Below the pieces are notes generated by a model, which was not told the origin of the DNA, did not search any database, and saw only the letters and a list, made by a program, of their open reading frames with translations. 64,000 nucleotides of DNA from Anaerocolumna sedimenticola (GTDB lineage: Bacteria > Bacillota > Clostridia > Lachnospirales > Lachnospiraceae), in the NCBI RefSeq assembly GCF_009931695.1, contig NZ_CP048000.1:866501-930500 (forward strand). The letters are read 5' to 3'. A program made the position numbers and the translations under genes. Shown here one piece after another: positions 1 to 64,000 of this stretch; the first letter of the stretch is position 1, and every line of letters starts with the position of its first letter.

Positions 1-361
1 TATACTGAGGTTCTTCTTCCTCCTTGTACAAGCTTCCAAAATTATTTACCAGCTTATCTTTGCAAGCCTTACAGAACCTTCCGGTTTTAATCATGGTACC
101 GCAATTTTCACATTCAATACCAATCGGGGAATCTGGAGAAAATGCAAGCCGCTCTTCCCTGATCCACTTCTGGATCTGCATGGTAGAAACATCATTTTCT
201 TCTGCTACTTCTGCAATTCCAGCCCCGGGGTGATTATAGATATATTCCTTAACTACCGAAAACTTTTCATCAAGGGCCTTTAAACAAGCATTGCACAGAG
301 GCGGCTGCCCGCTGATATAATTATATAATTTCCCGCAACTTTTACAGTTTCGTACATCCAT
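1..361 (-). CDS. yvyF: YvyF-like flagellar-region protein (3' end beyond window)
   Basis: The minus-strand frame opens with ATG at 361, eight bases after AAGGAGG, and stays open to the window edge, so the gene is partial at its 3' end. About 120 residues are visible. They contain an N-terminal zinc-finger pair (CKSCGKLY near residue 6, then CNAC), a central winged/helical stretch (AEVAEENDVSTMQIQKWI) and a second cysteine cluster (CENCG, CKAC). This pattern matches the small flagellar-operon protein called YvyF in Bacillus, which follows comFC there as it does here. Its molecular role is unclear; the layout suggests a DNA- or protein-binding zinc protein. The family call rests on motif layout and synteny, not on an alignment. 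Confidence 0.72.
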   Translation of the reverse strand, partial: MDVRNCKSCGKLYNYISGQPPLCNACLKALDEKFSVVKEYIYNHPGAGIAEVAEENDVSTMQIQKWIREERLAFSPDSPIGIECENCGTMIKTGRFCKACKDKLVNNFGSLYKEEEEPQY

Positions 362-374
362 ATCTTTCTCCTCC

Positions 375-1097
375 TTAGTATCCTTTACCAATACAAATAC
401 TTAGAAAATAAACTTCTTTTATACCATTTTGTAACAATATATTCGAACAGGCTTCAATAGTACTGCCTGTGGTATAAATATCATCTATTAACATTACACT
501 ATGAATCGATTTTAATATCTTATTACTCTCCTCCGCCGAATAAGTAAATGCTTTTTCTAAGTTTTTTAACCTTTCTTTATCATTTAGTAGTTTTTGAGGC
601 AACGTTTTTTTATCTCTTTGCAGGAGATGGGATAATACGGTTATATTCAGTTTTTTACCAATACCCTTTGCTAAGATATCTGCCTGATTATAACCTCTTT
701 GCATTAACTTCGATTTATGTATCGGTATCGGTACCAATACCTCCGGAGCTATTGATTTTATTTCATTACCATAATGTTTAATTATCTCATCAATATAAAA
801 GTCACTATATTCTCTTCTGCCATGAAATTTAAAATCTGCTATGGATTTTTTCATGGATGAGTCATAAACCCACATAGCATAACCTTTACTATAATGATGG
901 TTCTTAGTCTCGCAGTCATAGCAGTATTCCCTTTCTTCCGATTCTATGGGTTTACTGCATTTTTTACAGCGAGGTTCTTCGATTGGCTTTAACTTTAATT
1001 TACAAGGAGGACATACCAACTGTCCTCTGGGTTCCACAATTTCACCGCAAATTGGACATCTTCGCGGATATAAAATAGTAACGATAGATTCTAACAA
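375..1097 (-). CDS. comFC: ComF family phosphoribosyltransferase-like protein
   Basis: 240 residues, starting with TTG at 1097 behind AGGGGGAT. The N-terminus carries a zinc-ribbon-like region (CPICGE, CPPCK, then CKKC and CYDC). The C-terminal two thirds is a type I phosphoribosyltransferase fold with the PRPP-loop signature VMLIDDIYTTGSTIEAC near residue 200. ComFC is required for DNA uptake in naturally competent Firmicutes and probably acts on the cytoplasmic side of the membrane. In many non-competent clostridia the gene is still kept, so competence should not be inferred from it. It ends 13 bases before the yvyF start, so the two are probably co-transcribed. Confidence 0.9.
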   Translation of the reverse strand: MLESIVTILYPRRCPICGEIVEPRGQLVCPPCKLKLKPIEEPRCKKCSKPIESEEREYCYDCETKNHHYSKGYAMWVYDSSMKKSIADFKFHGRREYSDFYIDEIIKHYGNEIKSIAPEVLVPIPIHKSKLMQRGYNQADILAKGIGKKLNITVLSHLLQRDKKTLPQKLLNDKERLKNLEKAFTYSAEESNKILKSIHSVMLIDDIYTTGSTIEACSNILLQNGIKEVYFLSICIGKGY

Positions 1098-1141
1098 AAT
1101 TATCCCCCTGTGCTATACTCTCCCCTGTTATACAACTCGTT

Positions 1142-2050
1142 TTAAAATAATTTTTCCGGATAAACTCCCTGATTGATTAAAGTTCTGAAAGATTCCACTA
1201 CCATTTGTTTATCTTCTTTATAGGTAACACCGAACCATTTATCATTGGAGGATAAAACATGTACTACTGCTTTATCTTCCTTTACTAATCTTCCGACTTC
1301 CTCAGGAAGTAAATACTCTGATTTTAATTCACTTCCATGTTCCTTTAAGAATGTAATGAAACCTGTTTCCAGTTCATCAAAAAGTCCTGTTGTAAATCCC
1401 CACATGTTCATAGATACGGCACTATTTAAATTAATTTCAATTTCACCGCCTTTGCCGTCAGAAGCCACGGCCATATCTCCCTTTTGCTCGATTTCTCTCG
1501 TTTCAACAATATCTACCAGGAAGCCGTTCTCATCAACCTTACAAACTCCTCTGGTAACCGTGCCATTTTCACTTAGGGTATTTCCCAATACAAAACCAGC
1601 CATACAGAAATTATTCTTATCGTTTGATTCTAAATTAGCCAGATAATCATGCACCTTAACAAAGGCCTCTTTACCGTAATAATCATCTGCATTAATAACC
1701 GCAAATGGCTCTTTTACAACATCTTTGCAGGATAAGACTGCCTGTCCGGTTCCCCAGGGTTTTGTTCTGTCTTCCGGTTTACTAAAACCTGCCGGGAGAT
1801 TATCCATTTCCTGAAATACGTATTCAACTTCAATTATTTTAGAGATCCGATTGCCAATAACTTCTATAAAATCCTGTTCCAGGTCTTTACGGATAATAAA
1901 TACCACTTTATTAAAACCTGCTTTTATGGCATCGTAAATGGAATAGTCCATTATAATTTCTCCGCTCGGCCCCACCGGCTCTAACTGTTTGATTCCTCCA
2001 TATCTGCTTCCCAGGCCTGCCGCCATAATGACTAACGTAGTTTTTTTCAT
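1142..2050 (-). CDS. Nucleotidyltransferase family protein (sugar-phosphate type)
   Basis: 302 residues; ATG behind AAAGGGGA. The N-terminal signature LVIMAAGLGSRYGGIKQLEP is the nucleotide-binding loop of GlmU/RfbA-type sugar-1-phosphate nucleotidyltransferases, and NADDYYGKEAF near residue 120 supplies the metal-binding aspartates. The protein probably transfers an NMP onto a sugar phosphate, but the sugar cannot be told from sequence. No hexapeptide acyltransferase tail is present, so it is not GlmU. It lies 45 bases upstream of comFC on the same strand and could share a transcript. Confidence 0.8.
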   Translation of the reverse strand: MKKTTLVIMAAGLGSRYGGIKQLEPVGPSGEIIMDYSIYDAIKAGFNKVVFIIRKDLEQDFIEVIGNRISKIIEVEYVFQEMDNLPAGFSKPEDRTKPWGTGQAVLSCKDVVKEPFAVINADDYYGKEAFVKVHDYLANLESNDKNNFCMAGFVLGNTLSENGTVTRGVCKVDENGFLVDIVETREIEQKGDMAVASDGKGGEIEINLNSAVSMNMWGFTTGLFDELETGFITFLKEHGSELKSEYLLPEEVGRLVKEDKAVVHVLSSNDKWFGVTYKEDKQMVVESFRTLINQGVYPEKLF

Positions 2051-2263
2051 AATTTTCCCCTTTCGTTTCCGATATCTACAAATTCTATATTATAATGTAT
2101 CTTTTGTACAAATCCAATAAGTTTATATTCTTATTTTATTTATGTCATTTACCCTTTTGGATTTTATTACTTCTTTGTCTTTAAGTAAAACATTCTCTAA
2201 ATAAAGTAAATTTATATCTTTATTATAACCCAGACTTCCACATTTTGCATCAGTAAATTGTCC

Positions 2264-4486
2264 TTATTTCAGATATAACTCCCTGATCCGTTCAGAAAGT
2301 CCGGAGAATCTTTTCTGTTCACTTTCATTATCTATCATCATCTGTACGACATCCTGACTGCCGACAATGGTAACACAATTTTTGGCTCTGGTGACTGCTG
2401 TATATAAAAGGTTCCGATTAAGCAGCATTCTGGGACCGGTTAATAAAGGCATAACGACTGCCGGGTACTCGCTTCCCTGTGACTTATGGATGGTAATCGC
2501 ATAAGCCAATTCCAATTCTTCCAACTGGCTAAACGTATATTCAACCATTCTGCCCTCATCGAACTCTACCGTTACCTGCTCGGCAAATAAATTTATCTCT
2601 TTTATAATTCCCGTATCACCATTAAAAATTCCTGTACCATTTTCCGTAGTAATTCCATATCTGCTCTTTATCTCCCAGGTCAGCTGATAATTATTTTTTA
2701 TCTGCATAACCTTATCCCCTTCTCTGAAAATGCAGTTATGAAATTCTTTCTCTTTTTTATCCGGTGAGGGAGGATTAAGAAATTGCTGTAACACCTGATT
2801 TAACCGTTCCACTCCTAATTCCCCTTTTCTCATGGGCGTTAATACCTGAATATCAAAAGAAGTCGCATTAACATATTTAGGCATTTTATCGCGTACCAGA
2901 GCAACAATTACCTGAATGATTACGGTTACATCATCCCGTTTCAATAAGAAGAAATCCTTGCTTTTATTATCCAGATTAATACGTTCTCCTGCATTGATTT
3001 TATGGGCATTAACAATAATATCACTTTCCGTCGCCTGTCTGAAAATTTTTGTCAATTTAACCACGTTAAATTGATGGGAATTAATAATGTCCTTCAATAC
3101 ATTACCTGGACCTACGGAGGGAAGCTGATTGACATCCCCAACCAGAATTAATCTGGTACCAACGGTAATCGCACGCAGTAATGCATACATAATACTAATA
3201 TCCACCATGGACATCTCATCGATGATAATAACATCCGTTTCCAGCGGATTTCCTTCATTTCTCTCAAAAATTAATTTATTGTCCATATCACCGGACATTT
3301 TTGAGATTTCCAACAACCGATGTATGGTTCTTGCTTCATAACCGGTAGTTTCCGTCATACGCTTAGCGGCTCTTCCTGTCGGTGCAGCTAATAAGATATC
3401 CATTCCTTCCGCTTCAAAAAAACGGATAATAGCGTTAATCGTAGTTGTTTTACCGGTACCGGGACCTCCTGTCACTACCAAGAGCCCATTTCTGGCAGCT
3501 TCTATTACCGCAGTACGCTGCATTTCATCTAATTCTATCTGAAACTGTTTTTCAACAGCTTTTAATCGATAATCAATTTCTATTAATGGTAAATCATATT
3601 TAATATTCAAATCACAAAGCATCTTGGCAGAATTTAATTCCAGATAAAATAAGCTGGCACCATAGATCTGTTTATAACCCTCACTTTCCCGGATCATTAG
3701 CTTTTTATCCATAGCCAGGTCTATAATATGATGTTCGATTCCCCTTACATCAACCCCCAGAAGTTCTGCTGTTCTGGCTGCTAACACATCTTCCGGTAAA
3801 TATACATGTCCGGCAGTACTTGCCTGGAGCAAGGTATATAAAATACCAGCTTTCATACGATAATCAGAGTCTGTTCCGATACCTATTTTTGCAGCAATCT
3901 CATCCGCAAGTTTAAATCCGATTCCGCTTATATCCTCTGCCAGCTTGTAGGGATTTTCTTTTACAATCTGATACATTTTGGCGCCGTATTCTTTATATAT
4001 TTTAACTGCCAGAGCAGTAGTAATACCAAATTGCTGAAGAAATAACATAGCTCCCCGCATGTCTTTTTTATCATCAAACTGTTTGGCAATTTCCCTTGCC
4101 ATATTCTCGCTGATTCCTTTTACTTCGGCCAACCGTTCCGGTTCCTCTTCAATGATACGGAATGTATCCTTTTTAAACTTTCTTACAATTCGGGCAGCCA
4201 GTGCATTGCCAATCCCTTTGATTGCACCGGAACCTAAATATCTCTCCATAGACTGCAAATCTTCCGGCTCCATAAATTCATAACTCTGAACCTGGAATTG
4301 CTCACCATACAACTGATGCGCAGTGTAATTTCCGGTGGCACGAATAAATTCACCCTCGCTTATAAAAGTAAATGTTCCGACACAGGTCATTTCTACATCA
4401 TCGTTTACCAAAGTTAAAACCGTATATCCATTCTCAGCATTCCTAAATACAATCTTATCTACATACCCTTCTAAAACTTCAGACAA
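2264..4486 (-). CDS. recD2: RecD2-type ATP-dependent 5'-3' DNA helicase
   Basis: 740 residues, starting with TTG nine bases after AAGGAGG. The N-terminal third has the OB-like domain and helix-hairpin-helix repeats typical of RecD2 (GAIKGIGNALAARIV; VKGISENMAREI). The helicase core follows with Walker A GGPGTGKTTT near residue 341, Walker B DVIIIDEMSMVD near 415, a QLPSVGPG motif, and the C-terminal motif AITIHKSQGSEYPAVV. RecD2 is found in bacteria without RecBC and acts in recombination, repair and mismatch processing. The start is well fixed by the ribosome binding site. The downstream 210 bases hold no clear gene. Confidence 0.93.
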   Translation of the reverse strand: MSEVLEGYVDKIVFRNAENGYTVLTLVNDDVEMTCVGTFTFISEGEFIRATGNYTAHQLYGEQFQVQSYEFMEPEDLQSMERYLGSGAIKGIGNALAARIVRKFKKDTFRIIEEEPERLAEVKGISENMAREIAKQFDDKKDMRGAMLFLQQFGITTALAVKIYKEYGAKMYQIVKENPYKLAEDISGIGFKLADEIAAKIGIGTDSDYRMKAGILYTLLQASTAGHVYLPEDVLAARTAELLGVDVRGIEHHIIDLAMDKKLMIRESEGYKQIYGASLFYLELNSAKMLCDLNIKYDLPLIEIDYRLKAVEKQFQIELDEMQRTAVIEAARNGLLVVTGGPGTGKTTTINAIIRFFEAEGMDILLAAPTGRAAKRMTETTGYEARTIHRLLEISKMSGDMDNKLIFERNEGNPLETDVIIIDEMSMVDISIMYALLRAITVGTRLILVGDVNQLPSVGPGNVLKDIINSHQFNVVKLTKIFRQATESDIIVNAHKINAGERINLDNKSKDFFLLKRDDVTVIIQVIVALVRDKMPKYVNATSFDIQVLTPMRKGELGVERLNQVLQQFLNPPSPDKKEKEFHNCIFREGDKVMQIKNNYQLTWEIKSRYGITTENGTGIFNGDTGIIKEINLFAEQVTVEFDEGRMVEYTFSQLEELELAYAITIHKSQGSEYPAVVMPLLTGPRMLLNRNLLYTAVTRAKNCVTIVGSQDVVQMMIDNESEQKRFSGLSERIRELYLK

Positions 4487-4581
4487 TTTATTCCCACCTC
4501 CTTATCCTGCTCTAAAAACTAATCCCCTTGCCAGATAACCGTAATTACCATTCTGCTGCAATTTAGCTTCCATCACAGTAA

Positions 4582-4704
4582 CAATAACGCCTAGAAGGAA
4601 AGCCTGAACCTATATATCTGCTATAAACAGAGATTTCATAACAGCGTAAAATCTCAGTTATAAGTAAAAATTAATATAGGTTAGTCATATTTCTAGGCGT
4701 ATTG
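4582..4704. repeat. 123-bp imperfect palindrome
   Basis: The ends CAATAACGCCTAGAA and TTCTAGGCGTATTG are inverted repeats. Inner arms AACCTATAT and ATATAGGTT continue the pairing. It fills the gap between recD2 and the flagellar operon, with no coding potential. It could be a decayed MITE or a large bidirectional hairpin. There is no clean uridine tract, so a simple terminator is less likely. Confidence 0.6.
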
Positions 4705-4728
4705 CTATATAAAGACTATTTATGTATT

Positions 4729-5064
4729 TTATTTATTTCTTTTCATGGATTCGTAAAGCAGCTGTGCAATACCTAAATCTCCGCTATTTGTTACTTCATC
4801 CGCATATTCCTGATAAAGCCTGTCTCCGAAATAATCAAGATATTCATTATCTTCTTCATTTTTCGGAACTGTTTTCTTCATTTCTTTGAACACCTGCTCA
4901 ACGAAATAAGATTCAAAACTCTTGCAAACATCCATTAACTCTTGATCCGAAGAGTTTTTGATGTTACCATTCAATTTTGCTTCCAGTTTGCTGGTGTTAT
5001 TCGAGGTGTTAAGTGCGGAGGAAGCAGTAGTAAATACGGAATCATTTCCGATTGAAAAACTCAT
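4729..5064 (-). CDS. Flagellar rod-binding protein (FlgJ N-terminal domain only)
   Basis: 111 residues behind AGGGG. The C-terminal half carries the rod-binding signature: LMDVCKSFESYFVEQVFKEM, then LDYFGDRLYQEYADEV. This domain caps and assembles the rod in the periplasmic/wall region. The muramidase domain that enterobacterial FlgJ carries is absent, as is usual in Firmicutes. It is the last gene of the mbl-flgF-flgG operon, 12 bases after flgG. Confidence 0.85.
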   Translation of the reverse strand: MSFSIGNDSVFTTASSALNTSNNTSKLEAKLNGNIKNSSDQELMDVCKSFESYFVEQVFKEMKKTVPKNEEDNEYLDYFGDRLYQEYADEVTNSGDLGIAQLLYESMKRNK

Positions 5065-5076
5065 ATTCTACCCCTG

Positions 5077-5892
5077 TTATCTGCGAAGATTGTTAGCCTG
5101 CTGTAACATTTCATCTGCTGCAGTGATTGACTTGGAATTCATCTCATACGCTCTCTGTGCAACAATAAGATCTACCATCTCATTTACTGCCTGCACATTG
5201 GAGCCCTCCAAAAATCCCGTCTTAATTACACTCTTCTTCAGATTAGCATCTTCATTCTCTAATCGTGCGGTACCGGAAGCTGCCGTTTCTTTTAATATAC
5301 TATCGGAAGTCTTCTCTAGTCCGGCAGGGTTATTAAATTGGGCAAGACTGATTTGAATTCCCATTGGCTGTAATTTATCATTCTCATCGGGATATAGCAG
5401 GTTACCGCTCTCATCGATTTGCAAATCCGCAGTATTAATATTGGAATCCAATACTATAGGAGCACCTGTCGTATCCAGAATAGGATATCCTTCTGTTGTC
5501 GCTAACGTAATTCCATTGGCACCAACCGATAGACCAAACGCACCGTTTCGTGTATAACCAATGCTTCCATCGCTTGTCTGTACCCTGAAAAAGCCATTAC
5601 CCTGGATACCGAAATCAAAATCATTTCCAGTTTCATTTAAATTACCTTGTGTATACTGGGATAAAATAGCAGAATTCCTTACTCCTAATCCAACCTGTAT
5701 TCCTGAGGGTTTGTCCTCACCATTGGAATCGGTTGATTTTGTTTGTATCGTTTGATATAACAATGTTTTAAACTGAGCATTTTCTTTTTTATATCCTGTT
5801 GTATTAATATTAGCCAGGTTATTCGAAATGGTATCTACATTCGTTTGCTGTGATATCATACCGGAAGCGGCTGTCCATAATGAACGCATCAT
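5077..5892 (-). CDS. flgG: Flagellar basal-body rod/hook protein FlgG (FlhP-like)
   Basis: 271 residues from the ATG at 5892. An upstream ATG at 5898 sits only three bases from the AAAGGA ribosome binding site, so the second one is preferred. The N-terminus MRSLWTAASGMISQQTNVD with SNNLANINTTGYKK is the conserved flagellar rod/hook N-domain. The C-terminus NVQAVNEMVDLIVAQRAYEM is the matching C-domain. These proteins self-assemble through N/C coiled coils into the distal rod. The position after flgF and mbl mirrors mbl-flhO-flhP of Bacillus. Confidence 0.92.
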   Translation of the reverse strand: MMRSLWTAASGMISQQTNVDTISNNLANINTTGYKKENAQFKTLLYQTIQTKSTDSNGEDKPSGIQVGLGVRNSAILSQYTQGNLNETGNDFDFGIQGNGFFRVQTSDGSIGYTRNGAFGLSVGANGITLATTEGYPILDTTGAPIVLDSNINTADLQIDESGNLLYPDENDKLQPMGIQISLAQFNNPAGLEKTSDSILKETAASGTARLENEDANLKKSVIKTGFLEGSNVQAVNEMVDLIVAQRAYEMNSKSITAADEMLQQANNLRR

Positions 5893-5923
5893 AGGCATAT
5901 ATCCTTTCTTATGTGAAAATTAA

Positions 5924-6697
5924 TTATATTTTACCTACTGAATTAGCTGCAAGATCCAAAGTACCGTCTACGGTCTGAATCACTTTTTGATTTGCTTCAT
6001 AAGCTCTAGTGACAGCGATCATATCAACCATCTCGGAAACAACATTTACATTGGACTGTTCGGTATATCCTTGTCTGATTTTAGATGTCCCTGTTGTTTC
6101 ATTCGCTCCCTCAAGAGCTACATACATACTGTCACCTTGTTTCTGCAGGTAGTTATAATCCTCAAAATCAGTCGTTATGACTTTATCAATATAAACACCA
6201 TCTGCATATACGGAACCATCTGCATCGATTGTTACATTCGCTGTATTAACCGGAATTGCAAGCTCTCCGCTCTCACCTACCAAAGTATTACCATTAGCAT
6301 CCACCAGTTTTCCATCCTGGTTCATGGTAAAGGAACCATCCCTGGTATATTTAATGACTTCATTTCCATCCTTATCTTTCGTGGAAATATTAAAAAATCC
6401 TTTTCCTTCGATTGCCAGGTCATATGGGTTGCCGGTTTGTCTGAAAGAGCCTTGTCCATAATTAGTATAAACTTCACCCAACTTCACTCCAAGGCTCATT
6501 TTACCTATCGCTTTGTCATTATATTGTTCGGACGAATCTTTGATTTTTAGGGTTAATAAATTATCAAAAGACTGATTGGTAACATTATCTTTTTTATAAC
6601 CAATCGTCGCTGCATTAGCAAGGTTATTAGATATAATATCCAGTCTTTTTTGTTCATTAGCCATTCCTGTCCATGCCGTATACAGACCTCTTACCAT
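5924..6697 (-). CDS. flgF: Flagellar basal-body rod protein FlgF/FlhO-like
   Basis: 257 residues, ATG behind GGAGATAGGAG. It has the rod-protein N-motif (LYTAWTGMANEQ, SNNLANAATIGYKK), the central domain (GQGSFRQTGNPYDLAIEGKG) and the C-motif NVVSEMVDMIAVTRAYEANQ. It is a paralogue of the next gene. FlgF and FlgG-type proteins build the proximal and distal rod. The order mbl, this gene, flgG suggests it is the equivalent of Bacillus FlhO. Confidence 0.9.
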   Translation of the reverse strand: MVRGLYTAWTGMANEQKRLDIISNNLANAATIGYKKDNVTNQSFDNLLTLKIKDSSEQYNDKAIGKMSLGVKLGEVYTNYGQGSFRQTGNPYDLAIEGKGFFNISTKDKDGNEVIKYTRDGSFTMNQDGKLVDANGNTLVGESGELAIPVNTANVTIDADGSVYADGVYIDKVITTDFEDYNYLQKQGDSMYVALEGANETTGTSKIRQGYTEQSNVNVVSEMVDMIAVTRAYEANQKVIQTVDGTLDLAANSVGKI

Positions 6698-6770
6698 ACT
6701 TTACTCCTATCTCCCCGTCACTTTGGGTTTATAAAGTTGTCTTTATCTTATGTCATAACCTATATATCGG

Positions 6771-7760
6771 CTAATCTCTCTTTCCACTTAAGAACTCTAC
6801 AAATTTTCCTGTACCAATTGCTACGGCAGTCATTGGATCTTCTGCTGTCATGGTATTAATTCCTGTCTTGGATTCTATTAATTCTTCCAGTCCGTAAAGC
6901 AAACAGCCGCCGCCTGTTAACACGATACCACGGTCAGCGATATCCGCTGCTAATTCCGGCGGAGTTTTCTCAAGTACACTGTGTACCGCTTCCACGATCT
7001 GAGAAGTAGTTTCTTTTAAGGCCTCTTCTGTTTCATCAGAAGTAACTGTTATGGTTTTAGGAAGACCGGTAACTAAGTTACGTCCCCTTACATCCATAGT
7101 TACTACTTCCGGACGTTTATATGCGGAACCTATTTTAATCTTAATATCTTCTGCTGTTCTTTCACCAATTAAAAGATTATGTTTTTTACGCATATATCTT
7201 ACAATTGCTTCATCAAAATCGTCCCCCGCTATTTTAATGGAAGTACTTACTACTGTACCGCCTAATGAGATAACTGCAATATCGGAAGTTCCGCCCCCGA
7301 TATCTACGATCATATTACCGCAGGGTCTGGAAATATCGATTCCTGCACCGATAGCGGCTGCAATAGGCTCTTCAATGATTGCAACTTCTCTTGCGCCTGC
7401 CTGATAGGTTGCATCTTCTACTGCTTTCTTCTCTACTTCAGTAACACCGCTTGGAACGCAAACACTGATTCTTGGCTTACGAAAACGCTGTTTTCCAACT
7501 GCTTTCTGTATAAAATACTTAAGCATCTTCTCGGTTACGGTATAATCAGAAATTACACCCTGCCTTAACGGACGCACTGCAACTATATTACCCGGAGTTC
7601 TACCAAGCATTAATCTTGCTTCTTCTCCGATCGCTTTAATTTTATTGGTGTCTCTGTCAAAAGCAACAACGGATGGCTCCTTTAATACAACACCTTTACC
7701 TTTTATATAAACCAAAACACTAGCTGTTCCCAAATCAATTCCTATATCACTGCCTAACAT
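6771..7760 (-). CDS. mbl: MreB/Mbl-type actin-like cell-shape protein
   Basis: 329 residues, ATG behind AAAGGAG. Actin-fold phosphate-binding loops are visible: GIDLGTASVLVYIKGKGVV near residue 6, the phosphate-2 segment NMIVDIGGGTSDIAVISLGG near 148, and the adenosine motif ILTGGGCLLYGLEE near 285. The protein polymerises under the membrane and guides cell-wall synthesis. The three downstream flagellar genes are in the same order as in the Bacillus mbl-flhO-flhP cluster, which favours Mbl over MreB itself. MreC/MreD are not adjacent, which supports that choice. Confidence 0.88.
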   Translation of the reverse strand: MLGSDIGIDLGTASVLVYIKGKGVVLKEPSVVAFDRDTNKIKAIGEEARLMLGRTPGNIVAVRPLRQGVISDYTVTEKMLKYFIQKAVGKQRFRKPRISVCVPSGVTEVEKKAVEDATYQAGAREVAIIEEPIAAAIGAGIDISRPCGNMIVDIGGGTSDIAVISLGGTVVSTSIKIAGDDFDEAIVRYMRKKHNLLIGERTAEDIKIKIGSAYKRPEVVTMDVRGRNLVTGLPKTITVTSDETEEALKETTSQIVEAVHSVLEKTPPELAADIADRGIVLTGGGCLLYGLEELIESKTGINTMTAEDPMTAVAIGTGKFVEFLSGKRD

Positions 7761-7895
7761 AATTATCTCCTTTCACTTCCTAATCATATTCTGCCCGTAA
7801 CTCTGGCCCAATATGATGTGTTACGGACTTTTATTCTATTCATTTGTACAAATGTCATTATTACGACATCTTCCAGCCTTTACTCTGTATTGTAT

Positions 7896-7923
7896 AATCT
7901 AATTTTTTCCAATACGCTGTCAA
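7896..7923 (-). promoter_or_regulatory. Promoter of the mbl-flagellar rod operon
   Basis: On the minus strand TTGACA (7918-7923) and TAGATT (7896-7901) are 16 bases apart, about 135 bases upstream of mbl. It is a housekeeping-type promoter rather than a sigma-D one, so these rod genes are probably expressed together with cell-shape genes. The rest of 7761-8090 holds nothing else recognisable. Confidence 0.65.
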
Positions 7924-8090
7924 TTAAACATACTTGATTATATTATATACATATTTTTGGAATATTTCAAAGGAAATTTTTAAAAAAATATCTATTTAGA
8001 CTATTTTTAAGAAAGACTTAAGAAATTGTTTAAATTTAATTAGACAGCGGAAAATTTCGAATAAAGTGCAATTATACAGACACTTTCACG

Positions 8091-8191
8091 GAAACCGGAA
8101 GAAACACGCTTTACGAGTTTCTGCGGTTCGCGTGCACGTTCGAACTATTGCAAGCAAGCTTGCTAATTCTCACTTTGCTTTCACGGAAATA
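8091..8191 (-). repeat. Dispersed 100-bp structured repeat, family R3, copy 1
   Basis: About 100 bases that recur at 24266-24365 and 61213-61309. Shared features are a hairpin (GGAAGAAAC...GTTTCTGCGG type), the block GTTCGCGTGC, then GCAAGCAAGCTTGC, and an end CTTTGCTTTCRCGGAAAT. All three copies sit directly downstream of the 3' end of a minus-strand gene, abutting the terminator U-tract here and at copy 2. No coding potential. Confidence 0.8.
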
Positions 8192-8196
8192 AAAAA

Positions 8197-8226
8197 CCCC
8201 AAACTTTTATTCCTAAAAGTTTGGGG
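8197..8226 (-). terminator. Rho-independent terminator of tuf
   Basis: Perfect stem CCCCAAACTTTTA/TAAAAGTTTGGGG with a four-base loop. On the minus strand it is followed by TTTTTTATTT. It lies 21 bases after the tuf stop codon. Confidence 0.93.
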
Positions 8227-8247
8227 TAATATTTTATTTATGCAAAA

Positions 8248-9441
8248 TTATGCAATAATAGTAGCAACTTTACCTGAACCAACTGTTCTACCACCTTCAC
8301 GGATAGCGAAGCCTAAACCTTGCTCCATAGCGATAGGATGAATTAATTCGATTGTCATTTCGATATTGTCGCCAGGCATACACATTTCTACGCCTTCTGG
8401 AAGATTACAAACACCAGTTACGTCAGTTGTTCTGAAATAGAACTGTGGTCTGTAGTTGTTGAAGAAAGGAGTATGACGTCCACCTTCATCTTTTGTTAAT
8501 ACGTAAACCTGAGCAGTAAATTTCTTGTGGCATTTGATTGTGCCTGGTTTGCAAAGAACCTGTCCTCTTTCGATTTCGTTTCTTTGAACACCACGTAAAA
8601 GTGCACCGATGTTATCACCAGCCTGAGCTTCATCAAGAAGTTTACGGAACATTTCGATACCGGTTACAACTACTTTACGAGTTTCTTCTTTAATACCAAC
8701 GATTTCAACTTCTTCAGATACATGAAGAACACCACGTTCAACACGGCCTGTAGCAACAGTACCACGACCTGTAATGGAGAAAACGTCTTCTACTGGCATT
8801 AAGAAAGGTTTATCTGTTTCTCTTTGAGGATCTGGAATCCAAGAGTCAACAGCGTCAAATAATTCGATAATTTTATCGCCCCATTCTCCTTTAGGATCTT
8901 CAAGAGCTTTAAGAGCAGAACCTTGGATGATTGGTGTATCATCGCCAGGGAATTCATATTCAGTTAATAAGTCTCTGATTTCCATTTCAACTAATTCAAG
9001 AAGTTCAGGATCATCAACCATATCACATTTGTTCATAAATACAACGATATAAGGAACACCTACCTGACGGGATAATAAGATGTGCTCTTTTGTCTGAGCC
9101 ATAACACCGTCTGTAGCAGCAACAACAAGGATAGCTCCATCCATCTGAGCAGCTCCTGTGATCATGTTCTTAACGTAATCGGCATGTCCTGGGCAGTCAA
9201 CGTGAGCATAATGTCTGTTCTTTGATTCATACTCAACGTGAGCAGTAGAGATTGTGATACCTCTTTCTCTTTCTTCCGGTGCCTTATCGATCTGGTCGAA
9301 TGCAACTTCTTGGCCTGTACCTAATCTTTCATGAAGAGTCTTAGTAATCGCTGCTGTTAATGTAGTTTTACCATGATCTACGTGACCAATGGTTCCGATA
9401 TTACAATGTGGTTTGGTTCTTTCGAACTTAGCTTTAGCCAT
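8248..9441 (-). CDS. tuf: Translation elongation factor Tu
   Basis: 397 residues, ATG behind AAAGGAGG. GTP-binding motifs: G1 GHVDHGKTT near residue 19, G3 DCPGHADYV near 82, G4 NKCD near 137, G5 SALK near 174. Domains II and III follow with full length for the family. EF-Tu delivers aminoacyl-tRNA to the ribosome. It is the last gene of the str cluster and has its own promoter and terminator. Confidence 0.98.
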
Positions 9442-9534
9442 TTTATAAAGTCCTCCTTTAATTAAATGCTTTCGATAAGCATGTGCTTATTTGCATTGCC
9501 CGTTTTGGGCTATTTGGTTTGTCTTATATGCCTA

Positions 9535-9563
9535 ATTATATTTCAATTTAGAAATATTTTCAA
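9535..9563 (-). promoter_or_regulatory. Promoter of tuf
   Basis: Minus strand TTGAAA (9558-9563), a 17-base spacer, and TATAAT (9535-9540), about 95 bases before the tuf start. It would allow tuf to be transcribed independently of fusA. Just upstream (9571-9607) is a hairpin with AATGAAT/ATTCATT arms that lacks a true U-tract. Confidence 0.8.
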
Positions 9564-9726
9564 GCTAAAATAATGAATCGCGCAAACTTTTTGCGTATTA
9601 TTCATTTTAAACAAAGAATGAATTCATTAGTTTGTGATTTCCAGTCACATCGGTTCTCGCGAACAACTCGAAAATTCTATCAAAGCATTTTATATGCTTT
9701 TTTCTCGGACTGACTGAATAGTTACA

Positions 9727-11847
9727 TTAGTTTTTACCTTTAGCTGCTAATACTTTTTCCTGTACATTCTTAGGAACTGGTTCGTAGCTTGAGAAGAACA
9801 TGGAGTAAGCACCACGGCCCTGAGTTCTGGAACGAAGAGCGGTTGAATAACCGAACATTTCAGACAAAGGAACAAAACCTCTGATTAATTTGGTTCCGTT
9901 AATATCTTCGGATCCTTCGATACGTCCACGACGTGAACTGATATCACCGATAACATCACCCATATAATCATCCGGTACAGTAACTTCAACTCTCATGATT
10001 GGCTCAAGGAGAACTGCGCCTGCCTTGTGCATCGCATCTTTAAATGCCATGGAACCGGCAATCTTGAATGCCATTTCGTTGGAATCGACTTCATGGTAAG
10101 AACCGTCATAAACAGTAGCTTTAATACCAAGAACCGGATATCCGCCAAGGATACCTGCTTTGGAAGCTTCTTCGATACCGGCACCAACTGCAGGGATGTA
10201 TTCCTTAGGAATAGCACCACCAACAACGGTTGATACGAATTCGAATGTTTTCTCTGCGTTTGCATCCATAGGCTCAAATCTAACTTTACAGTGTCCGTAT
10301 TGTCCACGACCACCGGATTGTTTAGCATATTTGCTATCAACTTCAACTGCCTTTGTAAAGGATTCTTTGTAAGCAACCTGAGGTGCACCTACATTAGCTT
10401 CTACTTTGAATTCTCTTAAAAGTCTGTCTACGATAATTTCAAGGTGAAGCTCACCCATACCGGCAATAATAGTCTGACCTGTTTCTTCGTTGGTATAACA
10501 TCTGAAAGTAGGATCTTCTTCTGCAAGTTTTGCAAGAGCTTCACCCATTTTATCCTGACCTGCTTTTGTCTTAGGTTCAATAGATACTTCGATAACCGGT
10601 TCAGGGAATTCCATGGATTCAAGTATTACAGGGAATTTTTCATCACAGATGGTATCACCGGTTGTTGTGGTTTTAAAACCAACTGCTGCTGCAATATCTC
10701 CTGAATATACTTTTTCAAGATCTTCTCTCTTATTCGCATGCATCTGTAAGATACGGCCAACACGTTCTTTCTTGCCTTTTGTTGAGTTAAGTACATAAGA
10801 ACCGGAGTTTAATGTACCGGAGTAAACACGGAAGAAAGCAAGCTTTCCTACGAAAGGATCGGCCATAATTTTAAATGCCAATGCTGCAAAAGGTTCTTCA
10901 TCAGAAGATTTTCTGTGAACTTCATTACCTTCATCATCAACACCTTTGATATCAGGAATATCAGTTGGTGCAGGCATGTATTCGATAACTGCATCCAATA
11001 ACTTCTGAACACCCTTATTCCTGTATGCGGAACCGCAGGTTACAGGGATAAGTTTAACATCTATGGTAGCTCTTCTAAGAGCTGCTTTTAATTCTTCTGT
11101 AGTAGGTTCTTCACCTTCTAAGAATTTTTCGATTAATTCATCATCTGTTTCACAGATTAATTCAATCATTTCTGCTCTGTATTTATCAGCTAATTCCTTC
11201 ATATCATCCGGAATCTCTCTGATTGAAATGTCTTCGCCCTTATCATCATTGTAATAATAAGCTTTCATTTCAAACAAATCAATAACACCGATAAATGTGT
11301 CTTCCTTACCGATTGGTAATTGGATCGGCACAGGAGTCTTACCTAATCTAGTTCTGATCATGCTTACAACGTTGTAGAAATCTGCACCTGAAATGTCCAT
11401 TTTATTAACAAATGCCATTCTTGGTACATTGTATTTATCAGCCTGACGCCATACTGTCTCGGATTGAGGTTCAACACCACCCTTTGCGCAGAATACACCA
11501 ACTGCACTATCAAGTACACGTAAGGAACGTTCAACTTCTACAGTGAAGTCAACGTGTCCCGGTGTATCAATAATATTGATACGATGTTCTAAAGCACCAG
11601 GAATCTTCTTATGTTCGAATTCCTGAGTCCAGTGACAGGTTGTAGCGGCTGAAGTAATTGTGATACCTCTTTCCTGTTCCTGCTCCATCCAGTCCATGGT
11701 CGCAGTACCTTCATGAGTATCACCGATTTTATAGTTTACACCGGTATAATATAAGATACGTTCGGTAAGTGTTGTCTTACCGGCATCAATATGAGCCATA
11801 ATACCGATATTCCTAGTTCTCTCTAATGGATATTCTCTTCCAGCCAA
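9727..11847 (-). CDS. fusA: Translation elongation factor G
   Basis: 706 residues. The start is TTG at 11847, seven bases after AAGGAGG. Motifs: G1 AHIDAGKTT near residue 18, the switch region [11 protein letters not shown]3 DTPGHVDF near 90, and G4 NKMD near 144, followed by domains II-V of normal length. It catalyses translocation on the ribosome. A leftward frame inside (9993-10388) is a shadow of this gene. Confidence 0.98.
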
Positions 11848-12027
11848 GGAAATTCCTCCTTAATTCAAGTGGTTCACCCATTCGATCAAATTTGATAAAC
11901 AGGTTATATCAATAATTACATTGTAAAATGTTAAAAGATAGCTGCTTTTGATAATATACCACTAAAGGCAGTAATTATACCAAATGTATGATTACTACCA
12001 GAAGTAATGTTATTATCTATATTTATC

Positions 12028-12498
12028 TTACCAGCGATAATGTGCAAACGCTTTATTTGCATCTGCCATCTTATGCATATCTTCTTTTTTCTTAACAGCG
12101 GATCCAGTATTGTTAGCTGCATCCATAAGCTCGTTAGCTAATTTTTCTTCCATTGTCTTTTCTCCTCTTTTACGAGAATAAAGTGTAAGCCAACGAAGAG
12201 CTAACGCTTGTCTTCTGTCCGGTCTAACTTCGATTGGTACCTGGTATGTTGCACCACCGATACGTCTTGCTTTAACTTCCAATACCGGCATGATATTGTT
12301 CATAGCTTCTTCAAAAACTTCAATTGCTTCTTTACCAGTTTTAGCAGCTACTCTGTCAAATGCTCCGTATACGATCTTCTGTGCAGTACCTTTCTTACCG
12401 TCAAGCATAACGTTGTTAATAAGCTTGGTAACGATTTTGCTGTTGTAAATCGGATCTGCTAATACATCTCTTTTTTGTATATGTCCTTTACGTGGCAC
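12028..12498 (-). CDS. rpsG: 30S ribosomal protein S7
   Basis: 156 residues from a GTG start behind GGAGGGAAGAAAC. The sequence [32 protein letters not shown] and the C-terminal helix region [20 protein letters not shown] are characteristic of S7, which binds the 3' domain of 16S rRNA. It lies between rpsL and fusA as in the classical str operon. Confidence 0.97.
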
Positions 12499-12584
12499 GT
12501 TTCTTCCCTCCTTAATAATCCTTATCGAATTTCAATAAGATTTTCTTAAATCATCGGTACTCACATATCCCCACCATTAGGGGC

Positions 12585-12606
12585 AGTACAGGGTTAAACC
12601 CGTACT
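12585..12606 (-). promoter_or_regulatory. Hairpin in the rpsL-rpsG intergenic leader
   Basis: A short stem (AGTAC, ACCC/GGGT arms) within the 270-base rpsL-rpsG spacer. S7 autoregulates the str operon through an intergenic RNA element in other bacteria; whether this hairpin does that here is only a guess from position. Confidence 0.3.
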
Positions 12607-12768
12607 TTCATTGTGTTCGCGCTCAGTTTAACTCTCTTTCAAATCTATTCCGTCTACAGGGAAACAAGTTTCTTATAAGTCGGTGATAAAATGCAACCCA
12701 AAAATTTTATCTGAAATCTGAAATTAAAAATTAACCCGGCACTTAATGATTAGTGAAAAAACCTTGAA

Positions 12769-13188
12769 TTATTTACCTGCTTTCGGTCTCTTTGCTCCGT
12801 ATTTGGAACGAGCCTGTCTTCTCTTAGCAACACCTGCTGTATCAAGTGTACCTCTGACAATGTGATAACGAGTACCAGGTAAATCCTTAACTCTACCACC
12901 TCTGATCAGAACAACACTATGCTCTTGAAGGTTATGTCCTTCACCTGGGATATAGCTTGTTACTTCGATTCCGTTAGAAAGACGAACTCTGGCAATTTTT
13001 CTAAGAGCTGAATTAGGCTTCTTAGGTGTAGCTGTTCTAACCGCTGTACAAACACCTCTTTTTTGTGGTGCTGAACTATCAGTAGATCTCTTATTTAAGG
13101 AGTTAAATCCTTTTTGAAGAGCTGGAGAAGTAGATTTCTTCTCAATTGTCTTTCTACCTTTTCTAACTAATTGATTAAATGTAGGCAT
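12769..13188 (-). CDS. rpsL: 30S ribosomal protein S12
   Basis: 139 residues, ATG behind AGGAGGTG. Signature blocks include [33 protein letters not shown] and [20 protein letters not shown]. This protein shapes the decoding centre. The [10 protein letters not shown] loop carries the wild-type lysine associated with streptomycin sensitivity. It is the first gene of the str operon. Confidence 0.98.
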
Positions 13189-13291
13189 TAATTTTCACCT
13201 CCTGATTATTATTCGAATTACTTGGGCTGCCTAACGTTTCTTTGCATTCAATGCACACAAATATCTGCGCCATATAAAATCGCGCTTACTG

Positions 13292-13320
13292 ATTATACTT
13301 TATATTTTAAATCTTGTCAA
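13292..13320 (-). promoter_or_regulatory. Promoter of the str operon (rpsL-rpsG-fusA)
   Basis: Minus strand TTGACA (13315-13320), a 17-base spacer, and TATAAT (13292-13297). This is a full consensus promoter about 100 bases before rpsL. Confidence 0.93.
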
Positions 13321-13412
13321 GGGTTATCAGTAAAATCTTCACAGTTTTCGGCTGTTACTGCATATATTGGATAATCCGATTGCAGGAAGACCCCAAGGTA
13401 TGATTGAAAATT

Positions 13413-15503
13413 CTATCTGATCGGGCAGAAGCCGTTATAACAATCTCCGTCTATCAGGTCCTGGGTCTCATTTACATCAAACTGTGCCAATAAATCATAA
13501 TCGATTGGTTTTATTTTACTTAGTCGGTTTTCATAATCTTCTTTGGTAGTCCTTTCAAATGGAAGCAGGGGATAGGTTTCCTCATATAACGGAAGGAACG
13601 TAACCCCAACACCATAGTCAAAGTTTTCATATAACCATTCTGCAACATCATCCCATTCATTTTCCCTTACATGAACGGTAATGGAGGTATTATGATCCGT
13701 CCAGCTTAACATGGATAATTTGTATAATTCAAGTTGTTCTATAGCCCCTACGTCATATTTTGTTTTGCCCTCCGGTGCTTTTACCGGGAATTCAATTACC
13801 TTAATGGTACAGTCTTCGTCCCTTTGCCCTACTTCATTATAGATAGGATAACAGCCTTGCTTTTCAATCATTTTATATAGAGGATCCGATGTGGCAATTC
13901 GGATTCTTCTAATAAAATAGTTGGAATGTGCAAAATGTATTCCGCTGCTTACACAAGGTAAAGTGGATAAAGTACCCTCCGGTTTTATTGTAGTCATAAG
14001 TTTAGGTACGGAGATTTTAAGGATATCACAGTATCGTTTTCCCTCCATATGAACTACCTCTCGTAAATGTCTTAGGAGTGTACCAAGTTCTTCATAAGTC
14101 ATCTTGGTTTTGTTCACCATATCCATAATACCGGTTAAAGATATTCCAACAATTCTGTCTTCTTTCATTACCTGATTCCAATCAGGTAGTTCTACTTCAA
14201 CCAGTGTCATACGAATTGCAACCCGTGTTGATAATTTAAGGACTTCCTCCAGCTTCTTAAGTTCTAGTTCATCCTCATCATTCACAAAAGAAAGAAGATT
14301 ATTGGTAGTAAGGTTACAGCATTGTTTGGATTTTAACAGAATTTCACCACATGGATTCAACCCCTCAAAAGTACCTTTTCTACGTTTGGCCTCCGCTCCA
14401 TTAATGAATCCCGGCTCCCCGTTAATCCGGATGGAATGGAGCATTTCTTTAATTCTCGTAAGAGACGGCCTCCCAGAATAAAGAACAGAATTATTGCTCA
14501 TTTTACGGTGGGATATATCGGTATTTTCAACCCAATTGCCATCAATAACAGTATAGATATCCTTTTTAGCGTTAATAACCTCTTCTTCATCTTCTTCACA
14601 AATAATCATCATAGCACTGCGTCTGACACCGCCGGACACTACATTTTCACTGATTATGGTGGCTATATCCAGAACATCGATGGACTTTAATTTATTATCG
14701 TCATTATTAAGTATTACCTTATTTATCTTTTCAAACATTCTTTTTAATGACTTATGACCGGAAGCTCTGCCTCCAAACCGGCGTAACCTCTCACCCTCCG
14801 GCCTTACATAACTGTAATCAATGATAATCGTATCTATACCATCATATTTCTTTTCCGTAATTAATTTAAAATAAATCTCAAGAGCATTACACCAGCCTTC
14901 TTTACTGTCACCTACTTTAATCCTCGCAATATGCGGATTATCACGGTTTATATCCAAAACCGTATTCTCCATTAGCTCTTTCTTAGTTTCTTTACGAATA
15001 TTTTCGAGATAGATTCCCTCCAGTTTTACCGTTCGGACATAAGGCATCTTGGCGATTAAATTTTTGTCAATACGAATACCGACTCCACAGCCTAACATAA
15101 GCAGATAAAAAACATCCACAAAATCACACAGGCTCTCAATCATGGTAAAACAGCAGTTGTAATTCGATAGAGGATATTCCTTTACAATTTCGGTCCCTCC
15201 CATATATAAAGTTCGTCCGGAGGTAAATGTTCTCAAATTATAAAGATTATCAAATAATTGCTCCGCTTCGTTTTGTTCTTCTATGGGGTCTATGGATATA
15301 CCCAGATTCTTTTTATATTGTATTCCTAAGTCTATATTGTACTCCGTTGTTCTTAATACGGTTTCAAACCAGTTTTCTCTTCTTTTCTTATCTTCTATAT
15401 AACGGGAATAAGTTCGTAGATACACAAACTCCCCAATTGGACTTAATGGTGCTTTTTGATTTTTATATTTATTTAAAAATTGTTCCGTTAATAAACCTGC
15501 CAT
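13413..15503 (-). CDS. nrdJ: Adenosylcobalamin-dependent ribonucleotide reductase (class II, monomeric type)
   Basis: 696 residues, ATG behind GGAGGAATAAGT. The protein reads as a monomeric class II reductase similar to the Lactobacillus leichmannii enzyme. Visible elements are the N-terminal disulfide-pair cysteines (NYNCCFTM near residue 118 and NLTTNN preceded by KQCC near 390), the catalytic NPCGEILL segment near 380, and a C-terminal CYNGFC redox pair that re-reduces the active site. It makes deoxyribonucleotides without oxygen using B12, which fits an anaerobe. No cobalamin riboswitch box is seen upstream; control instead looks like NrdR. Confidence 0.9.
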   Translation of the reverse strand: MAGLLTEQFLNKYKNQKAPLSPIGEFVYLRTYSRYIEDKKRRENWFETVLRTTEYNIDLGIQYKKNLGISIDPIEEQNEAEQLFDNLYNLRTFTSGRTLYMGGTEIVKEYPLSNYNCCFTMIESLCDFVDVFYLLMLGCGVGIRIDKNLIAKMPYVRTVKLEGIYLENIRKETKKELMENTVLDINRDNPHIARIKVGDSKEGWCNALEIYFKLITEKKYDGIDTIIIDYSYVRPEGERLRRFGGRASGHKSLKRMFEKINKVILNNDDNKLKSIDVLDIATIISENVVSGGVRRSAMMIICEEDEEEVINAKKDIYTVIDGNWVENTDISHRKMSNNSVLYSGRPSLTRIKEMLHSIRINGEPGFINGAEAKRRKGTFEGLNPCGEILLKSKQCCNLTTNNLLSFVNDEDELELKKLEEVLKLSTRVAIRMTLVEVELPDWNQVMKEDRIVGISLTGIMDMVNKTKMTYEELGTLLRHLREVVHMEGKRYCDILKISVPKLMTTIKPEGTLSTLPCVSSGIHFAHSNYFIRRIRIATSDPLYKMIEKQGCYPIYNEVGQRDEDCTIKVIEFPVKAPEGKTKYDVGAIEQLELYKLSMLSWTDHNTSITVHVRENEWDDVAEWLYENFDYGVGVTFLPLYEETYPLLPFERTTKEDYENRLSKIKPIDYDLLAQFDVNETQDLIDGDCYNGFCPIR

Positions 15504-15655
15504 ACTTATTCCTCCGATCGATTCAGAAAAAATATTCCTATCCTATTATGAATACTTCCTCTGAAAAATACTCTGATTATTATTATATGGTACAAATCCC
15601 GGTCCGAAAAAGCCTTTGATTTCAATCTTGAATTTTATTCACTTAATAGGTATAT

Positions 15656-15705
15656 GTACTATATATTGTGTTACATATTATATATCAATACTATATGTAT
15701 GTCAA
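15656..15705 (-). promoter_or_regulatory. nrdJ promoter overlapped by two NrdR-box-like sites
   Basis: Minus strand TTGACA (15700-15705), a 17-base spacer, and TATAAT (15677-15682). A box ACACAATATATAGTAC (15656-15671) closely matches the published NrdR box pattern. A weaker one, ACATACATATAGTATT, lies at about 15687-15702. The shared ATATAGT cores are 32 bases apart, three helical turns, as is typical for paired NrdR sites. The nrdR gene is not in this window. Confidence 0.75.
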
Positions 15706-15828
15706 TAACTGATTTGATGGCTTACATATCCATCTGTTTTATTATTACTTTTTTATTATTTTTCTTCTACTTTTTTACATTATTTGTATCAATTTTTTAT
15801 AATTTGGCATGATTTATCATTTCATATT

Positions 15829-15926
15829 ATTTTTTCTTTTCGTATTACTTTTTATGATTTAGCTCTTTTTTCTTTTCGTATTATTTTTTATGATTTAGCT
15901 CTTTTTTCTTTTCGATTATTTTTAAA
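15829..15926. repeat. T-rich tandem repeat, about 36-bp period
   Basis: Two full units and one partial unit of a pattern TTTTTCTTTTCGTATTA... ending TATGATTTAGCTC. It lies in an extremely AT-rich 500-base gap between the nrdJ promoter and the rpoC terminator. The + strand frame 15784-16014 across it is low-complexity F/Y/L-rich sequence and is not believed to be a gene. Confidence 0.75.
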
Positions 15927-16079
15927 TTCTTTATTCTATGATTTTTTCTGTATGTGTTACAATAATTTATGTGCTTTTACTGCATCCTTATTTTTTCCTA
16001 TGTATTCAATATAATACTCATTTTAATCTGATTTTGTTATTATTTACCAATGCTTTATTATACTATGAGACAAAAAAAA

Positions 16080-16118
16080 TCTGCTAAAACGAACTCTTAT
16101 CCCTTTCGTTTCAGCAGA
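16080..16118 (-). terminator. Rho-independent terminator of rpoBC
   Basis: Stem TCTGCTGAAACGAA / TTCGTTTTAGCAGA (minus strand) followed by TTTTTTTTGTC, 34 bases after the rpoC stop. Confidence 0.92.
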
Positions 16119-16151
16119 CCTTTTATTATATTAAATTAAATGTTACTGTTA

Positions 16152-19100
16152 TCAGTCGTTATCTTCAGAATTATTATCAATTACAAATTCTTCATCCTCA
16201 AAGTCATCTTCTGATAAATCTTCATTATCATCAAACTCATCCACTTCGATACCGTCTATATCATCCATGGTTGATTCGTTATAGCGGAAGCTGTCATACT
16301 CCTCATCTTCATAATCTTCGGAGATCAATAATTCCTCATCCATGTCACTGTCTAATTTTACGGAACGATATCTCTTCATACCGGTACCGGCAGGAATTAA
16401 TTTACCAATGATAACATTTTCTTTAAGACCAATTAACGGATCGATCTTACCATTAATCGCTGCTTCCGTTAAGACTTTTGTCGTCTCCTGGAAAGATGCA
16501 GCAGAAAGGAAAGAGTTGGTTGCCAAAGATGCCTTGGTAATACCAAGCATTACCTGTTTTCCTTCAGCCTTTGGTAATCCTTCTGATTCCAGTTTTTCAT
16601 TAATATCATCAAAGTCTAAGGTATCTACTAATTTACCAGGCAATAATTCGGATTCACCGCTGTTTTCAATACGGATCTTCTTAAGCATCTGACGCACAAT
16701 AACCTCAATATGCTTATCATTGATTTCAACACCCTGCAGACGGTATACACGCTGAACTTCCTGGATCATATAATCCTGAACGGCACGAACACCTTTAATC
16801 TTAAGGATATCATGAGGGTTAACACTACCTTCTGTTAACTCATCACCGGCTTCTAATATATCACCGTCTAAAACTTTGATTCTGGATCCATAAGGTATTA
16901 AATAAGCTTTGGATTCAGCGGTTTCTTCATTAGTCACAATTACTTCACGTTTTTTCTTAGTATCTTTAATGGTTACAACACCGCCGAATTCAGCGATAAT
17001 TGCAAGACCCTTAGGTTTTCTTGCTTCAAAAAGTTCTTCAACACGAGGAAGACCTTGTGTGATATCATCACCGGCAACACCACCGGTATGGAAAGTACGC
17101 ATGGTAAGCTGTGTACCAGGTTCACCGATAGACTGAGCAGCAATAATACCTACTGCTTCACCAACCTGAACTGCTTCACCGGTAGCCATGTTGGCACCAT
17201 AACATTTAGCACATACACCAATATGAGATTTACAGGTAAGAATGGTACGGATTTTAATTTTTGCATTAAAACCGGCTTCCTGAACTTTCCCCGTAGCTAC
17301 AATTCTTGCCGCTCTTCTTGGTGTAATCATATGGTTTGCTTTCACAATAACTTCACCGTTATCATCCTCAATGGTTTCACAGGAATATCTTCCGGTGATA
17401 CGTTCTTCCAGGCTTTCAATCACTTCATTGCCATCGGTAAACGCCTTAATCCACATACCAGGAGTTTCTTTGCCTTCGCAGCAATCCACTTCACGGATAA
17501 TTAAGTCCTGAGATACGTCAACCAGACGACGTGTCAGATATCCGGAGTCGGCGGTACGAAGAGCAGTATCGGAAAGACCCTTTCTAGCACCATGGGCGGA
17601 GATGAAGTATTCCAATACGTCAAGACCTTCACGGAAGTTTGATTTAATAGGCAACTCGATGGTACGGCCGGATGTATCCGCCATAAGACCACGCATACCT
17701 GCAAGCTGTTTGATCTGCTTATCGGAACCACGGGCACCGGAGTCAGCCATCATATATATATTATTGTATTTATCAAGACCAGTAAGAAGTGCCTCTGTAA
17801 TATCATCATCGGCTACCTTCCAGGTATCAATAACTGCTTTATATCTTTCATCTTCCGTCATAAGACCACGGCGGAAATTCTTGGAGATTTCTTCTACTCT
17901 TGATTCTGCTTCCGCTATAATGGTTTTCTTCTGAGGAGGTACTGTCATATCGGAAATAGATACCGTCATGGCAGCTCTTGTAGAATACTTATAACCAAGG
18001 GCTTTAATCGCATCCAGAGTTTCAGCTGTTTTAGTCGCACCATGGGTATTAATGCATTTCTCCAGAATCTTCTTTAACTGTTTCTTACCTACATGGAAGT
18101 CAACTTCAGGTAATAAGAAATTATCCGGATTGGAACGGTCAACGAAACCTAAATCCTGGCTGATGATCTCATTAAAGATTAATCGGCCTAATGTAGATTC
18201 AATTGTTTTAGTTTCCATTTCACCCATGTTATTGATGCCGGATCTTCTAACCTTAATCAAGGCATGTAAAGTAATAGCACCATTCTCATAAGCAAGAATT
18301 GCTTCATTCACACTCTTAAAGCAATGTCCTTCTCCCATATCACCAGGCTTTTGCAAGGTCAGGTAATAGATACCAAGTACCATATCCTGGCTAGGAACGG
18401 CAACGGGAGCACCATCAGAAGGTTTTAATAAGTTGTTTGGAGACAACAGCAGGAATCTGCATTCTGCCTGAGCCTCAACAGATAATGGCAGATGGACAGC
18501 CATCTGGTCACCATCAAAGTCGGCGTTGAAAGCGGTACATACCAACGGATGAAGTTTAATTGCTTTACCCTCAACCAATACCGGCTCAAAAGCCTGGATA
18601 CCAAGTCTGTGAAGTGTTGGAGCACGGTTTAACATAACCGGATGTTCTCTGATTACTTCTTCTAATACATCCCAAACTTCCGTCTGAAGTCTTTCTACCA
18701 TCTTTTTAGCTGATTTTATATTATGGGCAGTTCCTCTGGCAACCAGTTCTTTCATAACGAAAGGTTTAAATAACTCAATTGCCATTTCTTTCGGAAGACC
18801 GCACTGATAAATCTTTAATTCCGGACCAACAACGATAACGGAACGTCCTGAATAGTCAACACGTTTACCTAGTAAGTTCTGACGGAAACGTCCCTGCTTA
18901 CCCTTTAACATATCGGATAAGGATTTTAATGCACGGTTTCCCGGACCGGTAACCGGTCTTCCTCTTCTGCCGTTATCAATAAGAGCATCTACTGCTTCCT
19001 GAAGCATTCTCTTTTCATTACGAACGATAATATCCGGAGCGCCGAGTTCAAGAAGCCTCTTTAAACGATTGTTACGGTTGATAATTCTTCTGTATAAATC

Positions 19101-19892
19101 GTTCATATCAGAGGTAGCGAAACGCCCGCCGTCTAACTGTACCATAGGTCTTAAATCCGGAGGAATAACAGGAACTACGGAAAGAATCATCCAATCAGGT
19201 CTGTTACCGGATTCTCTGAACGCTTCAACAACTTCAAGCCTTTTGATTATTCTTGCTCTCTTCTGTCCCGTTGAATCCTTTAATCCTTTTTTAAGGTCTA
19301 CTGATTCTGCTTCCAGATTAATTGCAAGTAAAAGTTCCTGGATTGCTTCGGCACCCATGCCAACTCTGAACTTATTACCGTATTTTTCGTAAGCTTCTCT
19401 ATATTCTTTTTCGTTTAAAACTTGTTTGTATTGTAAATCGGTACTTCCTTTATCCAATACGATATAAGCAGCAAAATAAAGTACTTTTTCCAGAGTCCTT
19501 GGAGATAAGTCTAATATAAGACCCATTCTGCTTGGAATTCCTTTAAAATACCATATATGAGACACCGGTGCCGCTAGTTCAATATGGCCCATTCTTTCCC
19601 TGCGGACACTGGCCTTGGTAACTTCAACACCACACCTGTCACATACTACGCCTTTATATCGGATTTTCTTATATTTACCGCAATGACACTCCCAGTCTTT
19701 ACTTGGTCCAAAAATCTTCTCACAGAATAAACCGTCTTTTTCCGGTTTTAAAGTTCTGTAGTTTATAGTCTCAGGTTTTTTTACTTCGCCTCTTGACCAT
19801 TCTCTAATTTTCTCCGGAGAAGCTAAACCAATTTTTATGGCGTCATAGGTAATTTCCCCGACATTTTCATTATTTACTACTTCTGGCATCAT
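16152..19892 (-). CDS. rpoC: RNA polymerase beta' subunit
   Basis: 1246 residues from the ATG at 19892, which follows AAAGGGAG; the frame is open 60 bases further upstream but has no ribosome binding site there. Features: N-terminal zinc site [20 protein letters not shown]; catalytic [12 protein letters not shown], whose three aspartates bind the catalytic magnesium; the trigger-loop region [20 protein letters not shown]; and a second zinc cluster [13 protein letters not shown]. The last 65 residues form a highly acidic tail ([18 protein letters not shown]). It is 139 bases downstream of rpoB in one operon. Confidence 0.97.
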
Positions 19893-20031
19893 CTGGCACT
19901 CCCTTTCATAGTAACGGATTATAGATGGAATCCGTCTTTTTACATTAGACATCCGCTAAAACGGATGTCTAGTATGCTAATGGAATTGATTATATACCTA
20001 AAATAAACGTATACAATTCCATTAGTTATAA

Positions 20032-23000
20032 TTATTCTTCAAGGTCATCATCCATATCACTAAGGTCAACGGTATCTTCATCAAAGGAATCAAAGAAACT
20101 CTCTTCTTCTTCAGCAGATGTCTCACGATATCCTGCCTCACCGTAATCTTCATCATATCTGAAATTATTGTCACCCTCAATTAATGGTGTTAAATCTCCA
20201 TCGCCGTAGTCTATATTCTCAGTCATCTTAACTTCCTGACCATTTTCATCCAAAACAATAACATCAAGCGCCAATGATTGTAATTCCTTAAGAAGTACTT
20301 TAAAGGACTCAGGAATACCTGGCTCAGAAATGTTTTCACCTTTAATGATCGCTTCATAAGTTTTAACACGACCGGTAACATCATCGGATTTAACAGTTAA
20401 TATTTCCTGAAGTGTATAAGCAGCACCGTATGCTTCCAGTGCCCAAACTTCCATTTCACCGAATCTCTGGCCACCAAACTGTGCTTTACCACCGAGAGGC
20501 TGCTGAGTAACCAGTGAGTATGGACCGGTGGAACGTGCATGGATCTTATCGTCTACCAGGTGATGAAGCTTTAAGTAGTGCATGAAACCTACGGTTACAG
20601 CTCCATCGAAGAATTCTCCGGTACGGCCGTCACGAAGTCTTACCTTACCGTCACGGTTTATCGGAACACCTTTCCATTCTTCTCTATAGGCTTTGTTATT
20701 ATTTAAATAATCCAATAAACCTGGATCTAATATATCTTTATATTTTGCTTCGAATGCGTCCCACTCCGTATTGACATAATCATTGGCTAATTCCAGAGTA
20801 TCCATAATATCAAACTCATTAGCGCCGTCAAAAACCGGTGTGGCAACTTTAATTCCAAGGGCTTTCGCGGCAAGACTTAAATGAATCTCAAGCACCTGTC
20901 CAATATTCATACGGGAAGGTACACCCAGAGGATTTAATACAATATCAAGAGGTCTTCCGTTTGGTAAAAATGGCATATCTTCAACAGGTAATACACGGGA
21001 AACAACACCCTTGTTACCATGACGTCCGGCCATCTTATCGCCAACCTGGATTTTTCTCTTCTGGGCAATATAGACACGTACCGTCTGATTGACACCGGGT
21101 GATAATTCATCGCCATTTTCTCTGGTAAATACTTTGGCGTCAACGATTATTCCGTACTCACCGTGAGGAACTCTTAAGGAAGTATCCCTTACTTCTCTGG
21201 CTTTTTCACCAAAAATTGCACGAAGAAGTCTTTCTTCCGCGGTCAGTTCGGTTTCACCCTTAGGTGTAACTTTACCAACTAAGATATCCCCGGCACGTAC
21301 TTCCGCACCGATTCTGATAATTCCTCTTTCATCCAGGTCTTTAAGAGCATCATCACCGACACCCGGAACATCTCTTGTGATTTCTTCCGGTCCCAGTTTC
21401 GTATCTCTGGATTCTGCTTCGTATTCTTCAATATGAACAGAAGTATAAACATCCTCTTGAACCAATCTTTCACTTAATAATACGGCATCCTCGTAGTTAT
21501 AACCTTCCCAGGTCATAAATCCGATTAAAGGATTCTTACCAAGTGCCAGTTCGCCCCCGGAAGTAGATGGACCATCTGCCACTACCTGGCCGGCTTCCAC
21601 TCTGTCACCTTTAGTAACTATAGGTCTTTGGTTAATACAGGTACCCTGATTACTTCTGGCAAATTTTAACAATTTATATGAGGTTTTAGTTCCATCATCG
21701 TTCTTTACAACAACTTCCTTGGAAGTTGATCTTTCCACCAAACCTGCTTTTTTGGAAACAACACAGACACCGGAGTCAACTGCGGACTTCATCTCAATAC
21801 CGGTACCAACTACCGGTGATTCGGTTATTAATAACGGTACGGCCTGACGCTGCATGTTAGAACCCATTAAAGCACGGTTAGCATCGTCATTTTCCAGGAA
21901 AGGAATCATGGCAGTAGCCACGGAAAATACCATCTTAGGTGACACGTCCATCATATCAATCTTGGACTTTTCAAACTCGGAGGTTTCTTCTTTATAACGA
22001 CCGGATATATTCGTACCAACGAAATATCCATTTTCATCCAACGGCTCATTTGCCTGTGCTACGACATATTTATCTTCTTCATCCGCAGTAAGGTAAACTA
22101 CTTCATCTATTACCTTGGGGTTCGCAGGATCTGATTTATCTACTTTACGGTATGGTGCTTCAATAAATCCGTATTCATTAATTCTCGCATAAGATGCCAG
22201 TGAGTTAATAAGACCGATATTCGGACCTTCAGGAGTCTCAATCGGGCACATTCTGCCGTAATGGGTATAATGAACGTCACGAACTTCGAAACCTGCACGA
22301 TCACGGGACAAACCACCTGGTCCCAATGCAGATAAACGTCTTTTATGAGTTAATTCACCTAACGGATTATGCTGATCCATAAACTGTGACAGCTGGGAGC
22401 TTCCGAAGAACTCCTTAACTGCGGCAGTTACAGGTTTAATATTAATTAATGATTGAGGGCTTACCCCTTCCAAATCCTGAGTAGTCATACGTTCCCTTAC
22501 TACACGTTCCATTCTGGAAAGGCCGATTCTATATTGATTCTGAAGTAATTCACCGACTGCCCTGATTCTTCTGTTACCTAAATGGTCTATATCATCTGCA
22601 CTGCCAATACCATATTCGAGATGAATATTGTAATTGATAGATGCAATAATGTCTTCTTTTGTAATGTGTTTTGGTATTAATTCATTAATGTTCTTTTTAA
22701 TTGCTGTCTTGATATCTTCTATATCTTTAAATTCATCTAAAATGCCTTTGAGTACCGGATAATAAACTTCCTCCGTAACTCCCAGTTCTTCCTTATCGGC
22801 ATCAACATAGTAAGCCAGGTCAACCATTAAGTTGGAAAGGACTTTAACATTACGTTCTTCCGCTTGTACAATAATGGAACGGACTGCAGCATTCTGAATC
22901 TCATTTGCAATTTCTTCTGTAATTACGGTGCCTGCTTCTGCAATAATTTCACCGGTTTCTTTATTAATTACGTCTTCCGTCAGCGTAAAGCCAACAACAC

Positions 23001-23862
23001 GGTTCCTAAGTGCCAGTTTCTTATTAAATTTAAAACGGCCAACTTTAGCAAGATCGTATCTTCTTGGATCAAAAAACATACTGTTAATTAATGATTCCGC
23101 ACTTTCTACGGATAGCGGTTCACCCGGACGTAATTTTTTATACAACTCAAGTAAACCATCCTGATAGTTATCAGATGGATCTTTTGTTATACTTGCTGTA
23201 ATTTTAGGTTCTTCACCAAACAATTCCTGTATCTCAACATTACTTCCAATGCCCAGTGCACGGATCAAAACGGTAATCGGTACCTTTCTGTTACGGTCAA
23301 CACGGACGTAGAAAATATCATTGGAATCTGTTTCATACTCCAGCCATGCACCACGGTTAGGAATAACAGTTGAGGAATACAATCTTTTACCAATTTTATC
23401 ATGTCCAATTGCAAAGTATATACCGGGGGAACGTACTAACTGGCTAACGATAACTCTCTCAGCACCGTTAATAACGAAAGTTCCAGTCTCCGTCATTAAT
23501 GGTAAATCGCCCATAAAAATATCGTGCTCATTGATTTCATCGTTCTCTTTATTGTGAAGTCTGACTTTAACTTTAAGAGGAGCTGCATAAGTTGCATCTC
23601 TTTCCTTACATTCTTCAATTGAATATTTGACATCATCTTCACACAGCACAAAATCCACAAACTCTAAGCTTAAGTGACCGCTGTAATCTTCGATTGGAGA
23701 AATGTCATTAAATACTTCCTTAAGTCCTTCATCTAAAAACCATTGATATGAGTTTTTCTGAACTTCAATAAGATTTGGCATTTCCAATACTTCTTTTTGC
23801 CTCGAGTAGCTCATTCTTACGCCGTTACCAACTTTGATTGGACGTATCCTGTTTTTATCCAT
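20032..23862 (-). CDS. rpoB: RNA polymerase beta subunit
   Basis: 1276 residues from the ATG at 23862. A GTG at 23874 is in frame but overlaps the AAGGGG ribosome binding site, so the ATG is preferred. The rifampicin pocket region reads [20 protein letters not shown] followed by [15 protein letters not shown], the wild-type pattern. The C-terminal [20 protein letters not shown] is the beta clamp that meets beta'. The final 45 residues are strongly acidic, as in rpoC. Confidence 0.97.
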
Positions 23863-24096
23863 TGACGTTTTCACCCCTTGAAATTTTATTTAACATGTGA
23901 CCTCTGCCAAAGCTTCTGCTTTTGCATAGGCCCTTGTCTGATATCCGTAAATATTTCCAAGAAATAGCAGTTTTCCACTTTTAACCAACATGTTTAGAAA
24001 TATTATAGAATAATTTTGTGAAAATACTTTTCATTTTCACATATATGTGCTATAATAGATGTTGTAGGTATATCATAGCACAATAGTGCATCTTTC

Positions 24097-24125
24097 ATAT
24101 TATCACAAGCTTTTCAAGATGTCAA
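24097..24125 (-). promoter_or_regulatory. Promoter of rpoBC
   Basis: Minus strand TTGACA (24120-24125), a 17-base spacer, TAATAT (24097-24102). This leaves a leader of about 230 bases before rpoB. The rest of the 554-base gap from 23863 to 24416 holds the R3 repeat, the rplL terminator and no gene. Confidence 0.88.
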
Positions 24126-24265
24126 CATATTTTTGTTGACTTTTTCTATTTCTGCATAATATTTAACAAATAATCCCTTAACTAAATTGTATACCCAAAA
24201 ATTCTAACTCTATACCGTAACCCCTACTTTTTATTTCATAGGGAAATTCGGAGAATTTTCCTATG

Positions 24266-24365
24266 AAACCGGAAAAACAACGCTTTGCGTGTTTCTCCGG
24301 TTCGCGTGCCCGTTCGAATTATTGCAAGCAAGCCCTCTAATTCTCACTTTGCTTTCGCGGAAATA
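24266..24365 (-). repeat. Dispersed structured repeat, family R3, copy 2
   Basis: Closely similar to 8091-8191 and 61213-61309, again directly behind a terminator (24369-24401). Shared blocks include GTTTCTCCGGTTCGCGTGCC, GTTCGAATTATTGCAAGCAA and CTTTGCTTTCGCGGAAAT. Its loop and arm differences from copy 1 are often compensatory (for example CGGAAAAAC with GTTTCTCCG). Confidence 0.82.
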
Positions 24366-24368
24366 AAA

Positions 24369-24401
24369 AAGTCTGTCCCAAAAGTTTGCAGGGACAGACT
24401 T
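24369..24401 (-). terminator. Rho-independent terminator of rplJL
   Basis: Stem AAGTCTGTCCC/GGGACAGACTT with an 11-base loop, then TTTTATTT on the minus strand. It ends the ribosomal protein operon and separates it from rpoBC. Confidence 0.92.
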
Positions 24402-24416
24402 GATGATAGTCTTAAA

Positions 24417-24785
24417 CTATTTGATTGTAACTTTAGCACCTTCAGCTTCAAGTTTAGCTTTAATATCAGCAGCTTCATCTTTGGAAGCAGCTTCTTTAAG
24501 AGTCTTAGGAGCTCCATCAACAAGATCTTTAGCTTCTTTTAAGCCTAAGCCAGTGATTTCACGAACTACTTTGATAACTTTAACTTTGTTAGGACCAACA
24601 TCAGTTAATTCTACGTCAAATTCTGTTTTTTCTTCTTCAGCTGCTGCTGCGCCTGCTGCTGGTCCGGCTACTACCACACCTGCTGCTGCAGAAACACCAA
24701 ATTCTTCTTCACATGCTTTTACTAAATCATTTAATTCTAATACGGTTAAGCCCTTAATAGCTTCAATAAATTCTTGAGTTGTCAT
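24417..24785 (-). CDS. rplL: 50S ribosomal protein L7/L12
   Basis: 122 residues, ATG behind GGAGGTATTTCATA. N-terminal dimerisation helices ([19 protein letters not shown]), an Ala/Gly-rich hinge ([20 protein letters not shown]) and the C-terminal factor-binding domain ([21 protein letters not shown] type) are all present. Several L12 dimers bind L10 to form the ribosomal stalk that recruits GTPase factors. Confidence 0.98.
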
Positions 24786-24872
24786 TATGAAATACCTCCA
24801 TTTATATTTGTTTTACAGTTAATTTAATGTAACTTTCAATTTACCCGAGAAATTCTCAGTTACCATACTATC

Positions 24873-25367
24873 TTATGCTACGCCTTCTTGCTTCTCAGCG
24901 ATTTGCTTAAGAACACGAGCAAAGTTGGTAATAGGAGACTGTAAACTTCCAAGTAATTTGGAAATAAGTACTTCTCTTGATGGGATTGTTGCGATTTTCT
25001 GGATACCTTTTTCATCATAGTAGGTTCCTTCAACAACACCGGCTTTGAACTCTAACTTAGGAGAAGTCTTCATTGCGTCATTGATGATTCTTGCAGGAGC
25101 AGTTGCATCTTCAATACCAAATGCTACGGCAGTTGGTCCTTCTAAATGCTTAAATAATGCTTCGTATACTGTTCCTTCAAATGCACGTTTTAACAATGTA
25201 TTTTTGTAAACCTTATATACAACACCTGCTTCTCTTAACTGTTTACGAAGTTTTGTGTCTTCTTCTACAGTAAGCCCGCGGTAGTCTACAGCAACAATTG
25301 CTTTAGCGTTATTCACATAACCCTTAATTTCGTCAACGACAGGTTGTTTGATTTCTACTTTTGCCAT
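24873..25367 (-). CDS. rplJ: 50S ribosomal protein L10
   Basis: 164 residues, ATG behind AAGGAGGTGTACTAGA. Conserved blocks include AIVAVDYRGLTVEEDTKLRK, YKVYKNTLLKRAF and the C-terminal L12-binding helix. L10 anchors the L12 stalk and, with L12, represses its own synthesis by binding the leader RNA described at 25446-25552. Confidence 0.97.
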   Translation of the reverse strand: MAKVEIKQPVVDEIKGYVNNAKAIVAVDYRGLTVEEDTKLRKQLREAGVVYKVYKNTLLKRAFEGTVYEALFKHLEGPTAVAFGIEDATAPARIINDAMKTSPKLEFKAGVVEGTYYDEKGIQKIATIPSREVLISKLLGSLQSPITNFARVLKQIAEKQEGVA

Positions 25368-25445
25368 TCTAGTACACCTCCTTATAGATTTTGCAAAAAA
25401 TTCTTTTCTTTTGCTTCACTGCTTTGGGGTACGACGATATAAAAA

Positions 25446-25552
25446 AATCCCTTACTGCAAGCAGTAAGGGATTCTAAAAGTCATCTAAAGATTTTTATCC
25501 CTCGGTAGGCGTTTTTTCCTTATGCCTTGCGGCACCTACTGTCTTCGGCAGT
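25446..25552 (-). promoter_or_regulatory. L10 leader with intrinsic attenuator
   Basis: Between rplA and rplJ. The upstream part (25498-25552, minus strand) has CTGCCGAAGACAG, AGGTGCCGCAAGGCA and CGCCTACCGAGGG, the layout of the conserved L10 leader that binds the L10-L12 complex. Downstream (25446-25473) is a perfect 13-bp stem AATCCCTTACTGC/GCAGTAAGGGATT followed by TTTTTTT, a textbook attenuator 79 bases before rplJ. Binding of excess L10-L12 presumably favours termination. Confidence 0.88.
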
Positions 25553-25620
25553 TATTGCATTCAAAAGTATAACATTAATCTATTATAGTGTCAACCATAA
25601 ATCAAATTTTCTTTGCAAAA

Positions 25621-26316
25621 TTATTGACTTAATTTAGCTGTATTTAATTTTACACCAGGTCCCATAGTGGATGCTAATGTAACGCTTCTAAGATATTGTC
25701 CTTTTGCAGCAGATGGTTTTGCTTTATTGATTGCACCGATCAGCGTATGGAAGTTGTCCGCTAATTGATCTTCGGTAAAGGAAGCTTTACCTAACGGCAC
25801 ATGAATAATATTTGTTTTGTCTAATCTGTACTCGATCTTACCTGCTTTAATATCATTAACAGCTTTTGTTACATCCATGGTAACAGTACCGGCTTTCGGG
25901 TTTGGCATTAAGCCTTTAGGTCCTAATACACGTCCTAAACGACCTACAACACCCATCATGTCCGGAGTTGCAACTACAACATCGAAATCGACCCAGCCTT
26001 CGTTTTGAATCTTAGGCACTAATTCTTCACCGCCAACATAATCTGCTCCTGCTGCTTGTGCTTCATTTAATTTATCACCTTTTGCAAATACAAGAACTTT
26101 AACAGTTTTACCTGTTCCGTGAGGCAGAACAACTGCACCACGTACCTGCTGGTCAGCATGACGTCCGTCAACACCAAGTCTGATGTGAGCTTCTACTGTT
26201 TCATCAAATTTAGCAACTGCTGATTTTTTAACTAAACTAATTGCTTCTGCTGCATCATAAAAACTTGCTCTGTCGATAAGCTTGGCAGCTTCAGCGTATT
26301 TTTTTCCTCTTTTCAT
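25621..26316 (-). CDS. rplA: 50S ribosomal protein L1
   Basis: 231 residues, ATG behind AGGAGGTTAATAGA. Signature blocks include [40 protein letters not shown] and [20 protein letters not shown]1 forms the mobile stalk at the E site. Cotranscribed with rplK. Confidence 0.98.
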
Positions 26317-26439
26317 TCTATTAACCTCCTAGTGGTAGTATCGGGAGTATACATAACCCTTGTTATGCCTAATGAAAATTGCAAAGCAATTTTCCATGGC
26401 AGCCTTGCTGCCATTACCCTCCCACGTAATTGCTATTAC

Positions 26440-26865
26440 TTAGTCAACTACAGTGATTCCCATACTTCTTGCAGTACCGGATATCATACTGATTGCTGAA
26501 TCAATATTTGCTGCATTTAAATCAGGCATCTTAAGTTCTGCTATCTTCTTAACTTCTGCTTTTGTAATAGTAGCAACCTTGGTCTTATTCGGTACAGCAG
26601 AACCGGACTTAAGATTACATGCTTTCTTTAAAAGAACTGCAGCAGGCGGAGTTTTTGTAATGAAGCTGAAGCTTCTGTCCTGATATACTGTAATTACAAC
26701 AGGAATAATCATTCCTTCTTGATCTGCTGTTCTTGCGTTAAATTCTTTTGTAAACTGTACAATGTTAACACCATGCTGACCTAAAGCTGGTCCAACCGGT
26801 GGAGCTGGTGTAGCCTTTGCAGCAGGGATTTGTAATTTAATGTATCCTGTAACTTTCTTTGCCAT
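26440..26865 (-). CDS. rplK: 50S ribosomal protein L11
   Basis: 141 residues, ATG behind AGGAGGTATGCTATA. The N-domain has [20 protein letters not shown] and the C-domain ends [11 protein letters not shown]11 binds the GTPase-associated region of 23S rRNA and is needed for the stringent response. The rplA-rplK and rplK-nusG spacers share a segment around GGGAGTATACATAA...TTATGCAT/GCCT that can fold into small hairpins. Confidence 0.97.
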
Positions 26866-27031
26866 TATAGCATACCTCCTAAAATTGTGGTGTTATCGGG
26901 AGTATACATAAATTCTTATTATGCATTGTGAAAATTGCGAAGCAATTTTCCAGGTTGCAACGCAACCATTACCCTCCCACCATCTAGATTTACTTTATCT
27001 GCAACGGAATTTAGGTATTCTAGATGTTTGT

Positions 27032-27547
27032 TTACATTTTTTTGATATCAGTGAAACTTATTTCGACAGGAGTTTCACGACCAAACATATCAACACTGAT
27101 TGTGACGATTTGTTTATGAGTATTAATCTGCTTAATGATTCCTGTAGTATTCTCCCACACACCGGAGATTACCTCAACGGTATCACCAATTTCGAAATCT
27201 ATCACAATATCGTCTTTTTTGATTCCCATTGACTTCATTTCTGCTTCCGTTAACGGAACTGGTTTCGATCCGGGACCGACAAATCCTGTGACGCCTCTCG
27301 TATTACGAACTACGTACCAAGTATCATCGTTCATTTCCATGTTAAGCAAAACATATCCAGGGAACATTTTCTTCTGGACTTTTTTCTTAACGCCGTTCTT
27401 CACCTCAATAACATCCTGAAGCGGAACGGAAACCTCTAAGATTTGATCTTGAAGTTTTCTGTTTTCAATTGTTTTCTCAATGTTGGCTTTTACCTTATTC
27501 TCATATCCTGAGTAAGTATGAACAACGTACCAATTCGTCTTTGACAT
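27032..27547 (-). CDS. nusG: Transcription elongation/antitermination factor NusG
   Basis: 171 residues, ATG behind ATAGGTGATTAT. The NGN domain begins NWYVVHTYSGYENKVKANIE and includes KMFPGYVLLNMEMNDDTWYV. A C-terminal KOW domain carries FEIGDTVEVISGVWENTTG. NusG stabilises elongating RNA polymerase and couples it to ribosomes or Rho. It follows secE by 15 bases. Confidence 0.96.
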   Translation of the reverse strand: MSKTNWYVVHTYSGYENKVKANIEKTIENRKLQDQILEVSVPLQDVIEVKNGVKKKVQKKMFPGYVLLNMEMNDDTWYVVRNTRGVTGFVGPGSKPVPLTEAEMKSMGIKKDDIVIDFEIGDTVEVISGVWENTTGIIKQINTHKQIVTISVDMFGRETPVEISFTDIKKM

Positions 27548-27562
27548 ATAATCACCTATATC

Positions 27563-27772
27563 CTATTTGATAAGAACATCTATACCGTACTTAATACCTA
27601 AATCCAATATAGAAATTATTACACCTAAAATTACGGATATTACAATGACTGCCACCGACTGCTTCGCAAGTGATTCCCTGTCCGGCCAAACAATTTTGTT
27701 AAATTCGGCTTTCAGGCCTTTAAACCAACTTTTCTTTGGAGCTTTCTCTGTGGTATTAGCAGTTTCTCCCAT
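27563..27772 (-). CDS. secE: Preprotein translocase subunit SecE
   Basis: 69 residues from the ATG at 27772, which follows AAAGGAAAG. The frame is open for 36 codons upstream, but that part has no ribosome binding site or similarity and is rejected. The protein has the amphipathic SecE helix (KSWFKGLKAEFNKIVWPDRE) and one C-terminal transmembrane helix (VAVIVISVILGVIISILDLG). It clamps SecY in the translocon. Confidence 0.93.
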   Translation of the reverse strand: MGETANTTEKAPKKSWFKGLKAEFNKIVWPDRESLAKQSVAVIVISVILGVIISILDLGIKYGIDVLIK

Positions 27773-27936
27773 GTTTTCACTTTCCTTTCTTAACAATGCA
27801 GTTATAAAGTCGCTAAGCACCCAAAAATATCCCATATTACATATTTTGAGTACCTTGGTTCCTAAGAGCCGCAGTGACAAAATAGTCGCTTAAATTCTTT
27901 ATATAAATGCTCTGCTTGTATAGAAGATTAGACATC

Positions 27937-28086
27937 TTATTTTGTTTCTTTGTGTAATGTGTGTGACTTACAGAACTTACAATATTTTTTTGTTTCCATT
28001 CTGTCTGGATGTGTTTTCTTTTCCTTTGTCATGTTATAATTACGTTGTTTACATTCTGTACATGCCAATGTGATCTTTACGCGCAC
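27937..28086 (-). CDS. rpmG: 50S ribosomal protein L33
   Basis: 49 residues from a GTG start at 28086, five bases after GGAGGTGGA. The small protein starts [18 protein letters not shown] and has a second CKFC pair, so all four zinc-binding cysteines are present (zinc-type L33). It is the first gene of the rpmG-secE-nusG-rplK-rplA-rplJ-rplL series, the usual Firmicute order. Confidence 0.95.
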
Positions 28087-28225
28087 AACTTCCACCTCCG
28101 CTTAAATTTTAAAATTATGTGAACTATCATTTTACTCTTAATTTGTTGATAATTAAGTTTTTTTGTAAAATATACGGTACACAGGTTTTTAGGCATAAAA
28201 AAAAGACCTCTTCCATCGCTAGTCT

Positions 28226-28254
28226 AATATAACATACTCTATAACGTACGTCAA
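28226..28254 (-). promoter_or_regulatory. Promoter of the rpmG-secE-nusG-rpl operon
   Basis: Minus strand TTGACG (28249-28254), a 17-base spacer and TATATT (28226-28231), about 140 bases before rpmG. The gap from 28087 to 28447 otherwise holds only the lacI-type terminator. Confidence 0.82.
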
Positions 28255-28326
28255 TATTTTTTTTAAAATGCTATATAATTATAGTACTTCTTAAGAAATA
28301 TTTCAAGTTTTATTTATAAAAAAGTG

Positions 28327-28369
28327 AAATACAGGTGAACGTTTGATCCGGAGGAATCATCCTGTATTT
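28327..28369 (-). terminator. Terminator of the LacI-type regulator gene
   Basis: Arms AAATACAGG and CCTGTATTT enclose a loop with further partial pairing. The minus-strand side continues CACTTTTTTATAAA. It lies about 80 bases after the regulator's stop codon. Confidence 0.65.
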
Positions 28370-28447
28370 CAGAAAAAATAAAACCAAGGTATGAAACTAT
28401 GATGACTTATAGGAATAAACCTTAGTAATTTTCATATATTTATTGAT

Positions 28448-29479
28448 TTAATCAGCCTTATTCAGGTTGCGGACAGATGCACCCTTAACCAGCTGAACTT
28501 TAAGATAAATGGTATCCAACGAGGTAGACATTGGATTTTCTATTAAATTAATAAGCTGCTTAGCTGCTTCGGAACCTATCTTATCCGTATCCTGCTTTAT
28601 CGTTGTAAGTTTCGGTTCCAGTGCCTGGGCAACAGAGATTCCGTCGTAGCCTGCTACCGATATGTCCTCCGGAATTTTAAGTCCCATCCGTCTTGCCGTA
28701 TTCATTACTCCTAAAGCCGCATAATCATCCGAGGCAATAATACAGGTTGGCGGATCCGGTAAGTTTAAAAGGCGCAGTGCCAATTCTTCTGAAGATTCCG
28801 CGCTTCGGTATATACCCTCTACAAAATATTCCTCCGGGACCGTTATACCATTTTCTTTTAAAACATTATGAAAACTTACCAATCGGTTATGGGTAACGGA
28901 TGATTTTGTTCCATGAATATATGCTATCTTTCTATGGCCCTGATCTATTATATATTGGGTCAGCTGTCGCATACCCTCCACATTATCGGATAAAACGGAT
29001 ATTGCTTCATTAAATGCATGATCTATGGTAACAACCGGATAGTCGCTGTTTACTAATTCCAGAACTTCCGGTTCCGTAAATTCCGCACAGGCAATAAATA
29101 CCCCGTCAAAATTCCGTAAACGGCAATGGTCCAGATAGGTCATTTTTCGATTGCCTATATTATGTTCGATAAAAGTGATATCATATCCTCTTTTTGCCGC
29201 TTTTTCTTTAAAGGAAGCTAAAATATGTGCAAAATACTCATTACGTAAACCATGTTTAGTAAGGGTAGAAAATAATACTCCGATATTATAAGTCTTTTTC
29301 ATCTTTAACGCCCTTACATTGGCATCCGGAAAATATCCGGCCTCATGGGCTGTTTTTATAATCATTTCCCTTGTTGCTTCACTAATGTCCTGATATCCGT
29401 TTAATGCTTTGCTCACAGTAGAAACCGATACACCGCACCTTAGTGAAATATCTTTTATTGTAGCCACTTTTTTCACCAC
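28448..29479 (-). CDS. LacI/GalR family transcriptional regulator
   Basis: About 343 residues. The N-terminal helix-turn-helix VATIKDISLRCGVSVSTVSK and the hinge helix (VRALKMKKTYNIGVLF) precede a periplasmic-binding-like effector domain (VAGYDGISVAQALEPKLTTI). It should repress sugar-related genes and release DNA on ligand binding; the ligand cannot be told. The start could be either GTG at 29479 or GTG at 29467; the latter gives the family-typical MATIKDI opening. It is 11 bases behind the Gx-type membrane protein gene, an unusual partner. Confidence 0.9.
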   Translation of the reverse strand: MVKKVATIKDISLRCGVSVSTVSKALNGYQDISEATREMIIKTAHEAGYFPDANVRALKMKKTYNIGVLFSTLTKHGLRNEYFAHILASFKEKAAKRGYDITFIEHNIGNRKMTYLDHCRLRNFDGVFIACAEFTEPEVLELVNSDYPVVTIDHAFNEAISVLSDNVEGMRQLTQYIIDQGHRKIAYIHGTKSSVTHNRLVSFHNVLKENGITVPEEYFVEGIYRSAESSEELALRLLNLPDPPTCIIASDDYAALGVMNTARRMGLKIPEDISVAGYDGISVAQALEPKLTTIKQDTDKIGSEAAKQLINLIENPMSTSLDTIYLKVQLVKGASVRNLNKAD

Positions 29480-29490
29480 CGTCTTTCCCT

Positions 29491-29997
29491 CTATGTGTTA
29501 AGTATTTTCATTTGTACTTTTAACAGCCAAGCTCCAAGTAACCCTATCAGAAGCCCCGTGATAATACCGGATATGAGTAAAACGGGCAGATAATATACAA
29601 TACTTTGTGTTTGGAGGACAATGGCAGCCACTACAATCTGTCCGATATTATGGCTGATCCCTCCGGTAATGCTGACACCAATCATACTAAATACTTTTGT
29701 TTTTTTACAAATACACATAATCAGCCAGCTTAAAATTCCCCCTGACAGACTGTATAAAATACTGAACATGTTTCCAAATGTAAATCCAACCAGTACAATA
29801 CGTATACAGGATATAACAAAGGCTTCCTTTACTCCCATTGCGTATAATGCCGTTAAGACCACTATATTCGCAAGCCCGAGTTTAACTCCCGGAATTCCCA
29901 CGGAGAAGGGAATCAGCACTTCTATATAGCTAAATACAAAAGCCAGAGCAACGAACATTCCGTAAAATGCCACTTTTTTAGCTTTAGAATTTTTCAT
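29491..29997 (-). CDS. Gx transporter family membrane protein (EetB-like)
   Basis: 168 residues from the ATG at 29997, seven bases after AAGGAAGG (an ATG at 30015 is less well placed). The protein is almost wholly hydrophobic, with about five membrane helices: AFYGMFVALAFVFSYIEVLI, GIPGVKLGLANIVVLTALYA and others. The motif SVGIPGVKLGLANIV is typical of the family once labelled heptaprenyl diphosphate synthase component I, now called Gx transporter. In Listeria a member of this family, EetB, belongs to the flavin-based extracellular electron transfer locus. That role is inferred here from the nearby rnf, apbE, ndh2 and prenyl-lipid genes. Confidence 0.75.
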   Translation of the reverse strand: MKNSKAKKVAFYGMFVALAFVFSYIEVLIPFSVGIPGVKLGLANIVVLTALYAMGVKEAFVISCIRIVLVGFTFGNMFSILYSLSGGILSWLIMCICKKTKVFSMIGVSITGGISHNIGQIVVAAIVLQTQSIVYYLPVLLISGIITGLLIGLLGAWLLKVQMKILNT

Positions 29998-30028
29998 CTG
30001 TAACCTTCCTTTCATATATCCACTCTCA

Positions 30029-30106
30029 TTAGGTAATTGCGAAACTATTTAGTTTTCTGAATATACCGTACAATTATTATAATAGTGGAGTTTCGCAATT
30101 ACTTAA
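30029..30106. mobile_element. MITE-like element, family R1, copy 1 (short form)
   Basis: Terminal inverted repeats TTAGGTAATTGCGAAAC and GTTTCGCAATTACTTAA bound a 78-bp element. It is flanked by near-identical direct repeats TCCACTCTCA (30019-30028) and TCTACTCCCA (30107-30116). It is probably an internal deletion form of the 150-bp copies at 46244-46393 and 52760-52910. The interior contains a TATAAT. Confidence 0.78.
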
Positions 30107-30148
30107 TCTACTCCCATATACATTATATCTGACTGGATACAGACAAAC

Positions 30149-30245
30149 GGGGCTGCTGCAATAATTCACTTATCGGACTCAGGGCTGGAATTCCGTTGAT
30201 ATTCTCTCCCAAGTAAGATCGATTATGAATTCTGCAGCATCCCCC
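30149..30245. repeat. Palindromic repeat, family R2, copy 1
   Basis: Ends GGGGCTGCTGCA and TGCAGCATCCCC with inner arms AATTCA/TGAATT. It is related to 36965-37085 and 55399-55494. It lies with the R1 MITE in the 360-base gap between rnfB and the Gx-type gene, which holds no gene. Confidence 0.68.
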
Positions 30246-30358
30246 TTCATAATCCAGCATACACCTTAATACTTTCTGCATTCATGTGGGTTAACATTCT
30301 TGCTATAGCACACAAACAGTAAAAAATCACGCAGCTTGTTTTTAATTCTGACAGAGCG

Positions 30359-31216
30359 CTATTTCAACTCTGACAGAATTACCTTAGTAGGACATTTCTC
30401 TGCACATTTACCGCAATTCGTACATTTACTGTAATCAATCCGTGCAAGATTATTCTCAACTTTTACTGCATCAAACTCGCAGGCTTTCACACACATCATA
30501 CATCCGATACAGCCAATACTGCAGCCTGCTTTTACATCTTTTCCTTTATCCTTTGAATTACACCTTACAAAATGTCCCGTGTTATACGGTACTAATTCTA
30601 TTAAATTATTCGGACATTCTTTGATACATAAACCACAGGCGGTACATTTTTCTTTATCTACAATTGCAACTCCGTCTACTACATGGATTGCATCAAACTG
30701 ACAGACTTTAACACAGGAACCGAAACCGGTACACCCATACCCGCATTGTTTCGGACCTTTTCCCGGCGTAAATGCGGCTTTTTTACAATCTTGTATACCA
30801 TAATAATTATATTTAACTTTCGTTTTATCACATGTTCCGGCACATTTTACAAATGCAACTTGCCTTTCAGTTTCTTCTACATTAGTTCCCATTACTTCTG
30901 CTATCTGGCTATGGACTTTGCTGTTTGCTACAGGGCAGGCATTAGCTGCTGCATTTCCTGAGGCAATTGCCTGAGCCAGATTATCGCAGCCCGCAAAACC
31001 GCAGGCACCACAGTTATTTCCAGGTAGCAGCTCCCGTACCAGCTGTTCTTTTTCATCTACTTCAACTTCTAATTTTTTGGCGGCAAGGCCAAGAAACAGG
31101 CCGATGATAATTCCGGTTGCACTGATTAGTAAAGTTGCAATCCCAACCCCGGTTAAATTAAGGGCTAAAACAGGGAAACTATTTAATAGAATACCATTTA
31201 TAATTGTTATATTCAT
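30359..31216 (-). CDS. rnfB: Rnf complex subunit RnfB (ferredoxin-type electron input)
   Basis: 285 residues, ATG behind GGAGGTGGGAATAG. An N-terminal membrane helix (GVGIATLLISATGIIIGLFL) is followed by the CGACGFAGCDNLAQ Fe-S motif near residue 72. After that come several 4Fe-4S ferredoxin motifs (CTACGLCIKECP, CIGCMMCVKACEF, CTNCGKCAEKCP). RnfB accepts electrons from reduced ferredoxin. It is the last gene of the rnfCDGEAB operon, the clostridial order. Confidence 0.95.
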   Translation of the reverse strand: MNITIINGILLNSFPVLALNLTGVGIATLLISATGIIIGLFLGLAAKKLEVEVDEKEQLVRELLPGNNCGACGFAGCDNLAQAIASGNAAANACPVANSKVHSQIAEVMGTNVEETERQVAFVKCAGTCDKTKVKYNYYGIQDCKKAAFTPGKGPKQCGYGCTGFGSCVKVCQFDAIHVVDGVAIVDKEKCTACGLCIKECPNNLIELVPYNTGHFVRCNSKDKGKDVKAGCSIGCIGCMMCVKACEFDAVKVENNLARIDYSKCTNCGKCAEKCPTKVILSELK

Positions 31217-31229
31217 CTATTCCCACCTC

Positions 31230-31805
31230 CTATAATAAACCGGAGAAACCAAAGAATGCAATAGCCATAAGTCCTGAGGTAATCAGAACGATGGGCATTC
31301 CCTGAAATGATTTCGTGATGTCGTTGTGTTCAATTCTTTCCCTTATACCTGCCAAAAGGATAATGGCTATCAGGTATCCAACCGCTGTTCCCACACCATT
31401 TACAATACTGGTAATTATGCCATAATCTTTTTTAACATTAATGAGTGCTACACCTAATACGGCACAGTTGGTGGTAATTAAGGCAAGATATACACCGAGT
31501 GCGTTGTATAGAGTAGGACTGTATTTTTTAATAACCATTTCTACAAACTGCACTAAAGCTGCAATAACCAAAATAAATACTATTGTCTGTAAATATTCCA
31601 GCCCACTGGGTACTAATATTAATTTATAGATTAAGCTGGCGCAAAGTGATGCAATGGTAATTACAAATACAACTGCAAAACCCATTCCGGCAGCTGTTTT
31701 TATTTTTTTAGATACGCCGACAAAGGAACATAAGCCAAGGAACTGACTTAGTACGACATTGCTGACTAATGCGGATCCTATAAAGACCAGTAATAATTCT
31801 CCCAT
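31230..31805 (-). CDS. rnfA: Rnf complex membrane subunit RnfA
   Basis: 191 residues with six membrane helices, ATG behind AAGGAGG. The opening LLLVFIGSALVSNVVLSQFL and the segment CAVLGVALINV fit RnfA/NqrE. RnfA and RnfE are homologous inverted-topology subunits that carry a shared Fe-S cluster in the membrane (cysteines in LGLCSF and TTNCAVLG are visible). Part of the ferredoxin:NAD+ oxidoreductase that pumps Na+ or H+. Confidence 0.95.
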   Translation of the reverse strand: MGELLLVFIGSALVSNVVLSQFLGLCSFVGVSKKIKTAAGMGFAVVFVITIASLCASLIYKLILVPSGLEYLQTIVFILVIAALVQFVEMVIKKYSPTLYNALGVYLALITTNCAVLGVALINVKKDYGIITSIVNGVGTAVGYLIAIILLAGIRERIEHNDITKSFQGMPIVLITSGLMAIAFFGFSGLL

Positions 31806-31820
31806 CTAAATCCTTCCTCC

Positions 31821-32591
31821 TTATTCTTTATCTGCTTTTTCATTTATTTTATCGAACTCTAGCTTCTCTCGGTTTACCATACAGGAAATCCCGCCGCAAG
31901 CCTGGCAGTTGCCGCCGCAGGCAAGATTTGATTCCGGTGCGGAACCATTGGTAGCTGATTTTAATTTAAACTTATTCTGAAGTGCGGTTAATACGGCCAA
32001 TACAAAGAAAGCTCCCGGTGCTAATATAAAGATAATAGCGGGTTCATAAGACTTAGGCATAACCTGAATATTAAAAGCCGTACCGTTACCAAGTAATTCT
32101 CTGAATAATCCGATAAATAGCAAACCTATCGTAAATCCAAATCCCATTCCCAAACCGTCCATAACGGAAAGTCCCACAGAGTGTTTATTTGCATAAGCTT
32201 CCGCTCTGCCGAGGATAATACAGTTTACAACGATAAGCGGAATGTAGATACCCAGGGAATCATATATGGCAGGGACATACCCCTGTAATAGGAACTGAAC
32301 AATGGTTACAAAAGATGCAACAATTACAATATAGGAGGGCATTCTTACTTTATCCGGAATTATATTTCTTAATAAGGATATTAATAAGTTAGATGCTACC
32401 AATACCGCAGTAGAAGATAATCCCATTCCGATTGCATTGCTTGCAGAGGTTGTAACGGCTAAAGTAGGGCATAAACCAAGCATTAAGATAAAGGTAGGAT
32501 TCTCTTTTATAAGTCCGTTCATAAAAGGTTCCAAGTAATTTTTCTTTTCTTCTTTTTGCATTTTGTTACTGTTTTCGTTATTCTGACTCAT
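31821..32591 (-). CDS. rnfE: Rnf complex membrane subunit RnfE
   Basis: 256 residues from the ATG at 32591, six bases after AGGAGGGG; the longer frame to 32642 has no ribosome binding site. Family motifs include GLIKENPTFILMLGLCPTLA and VVNCIILGRAEAYA, with the paired cysteines expected of RnfE. The C-terminal cytoplasmic tail has an extra Cys-rich segment (CGGNCQACGGISC) that could bind a metal cluster and is not a usual part of short RnfE proteins. Confidence 0.94.
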   Translation of the reverse strand: MSQNNENSNKMQKEEKKNYLEPFMNGLIKENPTFILMLGLCPTLAVTTSASNAIGMGLSSTAVLVASNLLISLLRNIIPDKVRMPSYIVIVASFVTIVQFLLQGYVPAIYDSLGIYIPLIVVNCIILGRAEAYANKHSVGLSVMDGLGMGFGFTIGLLFIGLFRELLGNGTAFNIQVMPKSYEPAIIFILAPGAFFVLAVLTALQNKFKLKSATNGSAPESNLACGGNCQACGGISCMVNREKLEFDKINEKADKE

Positions 32592-32605
32592 CCTATCCCC
32601 TCCTG

Positions 32606-33247
32606 TTAATTTCCTGCTTCCACCAAATCCGTAATGAAGCATAATCCTGAATTTACTGCGTTTGTCACTGCCCTTGTGGTAATTGTGGCACCGCTTAAAG
32701 CATCGATTTCATTTTCATTTTTCGCACCGGTTTTGGTATAAGCAAATTCCGTAACTTTTTTGTCTGCAAACTGGCTTTTAAATTCTTTTGCTGCGGCTTT
32801 CGCACCAAGACCTGCCGTTTCATTCATGGAAAGTATTTCCATTCCTTTGACTGTACCATCCATAGCATAACCTAAGGATAAGGAAATAGCACCGCCGTAA
32901 CCCTCCTGGGTGGTAACTACTATAACATAACCCAGTTTGTTACCGGCTTCATCCGTTGCAATTAATGCTTCATCTATGGTTATATTGGTATAACCCTTTG
33001 ACTCTAATACTTTTGCAGCTTCCCCGATTTTAAGAGTCAGTGCTTCCTCCTCTTTAAACTCGGAAGCACCCGGAAATACCGTACGGTAAGCCTCCATCTT
33101 AGCCTGCAGATTCTGGGCCTCTATTGCAGGGAGTGTAATTTCATGTACAAAGCCCAAAGCAAAACCTGCAATTAATGTGATGGCAAATAGTATTAAGGCA
33201 TCCTTAAATATTGTGCCTTTTTTACCTGAATTTTTTTCCTTACTCAT
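32606..33247 (-). CDS. rnfG: Rnf complex FMN-carrying subunit RnfG
   Basis: 213 residues from the ATG at 33247, behind AAAGGAGG; it overlaps the rnfD stop by eight bases, suggesting coupled translation. One N-terminal membrane helix is followed by an extracytoplasmic FMN-binding domain. The site DALSGATITTRAVTNAV near its C-terminus carries the threonine to which ApbE attaches FMN. The apbE gene stands just upstream of the operon. Confidence 0.94.
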   Translation of the reverse strand: MSKEKNSGKKGTIFKDALILFAITLIAGFALGFVHEITLPAIEAQNLQAKMEAYRTVFPGASEFKEEEALTLKIGEAAKVLESKGYTNITIDEALIATDEAGNKLGYVIVVTTQEGYGGAISLSLGYAMDGTVKGMEILSMNETAGLGAKAAAKEFKSQFADKKVTEFAYTKTGAKNENEIDALSGATITTRAVTNAVNSGLCFITDLVEAGN

Positions 33248-34244
33248 TTGCTTTGGCCTCCTTTCCAAACATGTTTGGCAGAGTGACTTTCTCAACCAGA
33301 GGAACTAATAAATTACAGAATATAATTGCAAAGGATACTCCTTCCGGAGATGCCCCGAATAAGCGGAATAATCCGGTCATAATACCCAGGATAATACCGT
33401 AAACTATATGCCCCTTTGCAGTTATAGGACTGGTAGAGTAATCCGTAGCCATAAAGAAAGCGCCTAACATAAGACCGCCTCCGAACAGATGGCCAATTAA
33501 GAAATTCGGGTCTAGTCCTTTTCCGCCGAATAACATAAGGAATACGGAAAAAGAAGCCAGATACATCACCGGAATTCTCCAGGTTATGACTTTCTTTAAA
33601 AGTAAATAAGCAGCACCTATTAAGATTGCGGCTACACTGGTTTCTCCAATGGTTCCGGCTGTTCTGCCGATAAAAAGATTCATCAGATCAACGGATTCCC
33701 CCGCACGTATGGCTGCAAGCGGGGTTGCACCGGATACACCATCTATGGCAATTACTCCTTTATTTAAATACTGCAAGAAATTTGGTGCGGAATCGTTATT
33801 TGTAATTGCGGATATTTGAAAATTATTCATTCTGCCCGCAAAACTGATTAATAAAAAGCATCTTGCAGCCAGCGCCGGATTCATAAAGTTCTGTCCAATA
33901 CCGCCGTACAGCATTTTTACAACAAGAATAGCAAATATACTGCCTACTACCGGGATCCATAAAGGCACGGAAGCCGACAGATTAAGAGCTAATAATAAAC
34001 CTGTAACAACAGCGCTGTAATCACCCGTTGTCAGAGGTTTTTTCATAGCTTTTTCGTATACATATTCCGTTAAAACACTGGTTACAATAGACGTTAAGAT
34101 AATCAATAAAGCATTGATTCCAAAGTTAAAAATTCCAAAGATACTGGCAGGAATCAGCGCAATCGCCACATCCTGCATAATTGATGTTGTGGTTACCCTG
34201 CTTCTTGTATGGGGAGAAGCGGATACATTATACAAATTGCTCAA
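33240..34244 (-). CDS. rnfD: Rnf complex membrane subunit RnfD
   Basis: 334 residues. The preferred start is TTG at 34244, six bases after AAAGAGGTG, which gives the family-typical opening MSNLYNVSASPH. Multiple membrane helices are present. The motif DGVSGATPLAA near residue 160 holds the threonine for covalent FMN. RnfD, like NqrB, carries electrons across the membrane during ion pumping. Confidence 0.94.
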   Translation of the reverse strand: MSNLYNVSASPHTRSRVTTTSIMQDVAIALIPASIFGIFNFGINALLIILTSIVTSVLTEYVYEKAMKKPLTTGDYSAVVTGLLLALNLSASVPLWIPVVGSIFAILVVKMLYGGIGQNFMNPALAARCFLLISFAGRMNNFQISAITNNDSAPNFLQYLNKGVIAIDGVSGATPLAAIRAGESVDLMNLFIGRTAGTIGETSVAAILIGAAYLLLKKVITWRIPVMYLASFSVFLMLFGGKGLDPNFLIGHLFGGGLMLGAFFMATDYSTSPITAKGHIVYGIILGIMTGLFRLFGASPEGVSFAIIFCNLLVPLVEKVTLPNMFGKEAKANE

Positions 34245-34263
34245 AATCGGCACCTCTTTCTTT

Positions 34264-35583
34264 CTACTTTTTTCTGCTGCTAAGAATGTTTGCTCTCATC
34301 TCTTTAAAAGACTGGTTTAAGTTTAATTTTGCAGGGCATACAAAGGTACAGCTGCCACAGTCACAGCATTCCATTCCGTTAAATTTAATAAAGTTCTCAC
34401 TATCGAACCGCTGTGAAAATTCATATAATTTCTGAGGTACAATACGGCTGGGACAGGCCGCGGCACATCTGCCGCAACGAATACAGGCAGAAGACTGCAT
34501 TCTCGATGCCCTGTCTTTGGCATATGCAAGCAGAGCAGAGGAGGTTTTTGTAACCGGAATGTCTAGGGAATATAATGCCTGACCCATCATTGGCCCGCCG
34601 GAAATAACCTTTTCCGGTTCTTTATTAAATCCTCCCGCAGCTTCAATTAATTCTCTATAATTCGTACCTATCTTCACATTAAAATTCCTTGGATCTTTTA
34701 TGGCGTCTCCTGTAACCGTAACAATCCTTCTCATTAAAGGTGTTGATTCTGCAACTGCCATATATATTGATATGATAGTATCAACGTTGTTTACAATGCA
34801 TCCGGCATGCAGCGGCAATAGAGAAGAATTTATTTTACGGCCGGTAGCTGCAAATATTAAAAAACGTTCTCCACCCTGAGGGTATTTGGTCTTAAGAGGT
34901 TTTACCTCGATTCTGGATTCTCCTTTTATAAGTTCCTGCATCTTTTCAATAGCATCCGGTTTATTATCTTCTATGGCGATAATCCCTTTTGCATTAGGGA
35001 ACAGACAAAGTTCAATTTTAAGACCTTCTACTATTTTCTCAGGCTCTTCCATTAACATTCTGTAATCGGATGTAAGGTAGGGTTCACACTCAGCTGCATT
35101 AACAATGACATAATCAATCTTGTTATCATCTTTTGGTGTTAACTTAATATGGGTGGGGAAAGCCGCACCGCCAAGACCAACAAGACCTGCTTCCTTAATA
35201 AGGTCTCTGATTTCAGTTTGATTCAATTTGGTATAATCTCTCTTTTCACCTAAGCCCTCTATTGCCTTATAATTATTATCATTTTCAATAATAATAGCCG
35301 ATGCCATAGTTCCGGAAACTGTTAATCTCGGTTCTATTCCTTTGACTGTACCGGATACGGAACTGATCACATTGGCTGAAACAGGACCGTCTGCTTCTCC
35401 AATCTTTTGTCCCATTAAAACATAATCACCCTTAGATACAAGCGGCATTGCCGGTTTACCAATGTGCTGAGCCAATGGGTATACCATCTCACCTTTAGGC
35501 ATCAGTACCGTAGTTGGTTTATCTTTTGATAATTCCTTGCCTTCATAGGGATGAATGCCGCCTTTAAATGTCGCTGCTCCCAT
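34264..35583 (-). CDS. rnfC: Rnf complex subunit RnfC (NADH-side)
   Basis: 439 residues, ATG behind GAAGGAATTCGAA. The protein has the glycine-rich NADH/FMN-binding region (LVGLGGAAFPTHIKL) and the SLBB-like domain. Two ferredoxin-type motifs sit near its C-terminus (CIRCGRCAAACPS, CCDCGSCTFVCPAK). RnfC reduces NAD+ at the cytoplasmic face. It is the first gene of the rnf operon. Confidence 0.95.
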   Translation of the reverse strand: MGAATFKGGIHPYEGKELSKDKPTTVLMPKGEMVYPLAQHIGKPAMPLVSKGDYVLMGQKIGEADGPVSANVISSVSGTVKGIEPRLTVSGTMASAIIIENDNNYKAIEGLGEKRDYTKLNQTEIRDLIKEAGLVGLGGAAFPTHIKLTPKDDNKIDYVIVNAAECEPYLTSDYRMLMEEPEKIVEGLKIELCLFPNAKGIIAIEDNKPDAIEKMQELIKGESRIEVKPLKTKYPQGGERFLIFAATGRKINSSLLPLHAGCIVNNVDTIISIYMAVAESTPLMRRIVTVTGDAIKDPRNFNVKIGTNYRELIEAAGGFNKEPEKVISGGPMMGQALYSLDIPVTKTSSALLAYAKDRASRMQSSACIRCGRCAAACPSRIVPQKLYEFSQRFDSENFIKFNGMECCDCGSCTFVCPAKLNLNQSFKEMRANILSSRKK

Positions 35584-35790
35584 TTCGAATTCCTTCTTTC
35601 TTTTTTGATATTAAAAATGTATAAGTGTTTAGAATAATTACAGTCACGTATATTAATACTAACATAAAATGATATATTTTTATAGCTTTTTTTATAGACT
35701 ATCGCATAATTAAACAGTTTTTTGGGAATACTTTGGTACCTAATGGAATATATGTTCGTATCGGGCATTGAACTTCAATGAATATTCAAA

Positions 35791-35826
35791 AAGCCGATTT
35801 CCACAAATTCACTTGGAAACCGGCTT
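35791..35826 (-). terminator. Terminator between apbE and rnfC
   Basis: Stem AAGCCGGTTTCC/GGAAATCGGCTT on the minus strand followed by TTTTTGAATATT. It ends the ndh2-to-apbE transcript, so rnf probably has its own promoter in the AT-rich 35600-35790 stretch, where none is clear enough to mark. Confidence 0.78.
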
Positions 35827-35836
35827 CTATAATTTG

Positions 35837-36910
35837 CTATTTATTACTTACATAGGATTTTTTTACATAAGATTCAAAATTCGTACTATATTTTATATCG
35901 CCATTTTTAAACACCCACAGGGCTTCCGTATCCGGAATACTTTCAATTAATTTTCGTCCTTCCTCAAACGGCATATTTATAACTTTAGCCAGAGCATCCG
36001 CCATTCCGGAATCTTTTGTCACTATAGAAACAGATAAGTAATCGTTTGCCGGCATTAAGGTATCCGGGTCAATAATATGATGATACTGTTTTCCATCTAC
36101 CGTATAATATCTTTCGTAAACACCGCTGGTCACCAGTGACATATTCTTTAAGTCTAATATATATAAATATTTATCTTTGCTTTCCAAGTCAGGATTTTGA
36201 ATACCAATACTCCAGGCTTCACCAGTATCTGCTTTGGGATCTAAGGTACGTACATTACCGCCGACACTTATGGAGCCGCTTTTAAAACCATTTTTATATG
36301 CTATGGCAGCAACCTTTTCCGTTGCGAACCCTTTACCTACCGCCCCGACATCCAGGCTCATTTCCGGGTCCTCCAGATACACGGTTGAATCCTTTTCGTT
36401 AATAACAACTTTATTTATATCCGTATGTTTTGCTTTTTCTTTAAGTAAATCCATAGGAGGCAATTTGGCATTCACAGGATCATCCACACCCCTGGTGCGG
36501 TAATCATGCCAAACACTAAGTACAGCGCCGAATGCAACATTCATCTGACCGTTAGTAAGTTTGTAGGCTTCTTTTGCAAATTTTAATAAATCTATTATTT
36601 TCTGATCAACTTTAACCGGTTTTTTACCTGCATTATCATTGATTGTTTTAATATTATTAATACCGTCATAATCGTTATATATATCATAAAGCTGATGATA
36701 TTCTTTTAAATTATCATAAATCATCTGAGCATAATTCGTAAATTCTTCTTTATCCTTTGCATAACCCGTAATTGTTGTTACCGTATCAAACAACTCCAGA
36801 AAGCTTGCATCGTAACGCTTTAATTTTGCGGAATATGATAATTTTGTACAGCCTGTTAAATTAAAGATAAAAACAATGATTAATAAACATGCTACTAATT
36901 TTTTGTTCAA
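35837..36910 (-). CDS. apbE: FAD:protein FMN transferase (ApbE/FmnB-like lipoprotein)
   Basis: 357 residues from TTG at 36910, six bases after GAGGTG; this start places a clean signal peptide with lipobox LTGC near residue 20. Family motifs: the region SLDVGAVGKGFATEKVAA, GSISVGGNVRTL, and DPDTLMPANDYLSVSIVTKD. ApbE moves FMN from FAD to a threonine in SGAT-type motifs of exported proteins. Likely substrates in this window are RnfG, RnfD and the proteins at 37137 and 59196. Its position next to the lipoprotein gene resembles fmnB next to pplA in Listeria. Confidence 0.93.
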   Translation of the reverse strand: MNKKLVACLLIIVFIFNLTGCTKLSYSAKLKRYDASFLELFDTVTTITGYAKDKEEFTNYAQMIYDNLKEYHQLYDIYNDYDGINNIKTINDNAGKKPVKVDQKIIDLLKFAKEAYKLTNGQMNVAFGAVLSVWHDYRTRGVDDPVNAKLPPMDLLKEKAKHTDINKVVINEKDSTVYLEDPEMSLDVGAVGKGFATEKVAAIAYKNGFKSGSISVGGNVRTLDPKADTGEAWSIGIQNPDLESKDKYLYILDLKNMSLVTSGVYERYYTVDGKQYHHIIDPDTLMPANDYLSVSIVTKDSGMADALAKVINMPFEEGRKLIESIPDTEALWVFKNGDIKYSTNFESYVKKSYVSNK

Positions 36911-36964
36911 TTTAATCACCTCATTTAGTAAATAAGGCAGCGGCCGCTGCCTGTCAAGAAAATT

Positions 36965-37085
36965 GGGCTGCTGCAAAATCTTAAATTTAATGAAGCTGAA
37001 AGAAGTTTCATGTTGTAATTTTTATGCGAAATACAACACATATTCTTCCGCAAGCAATAAAATTTAAAAAATTTTGCAACAGCCC
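36965..37085. repeat. Palindromic repeat, family R2, copy 2
   Basis: Ends GGGCTGCTGCAAAAT and ATTTTGCAACAGCCC, with inner AT-rich arms. The interior block CTTCCGCAAG recurs as CCTCCGCAAG in the copy at 55399. It sits between the lipoprotein gene and apbE, possibly inserted in the operon. Confidence 0.75.
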
Positions 37086-37136
37086 TGATGTAATTATTAC
37101 ACTGAATTTTGTAATAATACAATAATTTACATTATA

Positions 37137-38267
37137 TTATTGTGCTGAATTTGCAACTGCTTTTTCAATTGATGTTACGAAGTTTTTGATATCAATTGTT
37201 ACAGAACTTGTTAAGTCAGCAGTTGTAGGAGCACCTTCTTCATTAACGGAAATTCCTTTTAATTCATCAACTGTCTTACCAACAGCATACTGAGCAAAAG
37301 TATTTGCTTCTTCATACCATTCTTTTCCAAGTCCGGATGCTTTCTTCATACCGTAAGCTTCTTTTAACTCATCTTTTGTCTGAGGAGCAACTGTGATATC
37401 GTTAGTGATTTTACCGGTTGCATCGAAGTTTACGATACCCTGGGAAGCATCAATAAGACAGCTTGTGATCTTTCCGGCAGCATCTGAAGTAGTTACGATG
37501 TAATAAGAATAAGCCTGAGCTACACCATCAGCGTCAGCTGCAGCGTCTTTGGAGTTTTCCATGTTAGTTGAAACACCAAGGCCAAGTTTATCAGCATCTG
37601 TAGCACCTAAATCCTGTGCATTAGCAACTGCTTTTTCCACAGCGGCAATGAAATCGCCAATATGTACTGTTACGGAAGAAGCTAAATCTGCATCTGTTGC
37701 AACACCTTCTTCATTTAATGCAATTCCTTTTACTTCATCAACTGTTTTTCCTGTTACATAATCAGCAAAAGCATTAGCTTGTTCATTCCATTCTTTGCCG
37801 ATACCGGAAGAACCTTTCATACCATAATCAGTACCAAGTTCCTGTTTTGACTTAAATGTAGATTCAATCGGTGTTGTTAATTTACCCTCTTTGGAGAAAT
37901 TAATTTTTGTCTGAGCCATATCAAGTTTGCAATCTAAGATTTTACCATCCTGGCCAACTGTTACCGCTACTACTACGGAATTTGTCTGGTTTACACCATC
38001 AGCATCGGCAGTCGCAGATGTTGATGAACTGATATCATTGATTACTGCAAGACCTGTTTTAACCGGTGTGCCAGTGCTTGCTGTTTCTTCTGTTGTTGCA
38101 GCTGCTTCTTCTGCTGTTGCTGTTTCTTCTGTTGTTTCTGCTGCAGTTGTTGGTTCTACAGTAGGTGTTGTTGCATCACCACTAGTTTCGGATGATTTTC
38201 CGCCGCATCCAGTAATCATTGTAACTACTAGAATTAAGCTAAGTAATAAAGCTGATAATTTCTTCAT
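37137..38267 (-). CDS. Lipoprotein with two tandem FMN-binding-like domains (PplA-like)
   Basis: 376 residues, ATG behind TAGGAGGAAATATGAT. A signal peptide ends in lipobox MITGCGGK (cysteine near residue 21), followed by a Thr/Glu/Ala-rich linker to about residue 70. Two repeats follow, about 70-220 and 225-376. Each has a strand-rich first half, a segment GKEWxExANxFAxYxxGKTV, and an ending ADLxSSVTxxIxxFxxxxEKAVAN. The ending lines up with the SGAS/SGAT flavinylation segment of the protein at 59196. The Listeria EET lipoprotein PplA also has two flavinylated repeats. Whether the SSVT threonines carry FMN is inferred, not shown. Confidence 0.75.
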   Translation of the reverse strand: MKKLSALLLSLILVVTMITGCGGKSSETSGDATTPTVEPTTAAETTEETATAEEAAATTEETASTGTPVKTGLAVINDISSSTSATADADGVNQTNSVVVAVTVGQDGKILDCKLDMAQTKINFSKEGKLTTPIESTFKSKQELGTDYGMKGSSGIGKEWNEQANAFADYVTGKTVDEVKGIALNEEGVATDADLASSVTVHIGDFIAAVEKAVANAQDLGATDADKLGLGVSTNMENSKDAAADADGVAQAYSYYIVTTSDAAGKITSCLIDASQGIVNFDATGKITNDITVAPQTKDELKEAYGMKKASGLGKEWYEEANTFAQYAVGKTVDELKGISVNEEGAPTTADLTSSVTIDIKNFVTSIEKAVANSAQ

Positions 38268-38516
38268 ATCATATTTCCTCCTAAATAATTTTTTTTATTT
38301 CAATCCAATTTTTATTGATATAAAAACCGGAAGAATAAACCAGAATTGTTAAAATACAACACATTGATAAAAAACCTACAAATTAAGCGGTAACAAAGCG
38401 TCAGCAAGCTGACACTTTCGCGCCCGGGCGGATAGCTTGCAATTATATTTCCTTTCCGCGAAGTGCACATCCCGCCCTAAGTGTTATTTAAAAGAGAAAA
38501 TCGCAGAACTTTCCTG

Positions 38517-39479
38517 TTAAATAAAAATACTGATTAGAATCAGCAACGCATTGCTTCCCATAATTATAATGAAATTTTTGATTGCTAATATAAATGTTGT
38601 AGATTTTTCCTGTTTATTAAAAAATTTATTTATATTCCTCTGTACTGCAAACAAAGTTAGTAAGGATAACAGACAGACAGGGGAAAGTATTTTAAATATT
38701 ACCATGATAACGACTGCGGCATACGTCCCATAATAAAGCAAGGCAAACAGCGTAAGTGCTTTTTTACCGATGTAATAAGGCAAAGTATGTCTTCTTACGG
38801 TAATATCTTTTTCCAGATCACAGATATTATTTGCCAGCATAATATTTGCAGTCGTGCAAAAAGGTATAACAGCAAATAGCAAAAGAGTTAAAATTGGTAC
38901 TACCTGTAATGTGAAAGAAATTGTACTTAAATTTAAATTAAGTGTGATATAAGTACCTTTTGGTGTATTTATATAGAATATAATAAAAGGAATTAATATT
39001 CCGTAAAACGCTCCGGACATAACTTCACCCAAAGGCTGTCTGGATATTGGCACCGGACCATACGTATAGAAAATACCGCATAAAAAACAGATCCCACCGG
39101 TTATTAAAATTACAATATCCGTAAAATAAGCCAATGTTAATCCAAGTATAATACTTGAACCCAATAATATATATATTATAATCAGGGCTGTTTTCCGTTC
39201 AAAGGGTAATATTTGCTTATTCCCCGGTAATATTTGCTTATTACGCAGCAATATTTGTTCATTACGCAGCAATATTTGCTCATTACCCTTTGAGTCAATA
39301 TAATTATTTATAGCGGTCGTTGTTAAATCAAATAAAAACATTGCAGTGAAAAACAGTAACGTAAGATTCCAGTTTATTTCCTGTCCCTGATACTTAAGAA
39401 AAGCAATTGCCATTACAAATGTAAACGTACTGGTGATTTTCGTTCTGATCTCAACGTAGTGTAAGAACTTTTTAATCAT
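38517..39479 (-). CDS. UbiA-family prenyltransferase (MenA/DmkA-like)
   Basis: 320 residues, ATG behind GAGGAAGATTC; about eight membrane helices. The two UbiA aspartate motifs are present: NNYIDSKG near residue 58 and NDICDLEKD near 215. These enzymes join a polyprenyl diphosphate to an aromatic head group; next to a polyprenyl synthase and NDH-2 this points to a demethylmenaquinone-type quinone. No men genes for the naphthoate head are in this window. Just after the first motif lies an unusual 28-residue insert of four heptads, NEQILLR-like, encoded by 21-bp DNA repeats. Confidence 0.85.
   Translation of the reverse strand: MIKKFLHYVEIRTKITSTFTFVMAIAFLKYQGQEINWNLTLLFFTAMFLFDLTTTAINNYIDSKGNEQILLRNEQILLRNKQILPGNKQILPFERKTALIIIYILLGSSIILGLTLAYFTDIVILITGGICFLCGIFYTYGPVPISRQPLGEVMSGAFYGILIPFIIFYINTPKGTYITLNLNLSTISFTLQVVPILTLLLFAVIPFCTTANIMLANNICDLEKDITVRRHTLPYYIGKKALTLFALLYYGTYAAVVIMVIFKILSPVCLLSLLTLFAVQRNINKFFNKQEKSTTFILAIKNFIIIMGSNALLILISIFI
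39205..39288. repeat. Four 21-bp tandem repeats inside the prenyltransferase gene
   Basis: Four units of the form RGYAATATTTGYTYATTMCSC run head to tail in frame. They encode NEQILLR, NEQILLR, NKQILPG and NKQILPF. Because 21 is a multiple of three, copy-number change would lengthen or shorten a loop without breaking the frame. Confidence 0.88.
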
Positions 39480-39573
39480 GAATCTTCCTCATATCTTTTT
39501 GTCAGTCAGGTCATTATATTCGCTATATATCCTACAATTAATACAATGTCTATCGTTTTAGTAGCCTTTAAAA

Positions 39574-40554
39574 TCAATTTACTCTGGATGCTTTATTTAA
39601 TAAGGTCATAAGTTTCTCTTTCTTATTATCCGAAACCTCTATGTCATTTATGATTTTCAGAGCCTTATTGTAATATTTTTTTACTACCATATGAGTAAAG
39701 TTCAATCCCCCGGCTTTTGAAACTGCCTCATTAATTTCAGCTCTTGATATGCCTGAACTTGCTGCCTTTTCACTGAACCCCTTTATGTTTTTTAAAGCCT
39801 GTATAAGCGGAAGTGTAATTACACCCTGTTCATAATCAGATTGCACCGGCTTTTTTGCTGATTCGGTCGTATCTTCAAAGTCGATACAATCATCCGTTAA
39901 TTGAAAAATCATACCAACAAGATATCCTAATTGTTTGTACTTTCTGCATTCTGACTTGTCACAGTCCGAAAAGATTGCGCCTGCATGAAAGGATGCTTCA
40001 AATAAAGCAGCAGTTTTACCGGATATAATTTTTAAATATTGATAGACAGATAAATTTAAATTGGAATTGTTTATATGCTGATTTAATTCACCCAGACATA
40101 CTTTTCCCATATAATCAGGCATGTCTAAATCCAGGTAGTCCTGTTTATCGGATATGGAACCAGCCAAATTCAGTGCCGTACATAAGAGGTAGTCTCCGCA
40201 TATAACTGCGGTTCTTTTTCCGTATTTTTTCTGAAGAGTTACATCACCTCTCCGTAGATCCGCATTATCAATGACATCATCGTGTACCAGGGTAGCAAGA
40301 TGCAATATTTCTATTGCAGCTGCAATTTTAACGGCATTAGGATGAATCAGCCCGTTTTTATCCTCTGCACAAATAATTACAGACATTGCACGGATGTACT
40401 TGCCTCTCGATGCCATTAAATGTTTGGTATATCCCCTGATTATAAGCGGTGACTTAGCTAAAACCGTATCCGATTCCTTTTTCACCATCTCGAGTGCATC
40501 ATCAAATTTTATCAACTGAATATTGTCATTCACTTTTGTTTTATCATTAATCAT
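39574..40554 (-). CDS. Polyprenyl (heptaprenyl-type) diphosphate synthase
   Basis: 326 residues from the ATG at 40554, which overlaps the ndh2 stop by eight bases (ATGATTAA), so translation is probably coupled. Both aspartate-rich motifs are there: LVHDDVIDNADLRRG near residue 93 and QLTDDCIDFED near 220. It elongates prenyl chains from FPP for a quinone tail. In the Listeria EET locus the equivalent gene is dmkB. Confidence 0.9.
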   Translation of the reverse strand: MINDKTKVNDNIQLIKFDDALEMVKKESDTVLAKSPLIIRGYTKHLMASRGKYIRAMSVIICAEDKNGLIHPNAVKIAAAIEILHLATLVHDDVIDNADLRRGDVTLQKKYGKRTAVICGDYLLCTALNLAGSISDKQDYLDLDMPDYMGKVCLGELNQHINNSNLNLSVYQYLKIISGKTAALFEASFHAGAIFSDCDKSECRKYKQLGYLVGMIFQLTDDCIDFEDTTESAKKPVQSDYEQGVITLPLIQALKNIKGFSEKAASSGISRAEINEAVSKAGGLNFTHMVVKKYYNKALKIINDIEVSDNKKEKLMTLLNKASRVN

Positions 40555-42577
40555 TATAAATGTACAACTTTCTAACAAGTGGTATTCTCTTCCATAATTT
40601 CTTAAGTCCAGGCATTGCATAATAATCAAGTCCCAAGGATCTTCCGCCTCCGATTAATACAGCTATACCAGCAAATATCATCCAGAATGTATTTAAATAT
40701 AATCCGGTTGTCGTTACAAACATAAAGTTAAGTATAAGTGAGAATGCTGCGGCAGGAGCCGTAAATAATCCTCCCATTAATGCAAGGCCGATTAAAATTT
40801 CGGAAAGTACGATGAATACCTGCATAACAATCTGTACACCGGAATTCGGCAGTATTAACGTATTAACAAACCAGTTCATAACCGGAATATCTAATTTAAA
40901 AGCATAATCACTGATTGTAGAACTTGCTAAATCTTTACCGGTTACAAATATAACCTTAACTAAACCTAATATATCCCAATGAACTAATACCTTGCCAACT
41001 GCATCGGCAACTGCTCCTGCTGCATCGGCTGCTGCTCCTGTTGCTGCTGTTACCGCATCCGCTGCGGGTGCTGCTTTTTCAGCTGCTGCAGTGGTAGCGC
41101 TTGATACGGCATCCGTACCGCCAGGTGTAGCTGTGATACCTAAAATACTGTTATACCATGAGTTAGCACCACCGAAAAAGTCGGTAAGCATAGCTTTATT
41201 AAACCAGCCCTCTACAATTTTCATAATACCTTCAAATACCCATACTGCACCCAGCCATACTCTTAAAGGAACTAGCAAAAAGCTTGGAGTTCTGTTGGAG
41301 AAATGACCGCCGACAAAACTTCTGCAGTTTCTGATTGTAAAGAATTCATGTTTTACATAACTGAATATTTTATTCCATCCAAGAACCTGGATAAAATAAA
41401 TGATATTTATAAAATGTTTTGCAAACATGGCAAGGAATGACGGCAGGCTGAAGAAATGCCCCGGCAAACCAACATGGGCAACGCCATAACGTCCCCCGAT
41501 ACTAACCATAACTCCATGGAAAGCAGGTTTATAAACTTCCATCTTGCCTTGTCCGGTAATCGCACATGTTATATTATGTGCTGCTACATCTGCACATTGT
41601 TCGCAGTTTTCAACCATCTGAGGAACCGGACGTTCTTCTCCTTCCGGAATATAGAACATATTATCACCGGTAATGTACACACTTTCATCCTTGGTTGAAC
41701 GCAGGTAAGAATCTACCTGAACCCGTCCGCCTCTGGTTAATTCCAAAGTACTTCCGGAATTCTGAGTAACATCCGCACTTTGTATACCTGCTGCCCAGAT
41801 AACGGTACCTGCCGTATTGTGTAATATCTTATCATTCTGTTTTAATTCAATATAGTCAGTTCCAACACTGCTTACGGTAGCATTCATAATCAGCTGAACA
41901 CCCATTTTATCCAGACGTTTCGCAACTTTATTAGAAAGCTTCTCCGGCAGATTCGGAATAGGTCTGCTTAACCCATCCACATCAAACATGGTTACATCAT
42001 TTTTATTGATACCATATTTTTCACACAGGATTGGTACATATTCCGCCAGTTCTCCAATCATTTCAACACCGGTAAAACCTGCACCGACTACATAGAAAGA
42101 TAACATCTTTCTTCTTTCTTCTGTATTTGGTTCACATGCGGCTTTGCGGAATGTATTATGAATATGATCTCTTAATATAACTGCATCTTCATAGGACCAT
42201 AACTTAAATGTATATTCTTCAGCCCCAGGTACCCCATAAAAGGTAGGTTTGGATCCGGCAGCCAATACTAGGATGTCATACTTGTAAGAAGCATTTGCAC
42301 CAAGAACAGTTTTACTGTTATAATCAATACTTGTTACCGTATCGAGTTTCACATCAACATTTCTGCCTGCAAAAACTTTTTTCAGGCTGATTTTTATACT
42401 GTCCTCATCTACACGGCTGGCCGCAACTTCATGAAGCTCTGTCAGCATAGTGTGAAATGGATTCTTATCAATAATTGTAATACTTACATTACTGCTTTTC
42501 TTGAATTTTTTTGCTAATTTCTTAGCTGTTAGGATACCGGAATATCCTGCACCGATAATTACTATCTTTTTCTCCAT
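40547..42577 (-). CDS. ndh2: Type II NADH dehydrogenase with C-terminal DoxX-like membrane domain
   Basis: 676 residues from the ATG at 42577, six bases after AAGGAG; a TTG at 42595 lies upstream of that site and is rejected. The N-terminal 400 residues are a flavoprotein with FAD motif VIIGAGYSGILTAKKL, NAD motif YVVGAGFTGVEMIGEL and FAD motif YITGDN. After an Ala-rich linker (about residues 480-525) comes a membrane domain with several helices resembling DoxX. It oxidises NADH and reduces a membrane quinone without ion pumping. This extended form is the type found in FLEET loci. Confidence 0.9.
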   Translation of the reverse strand: MEKKIVIIGAGYSGILTAKKLAKKFKKSSNVSITIIDKNPFHTMLTELHEVAASRVDEDSIKISLKKVFAGRNVDVKLDTVTSIDYNSKTVLGANASYKYDILVLAAGSKPTFYGVPGAEEYTFKLWSYEDAVILRDHIHNTFRKAACEPNTEERRKMLSFYVVGAGFTGVEMIGELAEYVPILCEKYGINKNDVTMFDVDGLSRPIPNLPEKLSNKVAKRLDKMGVQLIMNATVSSVGTDYIELKQNDKILHNTAGTVIWAAGIQSADVTQNSGSTLELTRGGRVQVDSYLRSTKDESVYITGDNMFYIPEGEERPVPQMVENCEQCADVAAHNITCAITGQGKMEVYKPAFHGVMVSIGGRYGVAHVGLPGHFFSLPSFLAMFAKHFINIIYFIQVLGWNKIFSYVKHEFFTIRNCRSFVGGHFSNRTPSFLLVPLRVWLGAVWVFEGIMKIVEGWFNKAMLTDFFGGANSWYNSILGITATPGGTDAVSSATTAAAEKAAPAADAVTAATGAAADAAGAVADAVGKVLVHWDILGLVKVIFVTGKDLASSTISDYAFKLDIPVMNWFVNTLILPNSGVQIVMQVFIVLSEILIGLALMGGLFTAPAAAFSLILNFMFVTTTGLYLNTFWMIFAGIAVLIGGGRSLGLDYYAMPGLKKLWKRIPLVRKLYIYND

Positions 42578-42607
42578 CTTCTTCTCCTTCGCCAAAATTA
42601 CAGATGA

Positions 42608-42636
42608 ATTGTATCAAATTTATCTGAATCCGTCAA
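42608..42636 (-). promoter_or_regulatory. Promoter of the ndh2-to-apbE operon
   Basis: Minus strand TTGACG (42631-42636), a 17-base spacer and TACAAT (42608-42613). The start codon of ndh2 is about 25 bases after the predicted transcript start. Confidence 0.85.
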
Positions 42637-42860
42637 TTGTATTTGTTAAAATTTTAATAAGCATTCTCAAATTTTGCAAAATCAGCAAATACAATTTTAC
42701 GCATTTTTTGATGATATCATTATAACATATTATTTAATAATTTAATACTCTTTATTTACTAAAACTGTTAAATATCCAGATCACTTACATACCTTTCCAT
42801 CACTGCATAATAATGGAATGAGTGATTTGTTTTGTTTTAAAATTCTATGAAACGTTAAAA

Positions 42861-42884
42861 GGAATCGGTTAAAAAACCGGTTCC
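42861..42884 (-). terminator. Bidirectional terminator downstream of the spoIIID 3' part
   Basis: Stem GGAATCGGTT/AACCGGTTCC flanked by AAAA on one side and TTTTTC on the other. It is placed to end spoIIID transcripts. The rest of 42640-42957 shows nothing recognisable. Confidence 0.8.
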
Positions 42885-42957
42885 TTTTTCTATTATCCTA
42901 TATTTAATAATAATTTTTCCAATTTTCTTTAGAGGCTGCATATTACTTTTAAATTGC

Positions 42958-43116
42958 TTAGTAGACCTGGTTGTATTTTGATTTATGAAGGTATTTTTCT
43001 TTTGTGGCTAAACCTCCTCTTATATGCCTTTCAGATTTGTTGAGGTCCAAAACGACTCTGGCTCTGTTGGCAAGGGATGGATTAATCTGTCCAAGACGTT
43101 CCGTAACGTCTTTATG
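42958..43116 (-). CDS. spoIIID: spoIIID, 3' part (codons 38-89 of the split gene)
   Basis: This frame has no start codon or ribosome binding site of its own but encodes the C-terminal half of a canonical SpoIIID: HKDVTERLGQINPSLA, VVLDLNKSERHIRGGLAT, then a basic tail to TAA at 42958. Joined to the 5' part at 55126-55239 across the shared TACATA core, it gives one 89-codon frame with the HTH and C-terminal basic region intact. SpoIIID is a mother-cell DNA-binding protein that tunes sigma-E genes and helps turn on sigK. The two parts are 12,012 bp apart on the same strand. The break is at the same point in both, so this is an insertion and not decay. Confidence 0.92.
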   Translation of the reverse strand, partial: HKDVTERLGQINPSLANRARVVLDLNKSERHIRGGLATKEKYLHKSKYNQVY

Positions 43117-43140
43117 TATAGATGTTACGAAAACGAAAGT
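43090..43140. other. Attachment site at the spoIIID 3' side
   Basis: Core TATGTA at 43113-43118 with central TG at 43115-43116. The inner arm 43117-43140, as its complement, agrees with the inner arm at 55103-55126 at 18 of 24 positions when the ends are paired. The innermost matching block is ACATCT/AGATGT. Confidence 0.82.
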
Positions 43141-43196
43141 AATTTTTAAAATTATTCATGAAATTCTTTCTTACAAGCTTTTTAAAGCTTTCAAGC

Positions 43197-44444
43197 TTAA
43201 CCATGCAGCTTATCCTGGTATATGATATCCCAATTCATATCGGTGCATACCTGAATACAGATGTCAACAATCTCAGGGTCATAATAGGTACCGGAATACT
43301 TCTTTATTTCTTCCAAGGCATAGGTTATGCCTAAAGCAGGTTTATACGGCCTGTGAGCTGTGATTGCTTCTACAACATCAGCTACCGAGATAATTTTTGC
43401 TTCCAAAAGTATATCTTTTCCAAAAAGTCCGTTTGGATAACCCGTACCGTCTACCTTTTCATGATGCTGTAAAACAATATCCGCAACCGGCCAGGGAAAC
43501 CCTATTTTACTTAAAATTTCATAAGCTATTGCCACATGTGTTTTAATTAATTCAAATTCCGCATCGGTTAATTTATCCGGTTTTGCTAAAATCTCCGCCG
43601 GTATTCCAATTTTGCCTATGTCATGCAGCATTGCCGCTACATATAACCCTTCAAAACGTTCTCTTTCCAATTTAATTTTAGTGGCGATCCGGCATGCTAA
43701 ATAAGCAACTCTTCGCTGATGTCTTGCGGTATAAGTATCCCTTTTTTCTACCAATAATCCCAGGGCTGTAACCGTATTCATAAAATTCTTTTTTTCAACC
43801 GGTGTAATTTTCAGTTTTCTGAAGCTTTCTTCTTTATTAATTCTTTGCTGTAATTCCCACAGGTTAAACTTAAGCTCGTTATTAACTGCTACCAGTTTAT
43901 CATAGGATATTTTCATCTCAGCATAATTATCCAGAAGTTTATGACCTATTTCATGCCCTTTCATCTGCCTGGAGAGGAAATCGCTTATTAAATGAATATT
44001 CCGTTCTATAAAATCAATTAATTTATTAAAATCTTTACTATTTAATTGTAAAACACCGGATTTCCCATACTCTGATGATTCCGTTGCTTCTGACACATTA
44101 TTATATGTTTTTTCCTCTTTAATATCACATAAAAATATATTAGCGATAACGGAATCAATTATGTATACCGGTATCCTAAACATGTTTAAACCACAAATAC
44201 AACTGATTTCCCTTTCACTTTGTAAACAGGTATCGTTGTTTTTCCAGTATTCCTTTAAACATAAATTTTGAAACTCCTGATAATTACACCCAATATTGGA
44301 ACAGGCAGACATCCAGCCGGCGCTATCTATAACTTCTCCGTTTATGTTAACAATTGATATTGGTACATGAGTAAACTTATAAAAATCATGTATTAATTCT
44401 TCCAACAAATTATTACCAATCAGTTCCTTGATATTATATGACAT
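43197..44444 (-). CDS. HD-GYP domain protein with N-terminal PocR-like sensor
   Basis: 415 residues from the ATG at 44444, eight bases after GGGGG; an in-frame TTG at 44462 is less likely. The first 120 residues have the Cys-containing sensory fold of PocR-type domains (ISIVNINGEVIDSAGW; NIGCNYQEFQNLCLKEYW; ISCICGLNMFRIPVYI). A coiled region follows, then a complete HD-GYP domain with AAMLHDIGKIGIP, LQHHEKVDGTGYPNGL and DVVEAITAHRPYKPA. HD-GYP enzymes usually degrade cyclic di-GMP. It is the gene closest to the recombination end and its function in the element is unknown. Confidence 0.88.
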   Translation of the reverse strand: MSYNIKELIGNNLLEELIHDFYKFTHVPISIVNINGEVIDSAGWMSACSNIGCNYQEFQNLCLKEYWKNNDTCLQSEREISCICGLNMFRIPVYIIDSVIANIFLCDIKEEKTYNNVSEATESSEYGKSGVLQLNSKDFNKLIDFIERNIHLISDFLSRQMKGHEIGHKLLDNYAEMKISYDKLVAVNNELKFNLWELQQRINKEESFRKLKITPVEKKNFMNTVTALGLLVEKRDTYTARHQRRVAYLACRIATKIKLERERFEGLYVAAMLHDIGKIGIPAEILAKPDKLTDAEFELIKTHVAIAYEILSKIGFPWPVADIVLQHHEKVDGTGYPNGLFGKDILLEAKIISVADVVEAITAHRPYKPALGITYALEEIKKYSGTYYDPEIVDICIQVCTDMNWDIIYQDKLHG

Positions 44445-44674
44445 TCTTATAACCCCCGACAAAATTGTTATCAGACAATAGAGAAAATGAAGTTCTATTT
44501 TCTATTGAAACAAACCCTCCCACGGTTTACGTTATGGAAATTACCAGTATAACTTTAATAATTTCTACAACTTATATACAATTCTGTAATATTTTTGCTT
44601 TTTAGACAAATTATACCATTATTCTAACTCTATAATCAAGTTATATCAGTAAAAATGCATAAAAAAAGTTAAAA

Positions 44675-44701
44675 CACTATCACCTAAGAAATATGATAGT
44701 G
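44675..44701 (-). terminator. Terminator of the recombinase gene
   Basis: Stem CACTATCA/TGATAGTG on the minus strand, then TTTTAACTTTTTTT, 16 bases past the recombinase stop. Confidence 0.82.
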
Positions 44702-44716
44702 CTTTAAAGCTAAAAC

Positions 44717-46213
44717 TTATGGATCTTTTTCTTTCATATCCGAATATACCCCCAGGTATATATCAATATTCCCATTTATATCTACCTCAATCCTATCCAA
44801 TAAATTTCTAAGTAATAAAACGGAAGCAGCATTACTATCCTTAAATAGCTCCTCAAGATATAAGGGCAATTCAAGATTACAGGCAGGCGGGTTATAAATC
44901 TTTCTAATTTCCTGCACTGTCTGCCGGCACTCTTTTATTTTTTCATAAATGGAATTTATCTTATTTTTTAGCTCTTCCATGGTCAAAATATCATTGGCGT
45001 ACATCTCCATGTATTTTTGTTTTTCTCTGTTAAGTTTATTAATTCTTGCCGCATTTTCTTTTTCTTTATCCGAAAACCTCTCTTTTCTTTTTAATTTCTT
45101 ATTATATTCTTTTAAGAAATTCCGGCAGGTTTCAGGATTATTTTTTAATATGGTAATAAAGTAGCTTTTTATGGAATCCAATAATTTTATTTCATCTATG
45201 GAAGTTGTATTACTGCAGAAGTTGGTACCATTGCTGTTACGTCCATTGCATACCCAGGTTACATATGTATTTTTATAGGTTCTCACCAATCTGCGAAAAG
45301 TTGATCCGCAGCATTTGCATTTCACTAACTGACTTAATATATATCTACTGGAACCGGTATCTTTGGGGAATGCGTTCATACGTTTATTCCGGATCTGCTT
45401 TGCCTTTATAAAGACGGCATCGGATATAATTCTCAAATCAGGATTCGCTATAATCATCCATTGACTTTCATTCCTGCTTTTTCGCTTACCGGTTAAGAAG
45501 TCTTCAATTTCCTGTTTTCCGTTTATTACTTTCCCCACATAAATTTCATTGGACAGAATACGGTTCACCGCGTTTTGGGTCCAGGAGCAGTTTCTCTTTG
45601 TACGAATTCCCTCCTGGTTTAAAATAGAAGCGATACGGTTTGTCCCCAGGTTTTTATTGGTATATAGGTCATATATCCGGCTTACTACGGCTGCTTCTTC
45701 CTGGTTTATATTAAGATGAAAATAATCACCGGGAATCTTATCATATCCATAGATTAAGTTTGGCACCCGTCCATGTTCGGCATTCTGTTTTTTACCAAAG
45801 CGGACACGTTTTGAAGTGTTGGCACTCTCCTCCTGGGCTATTGCGCTTAACATCGTTAACATAAATTCAGAGCTGTCCGAGGAAGTCTGATCATAATTTA
45901 CAAATATGACCCGTATATTGAGGGCTTTCAATTTTCTTATACTTGTCAAAAAATCAACCGTATTTCTTGCCAGCCTGGATATATCCTTAATCAGGACTAT
46001 TTCAAACTTTCCCAAACCGGCATCGGCTAACAGTTTTAATAATTGGGTGCGGTTTTTTATTTTGGTACCGCTTTTCCCTTCATCCGCATAAATATTAACT
46101 AATTCATATGCATTTCTCGCGGCATATTCGGCAAAGAAATTCTGCTGACTCTCCAGACTGTCCAGTTGTTCATCCTTATTTGTAGATACTCTGCAATAAG
46201 CCACCGCTTTCAT
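44717..46213 (-). CDS. Large serine recombinase (skin-element type)
   Basis: 498 residues from the ATG at 46213, behind AAGGAAAGGAG. The N-terminal resolvase domain has the catalytic serine in YCRVSTNKDEQ (residue 10) and the arginines of DISRLARN near residue 65. The recombinase domain, the zinc ribbon (CKCCG ... C ... FCSN) and a coiled-coil region typical of large serine integrases follow. The family includes SpoIVCA, which excises the skin element of Bacillus. All catalytic residues seen are intact. The gene once started at 46429 (see the findings): a MITE now separates that start from the rest. It should act on the att sites at 43113 and 55125. Confidence 0.93.
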   Translation of the reverse strand: MKAVAYCRVSTNKDEQLDSLESQQNFFAEYAARNAYELVNIYADEGKSGTKIKNRTQLLKLLADAGLGKFEIVLIKDISRLARNTVDFLTSIRKLKALNIRVIFVNYDQTSSDSSEFMLTMLSAIAQEESANTSKRVRFGKKQNAEHGRVPNLIYGYDKIPGDYFHLNINQEEAAVVSRIYDLYTNKNLGTNRIASILNQEGIRTKRNCSWTQNAVNRILSNEIYVGKVINGKQEIEDFLTGKRKSRNESQWMIIANPDLRIISDAVFIKAKQIRNKRMNAFPKDTGSSRYILSQLVKCKCCGSTFRRLVRTYKNTYVTWVCNGRNSNGTNFCSNTTSIDEIKLLDSIKSYFITILKNNPETCRNFLKEYNKKLKRKERFSDKEKENAARINKLNREKQKYMEMYANDILTMEELKNKINSIYEKIKECRQTVQEIRKIYNPPACNLELPLYLEELFKDSNAASVLLLRNLLDRIEVDINGNIDIYLGVYSDMKEKDP

Positions 46214-46243
46214 TGATTGTCTCCTTTCCTTGGTACTTATTGG

Positions 46244-46393
46244 CAGGTAATTGCGAAACGCCGGCATTGCATCAATATACCATGCAATTGATGCAATTTC
46301 AGTGCTGAATTTTGCCTATCAGGCAACTGAAGCTCTGAAATTATATCAATTGTATGGTATATTAAGTAAGTTATATAGTTTCGCAATTATCTG
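46244..46393. mobile_element. MITE-like element, family R1, copy 2 (in the recombinase 5' end)
   Basis: 150 bp with ends CAGGTAATTGCGAAAC and GTTTCGCAATTATCTG. Long imperfect inner palindromes are present (CAATTGATGCAATTTCAG / CTGAAATTATATCAATTG). Flanking direct repeats are GTACTTATTGG (46233-46243) and GTACTTATTAGG (46394-46405). It lies between the small gene's stop codon, which overlaps the old recombinase start, and the present start at 46213. Confidence 0.86.
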
Positions 46394-46425
46394 GTACTTA
46401 TTAGGCTTTTTGCCTCTCTCGTATC

Positions 46426-46614
46426 TCATTCCGGTTCCTCCAAAGTATGAAGTATTAATCTGGCTAAAAATTCCGCCGTATCCAATTCTGAGTTTGGATT
46501 GTGAAAAGTTATCTGTAATTCAGCGTTTTTATTTTTCTTCCTTTTTGCTTGTCTTTCTTTTTTATGTTCCGGGTCATTCCGAATATTAAGTTGATATTGT
46601 TTCTGTAATTCCAT
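46426..46614 (-). CDS. Small recombinase-associated protein
   Basis: 62 residues from the ATG at 46614 (an in-frame TTG at 46626 is possible). The first half is basic and Lys/Glu-rich; the second half reads ITFHNPNSELDTAEFLARLI. Small proteins with a HNPNT-x-D/E-TA-x-x-x-ARxL motif are often encoded just before large serine recombinases in Firmicute elements, and this gene's TGA overlaps the ATG of the ancestral recombinase. It could be a helper or directionality factor; that is inference. The ribosome binding site is weak. Confidence 0.6.
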   Translation of the reverse strand: MELQKQYQLNIRNDPEHKKERQAKRKKNKNAELQITFHNPNSELDTAEFLARLILHTLEEPE

Positions 46615-46640
46615 TTTTTCTGCCAATTTGCATTTTTTAC

Positions 46641-46669
46641 ATATTATGATTGTATTATTTTAGATATGC
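46641..46669 (-). promoter_or_regulatory. Candidate sigma-E promoter of the recombinase operon
   Basis: Minus strand GCATAT (46664-46669), a 15-base spacer and CATAATAT (46641-46648), against the sigma-E pattern ATATT / CATACAAT. The -10 box matches 6 of 8 positions. It is suitably placed to drive the small gene and the recombinase in the mother cell. Confidence 0.5.
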
Positions 46670-46708
46670 TTGTTTTAATATGAAATCTTAAGGCAGTCCA
46701 TGCAAAAA

Positions 46709-46736
46709 AACAGTGCCCGATTCAACAGGCACTGTT
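46709..46736. terminator. Bidirectional terminator after the ABC exporter gene
   Basis: Stem AACAGTGCC/GGCACTGTT with T-runs on both sides. It separates the ABC operon from the recombinase operon. Confidence 0.88.
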
Positions 46737-46820
46737 TTTGATATAGGATTGAGGTACAATTTGAAATTAAAGCTTATATTACCGGTTGCATATAAAATGA
46801 TTTGAGTGTCAAAAACCCTT

Positions 46821-48314
46821 TTAAAATTCTTTTTTGTTAAATATTTTAACAGATAGGTTATAGGATATAAAGACAGCTATCAATACAATAACCGGGAAAG
46901 CAAATCCTAACATTTTTAACTGTTCCATACTGGGTTTTGGTATATTTAAATTATCCAATAATTTAATCAGTCCCACCACCATTAAAAAAGGAACTGCAAA
47001 TACTGCAAACATCATGATTCGTGCCTTTTCCACTCCATATTTAAATAGTAAAGGCAATAAAAAACTAAACATAAAAATTGCTATTAAAGCAATAATACCG
47101 CTAGCTATAAGGTTTTCCATGGGATTTTGGATTTTCATCGCAACTGACATGATAATAGCTGCTATTCCGGATAATATCGTTCCGGACAGTACCGTGAAGA
47201 TTAAAAATACATATTTTGATAATACGATATCTTTTCTTACCAGCGGCATAGTTAAGGCATATTTATCCCATTTTGCAGTCTCATCATAAGACATGGAAGT
47301 TATAACCAACATGGAGGACATCATAACAATCATCCCCACTAAATAAGACGGGCTTTTTAAGTTAATTGCAAAAAAAGCAAAAAGTATTACAGTTAAACCG
47401 ATTTGTTTTACGTATTTTCTTATATTATATAAATCTTTAATAAATAATCCTGCCATAACCCTATTCCCCCTGACTTTAAATAAAATGATTTCTTCAATAG
47501 ACGTACTGTCAATAATTAAGTCGTTCCTAAACCGTTCCAGTTCTTTTTTATTATCAACCATAACCTCATACCCGAACTGACCTTTACGCACCCCTGCTAT
47601 GTGGCTTTTATCCAACTTATCATAATCCTCTTTTCTGCAGCGTACAATTCCGTAATTATAAATCAGGTCATCTTTACTTTTACTGAATACGATTTTGCCT
47701 TCATGGATAAAGGTAATATAATCTGCAATTTTTTCTAAATCACTGATTATATGGGAAGAAATGAGAATGGTATGTTCTTCATTCTGAATAAAATCCAGGA
47801 AAATATCCAGTATCTCATCCCGGACAATAGGATCCAGTCCGCTGGTAGCTTCATCTAATATGAGAAGTTTAGCACCATGGGAAAGTGCTGCGGCGATTGA
47901 CAGCTTCATTTTCATTCCCCTGGAAAATTCTTTAATAATCTTATCTTCCGGCAGCTTTAACCGGTTTGCGTATTTTTTAAAGGTATTTTCCTCCCAATTG
48001 GAATATATCTTACTCATTATCTTAGATATATGTCCCAGGGTCAGGTTATCATGAAAATAGCTTTCGTCAAAAACGACTCCAATCTGTTCTTTTATTTTTC
48101 GTTCATCCTGAATATGGTCCAGACCAAAAACCTTAATATTACCTTCATTTTTATGAATTAGATTTAAAATTAATTTTAAGGTAGTTGTTTTACCTGCTCC
48201 GTTCTCCCCAATGAAACCCATGATACTTCCTCTTGGCACTGAAAATGATATTTTATCTAATTTAAAGTTTTTGTATTGTTTCGTAACACCATCTAATACG
48301 ATTGCATTTTCCAT
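46821..48314 (-). CDS. ABC exporter: ATPase and ABC-2 permease fused in one frame
   Basis: 497 residues. Residues 1-285 are an ABC ATPase with Walker A FIGENGAGKTTT near 34, signature EFSRGMKMKLSIA near 130 and Walker B LLILDEATSGLD near 150. Residues 287-497 are an ABC-2 permease with about six helices, which looks like a separate protein beginning MAGLFIKDLYNIRKY. These are nearly always two genes. At the joint an intact ribosome binding site AGGGGG still stands before the inner ATG (47456), and one extra G in the run at 47466-47470 would end the ATPase at a TAG. So it is probably a recent fusion, a slippage site or a sequence error. Its regulator is the upstream GntR gene. Confidence 0.85.
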   Translation of the reverse strand: MENAIVLDGVTKQYKNFKLDKISFSVPRGSIMGFIGENGAGKTTTLKLILNLIHKNEGNIKVFGLDHIQDERKIKEQIGVVFDESYFHDNLTLGHISKIMSKIYSNWEENTFKKYANRLKLPEDKIIKEFSRGMKMKLSIAAALSHGAKLLILDEATSGLDPIVRDEILDIFLDFIQNEEHTILISSHIISDLEKIADYITFIHEGKIVFSKSKDDLIYNYGIVRCRKEDYDKLDKSHIAGVRKGQFGYEVMVDNKKELERFRNDLIIDSTSIEEIILFKVRGNRVMAGLFIKDLYNIRKYVKQIGLTVILFAFFAINLKSPSYLVGMIVMMSSMLVITSMSYDETAKWDKYALTMPLVRKDIVLSKYVFLIFTVLSGTILSGIAAIIMSVAMKIQNPMENLIASGIIALIAIFMFSFLLPLLFKYGVEKARIMMFAVFAVPFLMVVGLIKLLDNLNIPKPSMEQLKMLGFAFPVIVLIAVFISYNLSVKIFNKKEF

Positions 48315-48340
48315 ATTTTACACCCACCTTATCTCGCAGG

Positions 48341-48496
48341 TTATCCTGCGGTACTGCCACAACGAAAACGGGGCGAATGAATCACCTGGTGGCAACCTTT
48401 CTTAACGATATTTTCTTTCACACTTTTTGCGACATGACTGCCCACGAAAGCCTCAATTGGACATAAAGAATATACGGTATTGCAGTTTATTTTCAC
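48341..48496 (-). CDS. Possible 51-residue Cys-containing small protein
   Basis: A frame from GTG at 48496 to TAA at 48341 fills the gap between the GntR regulator and the ABC gene. It reads like VKINCNTVYSLCPIEAF with further KKGCHQ and RFRCGS. There is no good ribosome binding site, and the protein family is not recognised. It may be chance. Confidence 0.22.
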   Translation of the reverse strand: MKINCNTVYSLCPIEAFVGSHVAKSVKENIVKKGCHQVIHSPRFRCGSTAG

Positions 48497-48538
48497 TCTT
48501 ACATCTCATCCCAAAACCTGTGACGGTACTATTTATTC

Positions 48539-48910
48539 TTACTCATTATAAATCACATCCAATATATCATGTAATTCTTCCAGTTTAATTCCGCTTACCT
48601 TAGCGTTATCCACCGCTTTAAGCAGATATTCTTCAATTACTTTAAGCTGTTCTTCCTTTACCAGCTCGGTATTTGTTTCTGAAACAAAACTTCCTTTTCC
48701 AACCAGAGTGGTAATAAAGCCGTCTCTCTCTAAATCTTCATATGCCCGCTTTGTGGTAATTACACTGATTCTTAATTCCTTAGCAAGCAGTCTCATCGAT
48801 GGCAGGGACTGTCCTGACTTTAATTCTCCGCTTATTATCATATTTTTAATCTGATTGGTAATCTGCTCATAAATCGGTTTACCACTTGAGTTACTGATAA
48901 TGATATCCAC
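48539..48910 (-). CDS. GntR family regulator (YtrA type)
   Basis: 123 residues from GTG at 48910 behind GAGGTGACTG. It has the winged helix of GntR proteins: PIYEQITNQIKNMIISGELK, LRISVITTKRAYEDLERDG and TLVGKGSFVSE. The C-terminal region is short, as in the YtrA subgroup, which usually controls a neighbouring ABC exporter. Here that is the gene at 46821. A perfect operator palindrome lies upstream. Confidence 0.9.
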   Translation of the reverse strand: MDIIISNSSGKPIYEQITNQIKNMIISGELKSGQSLPSMRLLAKELRISVITTKRAYEDLERDGFITTLVGKGSFVSETNTELVKEEQLKVIEEYLLKAVDNAKVSGIKLEELHDILDVIYNE

Positions 48911-48935
48911 CCAGTCACCTCTTTCATGTGTTTAT

Positions 48936-48983
48936 TGTATATACCTTATATATACATAATACTCATAATATACATTTTGTCAA
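48936..48983 (-). promoter_or_regulatory. Promoter and operator of the GntR/ABC operon
   Basis: Minus strand TTGACA (48978-48983), a 16-base spacer and TATTAT (48956-48961). Over the transcript start lies a palindrome with arms TGTATATA and TATATACA around a 5-base centre (48936-48956). This is the expected position for self-repression. The rest of the gap to 49251 has no clear element. Confidence 0.78.
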
Positions 48984-49251
48984 GAATAATTTTGAATTTG
49001 AAAGAAAAAATAAATTTTCTCTTAAATAAAAAGGGTCCTGGCAGGGCCTGTTTTTCTTGTGGCCAATCTATAAAACTACTTTCAAATATTCTGATAATAT
49101 ACTGATTATTTTGCATATTTCAGGTCTTTTTCTGACATTCTAACCCTATAAAATCCCTGATGAAAATTACAGTAAATATTTTTAAAAAAACCTCTTTACA
49201 AAGTCTATTCTTTATGTCAAAATATAAAAAATTATAGGAGGTAACAAATTA

Positions 49252-50622
49252 ATGTCATCAAAAAATCAATCTATCGGCTACTTGCCAGATGAGCGACCCC
49301 CGTTTCTGGAATTGTTCCTATTTGCATTACAGCAAATCGTAGTTATGTTCCCCGCAACGGTTCTGGTAGCACTTATTACAGGTTTCCATGTATCCACTAC
49401 TATTTTTGCCAGTGGTTTGGCAACACTCACTTTCCTTCTTGTTACAGGAAGAAAAATACCATTATATTATGGTTCCAGTTTTTCTTATATTGCAGCTATC
49501 GCATCTATTATGAGTGCTGAAGCATTTTCTAATTACAGTCTTAATGACAAAATCTCTGTTGCTCAATTTGGTATTGTAATGTCCGGTTTCGTTTCTATTT
49601 TCGCCGGTGCCATTATAAGAAAAAGTGGTAAAGCAGCCATCGAAAAAGTCCTTCCCCCAACTGTTACAGGCAGTATAGCTATTATTATTGGTTTATCACT
49701 TGCATCAAATGCAATGACCAACGCAGCAAGCCATCCGGAAGTAGCAGCTGATCAGGCAGGTTTAGCAGGTAACTTAGCTTGGGTTATCGCTCTTATTACC
49801 CTTATTTCCACAATTTTATATTCCGTATACTTAAAAGGTAAGCTGAGTCAGCTGCCTATTCTTTTTGGCCTTTTTACAGGTTATATCGTTGCAGCGATTC
49901 TAGGTGCGGCTACAGGAATTCCTTTTATTAACCTTCATACTGTTGAATCAGCAGGAATTTTCAACTTACCGGTATTCACTTTACCAAAGCCGTCAATGGC
50001 AGCTGTTGCAGCAATTATGCCTATTGCAATTGCAACCATACCGGAATCTACGGCACATGTTTACCAGCTTCATATTTATGTTAATGACCTGGCTAAGAAA
50101 AAAGGCTCCAAACGTTATGATATTGATGATAAGCTTGGACTAAATCTGATCGGTGACGGTATCGGTGATATTGTATCCGGCTTTATCGGTGGTCCTGCAG
50201 GTACAAACTACGGTGAGAACATCAGTACCATGGCATTATCTAAGATCTTCTCCGTTCCTGTATTAATTGCAGCTGCTATCATTACCATGGTTATTTCCTG
50301 CTTTACACCATTAATTAACGCGGTATACTCCATACCTACTGCAGTTATCGGCGGATTATCCATCTACTTATTCGGTATTATCGCTGCTCAGGGTATTACT
50401 ATTATGATGGACAGAAAAGTGGATATGTTTAAATCCAAAAACTTAGCAGTTATCGCGGTTATCTTAATCATCGGCTTAGGCGGCAGTTTCGGTTTTGAAG
50501 GCGGCATGATACCGATGTTTGGAATTCAGTTTCCGGCTATTGCTTCCGCAGCGGTTTTTGGTATTGTTTTAAATCTTCTTCTTTCTTTTGCAGATAAAGA
50601 TATAACCTCTACAGAAGAATAA
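49252..50622 (+). CDS. Uracil/xanthine permease family transporter (NCS2)
   Basis: 456 residues, ATG behind AGGAGGTAACAAATTA; about 12-14 membrane helices. Family segments include FLLVTGRKIPLYYGSSFSYI near residue 60 and IATIPESTAHVY near 265, with GTNYGENISTMALSK typical of uracil permeases. It should import a nucleobase by proton symport. No PyrR-type or purine riboswitch is seen in its leader. It is convergent with the azgA-type gene. Confidence 0.9.
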   Translation: MSSKNQSIGYLPDERPPFLELFLFALQQIVVMFPATVLVALITGFHVSTTIFASGLATLTFLLVTGRKIPLYYGSSFSYIAAIASIMSAEAFSNYSLNDKISVAQFGIVMSGFVSIFAGAIIRKSGKAAIEKVLPPTVTGSIAIIIGLSLASNAMTNAASHPEVAADQAGLAGNLAWVIALITLISTILYSVYLKGKLSQLPILFGLFTGYIVAAILGAATGIPFINLHTVESAGIFNLPVFTLPKPSMAAVAAIMPIAIATIPESTAHVYQLHIYVNDLAKKKGSKRYDIDDKLGLNLIGDGIGDIVSGFIGGPAGTNYGENISTMALSKIFSVPVLIAAAIITMVISCFTPLINAVYSIPTAVIGGLSIYLFGIIAAQGITIMMDRKVDMFKSKNLAVIAVILIIGLGGSFGFEGGMIPMFGIQFPAIASAAVFGIVLNLLLSFADKDITSTEE

Positions 50623-50665
50623 GTAATATAACGAAATGTACGTATTCTAACAGTAAGTAGTAAAA

Positions 50666-50704
50666 AGAAGCAGAGGTGCTTCCTAAAAGGATTCCTCTGC
50701 TTCT
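50666..50704 (+). terminator. Terminator of the uracil permease gene
   Basis: Stem AGAAGCAGAGG/CCTCTGCTTCT followed by TTT, 44 bases after the stop. Confidence 0.88.
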
Positions 50705-50886
50705 TTTATGCATTTAAATAAAGCTTCCTCATTTATTTACATTACTTATAACTTGTTGTTTTAAAACCGCAGCGGGCTTGCTGCTTTGCGGCCGAGTGGT
50801 TATACAGCAATGTCTTCTTTTTACGCGAACCATGTACCATAAGGCCCCGCTATTCATGTGAAAGGGTTACCCTTTCCAAATTAAAA

Positions 50887-50948
50887 ATACTCTACATCCT
50901 AAGGGAAATAATAAGACTTATTATAATTTCCTGTTGAATATAGAGTAT
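50887..50948 (-). terminator. Terminator of the AzgA-type permease gene
   Basis: Outer arms ATACTCTA/TAGAGTAT and inner arms around AATAAG/CTTATT, followed by TTTTTAATTT on the minus strand. The 150 bases between the two convergent terminators (50705-50886) are a GC-richer stretch with small hairpins and no gene. Confidence 0.82.
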
Positions 50949-50983
50949 TAATCTTAATAGAAATTGAAAGCTTAACTAGTTGA

Positions 50984-52402
50984 TTATAATAAAGATAAAA
51001 TAATAAAGTTTAGGATAAACAAACCTGTTGCAACCCAAAGAACCGGATGTATTTCTTTTGCTTTACCTCTGCAGATTTTAACTAAGCAGTAGAATATAAA
51101 TCCGCCTGCAATACCATAAGAAATACTGTAGCAAAATGCCATAAAGATTGCTGCAAAAAATGCAGGAATTGCTTCATCTAAATCTGTCCAGTTAACTTCC
51201 TTAAAGGATGCTAACATCATAATACCAACAGCGATTAAAGCAGGTGCGGTAGCCTGTGCAGGAACGATTCCTACAATAGGAGCAAGGAACATGCTGATAA
51301 GGAATAAAGCGGCTGTAACGACGGAAGTTAAACCAGTACGTCCGCCGGCACCAATACCTGCAGCACTTTCAACATAAGTGGTTGTATTGGAGGTACCAAA
51401 GATAGCACCAATGGAGGTAGCGATAGAGTCGGCAAATAATGCCTTGTCCATCTTGGACTTAAATCCGGAACCGTCCTGAAGTGCTTTTTCATCAGCATCA
51501 TCAAAAATTCCTGTTCTCTTACCTGTTCCGATGAAAGTTCCAAGAGTATCAAATGTATCAGATAAACTAAATGCAAAAATCGTCATTAAAACCAGCGGTA
51601 TTTTAGCTGCATCACTGAATAAGGATAAAAGACCTGCCTTACCAAAAGCTGCACCAAAGGTTGTGCCAAGCTGGGTGAAAGAATCACCTAAACCAGGTGT
51701 TGCACTAAGAGCTGATAAATTTACAACACCCATAGGAATTCCAATAATTGTAGTTGCAGCGATACCGATTAAAATTGCGCCTTTTACTTTTAAAATTAAA
51801 AGTACAAACATAATTAAAATTCCGATTAACGATAAAATAACTGCGGGATTGTTAAACTTTACTAAAGCTGGTACGATACTGCTGTCAGCAACAACGGTAC
51901 CTCCATCTAATACAACATTTTTACCCGGGTCAGAGGTAAACTGAAGAAGTCCTGCATCTTTAATACCAATATAAGCTATAAAGATACCAATTCCGCCGCC
52001 GATGGCATTTTGTACGCTTGCTGGAATTGCTTTAATAATTAATTTACGTATTTTGGTAACGGTAATAAGGATATTGATTAAACCACATAAAAATACCATT
52101 GCCAAAGCCTGCTGCCAGGAAAATCCCAAACCAAAACATACTGTGTAAGTAAAAAATGCATTTAATCCCATACCCGGAGCCTGTGCATATGGCACATTTG
52201 CAAAAAGTCCCATAACCAAGGTACCTGCAACGGATGCTATGATGGTTGCCAGAAATACCGCTCCGCTAGGTATTCCAGTCTGGCTTAACATCTGCGGGTT
52301 AACAAAGATAATGTAGGCCATTGCAAAAAAGGTTGTAATACCGGCAGCTACTTCCGTAGATACTGTAGTGCCACTTTGCTTAAGTTTGAAAAATTTTTCC
52401 AT
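50984..52402 (-). CDS. AzgA family guanine/hypoxanthine permease (NCS2)
   Basis: 472 residues, ATG behind AAAAGGAG; about 12 helices. Signature segments include GITTFFAMAYIIFVNPQML, YAQAPGMGLNAFFTYTVC and SDTFDTLGTFIGTGKRTG. It imports guanine or hypoxanthine/adenine. Found back-to-back with an uracil-type permease inside the element, it extends the cargo's nucleobase-uptake theme. Confidence 0.93.
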   Translation of the reverse strand: MEKFFKLKQSGTTVSTEVAAGITTFFAMAYIIFVNPQMLSQTGIPSGAVFLATIIASVAGTLVMGLFANVPYAQAPGMGLNAFFTYTVCFGLGFSWQQALAMVFLCGLINILITVTKIRKLIIKAIPASVQNAIGGGIGIFIAYIGIKDAGLLQFTSDPGKNVVLDGGTVVADSSIVPALVKFNNPAVILSLIGILIMFVLLILKVKGAILIGIAATTIIGIPMGVVNLSALSATPGLGDSFTQLGTTFGAAFGKAGLLSLFSDAAKIPLVLMTIFAFSLSDTFDTLGTFIGTGKRTGIFDDADEKALQDGSGFKSKMDKALFADSIATSIGAIFGTSNTTTYVESAAGIGAGGRTGLTSVVTAALFLISMFLAPIVGIVPAQATAPALIAVGIMMLASFKEVNWTDLDEAIPAFFAAIFMAFCYSISYGIAGGFIFYCLVKICRGKAKEIHPVLWVATGLFILNFIILSLL

Positions 52403-52638
52403 AACTTTCTCCTTTTAACTTGTTTTATCTTAAGAGTTTTCCTCTTAATTTTAAATAATTGTAATAAATTTTATAAAACCTTAATAACATGGTATATTAT
52501 ACATGATTATTTTTCATATTTAAATAACTTTTTTACAAGGCCTTTATTAAAAAAATAATCAATCACTTATATAATGCTTATATATAAACAAAAAACGTGT
52601 TCCTATTATCAAGATGCACGGCGCAAGGTCAACGCCTT

Positions 52639-52670
52639 TTATGGGAAATTTGAAAAACAATTTCCCATAA
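52639..52670. repeat. 32-bp inverted repeat
   Basis: TTATGGGAAATT/AATTTCCCATAA with an 8-base loop. There is no U-tract, so its role is unclear. It lies between the azgA-type gene and MITE copy 3. The surrounding 52403-52759 has only a possible minus promoter (TTTAAA - 17 - TATAAT near 52488-52516). Confidence 0.7.
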
Positions 52671-52759
52671 GTTTATTATTGCTGATTGTTTTCCGATTAT
52701 TTAAATACTGAAAATTATTTTCAATTTTCTGGAAGTATGGTATACTCAGGATAATATCG

Positions 52760-52910
52760 TTAGGTAATTGCGAAACAGAATTATGGAATCTATATCCTAT
52801 GCACTGATACAATTTCAGAACTGAATCTTGTCCACAGGGCATCTGAAGTTATGAAATTGTATCAATTGTATGGGATATTCGGCAAGCTATATAGTATCGC
52901 AATTACCTAA
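52760..52910. mobile_element. MITE-like element, family R1, copy 3
   Basis: 151 bp with ends TTAGGTAATTGCGAAAC and GTATCGCAATTACCTAA. Flanking direct repeats are GGATAATATCG (52749-52759) and GGGTAATATCG (52911-52921). The interior resembles copy 2 over its whole length (GATACAATTTCAGAACTGAA against GATGCAATTTCAGTGCTGAA). It ends 30 bases before the corA-type start codon. Confidence 0.86.
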
Positions 52911-52940
52911 GGGTAATATCGAGATGAAAGGAAACAAACC

Positions 52941-53876
52941 ATGTATTATCAGATACAAAGCGAAATATCTCCCATAAACCTGCAGGACTATAACCCGGAT
53001 ATCCTGACTTTCGGAATCATTACCCTGGACGAATTGGAAGAGTGTTATGAATGTTTTGGTTTTGCTCTTGCTACCGTTATGGAATGTAAAAATGATACCC
53101 ATGAAATTCATGGTGAGATTGAAGTTTATGATGATTACCATTTTGGCATTATAACCGGAATAGAAACGAAACATTTTATCCGTGTACAGGACCGAATCGG
53201 CATCTATATAAAAAGCAATTTATTTCTGATCGTAGTTATTGAAGACCAGGATGACAGTATGAGAGTGGAATTATTTGAGTCATTAAAACATATCAACCTT
53301 TCAAAAGTAACCTTGGAGCGTTTAATATATGGTTTCCTGGAACGGCTGATTCTCAATAACTATTCCACATTGGAGAAAATCGAAGAAGAGATTAGTAATC
53401 ACGAAGATAAAATTAACGATAACCATCTGGACCGGAATTTCAACTATAAAATAACCGGAATCCGAAAAAGACTGCTTCTCTTAGATAATTTTTATGAACA
53501 ATTAATTGTAATCGGTGAAGAATTGGAAGAAAACGCTATTGATATTTTCAATGCGGATAATCTGAGGTATTTTAAATTATTTACAGACCGGGTTACCCGT
53601 CTTAGCAATAATACCAGAATGCTTCAGGACTACAGCGACCATGTAAGGGACTCTTATCACGCCCAGCTGGATTATAATTTAAATAATATCATGAAGATGT
53701 TCACCGTGGTTACTACCATTTTCCTTCCCCTTACCCTGATTGTAGGCTGGTATGGCATGAATTTTACCTATATGCCTGAGCTGCATTGGAAATATGGTTA
53801 TTTATTCGTAATTGTAATAAGTGTAATTGTTGCTGTTTTATGTATCTTTTATTTTAAAAAGAAGAAATTTTTATAA
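52941..53876 (+). CDS. CorA family divalent-metal transporter
   Basis: 311 residues, ATG after GAAAGGAAAC. A long soluble N-domain with helices is followed by two C-terminal membrane helices. The first one (FTVVTTIFLPLTLIVGWYGM) ends in the pore motif GMN, as YGMNFTYMPE, and the last one is basic at its end. It should conduct Mg2+ or a similar ion as a pentamer. The transcript start may lie within the adjoining MITE. Confidence 0.88.
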   Translation: MYYQIQSEISPINLQDYNPDILTFGIITLDELEECYECFGFALATVMECKNDTHEIHGEIEVYDDYHFGIITGIETKHFIRVQDRIGIYIKSNLFLIVVIEDQDDSMRVELFESLKHINLSKVTLERLIYGFLERLILNNYSTLEKIEEEISNHEDKINDNHLDRNFNYKITGIRKRLLLLDNFYEQLIVIGEELEENAIDIFNADNLRYFKLFTDRVTRLSNNTRMLQDYSDHVRDSYHAQLDYNLNNIMKMFTVVTTIFLPLTLIVGWYGMNFTYMPELHWKYGYLFVIVISVIVAVLCIFYFKKKKFL

Positions 53877-54022
53877 GAGGTACCTAAAATTCATAAACTT
53901 TTATTATTTATGCCCGGATACCAAAAATGCTGGTGTAATGTAAAAAGCGAATTCTTGTAGTTGTGTAAACCTTTTCCGGCTACAAGATTAACAGCTTATT
54001 AATTAAGCACCAGCCTTATTAT

Positions 54023-54277
54023 TTATTTACTATTATCATTATAATTTTCATTTCTTTTTTCCCGGAAAAACTCATCTACGATGAATTCAGCACTTTCGCA
54101 CCACATAAGAGATCCTGTTTTTTGTAATGCTTCATAGACTTTAGACTGGTAGAATTCATAAAGGCAATCGTCAAATGGTTTCTGGGTCTGATCAGCTATT
54201 AAGCGGACTACGTGTTCTATTTTCATAATAATATCCAGCGTAATATCCTGTCCTTTATATATATACCGATTTATCAT
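54023..54277 (-). CDS. Small DUF3791-like protein, third gene of the cassette
   Basis: 84 residues from the ATG at 54277, which overlaps the TGA of the gene before it (ATGA) and follows GGGAGG. The motif KPFDDCLYEFYQSKVYEALQ and the ending ESAEFIVDEFFREKR resemble DUF3791-type small proteins, and resemble the first gene of the cassette. The function is unknown; a partner or antitoxin role for the middle gene is possible. Confidence 0.6.
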   Translation of the reverse strand: MINRYIYKGQDITLDIIMKIEHVVRLIADQTQKPFDDCLYEFYQSKVYEALQKTGSLMWCESAEFIVDEFFREKRNENYNDNSK

Positions 54278-54762
54278 GCTATTGTAATCCTCCCTAGATA
54301 CTCCAGACATTCTAATGCTTTTTTCGTATGTAACGAAACCTGGTCATGAGCTTCATAAGTTCTCAACTGTTCAATTGCCATTTCCTCATTATAAATTCCT
54401 GCTACATATAAAGCCACGGTTCTCATTGTATTATCATTGGCTACCGGGCCAATTACTATATCATAATCGTGTTGTATTCCGCCGCACATCCGGTTATTTT
54501 TAATCATGGTAAGCCACTCTCTGGTTAACCCGCAGAATGTTTTCACTTTTAAGCCGGGACCCGGCTTTAATTTAAACTTCATGACATATCTGCCTTCCCC
54601 TCCATAACGAATGTACATATTCTCAGCCCAATTCGCTGCATAATCCTCCACTGTGGTAGTATAAAACCCTTTACCGAAATCCCGTTTATCCTTAGAATGA
54701 TTCAGATCAACCTGGTCAAATACAACATTGGTGCCATGGAATACAATCCTTTCATCCATCAT
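54274..54762 (-). CDS. DUF3990-like protein, possible ADP-ribosyltransferase fold
   Basis: 162 residues, ATG behind AAGGAGAG and overlapping the upstream gene by 11 bases. The N-terminal FHGTNVVFDQVD, then FGKGFYTTTVEDYAANWAEN resembles the His/Tyr motif layout of ART-fold enzymes as described for DUF3990. No catalytic claim can be made from sequence alone. It is sandwiched between two small acidic genes, a frequent toxin-antitoxin layout. Confidence 0.7.
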   Translation of the reverse strand: MMDERIVFHGTNVVFDQVDLNHSKDKRDFGKGFYTTTVEDYAANWAENMYIRYGGEGRYVMKFKLKPGPGLKVKTFCGLTREWLTMIKNNRMCGGIQHDYDIVIGPVANDNTMRTVALYVAGIYNEEMAIEQLRTYEAHDQVSLHTKKALECLEYLGRITIA

Positions 54763-54982
54763 TTCGCTCTCTCCTTAAAACATCTTCCACAAAATAAATG
54801 CTTTCTTCCAGACTTTGTGTATGCAAAGCCTGATATTGAGAACGAAGTAAAGATATAATACCCTTTTTTGAAAAAAGTTCGTATACCTCTTTTGCTGTTA
54901 ATTTATGATTGTATGCATAACCCTCAATTGCTTCCACAACCATTAAATTCATATCTCTCTCTGCCTGGTTCAAAAACGCCAC
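54752..54982 (-). CDS. Small DUF3791-like protein, first gene of the cassette
   Basis: Up to 76 residues; GTG at 54982 and TTG at 54973 are both possible starts, the latter better spaced from GGAG. It reads as a helical protein with LTAKEVYELFSKKGIISLLR and ending EESIYFVEDVLRRER. It precedes the DUF3990 gene with an overlap, so the pair is translationally coupled. A role as antitoxin is inference from layout. Confidence 0.65.
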   Translation of the reverse strand: MAFLNQAERDMNLMVVEAIEGYAYNHKLTAKEVYELFSKKGIISLLRSQYQALHTQSLEESIYFVEDVLRRERNDG

Positions 54983-55086
54983 TCCAATACATTTCCCTAT
55001 TACATTTATATTAATCTAAAGACAGATAATGAACTTAATTTATAACTTATTGTTAATAATTTTGCTTAGAATAAACAAGAATTTTA

Positions 55087-55239
55087 CTAGATACAGAGAA
55101 AAACGTTCGTATCTGTTACATCTGTATGTACGGTTGATTTCGAAATGCCGAATTGTTTGGCCGTCTGCCTCACGGTTGCATTATTATCAATTATGTAATT
55201 GGCAATTTCTACTGCCCGTTCTTCTATATAGCCTTTCAA
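55087..55239 (-). CDS. spoIIID: spoIIID, 5' part (codons 1-38, then 12 codons of element sequence)
   Basis: Starts at TTG 55239, eight bases after AGGGGG. It opens MKGYIEERAVEIANYIID and contains the HTH GISKSTVH, exactly like a canonical SpoIIID, up to residue 38. The next 12 residues (TDVTDTNVFLCI) come from the element and end at TAG, so the unexcised chromosome would make only a truncated 50-residue product lacking the C-terminal basic region. A sigma-E-like promoter lies upstream. Confidence 0.92.
   Translation of the reverse strand: MKGYIEERAVEIANYIIDNNATVRQTAKQFGISKSTVHTDVTDTNVFLCI
55103..55152. other. Attachment site at the spoIIID 5' side
   Basis: Core TATGTA at 55125-55130, central TG at 55127-55128. 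The inner arm is 55103-55126; the outer arm 55131-55152 is spoIIID coding DNA. See the partner site at 43090-43140. Confidence 0.82.
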
Positions 55240-55270
55240 AAGGATATCCCCCTATTGTACTTGTTTCTAT

Positions 55271-55299
55271 ATTGTATGCGTGAATGCTATAAATTATAT
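55271..55299 (-). promoter_or_regulatory. Candidate sigma-E promoter of spoIIID
   Basis: Minus strand ATATAA (55294-55299), a 15-base spacer and CATACAAT (55271-55278), the latter an exact sigma-E -10 box. The start codon is about 25 bases after the predicted transcript start. spoIIID is a sigma-E gene in Bacillus. Confidence 0.68.
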
Positions 55300-55398
55300 C
55301 CGATTTTAGCGTTACTTCCTTAGCCGAAATAACAGCCATCCGTCTGGACTGTTTTATAGAAAAGGTGTTCTAAAAATAACTTTTATCCGTAAAGTAAA

Positions 55399-55494
55399 GG
55401 GCTGCTGCAATGATCTTATTATATTTAACCGGCGTATAGAATATAAGTTTATTCCTCCGCAAGGTTTACAATTTAAGATTATTGCAGCAGCCCC
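55399..55494. repeat. Palindromic repeat, family R2, copy 3
   Basis: Ends GGGCTGCTGCAATGATCTTA and TAAGATTATTGCAGCAGCCC, with the interior block CCTCCGCAAG seen in copy 2. It occupies the gap between spoIIID and the ferritin-like gene. Confidence 0.78.
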
Positions 55495-55542
55495 TTATAG
55501 AAAAGCTTTCCTTTATTTTAAATAACAATGCTAAGTACAGAT

Positions 55543-56028
55543 TTAATAATCTTCCCTTATTCCAAATTCAGCCGATTCCACCCATTCTTCCGGCCTGGTC
55601 GTTAATTTTACCAGTTCCTCGAGAATAATACAATGAATATCTTCCTGCTTTATTAAATACTGATAGGTTTCCTTTTCCTTATCCGTTTCAGCCGTATCAT
55701 GGAGGTTTTTATAAAATTTCAGACTTTTTTCTTCCATCTCAAGAGCCATCCGGTAGGAATCCAACTGATTTGGAAATTCCTTTATCTCACTTTTAAAATC
55801 TCTTAGCTGAGTAAATAATTCTCTTGCTTCATCCAGAATGTTTTTGTCTTTAATATCCAGATCAAGAACATCTGCTTTTCCTAATAAAATCTCCGTGTGC
55901 TTTTGTTCTTCTCCTGCCAGTATGGTAAAAACAACGCTTAAGCTGTTGTCTTTATTCTTTTCCGCCTGGGCTTCATAATATTTTTCAAGGTCAAACTCCA
56001 GTGAAAGTGCCAGTTCTAAAGTATCCAT
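55543..56028 (-). CDS. Ferritin-like (rubrerythrin-family) protein
   Basis: 161 residues from the ATG at 56028, nine bases after AAGGAG. Four-helix-bundle motifs for a di-iron site are visible: ALSLEFDLEKYYEAQA, GEEQKHTEIL and ALEMEEKSLKFYKNLHD. It has no rubredoxin domain. Such proteins handle peroxide or store iron; the exact reaction cannot be told. Confidence 0.78.
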   Translation of the reverse strand: MDTLELALSLEFDLEKYYEAQAEKNKDNSLSVVFTILAGEEQKHTEILLGKADVLDLDIKDKNILDEARELFTQLRDFKSEIKEFPNQLDSYRMALEMEEKSLKFYKNLHDTAETDKEKETYQYLIKQEDIHCIILEELVKLTTRPEEWVESAEFGIREDY

Positions 56029-56130
56029 ATGCATCTGCTCCTTTTCTTTTGATTTTATATCTTAACCATATCTGTTTTTCCTTTTTTTGTCAAGACTGCT
56101 TCAATATTGAGATGCAGATTCCAGATAAAA

Positions 56131-57483
56131 TTATCTTTGATATTTCTTTTTTGAATAGTAATAATAGTAACCAATTCCGCCTACAATAAGGCAAATCAGC
56201 ATAAATACAGGTACATACAGTGGATTGGAGACAATTCCTCCAATTAATATAATTACAGAACCCAATATCCCAAAAACCGGACATATAATTCCTTTAAATT
56301 TACTTTTTATTAGTTTATCCTTCTTCATTTTCATAACTTTCAAATACAATATAATATAACATACGTAACTAAATACAATTGCTATTTCACTTACATCACT
56401 GCTTCCGATGATACCGCTTTTTTGTGTAATATAGTGAAGTACCATCCATATAAGAGTAATAATATAGCTTAAAAGGCACGATTTTAAGGATAATTGATAC
56501 TTGGGATGTATTTCAGCTATTTTCTTAGAGCCAGGTATCATATCTTTACTGGCAAGTGCCTGGGGCATTCTTAAACTTCCCAGGGTTATTCCATTTACAA
56601 CTCCTAAAATTGAAATAATGATAAAAATCAAAATAATTTTACTGCCATGATTGCCTAAGAGAATCTCTCCGGCTTTATTTACGGCATCATTACCGGTTGA
56701 CATAATGTAGCTGGTACCCAGCATATTGGTGATTCCAAGAAAATACAGAAGATAAACTCCCAATACTACGAGTGGTCCTATTATTAAAGCAAGGGGCATA
56801 TTCTTTTGCGGTTTTTTTACTTCATTCGTTATGCTTGTTGCAATAATCCAGCCATCATAAGAAAAGGCTATGGGCGCAAGAGCGGCAAGCCAGCCAAAAC
56901 CTACATTGCTTTTTCCTATAATTTCAATACCCTTGGGAATTTCAGGATTAGCAGAACCTAAAAAAACACCTAATAAAGCGATACCCAATAAAGGGATCAG
57001 TTTAATTATGGTTGTGAGATTTTGAAAATATCCCCCAAGTTTCAGAGATAAAATATTAATTAAAAATAATAAGGTCATAAAACCAAAACCGATCGCTATT
57101 TGATTTTCTAAGGTGCCCTCAAACCCAAAAAGCGAAGCGGTATAAATTCCGGATACCCATGCAACAACTGCAGTGAGAGAAGGAAAATAGATAAATGTCT
57201 GAAACCATCCAAAACCACAGGCTGCTCCTTTCGATATAAATTCTTCGTAATATCCGACAAAACCGCCGTTCTTTTTCGTTCTCATCGAAAGCTCTGTAAG
57301 TGTCAGACTTCCAAAAATAATACTAAATGCTCCAATACATAACACCAGGATACCTAAGCCTATATTTCCTCCAGTGTACTTTAATACATCATCACTTTTA
57401 AAGAAAATACCGGAACCAATCACGATACCAATGATCATGGTGGTAGCGGTTAATAAACTGTAATGTTCTTTTCTATTTTCCAT
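56131..57483 (-). CDS. APC family amino-acid permease
   Basis: 450 residues, ATG behind AGGAGAAATT; about 12 helices. The N-terminal TATTMIIGIVIGSGIFFKSD and the GGFVGYYEEF segment mark the amino acid-polyamine-organocation superfamily, near the LAT-type exchangers. Substrate unknown. Confidence 0.9.
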   Translation of the reverse strand: MENRKEHYSLLTATTMIIGIVIGSGIFFKSDDVLKYTGGNIGLGILVLCIGAFSIIFGSLTLTELSMRTKKNGGFVGYYEEFISKGAACGFGWFQTFIYFPSLTAVVAWVSGIYTASLFGFEGTLENQIAIGFGFMTLLFLINILSLKLGGYFQNLTTIIKLIPLLGIALLGVFLGSANPEIPKGIEIIGKSNVGFGWLAALAPIAFSYDGWIIATSITNEVKKPQKNMPLALIIGPLVVLGVYLLYFLGITNMLGTSYIMSTGNDAVNKAGEILLGNHGSKIILIFIIISILGVVNGITLGSLRMPQALASKDMIPGSKKIAEIHPKYQLSLKSCLLSYIITLIWMVLHYITQKSGIIGSSDVSEIAIVFSYVCYIILYLKVMKMKKDKLIKSKFKGIICPVFGILGSVIILIGGIVSNPLYVPVFMLICLIVGGIGYYYYYSKKKYQR

Positions 57484-57653
57484 AATTTCTCCTGTTTTTT
57501 TTGAGTTTTATCCATTGTTTTTTATTATTACTATTTGTATCCTGTAACATGAATTCGTTATACATCTATTTTTTCCCAGATTGTCTCAAGCCGACTCTGG
57601 TAAGAAAATATCAGGGTGTCTTCGATCCATGCTTACAAAGACACCCTTTGGTT

Positions 57654-57914
57654 TTACATTGCCTCAACAATACTCCGATATTTCTGCCTTGTTGCCAAAC
57701 CGCCGCGAATATGCCTCTCCGACTTATTCGTCATAAGTATTTCATTAACGGCATGGTATAACTGCTTATTGACATAAGGTAAACGGTCTTGCAAATCTTT
57801 ATGAACAGTGGATTTACTGATTCCGTATTTCAGAGCCGTTTCTCTTACAGTCGCTTTCGTCTCAATGGTATAATAAGCCAGCTCGATTATTCTATCTTCA
57901 ATGTATTGCTGCAT
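57654..57914 (-). CDS. SpoIIID-type regulator (intact paralogue)
   Basis: 86 residues from the ATG at 57914 (an in-frame TTG at 57929 is less likely). It opens MQQYIEDRIIELAYYTIETK, with KATVRETALKYGISKSTVHK as its HTH and SERHIRGGLATRQKYR as the C-terminal basic region. It is clearly less similar to canonical SpoIIID than the split gene is. It lies only 2.4 kb from the spoIIID 5' part, so an old duplication is likely. Whether it could stand in for the interrupted gene is unknown. Confidence 0.88.
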   Translation of the reverse strand: MQQYIEDRIIELAYYTIETKATVRETALKYGISKSTVHKDLQDRLPYVNKQLYHAVNEILMTNKSERHIRGGLATRQKYRSIVEAM

Positions 57915-57972
57915 CCTATGGGCCCCCAAGCTTGTTTTTTCTAATATATGCTTGTTTGTCCCATGTTATGTC

Positions 57973-58135
57973 TAGTACAGCCTTGCATAAATTTCGCTTA
58001 CTATCAGTGCTTGATATTTACGCTGGGATAAGGCGAAGTAATGAGACGTAGCAATGGCTACGCTGATTGACGACACGCAGTACCTGCGTAAATAGCAGGT
58101 GCTGAGTTAAGTGAAATCTATGCAAGGCTGTACTA
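57973..58135. repeat. 163-bp palindromic element with TA ends
   Basis: Inverted ends TAGTACAGCCTTGCATAAAT and ATCTATGCAAGGCTGTACTA, continuing into TTTCGCTTA/TAAGTGAAA; inner small hairpins (CGTAGC..GCTACG, ACCTGCG..GCAGGT). The TA at each end could be an IS630-type target duplication. It sits right after the thioesterase stop. It is likely a MITE. Confidence 0.75.
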
Positions 58136-58139
58136 TTTA

Positions 58140-58640
58140 CTAATACCCTTCTGTTCTTCTTATTTTACGTAATTCGTTGCGTTTTAATGCACCCTCCCAT
58201 TCACCACGCTGATTTTCCGTTTCAACGCTTAAGCGAGGTACACGGGTTGGTTTTCCTTCTTTATCCAGAGCCACAAAAACCATATAAGCCCGGTTTATCG
58301 GTCTGCGGATTCCAGATAATTCCTCAACATAAGTATCTACCCTGACCTCCATGGAGGAGTTCCCGACATAAGTAACCCTCCCGATCAAAACCAGAGTATC
58401 ATTCTGATAAGCTCCCTCTTTGAATTGCAGGTTGTCAATAGCAGCAGTAATAACATCACATTCGGAATGTCTTCTGGCCGTTACTCCGCCCACTATATCG
58501 ATCCATTCCAGGAGTTTACCGCCAAACAATCTTCCGGTTCCGTTAATATGCTGAGGCATCAGCAGCTGTATTTGTTCCGTAAGTGAATCTTCCACTCGTT
58601 TTATTTTTTCCATTTTAGAACCATCTATATTTTCTTTCAC
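58140..58640 (-). CDS. Acyl-CoA thioesterase (hotdog fold)
   Basis: 166 residues from GTG at 58640, seven bases after AAGGAG. The motif GTGRLFGGKLLEWIDIVGGV with AAIDNLQFKEGAYQND is typical of the YciA/BFIT branch of hotdog thioesterases. It should hydrolyse an acyl-CoA of unknown chain length in the cytoplasm. Confidence 0.85.
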   Translation of the reverse strand: MKENIDGSKMEKIKRVEDSLTEQIQLLMPQHINGTGRLFGGKLLEWIDIVGGVTARRHSECDVITAAIDNLQFKEGAYQNDTLVLIGRVTYVGNSSMEVRVDTYVEELSGIRRPINRAYMVFVALDKEGKPTRVPRLSVETENQRGEWEGALKRNELRKIRRTEGY

Positions 58641-59195
58641 TTTTTTGCTCCTTGTATTGAAACTGTGATTGATTTCGGTAGTTGATAGGATTGAATTGAG
58701 TGAAAAAATCCAATTCGTGCTGGAATGAGAACGGGAGAAGATTTTTTACACTTAATTCTAATATTTAAATTAATTCAGACATTATATTATATACTGCTTT
58801 GCCGTTAATTGTCCACCTATTTCTTTTTGCCTGAATCTGGGATATTCAGGGAAAGCCTTTACTGCATAACCATATTATGATAAAATACCTAACAAGTCCA
58901 TATCTATTATTTTATCCTAAAAAATAAAATAACACCTCGTTAACTAATGAATTTTAACCCAAGAAAGCAAATCAAATCTGCTTAATGGGAGACAGGATTT
59001 TCATGTACCTTTGCGGTTATAAACGGCAATGTTGCATTCGTGTGAATTGTCTCGTAAAAGACACGCGAGCCATTAAAAATTTATTAAAGAAAGGAATGCC
59101 ATACATAGATTCTTTCACCTGTGAAACTTGTTTCACATTTTATTGTATGGCAGTAACACATCTGTGAGCAGATATGTTATGCAATGGGTATTTAA
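58641..59195. other. 555-base gap with an operator-like palindrome
   Basis: No believable gene. At 59120-59137 is a perfect 18-bp palindrome TGTGAAACTTGTTTCACA, about 60 bases before the flavin-motif protein gene. Its TGTGA...TCACA ends look like a Crp/Fnr-type site but with an 8-base centre rather than 6. A 60-codon + frame at 58985-59167 has no good ribosome binding site and unusual composition. Confidence 0.5.
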
Positions 59196-60374
59196 ATGAA
59201 CAAAAACAAGAAAATGATAGGAATAGTAAGTGCTGTTATTATAATTTTGCTGGCAATCATAATATGCGGTTTTCTTTTTTTAAACCAGACCGAAAAAACT
59301 TCCGGTATGGACGCTGATAATCCCGGCGCAATTGATCTCACCGGTTATCAAAATTCAGGCGATGCCGTAATCAAATCCGCATCTTATATCTACACAGATG
59401 ACGGTAAAATCGGAGGTTATCTGGTTACTGTTTCAAGTAAGGGTTATAGCGGAAATATTCTTATGGATATTACCTTTGATAATACCGGTAATACGGTTAA
59501 ATCAATCACTATAAAAGAACAGAAAGAATCCCAGGGCTACGGAGATAAGATTACGGATAATACTTTCTTAAGTCAGTTTAACGGTATAACTGCCCCCGTT
59601 TCATTAAAAGGGCAAGTAACAGCCGATACCTCTACTGCCAATTCAGATGAAGTACAAACGGCAGAAACAGGATCTGATTCAAATGAAACTATGGATTCTG
59701 AAACTACAGATGTTAGCACTGCTGATAGTGATACTACAGAAGATACTTCTTCTACCTCAGAAACAGGCAATATATGGGCTGATGGTACATACGAAGCGGA
59801 AGAGGCAGAATTTGATGATCAGGGGTATAAAGATAAAGTTACATTGACGATTCAGGATGGTAAAATGTCGGAAGTGATCTGGGACGCTTATAATGAAAAA
59901 GGGGAATTAAAAAGCGTTTTATCCGCAGATGGTATTTATGTAATGACTGAGCACGGACCCACCTGGCAGGAACAGTCGATTGCCATAGCAAATTACTTAC
60001 TTGAAAAACAGTCCGTTGATGCCTTTTCCGTAAGTGAAGAAGGAATAACAGATTCCGTATCCGGTGCCAGTATCTCGATTAATGATTTTATCAGCTTAGT
60101 TAAGGAATGTTTATCAAAAGCAGCTCCTGAAACAGTTGTAGAAACTGTAGAGAATACTTCGGATAATACTGCTGACACTACGGATTCCATAACTTCAGAT
60201 ACTACAAAAGATTCCGAATCAACAACCTCTGAGGTCACCTCAACAGAAGAGGATTCATCTACGGCACCGGGACAGGTTGATGCCGTATCCGGAGCCACGG
60301 TATCATCAACTGCGGTTGTTAATGGCATTAATCAGGCACATTCTTTTATAAAAGATTTTGTAAAAAACAAATAG
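59196..60374 (+). CDS. Membrane-anchored protein with flavinylation motifs (PplA-like)
   Basis: 392 residues; the ATG at 59196 has only a weak ribosome binding site. An N-terminal membrane helix (VSAVIIILLAIIICGFLFL) lacks a lipobox. After it come an RnfG-like FMN-binding domain (about 60-145), a Ser/Thr/Glu-rich linker (about 150-190) and a second domain (about 195-310) ending VSGASISINDFISL near residue 288. After another linker comes VSGATVSSTAVVNG near 364. SGAT/SGAS are the motifs on which ApbE attaches FMN, so two covalent flavins are likely. It probably carries electrons outside the membrane. Confidence 0.82.
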   Translation: MNKNKKMIGIVSAVIIILLAIIICGFLFLNQTEKTSGMDADNPGAIDLTGYQNSGDAVIKSASYIYTDDGKIGGYLVTVSSKGYSGNILMDITFDNTGNTVKSITIKEQKESQGYGDKITDNTFLSQFNGITAPVSLKGQVTADTSTANSDEVQTAETGSDSNETMDSETTDVSTADSDTTEDTSSTSETGNIWADGTYEAEEAEFDDQGYKDKVTLTIQDGKMSEVIWDAYNEKGELKSVLSADGIYVMTEHGPTWQEQSIAIANYLLEKQSVDAFSVSEEGITDSVSGASISINDFISLVKECLSKAAPETVVETVENTSDNTADTTDSITSDTTKDSESTTSEVTSTEEDSSTAPGQVDAVSGATVSSTAVVNGINQAHSFIKDFVKNK

Positions 60375-60387
60375 CCTTATTACAGAA

Positions 60388-60438
60388 AAGGGACTGTCGC
60401 TTTAACGATTGAAAATCGTAAGGCGGCAGCATCCTTTT
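60388..60438 (+). terminator. Terminator of the flavin-motif protein gene
   Basis: Long stem from AAGGGACTGTCGC to GGCGGCAGCATCCTT around ACGATT/AATCGT, then TTTTTG. It lies 13 bases after the stop. Confidence 0.85.
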
Positions 60439-60557
60439 TGTCTAAAAATACTTTTTTTCATCTATTTCATCTTGAGTTGAGTTGTGTTTGTTAAAAATAA
60501 AGTACTTTAATAAATCTAAATATAGAACTTCGAAATTTTAATTAGATAACTTAAAAT

Positions 60558-60914
60558 TTATACACTTTTAACTGGAAATAAATGCATTCCAGTCTTTCCA
60601 TTTTGAATCTTCTGATGTAGTTTCTTTATGTTAATATCCCTTTTGCAATTAAGTACCATGGATCGTGAAGAATAGTCACCATTCATGTAAGAGTAAAGTA
60701 TAATCTTTAGAAGTGTTCTTGGCGATACCGTATTTTCTCTTACTCTTTCGTAAGTAAAATATAGGTCAGTTAAATTTATATCCTCCACAAACTGACTTAG
60801 TAATCGAACGGAATCATCTTCTGAGATTACACATTCAAGATTTAGCGGAAGTTTTAATTGATATCCGCTCTGAGATGAAGTATAAATTTTAGGTAAATTA
60901 TTTTGTAACCGCAT
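60558..60914 (-). pseudogene. Truncated IS1182-type transposase remnant
   Basis: 118 residues. The first 90 (LPLNLECVISEDDSVRLLSQ, SPRTLLKIILYSYMNGDYSS) match the start of IS1182-family transposases. After RDIN the sequence departs and stops, so most of the catalytic domain is missing. Confidence 0.75.
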
Positions 60915-61001
60915 ACAAATATTTTACCATAAATCCCCACCTTTTCGAAGTTTGGGATTTATTTTTTGATCTAAAAAGTAGGACGGCGCCTCAGAAATCT
61001 G

Positions 61002-61210
61002 GAATGTTTATCACATAGATTTGTAAAAGACTAGCGTGTGATTATTAATCCATTAAGAGACCGTTTGCCGCCATCGGTACTTAGGTTGTGGCAGAATCAC
61101 TTATCTGCCACGACCTTATGTACCGCTATGTGCGGCAACCGAGTGAGAATGTGTCTCTGTTGGATAATAATCACACGCTATTTTGATACCCTAAAATGTG
61201 ATAAACATCT
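61002..61210. repeat. Long near-continuous palindrome, about 205 bp
   Basis: Nested arms: TGTTTATCACAT/ATGTGATAAACA, AGCGTGTGATTATTAATCCA/TGGATAATAATCACACGCT, AGAGAC/GTCTCT, GTTTGCCGCC/GCGGCAAC, CGGTACTTAGG/CCTTATGTACCG and TGTGGCAGA/TCTGCCACG. The whole forms one branched or bulged hairpin. It may be a MITE or a structured RNA. Confidence 0.85.
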
Positions 61211-61212
61211 CT

Positions 61213-61309
61213 AACCGGAAGAAAACACGCTTTGCGAGTTTCTTCGGTTCGCGTGCGCGTTCGAATTATTGCAAGCAAGCTTGCTAACTCACTTTGCTTT
61301 CGCGGAAAT
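61213..61309 (-). repeat. Dispersed structured repeat, family R3, copy 3
   Basis: AACCGGAAGAAAACACGC then GAGTTTCTTCGGTTCGCGTG, GCAAGCAAGCTTGC and CTTTGCTTTCGCGGAAAT, as in the two other copies. It lies directly after the EetA-like gene. Confidence 0.82.
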
Positions 61310-61336
61310 GAAAAAGGGCGCCGCATTAGTCCTAAT

Positions 61337-61702
61337 TTATTGAGCTACTGCATCTACTTCATTTTCTATAGAGCTTTCTATTTCTACAACCACTTTATTA
61401 GGAAGACATACTATGGTTTCTCCATCCTTATCAATCTGCCTTTGGTCGACACAAAGCTTGTCCGGACAATTTGCATCCACGACATCAGCATGGCCGTCTT
61501 TTATGACAAGAAGATTTCGTCCTTCTCCCACTCCTTGAATTTCAAAGGTTGTATCTTTATTCAAAGGTAATTCTTTATATACTTTCCCATCTACTTTTAC
61601 CACAACCATATCCCCGTTCTTCTTCGAGAAATTCATGTATAGCAAACCGGCAGCGGCAAATACTAATATAACAATAATTAATATGATATCATTCCGTTTC
61701 AT
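61337..61702 (-). CDS. NusG domain II-containing membrane-anchored protein (EetA-like)
   Basis: 121 residues; one N-terminal helix (DIILIIVILVFAAAGLLYM) then a small extracytoplasmic beta domain with ANCPDKLCVDQ near residue 75 and CLPNKVVVEIE near 103. This is the NusG-II fold as in EetA of the Listeria extracellular electron transfer locus. Membership in that system here is inferred from motif and from the many other parts present nearby. Confidence 0.78.
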   Translation of the reverse strand: MKRNDIILIIVILVFAAAGLLYMNFSKKNGDMVVVKVDGKVYKELPLNKDTTFEIQGVGEGRNLLVIKDGHADVVDANCPDKLCVDQRQIDKDGETIVCLPNKVVVEIESSIENEVDAVAQ

Positions 61703-61861
61703 TACAACACCAAACCTTTCTGCTTATTAAGACACGTAAGTCTTAATAAGCTTTCCCTATTATACAATGATGTCCGCTTGTTGTGCAATGCATTCTTGTT
61801 AGAAACTTTTAAAATACTTGACGGAAAATTTTCTTGGCGCTTTGATACCGGTATATTAGAC

Positions 61862-61944
61862 AAGGGGCCGATGCAAAAATCCTTTAAAGTACTCACCCAA
61901 CCCAACATGCGGTTCGTAATTTAATATTTTTGTATCAGCCCCTT
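61862..61944. repeat. Palindrome related to family R2
   Basis: Ends AAGGGGCCGATGCAAAAAT and ATTTTTGTATCAGCCCCTT match at 17 of 19 positions as inverted repeats. The interior is unlike the other R2 copies. It lies 43 bases after the cysK stop; the surrounding 61703-61986 has no gene. Confidence 0.65.
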
Positions 61945-61986
61945 TAAATCAGGGAGTTTTGGCTCTTATGATTATGCCGGTAAGTA

Positions 61987-62919
61987 TTATTCGGCAAATA
62001 ATGGAGTAGATAAATATCTTTCTCCGGTATCCGGAAGTAATACTACAATTGTTTTTCCTGCATTTTCAGGACGTTTAGCAAGCTGTGTTGCTGCCCAGGT
62101 TGCTGCTCCGGAAGAAATACCTACTAACAGGCCTTCACTTTTTGCGATTACCTTGCCAGTAGCAAAAGCATCTTCATTATCAACGGTTATAATTTCATCA
62201 TAAACTTCCGTATTCAGAACTTTCGGTACAAAACCTGCACCGATACCCTGAATCTTATGAGGTCCCGGTGTACCCTTTGATAAAACAGGAGAAGCACTTG
62301 GCTCAACTGCAACAATTTTAATATCAGGATTTTTACTCTTTAGGTATTCGCCAACACCTGTTATTGTACCGCCGGTACCAATACCAGCTACAAAGAAGTC
62401 TACCTTTCCATCGGTATCTTCCCAAATTTCAGGACCGGTAGTATTTCTATGAACCTCAGGGTTAGCACTATTGATGAACTGGCCCGGAATAAAGGAATCA
62501 GGTATCTCTTTTGCTAATTCTTCTGCTTTTGCAATGGCACCGTTCATACCTTTCGCTCCTTCGGTAAGAACTAATTCTGCACCATAAGCTTTCAGAAGAT
62601 TTCTACGTTCAATACTCATTGTTTCAGGCATGGTTAAGATAATTTTATACCCTCTTGCTGCTGCTACAGAAGCAAGACCGATACCGGTATTACCACTGGT
62701 AGGCTCAATGATGGTTGCGCCTGGTTTTAAAATGCCTTTTGCTTCCGCATCATCGATCATTGCTTTTGCAATTCTGTCTTTTACACTTCCTGCAGGATTA
62801 AAATATTCTAATTTTGCCACAATTTTAGCCGTAACGTCATTTGCTTTTTCATAATTTGATAATTCCAAAAGGGGGGTTCTTCCGATTAATTCTGTTAAAC
62901 TGTTTGCTATCTTTGCCAT
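61987..62919 (-). CDS. cysK: Cysteine synthase (O-acetylserine sulfhydrylase)
   Basis: 310 residues, ATG behind AAAGGAGAATTGTATT. PLP lysine in [10 protein letters not shown] near residue 44, phosphate-binding [11 protein letters not shown] near 73 and [10 protein letters not shown] near 178. It makes cysteine from O-acetylserine and sulfide. Confidence 0.96.
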
Positions 62920-62993
62920 AATACAATTCTCCTTTATTTTTTATTTTTAGAAACTTTATAATTGAATTCATTAAGACCATTTTGTTTATATAT

Positions 62994-63022
62994 AATCTAT
63001 CACAGTACTTACCAATTGTCAA
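62994..63022 (-). promoter_or_regulatory. Promoter of cysK
   Basis: Minus strand TTGACA (63017-63022), a 17-base spacer and TAGATT (62994-62999), about 75 bases before the start codon. Confidence 0.82.
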
Positions 63023-63157
63023 TGATTATTTTTAATATTTCATATATGATTACTATGAATTATTATAAGTTTCAAAATTACACTCTGATTATTGTATTAT
63101 TCTAGTTATCTTTTTATTCAAAATTACCAACTATAAAAATAAGCAGATACTTTTTAT

Positions 63158-63877
63158 TTACTTTTTCTCTTCCTTAATCCCAAGAACAATTGGTGTAGAG
63201 CGGTAACCAATGCCCATTCTGTCAATTCCCAGATCAATCAGCTTAAAGAAATGCTCCTGGTCACGAATTCCACCGGAACCTTTTACCTTGCATCTACCTT
63301 TTGCCGTATCCATAATAGCAGTAATTACTTCTACAGTAGCTCCGTCACTCTTTCCGCCTGTAAAGAAGCCTGTTGATGTTTTTACAAAATCAGCTCCCGC
63401 AGCGATAGCAGCCTCCGTTGCTTTTTTAATCTCATCAATAGTAAGAGCATCTGTTTCAAAAATAACCTTTACTAATGTACCGTACTTGTGGCAGGCATCT
63501 ACAACAGCCTTAATATCTTTTTCTGCTTCTTTTAACATTCCGCTTTTAATGAAGCCATAGTTAGCTACTATATCCAAATCCTGAATATCGCCTTCTTTAC
63601 ATATTATATCTGCCTGTGCTACCTTTGCTTCTGTTGAACTAAGTCCAAACGGAAAGTCGCAGACTACACAAATTCCCGTGTCTGTTCCGTTGCACATCTC
63701 CCTTGCAATTGATAAGGATGCAGGGTTAATACAAACAGTTGTACAACCATAATCAATACCTTCCTGAATGTATTTGCGGATTTCATCCTGGGTAAATTCA
63801 GGTTTCAAAACTGACTGGTCAATATAAGCAGCTAATTCCTTTGTCGTCATTTCTTTTGCTTTTTTTGCTGGTATCAT
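63158..63877 (-). CDS. deoC: Deoxyribose-phosphate aldolase
   Basis: 239 residues from the ATG at 63877, eight bases after GGAGG. The Schiff-base lysine is in DFVKTSTGFFTGG near residue 173, with KVIFETDALT and KGSGGIRDQE as other family segments. It splits deoxyribose 5-phosphate in nucleoside catabolism. The 100 bases after 63893 (upstream of it) have small palindromes that could be an operator. Confidence 0.94.
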   Translation of the reverse strand: MIPAKKAKEMTTKELAAYIDQSVLKPEFTQDEIRKYIQEGIDYGCTTVCINPASLSIAREMCNGTDTGICVVCDFPFGLSSTEAKVAQADIICKEGDIQDLDIVANYGFIKSGMLKEAEKDIKAVVDACHKYGTLVKVIFETDALTIDEIKKATEAAIAAGADFVKTSTGFFTGGKSDGATVEVITAIMDTAKGRCKVKGSGGIRDQEHFFKLIDLGIDRMGIGYRSTPIVLGIKEEKK

Positions 63878-64000
63878 AGTAATTTCCTCCAATTAATGAT
63901 TTTGTATCGTATAAAAATATCATACTGCCCAACCTCGGTATATACTTCTTGTAGTATATGTATTAAATGTATGATACATTAATCATATTCCTATTTTATG

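What the first reader, a model, noticed from the sequence alone, without database searches (positions are those of the whole stretch)
42958..55239. spoIIID is split by a 12,012-bp skin-like element carrying its own serine recombinase
Seen: a canonical SpoIIID is in two parts on the same strand, codons 1-38 at 55126-55239 and codons 38-89 at 42958-43116. Both breakpoints contain TACATA. Removing the interval gives an uninterrupted 89-codon frame across KSTVHKDVT. The interval encodes an intact large serine recombinase 1.6 kb from one end. Known: sigK is interrupted in the same way by skin in Bacillus, excised in the mother cell by the serine recombinase SpoIVCA; other sporulation genes have similar intervening elements. 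Inference: this is a programmed, mother-cell-specific excision that rebuilds SpoIIID. I do not know of a described case in spoIIID, but I cannot check the literature.
Basis: partly seen in the sequence, partly recalled or inferred. Interest (0 to 1): 0.97.

Follow-up and report, generated by a model that had tools for sequence, protein, structure and literature searches.

The report
Excisable element splits sporulation gene spoIIID
In this bacterium the gene for the sporulation regulator SpoIIID is cut in two by a 12,012-base element that carries its own DNA recombinase, and because both gene halves are strongly conserved across the genus the element is likely cut out during spore formation to rebuild the gene, a programmed DNA rearrangement that our paper searches did not find described for spoIIID.

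Summary
In detail: codons 1-38 and 38-89 of a canonical spoIIID are separated by exactly 12,012 bp, meet at TACATA and join in frame. The skin-like reading is largely supported. (i) Of 14 Anaerocolumna congeners, 13 have the 5' half and 12 a full 3' half; the halves are under stronger purifying selection (pN/pS 0.013 and 0.061) than an intact paralogue (0.141). (ii) Of 28 other same-family genomes with only partial spoIIID, 20 hold both halves; in all 12 with both on one contig the same recombinase family lies just upstream of the 3' half. (iii) The attP dyad is centred on the CA of the His38 codon in 24 of 26 elements. (iv) Assemblies of three other genomes branch exactly at the core, two of them containing the joined gene. 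(v) A conserved small 'FHNPN' protein upstream of the recombinase is the likely directionality factor. Excision in this species, mother-cell timing and the RDF role are inferred. No report for spoIIID was found in ten full-text searches. New variant of a known kind.

The parts
55126..55239 (-). spoIIID 5' half, codons 1-38 (TTG start); frame runs on 12 codons into the element
   Evidence: identical protein in most congeners
42958..43116 (-). spoIIID 3' half, codons 38-89 and stop; no ATG/GTG/TTG in the 13 in-frame codons upstream
43114..55128 (.). intervening element, 12,012 nt from one His38 codon to the other (exact ends depend on where in TACATA the strands are exchanged)
55100..55150 (-). 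attL; TACATA at 55125-55130
43090..43145 (-). attR; TACATA at 43113-43118
55270..55298 (-). SigE-like promoter of spoIIID (TATAATT, 13 nt, CATACAAT)
   Evidence: -10 CATACAAT in 14 of 14 Anaerocolumna genomes aligned
44717..46267 (-). large serine recombinase; likely start ATG at 46213
   Evidence: Pfam, phrog_95 integrase, orthologues beside split spoIIID
46426..46626 (-). small FHNPN protein, likely start ATG at 46614; candidate recombination directionality factor (inferred)
46641..46669 (-). SigE-like site upstream of the FHNPN gene (GCATATC, 14 nt, CATAATAT)
   Evidence: motif chosen after seeing some sequences
43197..44462 (-). PocR-HD domain protein (cargo)
46821..48910 (-). ABC transporter and GntR-type regulator (cargo)
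49252..52402 (.). two permease-like genes: 49252-50622(+) NCS2-like, 50984-52402(-) without NCBIfam hit (cargo)
52941..53876 (+). CorA-like transporter (cargo)
54023..54982 (-). 95-aa protein, DUF3990 and DUF3791 proteins beside attL (cargo)
57654..57929 (-). intact, diverged SpoIIID paralogue, likely start ATG at 57914; outside the element

Best explanation
The gene spoIIID is cut at codon 38 by a 12,012-bp element that encodes a large serine recombinase, and the element is likely excised precisely during sporulation so that the two conserved halves would be rejoined into one 89-codon gene. Steps: (1) in the genome as sequenced the gene is split [shown]. (2) In the mother cell SigE would transcribe the 5' half and, from a second promoter, the FHNPN gene and the recombinase [promoter-like sites shown, use inferred]. 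(3) The FHNPN protein would act as directionality factor, so that the recombinase joins attL to attR with exchange at the CA of TACATA [dyad centre shown, reaction inferred]. (4) The element leaves as a circle and the rebuilt gene yields SpoIIID, which would then act on later mother-cell genes such as sigK, itself uninterrupted here [sigK shown, the rest inferred from B. subtilis and C. difficile]. (5) The forespore keeps the split copy, so the loss dies with the mother cell [inferred].
For: Purifying selection on both halves: all-pairs pN/pS 0.013 (5' half, 14 genomes) and 0.061 (3' half, 13) against 0.141 for the intact paralogue, though the 3' half has no usual start codon. Split in 13 of 14 congeners for the 5' half, 12 of 14 for a full 3' half. 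Same split without an intact copy in 20 of 28 further same-family genomes with partial matches. Recombinase of one family inside 27 of 27 elements read end to end. attP dyad centred on the same CA in 24 of 26 elements, 15.5 of 23 pairs on average against 6.2 shuffled. Joined and integrated junctions in one MAG, identical over 113 nt; contigs of two more genomes break exactly at the core. Where the recombinase is missing between a 5' half and the gene, the gene has been made whole by a copied 5' half: 5 of 5.
Against: No excision product seen in the window's species. An intact paralogue is present in the window's genome and in 13 of 14 congeners, so rejoining may not be essential there. Of 23 non-Anaerocolumna genomes with partial spoIIID searched for the recombinase, 12 gave no match at E 1e-60: some are broken contigs, some (G120, G176, G215, G390) hold another element type. 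The SigE-like site of the FHNPN gene is found in only 3 of 11 elements outside Anaerocolumna and most single sites are not significant against shuffles. Empty-site strains, not excision, could explain the metagenome case.
Confidence: 0.82

Rival explanations
1. An ordinary mobile element that uses spoIIID as attachment site and excises at random in some cells; rejoining is a by-product and not timed by sporulation.
For: Near-identical recombinases in different genera and families point to mobility. Excised and integrated forms in the yabG case coexist at all time points (PMC10747680, passages). Recombinase promoters outside Anaerocolumna show no clear SigE site.
Against: Fixed in Anaerocolumna with deep vertical divergence of the recombinase; 10 of 10 Anaerocolumna elements tested have the SigE-like site before the FHNPN gene, shuffles 0.9; mother-cell-only need for SpoIIID (recalled) would make random excision costly.
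Confidence: 0.12
2. A static insertion has inactivated this copy, and the intact paralogue at 57654-57929 has taken over.
For: An intact SpoIIID-family gene lies 2.4 kb upstream and has a SigE-like -10.
Against: Split copy is more conserved than the paralogue; paralogue is diverged (44 of 79 identical); 20 same-family genomes with both halves have no full copy. Decayed 5' half copies do occur (G150, G036) and show what neglect looks like.
Confidence: 0.04
3. The halves work as two separate polypeptides, or are joined at RNA or protein level.
For: The 5' half is a 50-codon frame of its own.
Against: No usual start codon for the 3' half; element tails differ between species; recombinase and att dyad accompany the split.
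Confidence: 0.02

Closest known systems
gin element in gerE of Bacillus cereus ATCC10987 (PMC5595907, passages read)
   Same: Small mother-cell regulator gene split; serine recombinase plus small partner (GirC, GirX); element not prophage-like; excised at mid-sporulation
   Different: Another gene, 28.6 kb, three serine recombinases, Bacilli; excision was shown by experiment there
skin in sigK of B. subtilis and C. difficile (PMC5025042, passages read)
   Same: Mother-cell gene rebuilt by a large serine recombinase; in C. difficile with a small RDF, CD1234, under SigE and SpoIIID
   Different: Target is sigK; here sigK is whole and the regulator spoIIID is split; the FHNPN protein was not compared with CD1234
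SPbeta in spsM, vfbin in spoVFB, yin in yabG (named in PMC10747680, passages read)
   Same: Elements in sporulation genes that excise
   Different: Other genes, prophage or prophage-like elements; yin known from one strain, the spoIIID split from many genera
SCC recombinase CcrB and fdxN-element recombinase XisF (NCBIfam)
   Same: Closest named recombinase models (146 and 111 bits); XisF acts in a developmental excision (recalled)
   Different: Far below those families' cut-offs of 900 and 375 bits: not members

Membership tests
Sporulation gene-intervening elements (skin, gin, vfbin, SPbeta, yin) | Element interrupts a sporulation gene and its removal restores the frame | tested here: met
Sporulation gene-intervening elements (skin, gin, vfbin, SPbeta, yin) | Element encodes a serine recombinase | tested here: met
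Sporulation gene-intervening elements (skin, gin, vfbin, SPbeta, yin) | Short direct repeat at both ends with inverted-repeat arms (att sites) | tested here: met
   TACATA at both ends; window dyad 17 of 23 pairs, shuffled mean 6.2
Sporulation gene-intervening elements (skin, gin, vfbin, SPbeta, yin) | Directionality factor needed for excision | tested here: inconclusive
   conserved small protein found, function untested
Sporulation gene-intervening elements (skin, gin, vfbin, SPbeta, yin) | Excision occurs in sporulation and gives a joined gene and a circle | not testable with these tools
   only indirect: joined and split forms in assemblies of other genomes
Sporulation gene-intervening elements (skin, gin, vfbin, SPbeta, yin) | Mother-cell (SigE) control | tested here: inconclusive
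   SigE-like sites
Large serine recombinases | Resolvase, Recombinase and zinc-ribbon domains in one protein of about 500 residues | tested here: met
Canonical SpoIIID | Full-length similarity of the joined product to SpoIIID | tested here: met
Prophage | Phage structural or lysis genes in the element | tested here: not met
   none among 9 element proteins scanned with Pfam or 5 with PHROGs apart from the integrase; not every small ORF was scanned
CcrB or XisF recombinases | Score above the curated cut-off | tested here: not met

The most novel reading that the evidence does not exclude
spoIIID is the home of a Clostridia-wide family of developmental DNA elements: the codons of its KSTVH-KDVTER stretch serve as attB for one clade of large serine recombinases with a dedicated FHNPN directionality factor, so that in many spore formers SpoIIID, the regulator acting before sigK, can be made only after an irreversible DNA rearrangement in the dying mother cell. 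Lineages leave this state by copying the 5' half back beside the 3' half and losing the recombinase, while Anaerocolumna has kept it for the life of the genus and has a second, diverged, uninterrupted SpoIIID.
Probability: 0.6. Interest if true: 0.92.

Novelty: new variant of a known kind. Interest (0 to 1): 0.88.

Why it matters
It would add spoIIID, a mother-cell regulator that acts before sigK, to the few genes known to be rebuilt by programmed DNA excision, and shows the arrangement fixed in one genus and scattered over many genera of Clostridia. It makes testable why sporulation cascades acquire DNA-level switches, would explain spoIIID genes that annotation calls missing or broken, and offers a recombinase with candidate directionality factor and defined att sites.

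Tried and rejected
Assembly artefact: rejected, the split recurs in single-contig genomes G007, G008, G009, G010, G014 and G276. Dead copy with paralogue take-over: disfavoured by selection. Phage origin of the window's element: no phage gene in the proteins scanned. IMG/VR with the window's recombinase: no relative; with a blended query: three contigs. In the phage collection 458 records matched, all under 60% identity; of these I opened two.

Literature: ten full-text searches listed no paper whose title or abstract reports an interrupted spoIIID. I read passages, not whole texts, of PMC3416734, PMC3533761, PMC5595907, PMC10747680, PMC5025042, PMC12888040 and PMC10294663; none of those passages reports it. 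A 2022 sporulation gene-set paper (10.1128/jb.00079-22, recalled) is not held. Most subscription journals are outside the library.

Rows dropped or set apart: G159 (contig break in a whole gene) and G396 (another 5' part) are among the 28 but not counted as split; recombinase fragments G006 and G044a fell out of the tree. No structure prediction and no search of the large protein database was made. No SpoIIID tree was built, so the origin of the paralogue is open.
Full report
OBSERVATION. From His38 codon to His38 codon the interval is 12,012 nt. The joined protein matches B. subtilis SpoIIID over residues 1-80. The recombinase is an intact large serine recombinase.

HOST. The genome is one contig of 5,500,435 bp. 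Its genus is Anaerocolumna: G007 and G010 have the lengths of Anaerocolumna sp. MB42-C2 and AGMB13025, and the G002 contig that of A. aminovalerica DSM 1283. The species of the window is not told. sigK (307 bits) and spoIVA (658 bits) are each found in one uninterrupted frame.

GENUS-WIDE AND CONSTRAINED. Of 14 congeners searched, 13 have the 5' half and the intact paralogue and 12 a full 3' half. G001 (63% complete) has neither but has the recombinase; in G003 (63%) the 3' half breaks off at about codon 57. In the 11 Anaerocolumna with both ends on one contig the element is 4,846 to 27,003 nt long. Over all pairs pN/pS is 0.013 for the 5' half (14 genomes), 0.061 for the 3' half (13) and 0.141 for the paralogue (14). 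Between the window's genome and G007, G006 and G010 the 3' half shows 6, 11 and 11 synonymous and no other changes. Its frame opens 13 codons before His38 with no ATG, GTG or TTG. Such conservation is hard to explain unless the halves are translated as one.

ELSEWHERE. Of 397 same-family genomes 247 had a SpoIIID match. From the summary I picked the 28 outside Anaerocolumna whose best match was as weak as a half gene (E 1e-16 to 1e-23) and searched them again: none has a full-length match; 20 have both halves, 7 one half, 1 (G159) is a contig break in a whole gene. Twelve have both halves on one contig, and all 12 have a recombinase of this family, 42-51% identical, ending within 200 nt of the 3' half. 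Among 391 genomes of the class, 280 with a match, 15 picked likewise were searched again: 8 have both halves, 4 on one contig. Recombinases lie beside the 3' half in G490, G502, G730, G723, G740, G670 and G501, and beside the 5' half in the other orientation in G575, where the interval is 64.7 kb. Caproiciproducens galactitolivorans, Acetanaerobacterium elongatum and two Oscillospiraceae MAGs also carry recombinase and 3' half side by side.

CO-OCCURRENCE, BOTH WAYS. In one search (39 genomes, E 1e-60) the recombinase was found in 5 of 5 Anaerocolumna, in 11 of 23 others with partial spoIIID, and in 1 of 11 with a whole gene (G433, on another contig). The 12 partial ones without it are G017, G066, G120, G137, G167, G176, G215, G244, G300, G390, G396 and G401: many are cut by contig ends, four hold another element type. 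So the tight link holds for elements read end to end, not for every partial match. G227 resembles Anaerocolumna: a diverged whole copy plus a 3' half behind the recombinase.

THE ELEMENT. I read 27 elements end to end (26 between halves on one contig, and G011's own contig). The recombinase is in 26 by clustering and in G490 by tblastn. Other cargo varies: a permease-like gene in 12, CorA in 10, DUF3791 and DUF3990 in 8 each, ABC in 8, GntR in 7, HD protein in 6. A small protein with the motif FHNPN lies upstream of the recombinase on the same strand: HMM hits in 23 of 27 (two weak; 15 seeds, 9 of them from these 27), two more by eye (G014, G099), none in G490 and G502 whose recombinases are most distant. 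It is mostly within 300 nt of the recombinase but about 6 kb away in G041 and G436. The smallest element (G099, 3.5 kb) holds just a permease-like gene, such a small ORF and the recombinase. Hence the small protein is my candidate directionality factor; nothing tests it.

ATT SITES. Joining element ends in silico gives arms whose symmetry is best centred on the CA of the His38 codon in 24 of 26 elements (not G041, G377), on average 15.5 of 23 pairs against 6.2 (sd 2.1) in shuffled sequence.

SIGNS OF EXCISION. (a) G443, an Oscillospiraceae MAG: contig C62 holds the joined gene up to the contig's end; contig C32 holds recombinase and 3' half; they share exactly the 113 nt from the core TACATC on. 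The exact 5'-half pattern occurs once in the bin, in C62, so an element-free strain is not excluded; C62 and the related G442 contig are alike only over the gene. (b) G011, Anaerocolumna: three contigs end exactly at the core; the 5' flank ends TACATAAAG, the whole 7,042-bp element begins and ends with it, the 3' flank begins with it. A 9-bp repeat should not break an assembly; coexisting junctions would. (c) G463: the 5'-half contig stops exactly at TACATA and its last 127 nt are the first 127 of a contig with the joined gene, as at a fork in an assembly graph. In G130 a contig also ends at the core. Raw reads were not available, and no circle junction was found in these genomes.

REPAIRED GENES. 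I re-searched 48 genomes, most but not all of those with two or more matches. In G416, G155, G352, G344 and G265 a 5' half followed by the element's left arm stands 4.0-7.2 kb before a whole gene whose first 38 codons copy it (97-114 of 114 nt identical), with no recombinase of this family between. Recombinase in 27 of 27 split and 0 of 5 repaired loci gives Fisher p 5e-6, but these sets were met in the work, not drawn at random.

TIMING. The 5' half has CATACAAT at the -10 place in 14 of 14 aligned genomes. Before the FHNPN gene an ATAT-like box, 13-15 nt and CATA occur in 10 of 10 Anaerocolumna tested (shuffled mean 0.9) and in 3 of 11 others; I chose this pattern after seeing some of the sequences, and singly most sites do not beat shuffles. 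Mother-cell control is thus an inference, in line with C. difficile, where the RDF gene is under SigE and SpoIIID (PMC5025042, passages).

HISTORY. In a quick tree of 42 recombinases the 14 Anaerocolumna rows lie on one side of a branch (support 71) with deep splits, while other genera and families share close pairs such as G266 and G730: long residence in one genus, movement elsewhere. G120, G176 and G215 have other recombinases (22-27% identity) at the gene, and with G390 a different end, joined near codon 40.

KNOWN OR NEW. Interrupted sporulation genes named in the passages read are sigK, spsM, spoVFB, gerE and yabG. Ten searches found none for spoIIID. The kind is known; target, recombinase and candidate RDF, breadth and repaired forms appear new as far as I could search.

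Noticed in passing
L181-L185 (G416, G344, G352, G155, G265): Elements at the spoIIID site without the recombinase, in which the gene is whole because its first 38 codons are duplicated.
   Followed up: partly
L118, L120, L130, L124 (G176, G120, G215, G390): A second kind of element end, near codon 40 of spoIIID; in the first three with serine recombinases only 22-27% identical to the window's.
   Followed up: partly
L178-L180, about 6490-6560: Three IMG/VR contigs carry a relative of the recombinase followed by an unbroken attP-like dyad (19 of 23 pairs); free form or insertion elsewhere is not settled.
   Followed up: partly
L176 (MT838016.1): A record filed as bacteriophage from human faeces holds recombinase and spoIIID 3' half side by side and so looks bacterial.
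   Followed up: partly
window 55105-55125 and 43119-43140: The att arms contain GTAACA, like the putative SpoIIID motif TGTAACAAT quoted for C. difficile (PMC5025042); SpoIIID might bind the att sites. Untested.
   Followed up: no
L110 (G150), L058 (G036): Extra 5' halves that have decayed, natural controls for loss of selection.
   Followed up: no
L060 (G003 contig C140, 560-655): A 3' half that breaks off at about codon 57 in an incomplete MAG.
   Followed up: no
L161, L162 (G575): A 64.7-kb interval in spoIIID with the recombinase beside the 5' half in the opposite orientation; size suggests a prophage.
   Followed up: no
window 54023-54982: DUF3791, DUF3990 and 95-aa genes beside attL, kept in 8 of 27 elements; role unknown.
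   Followed up: no
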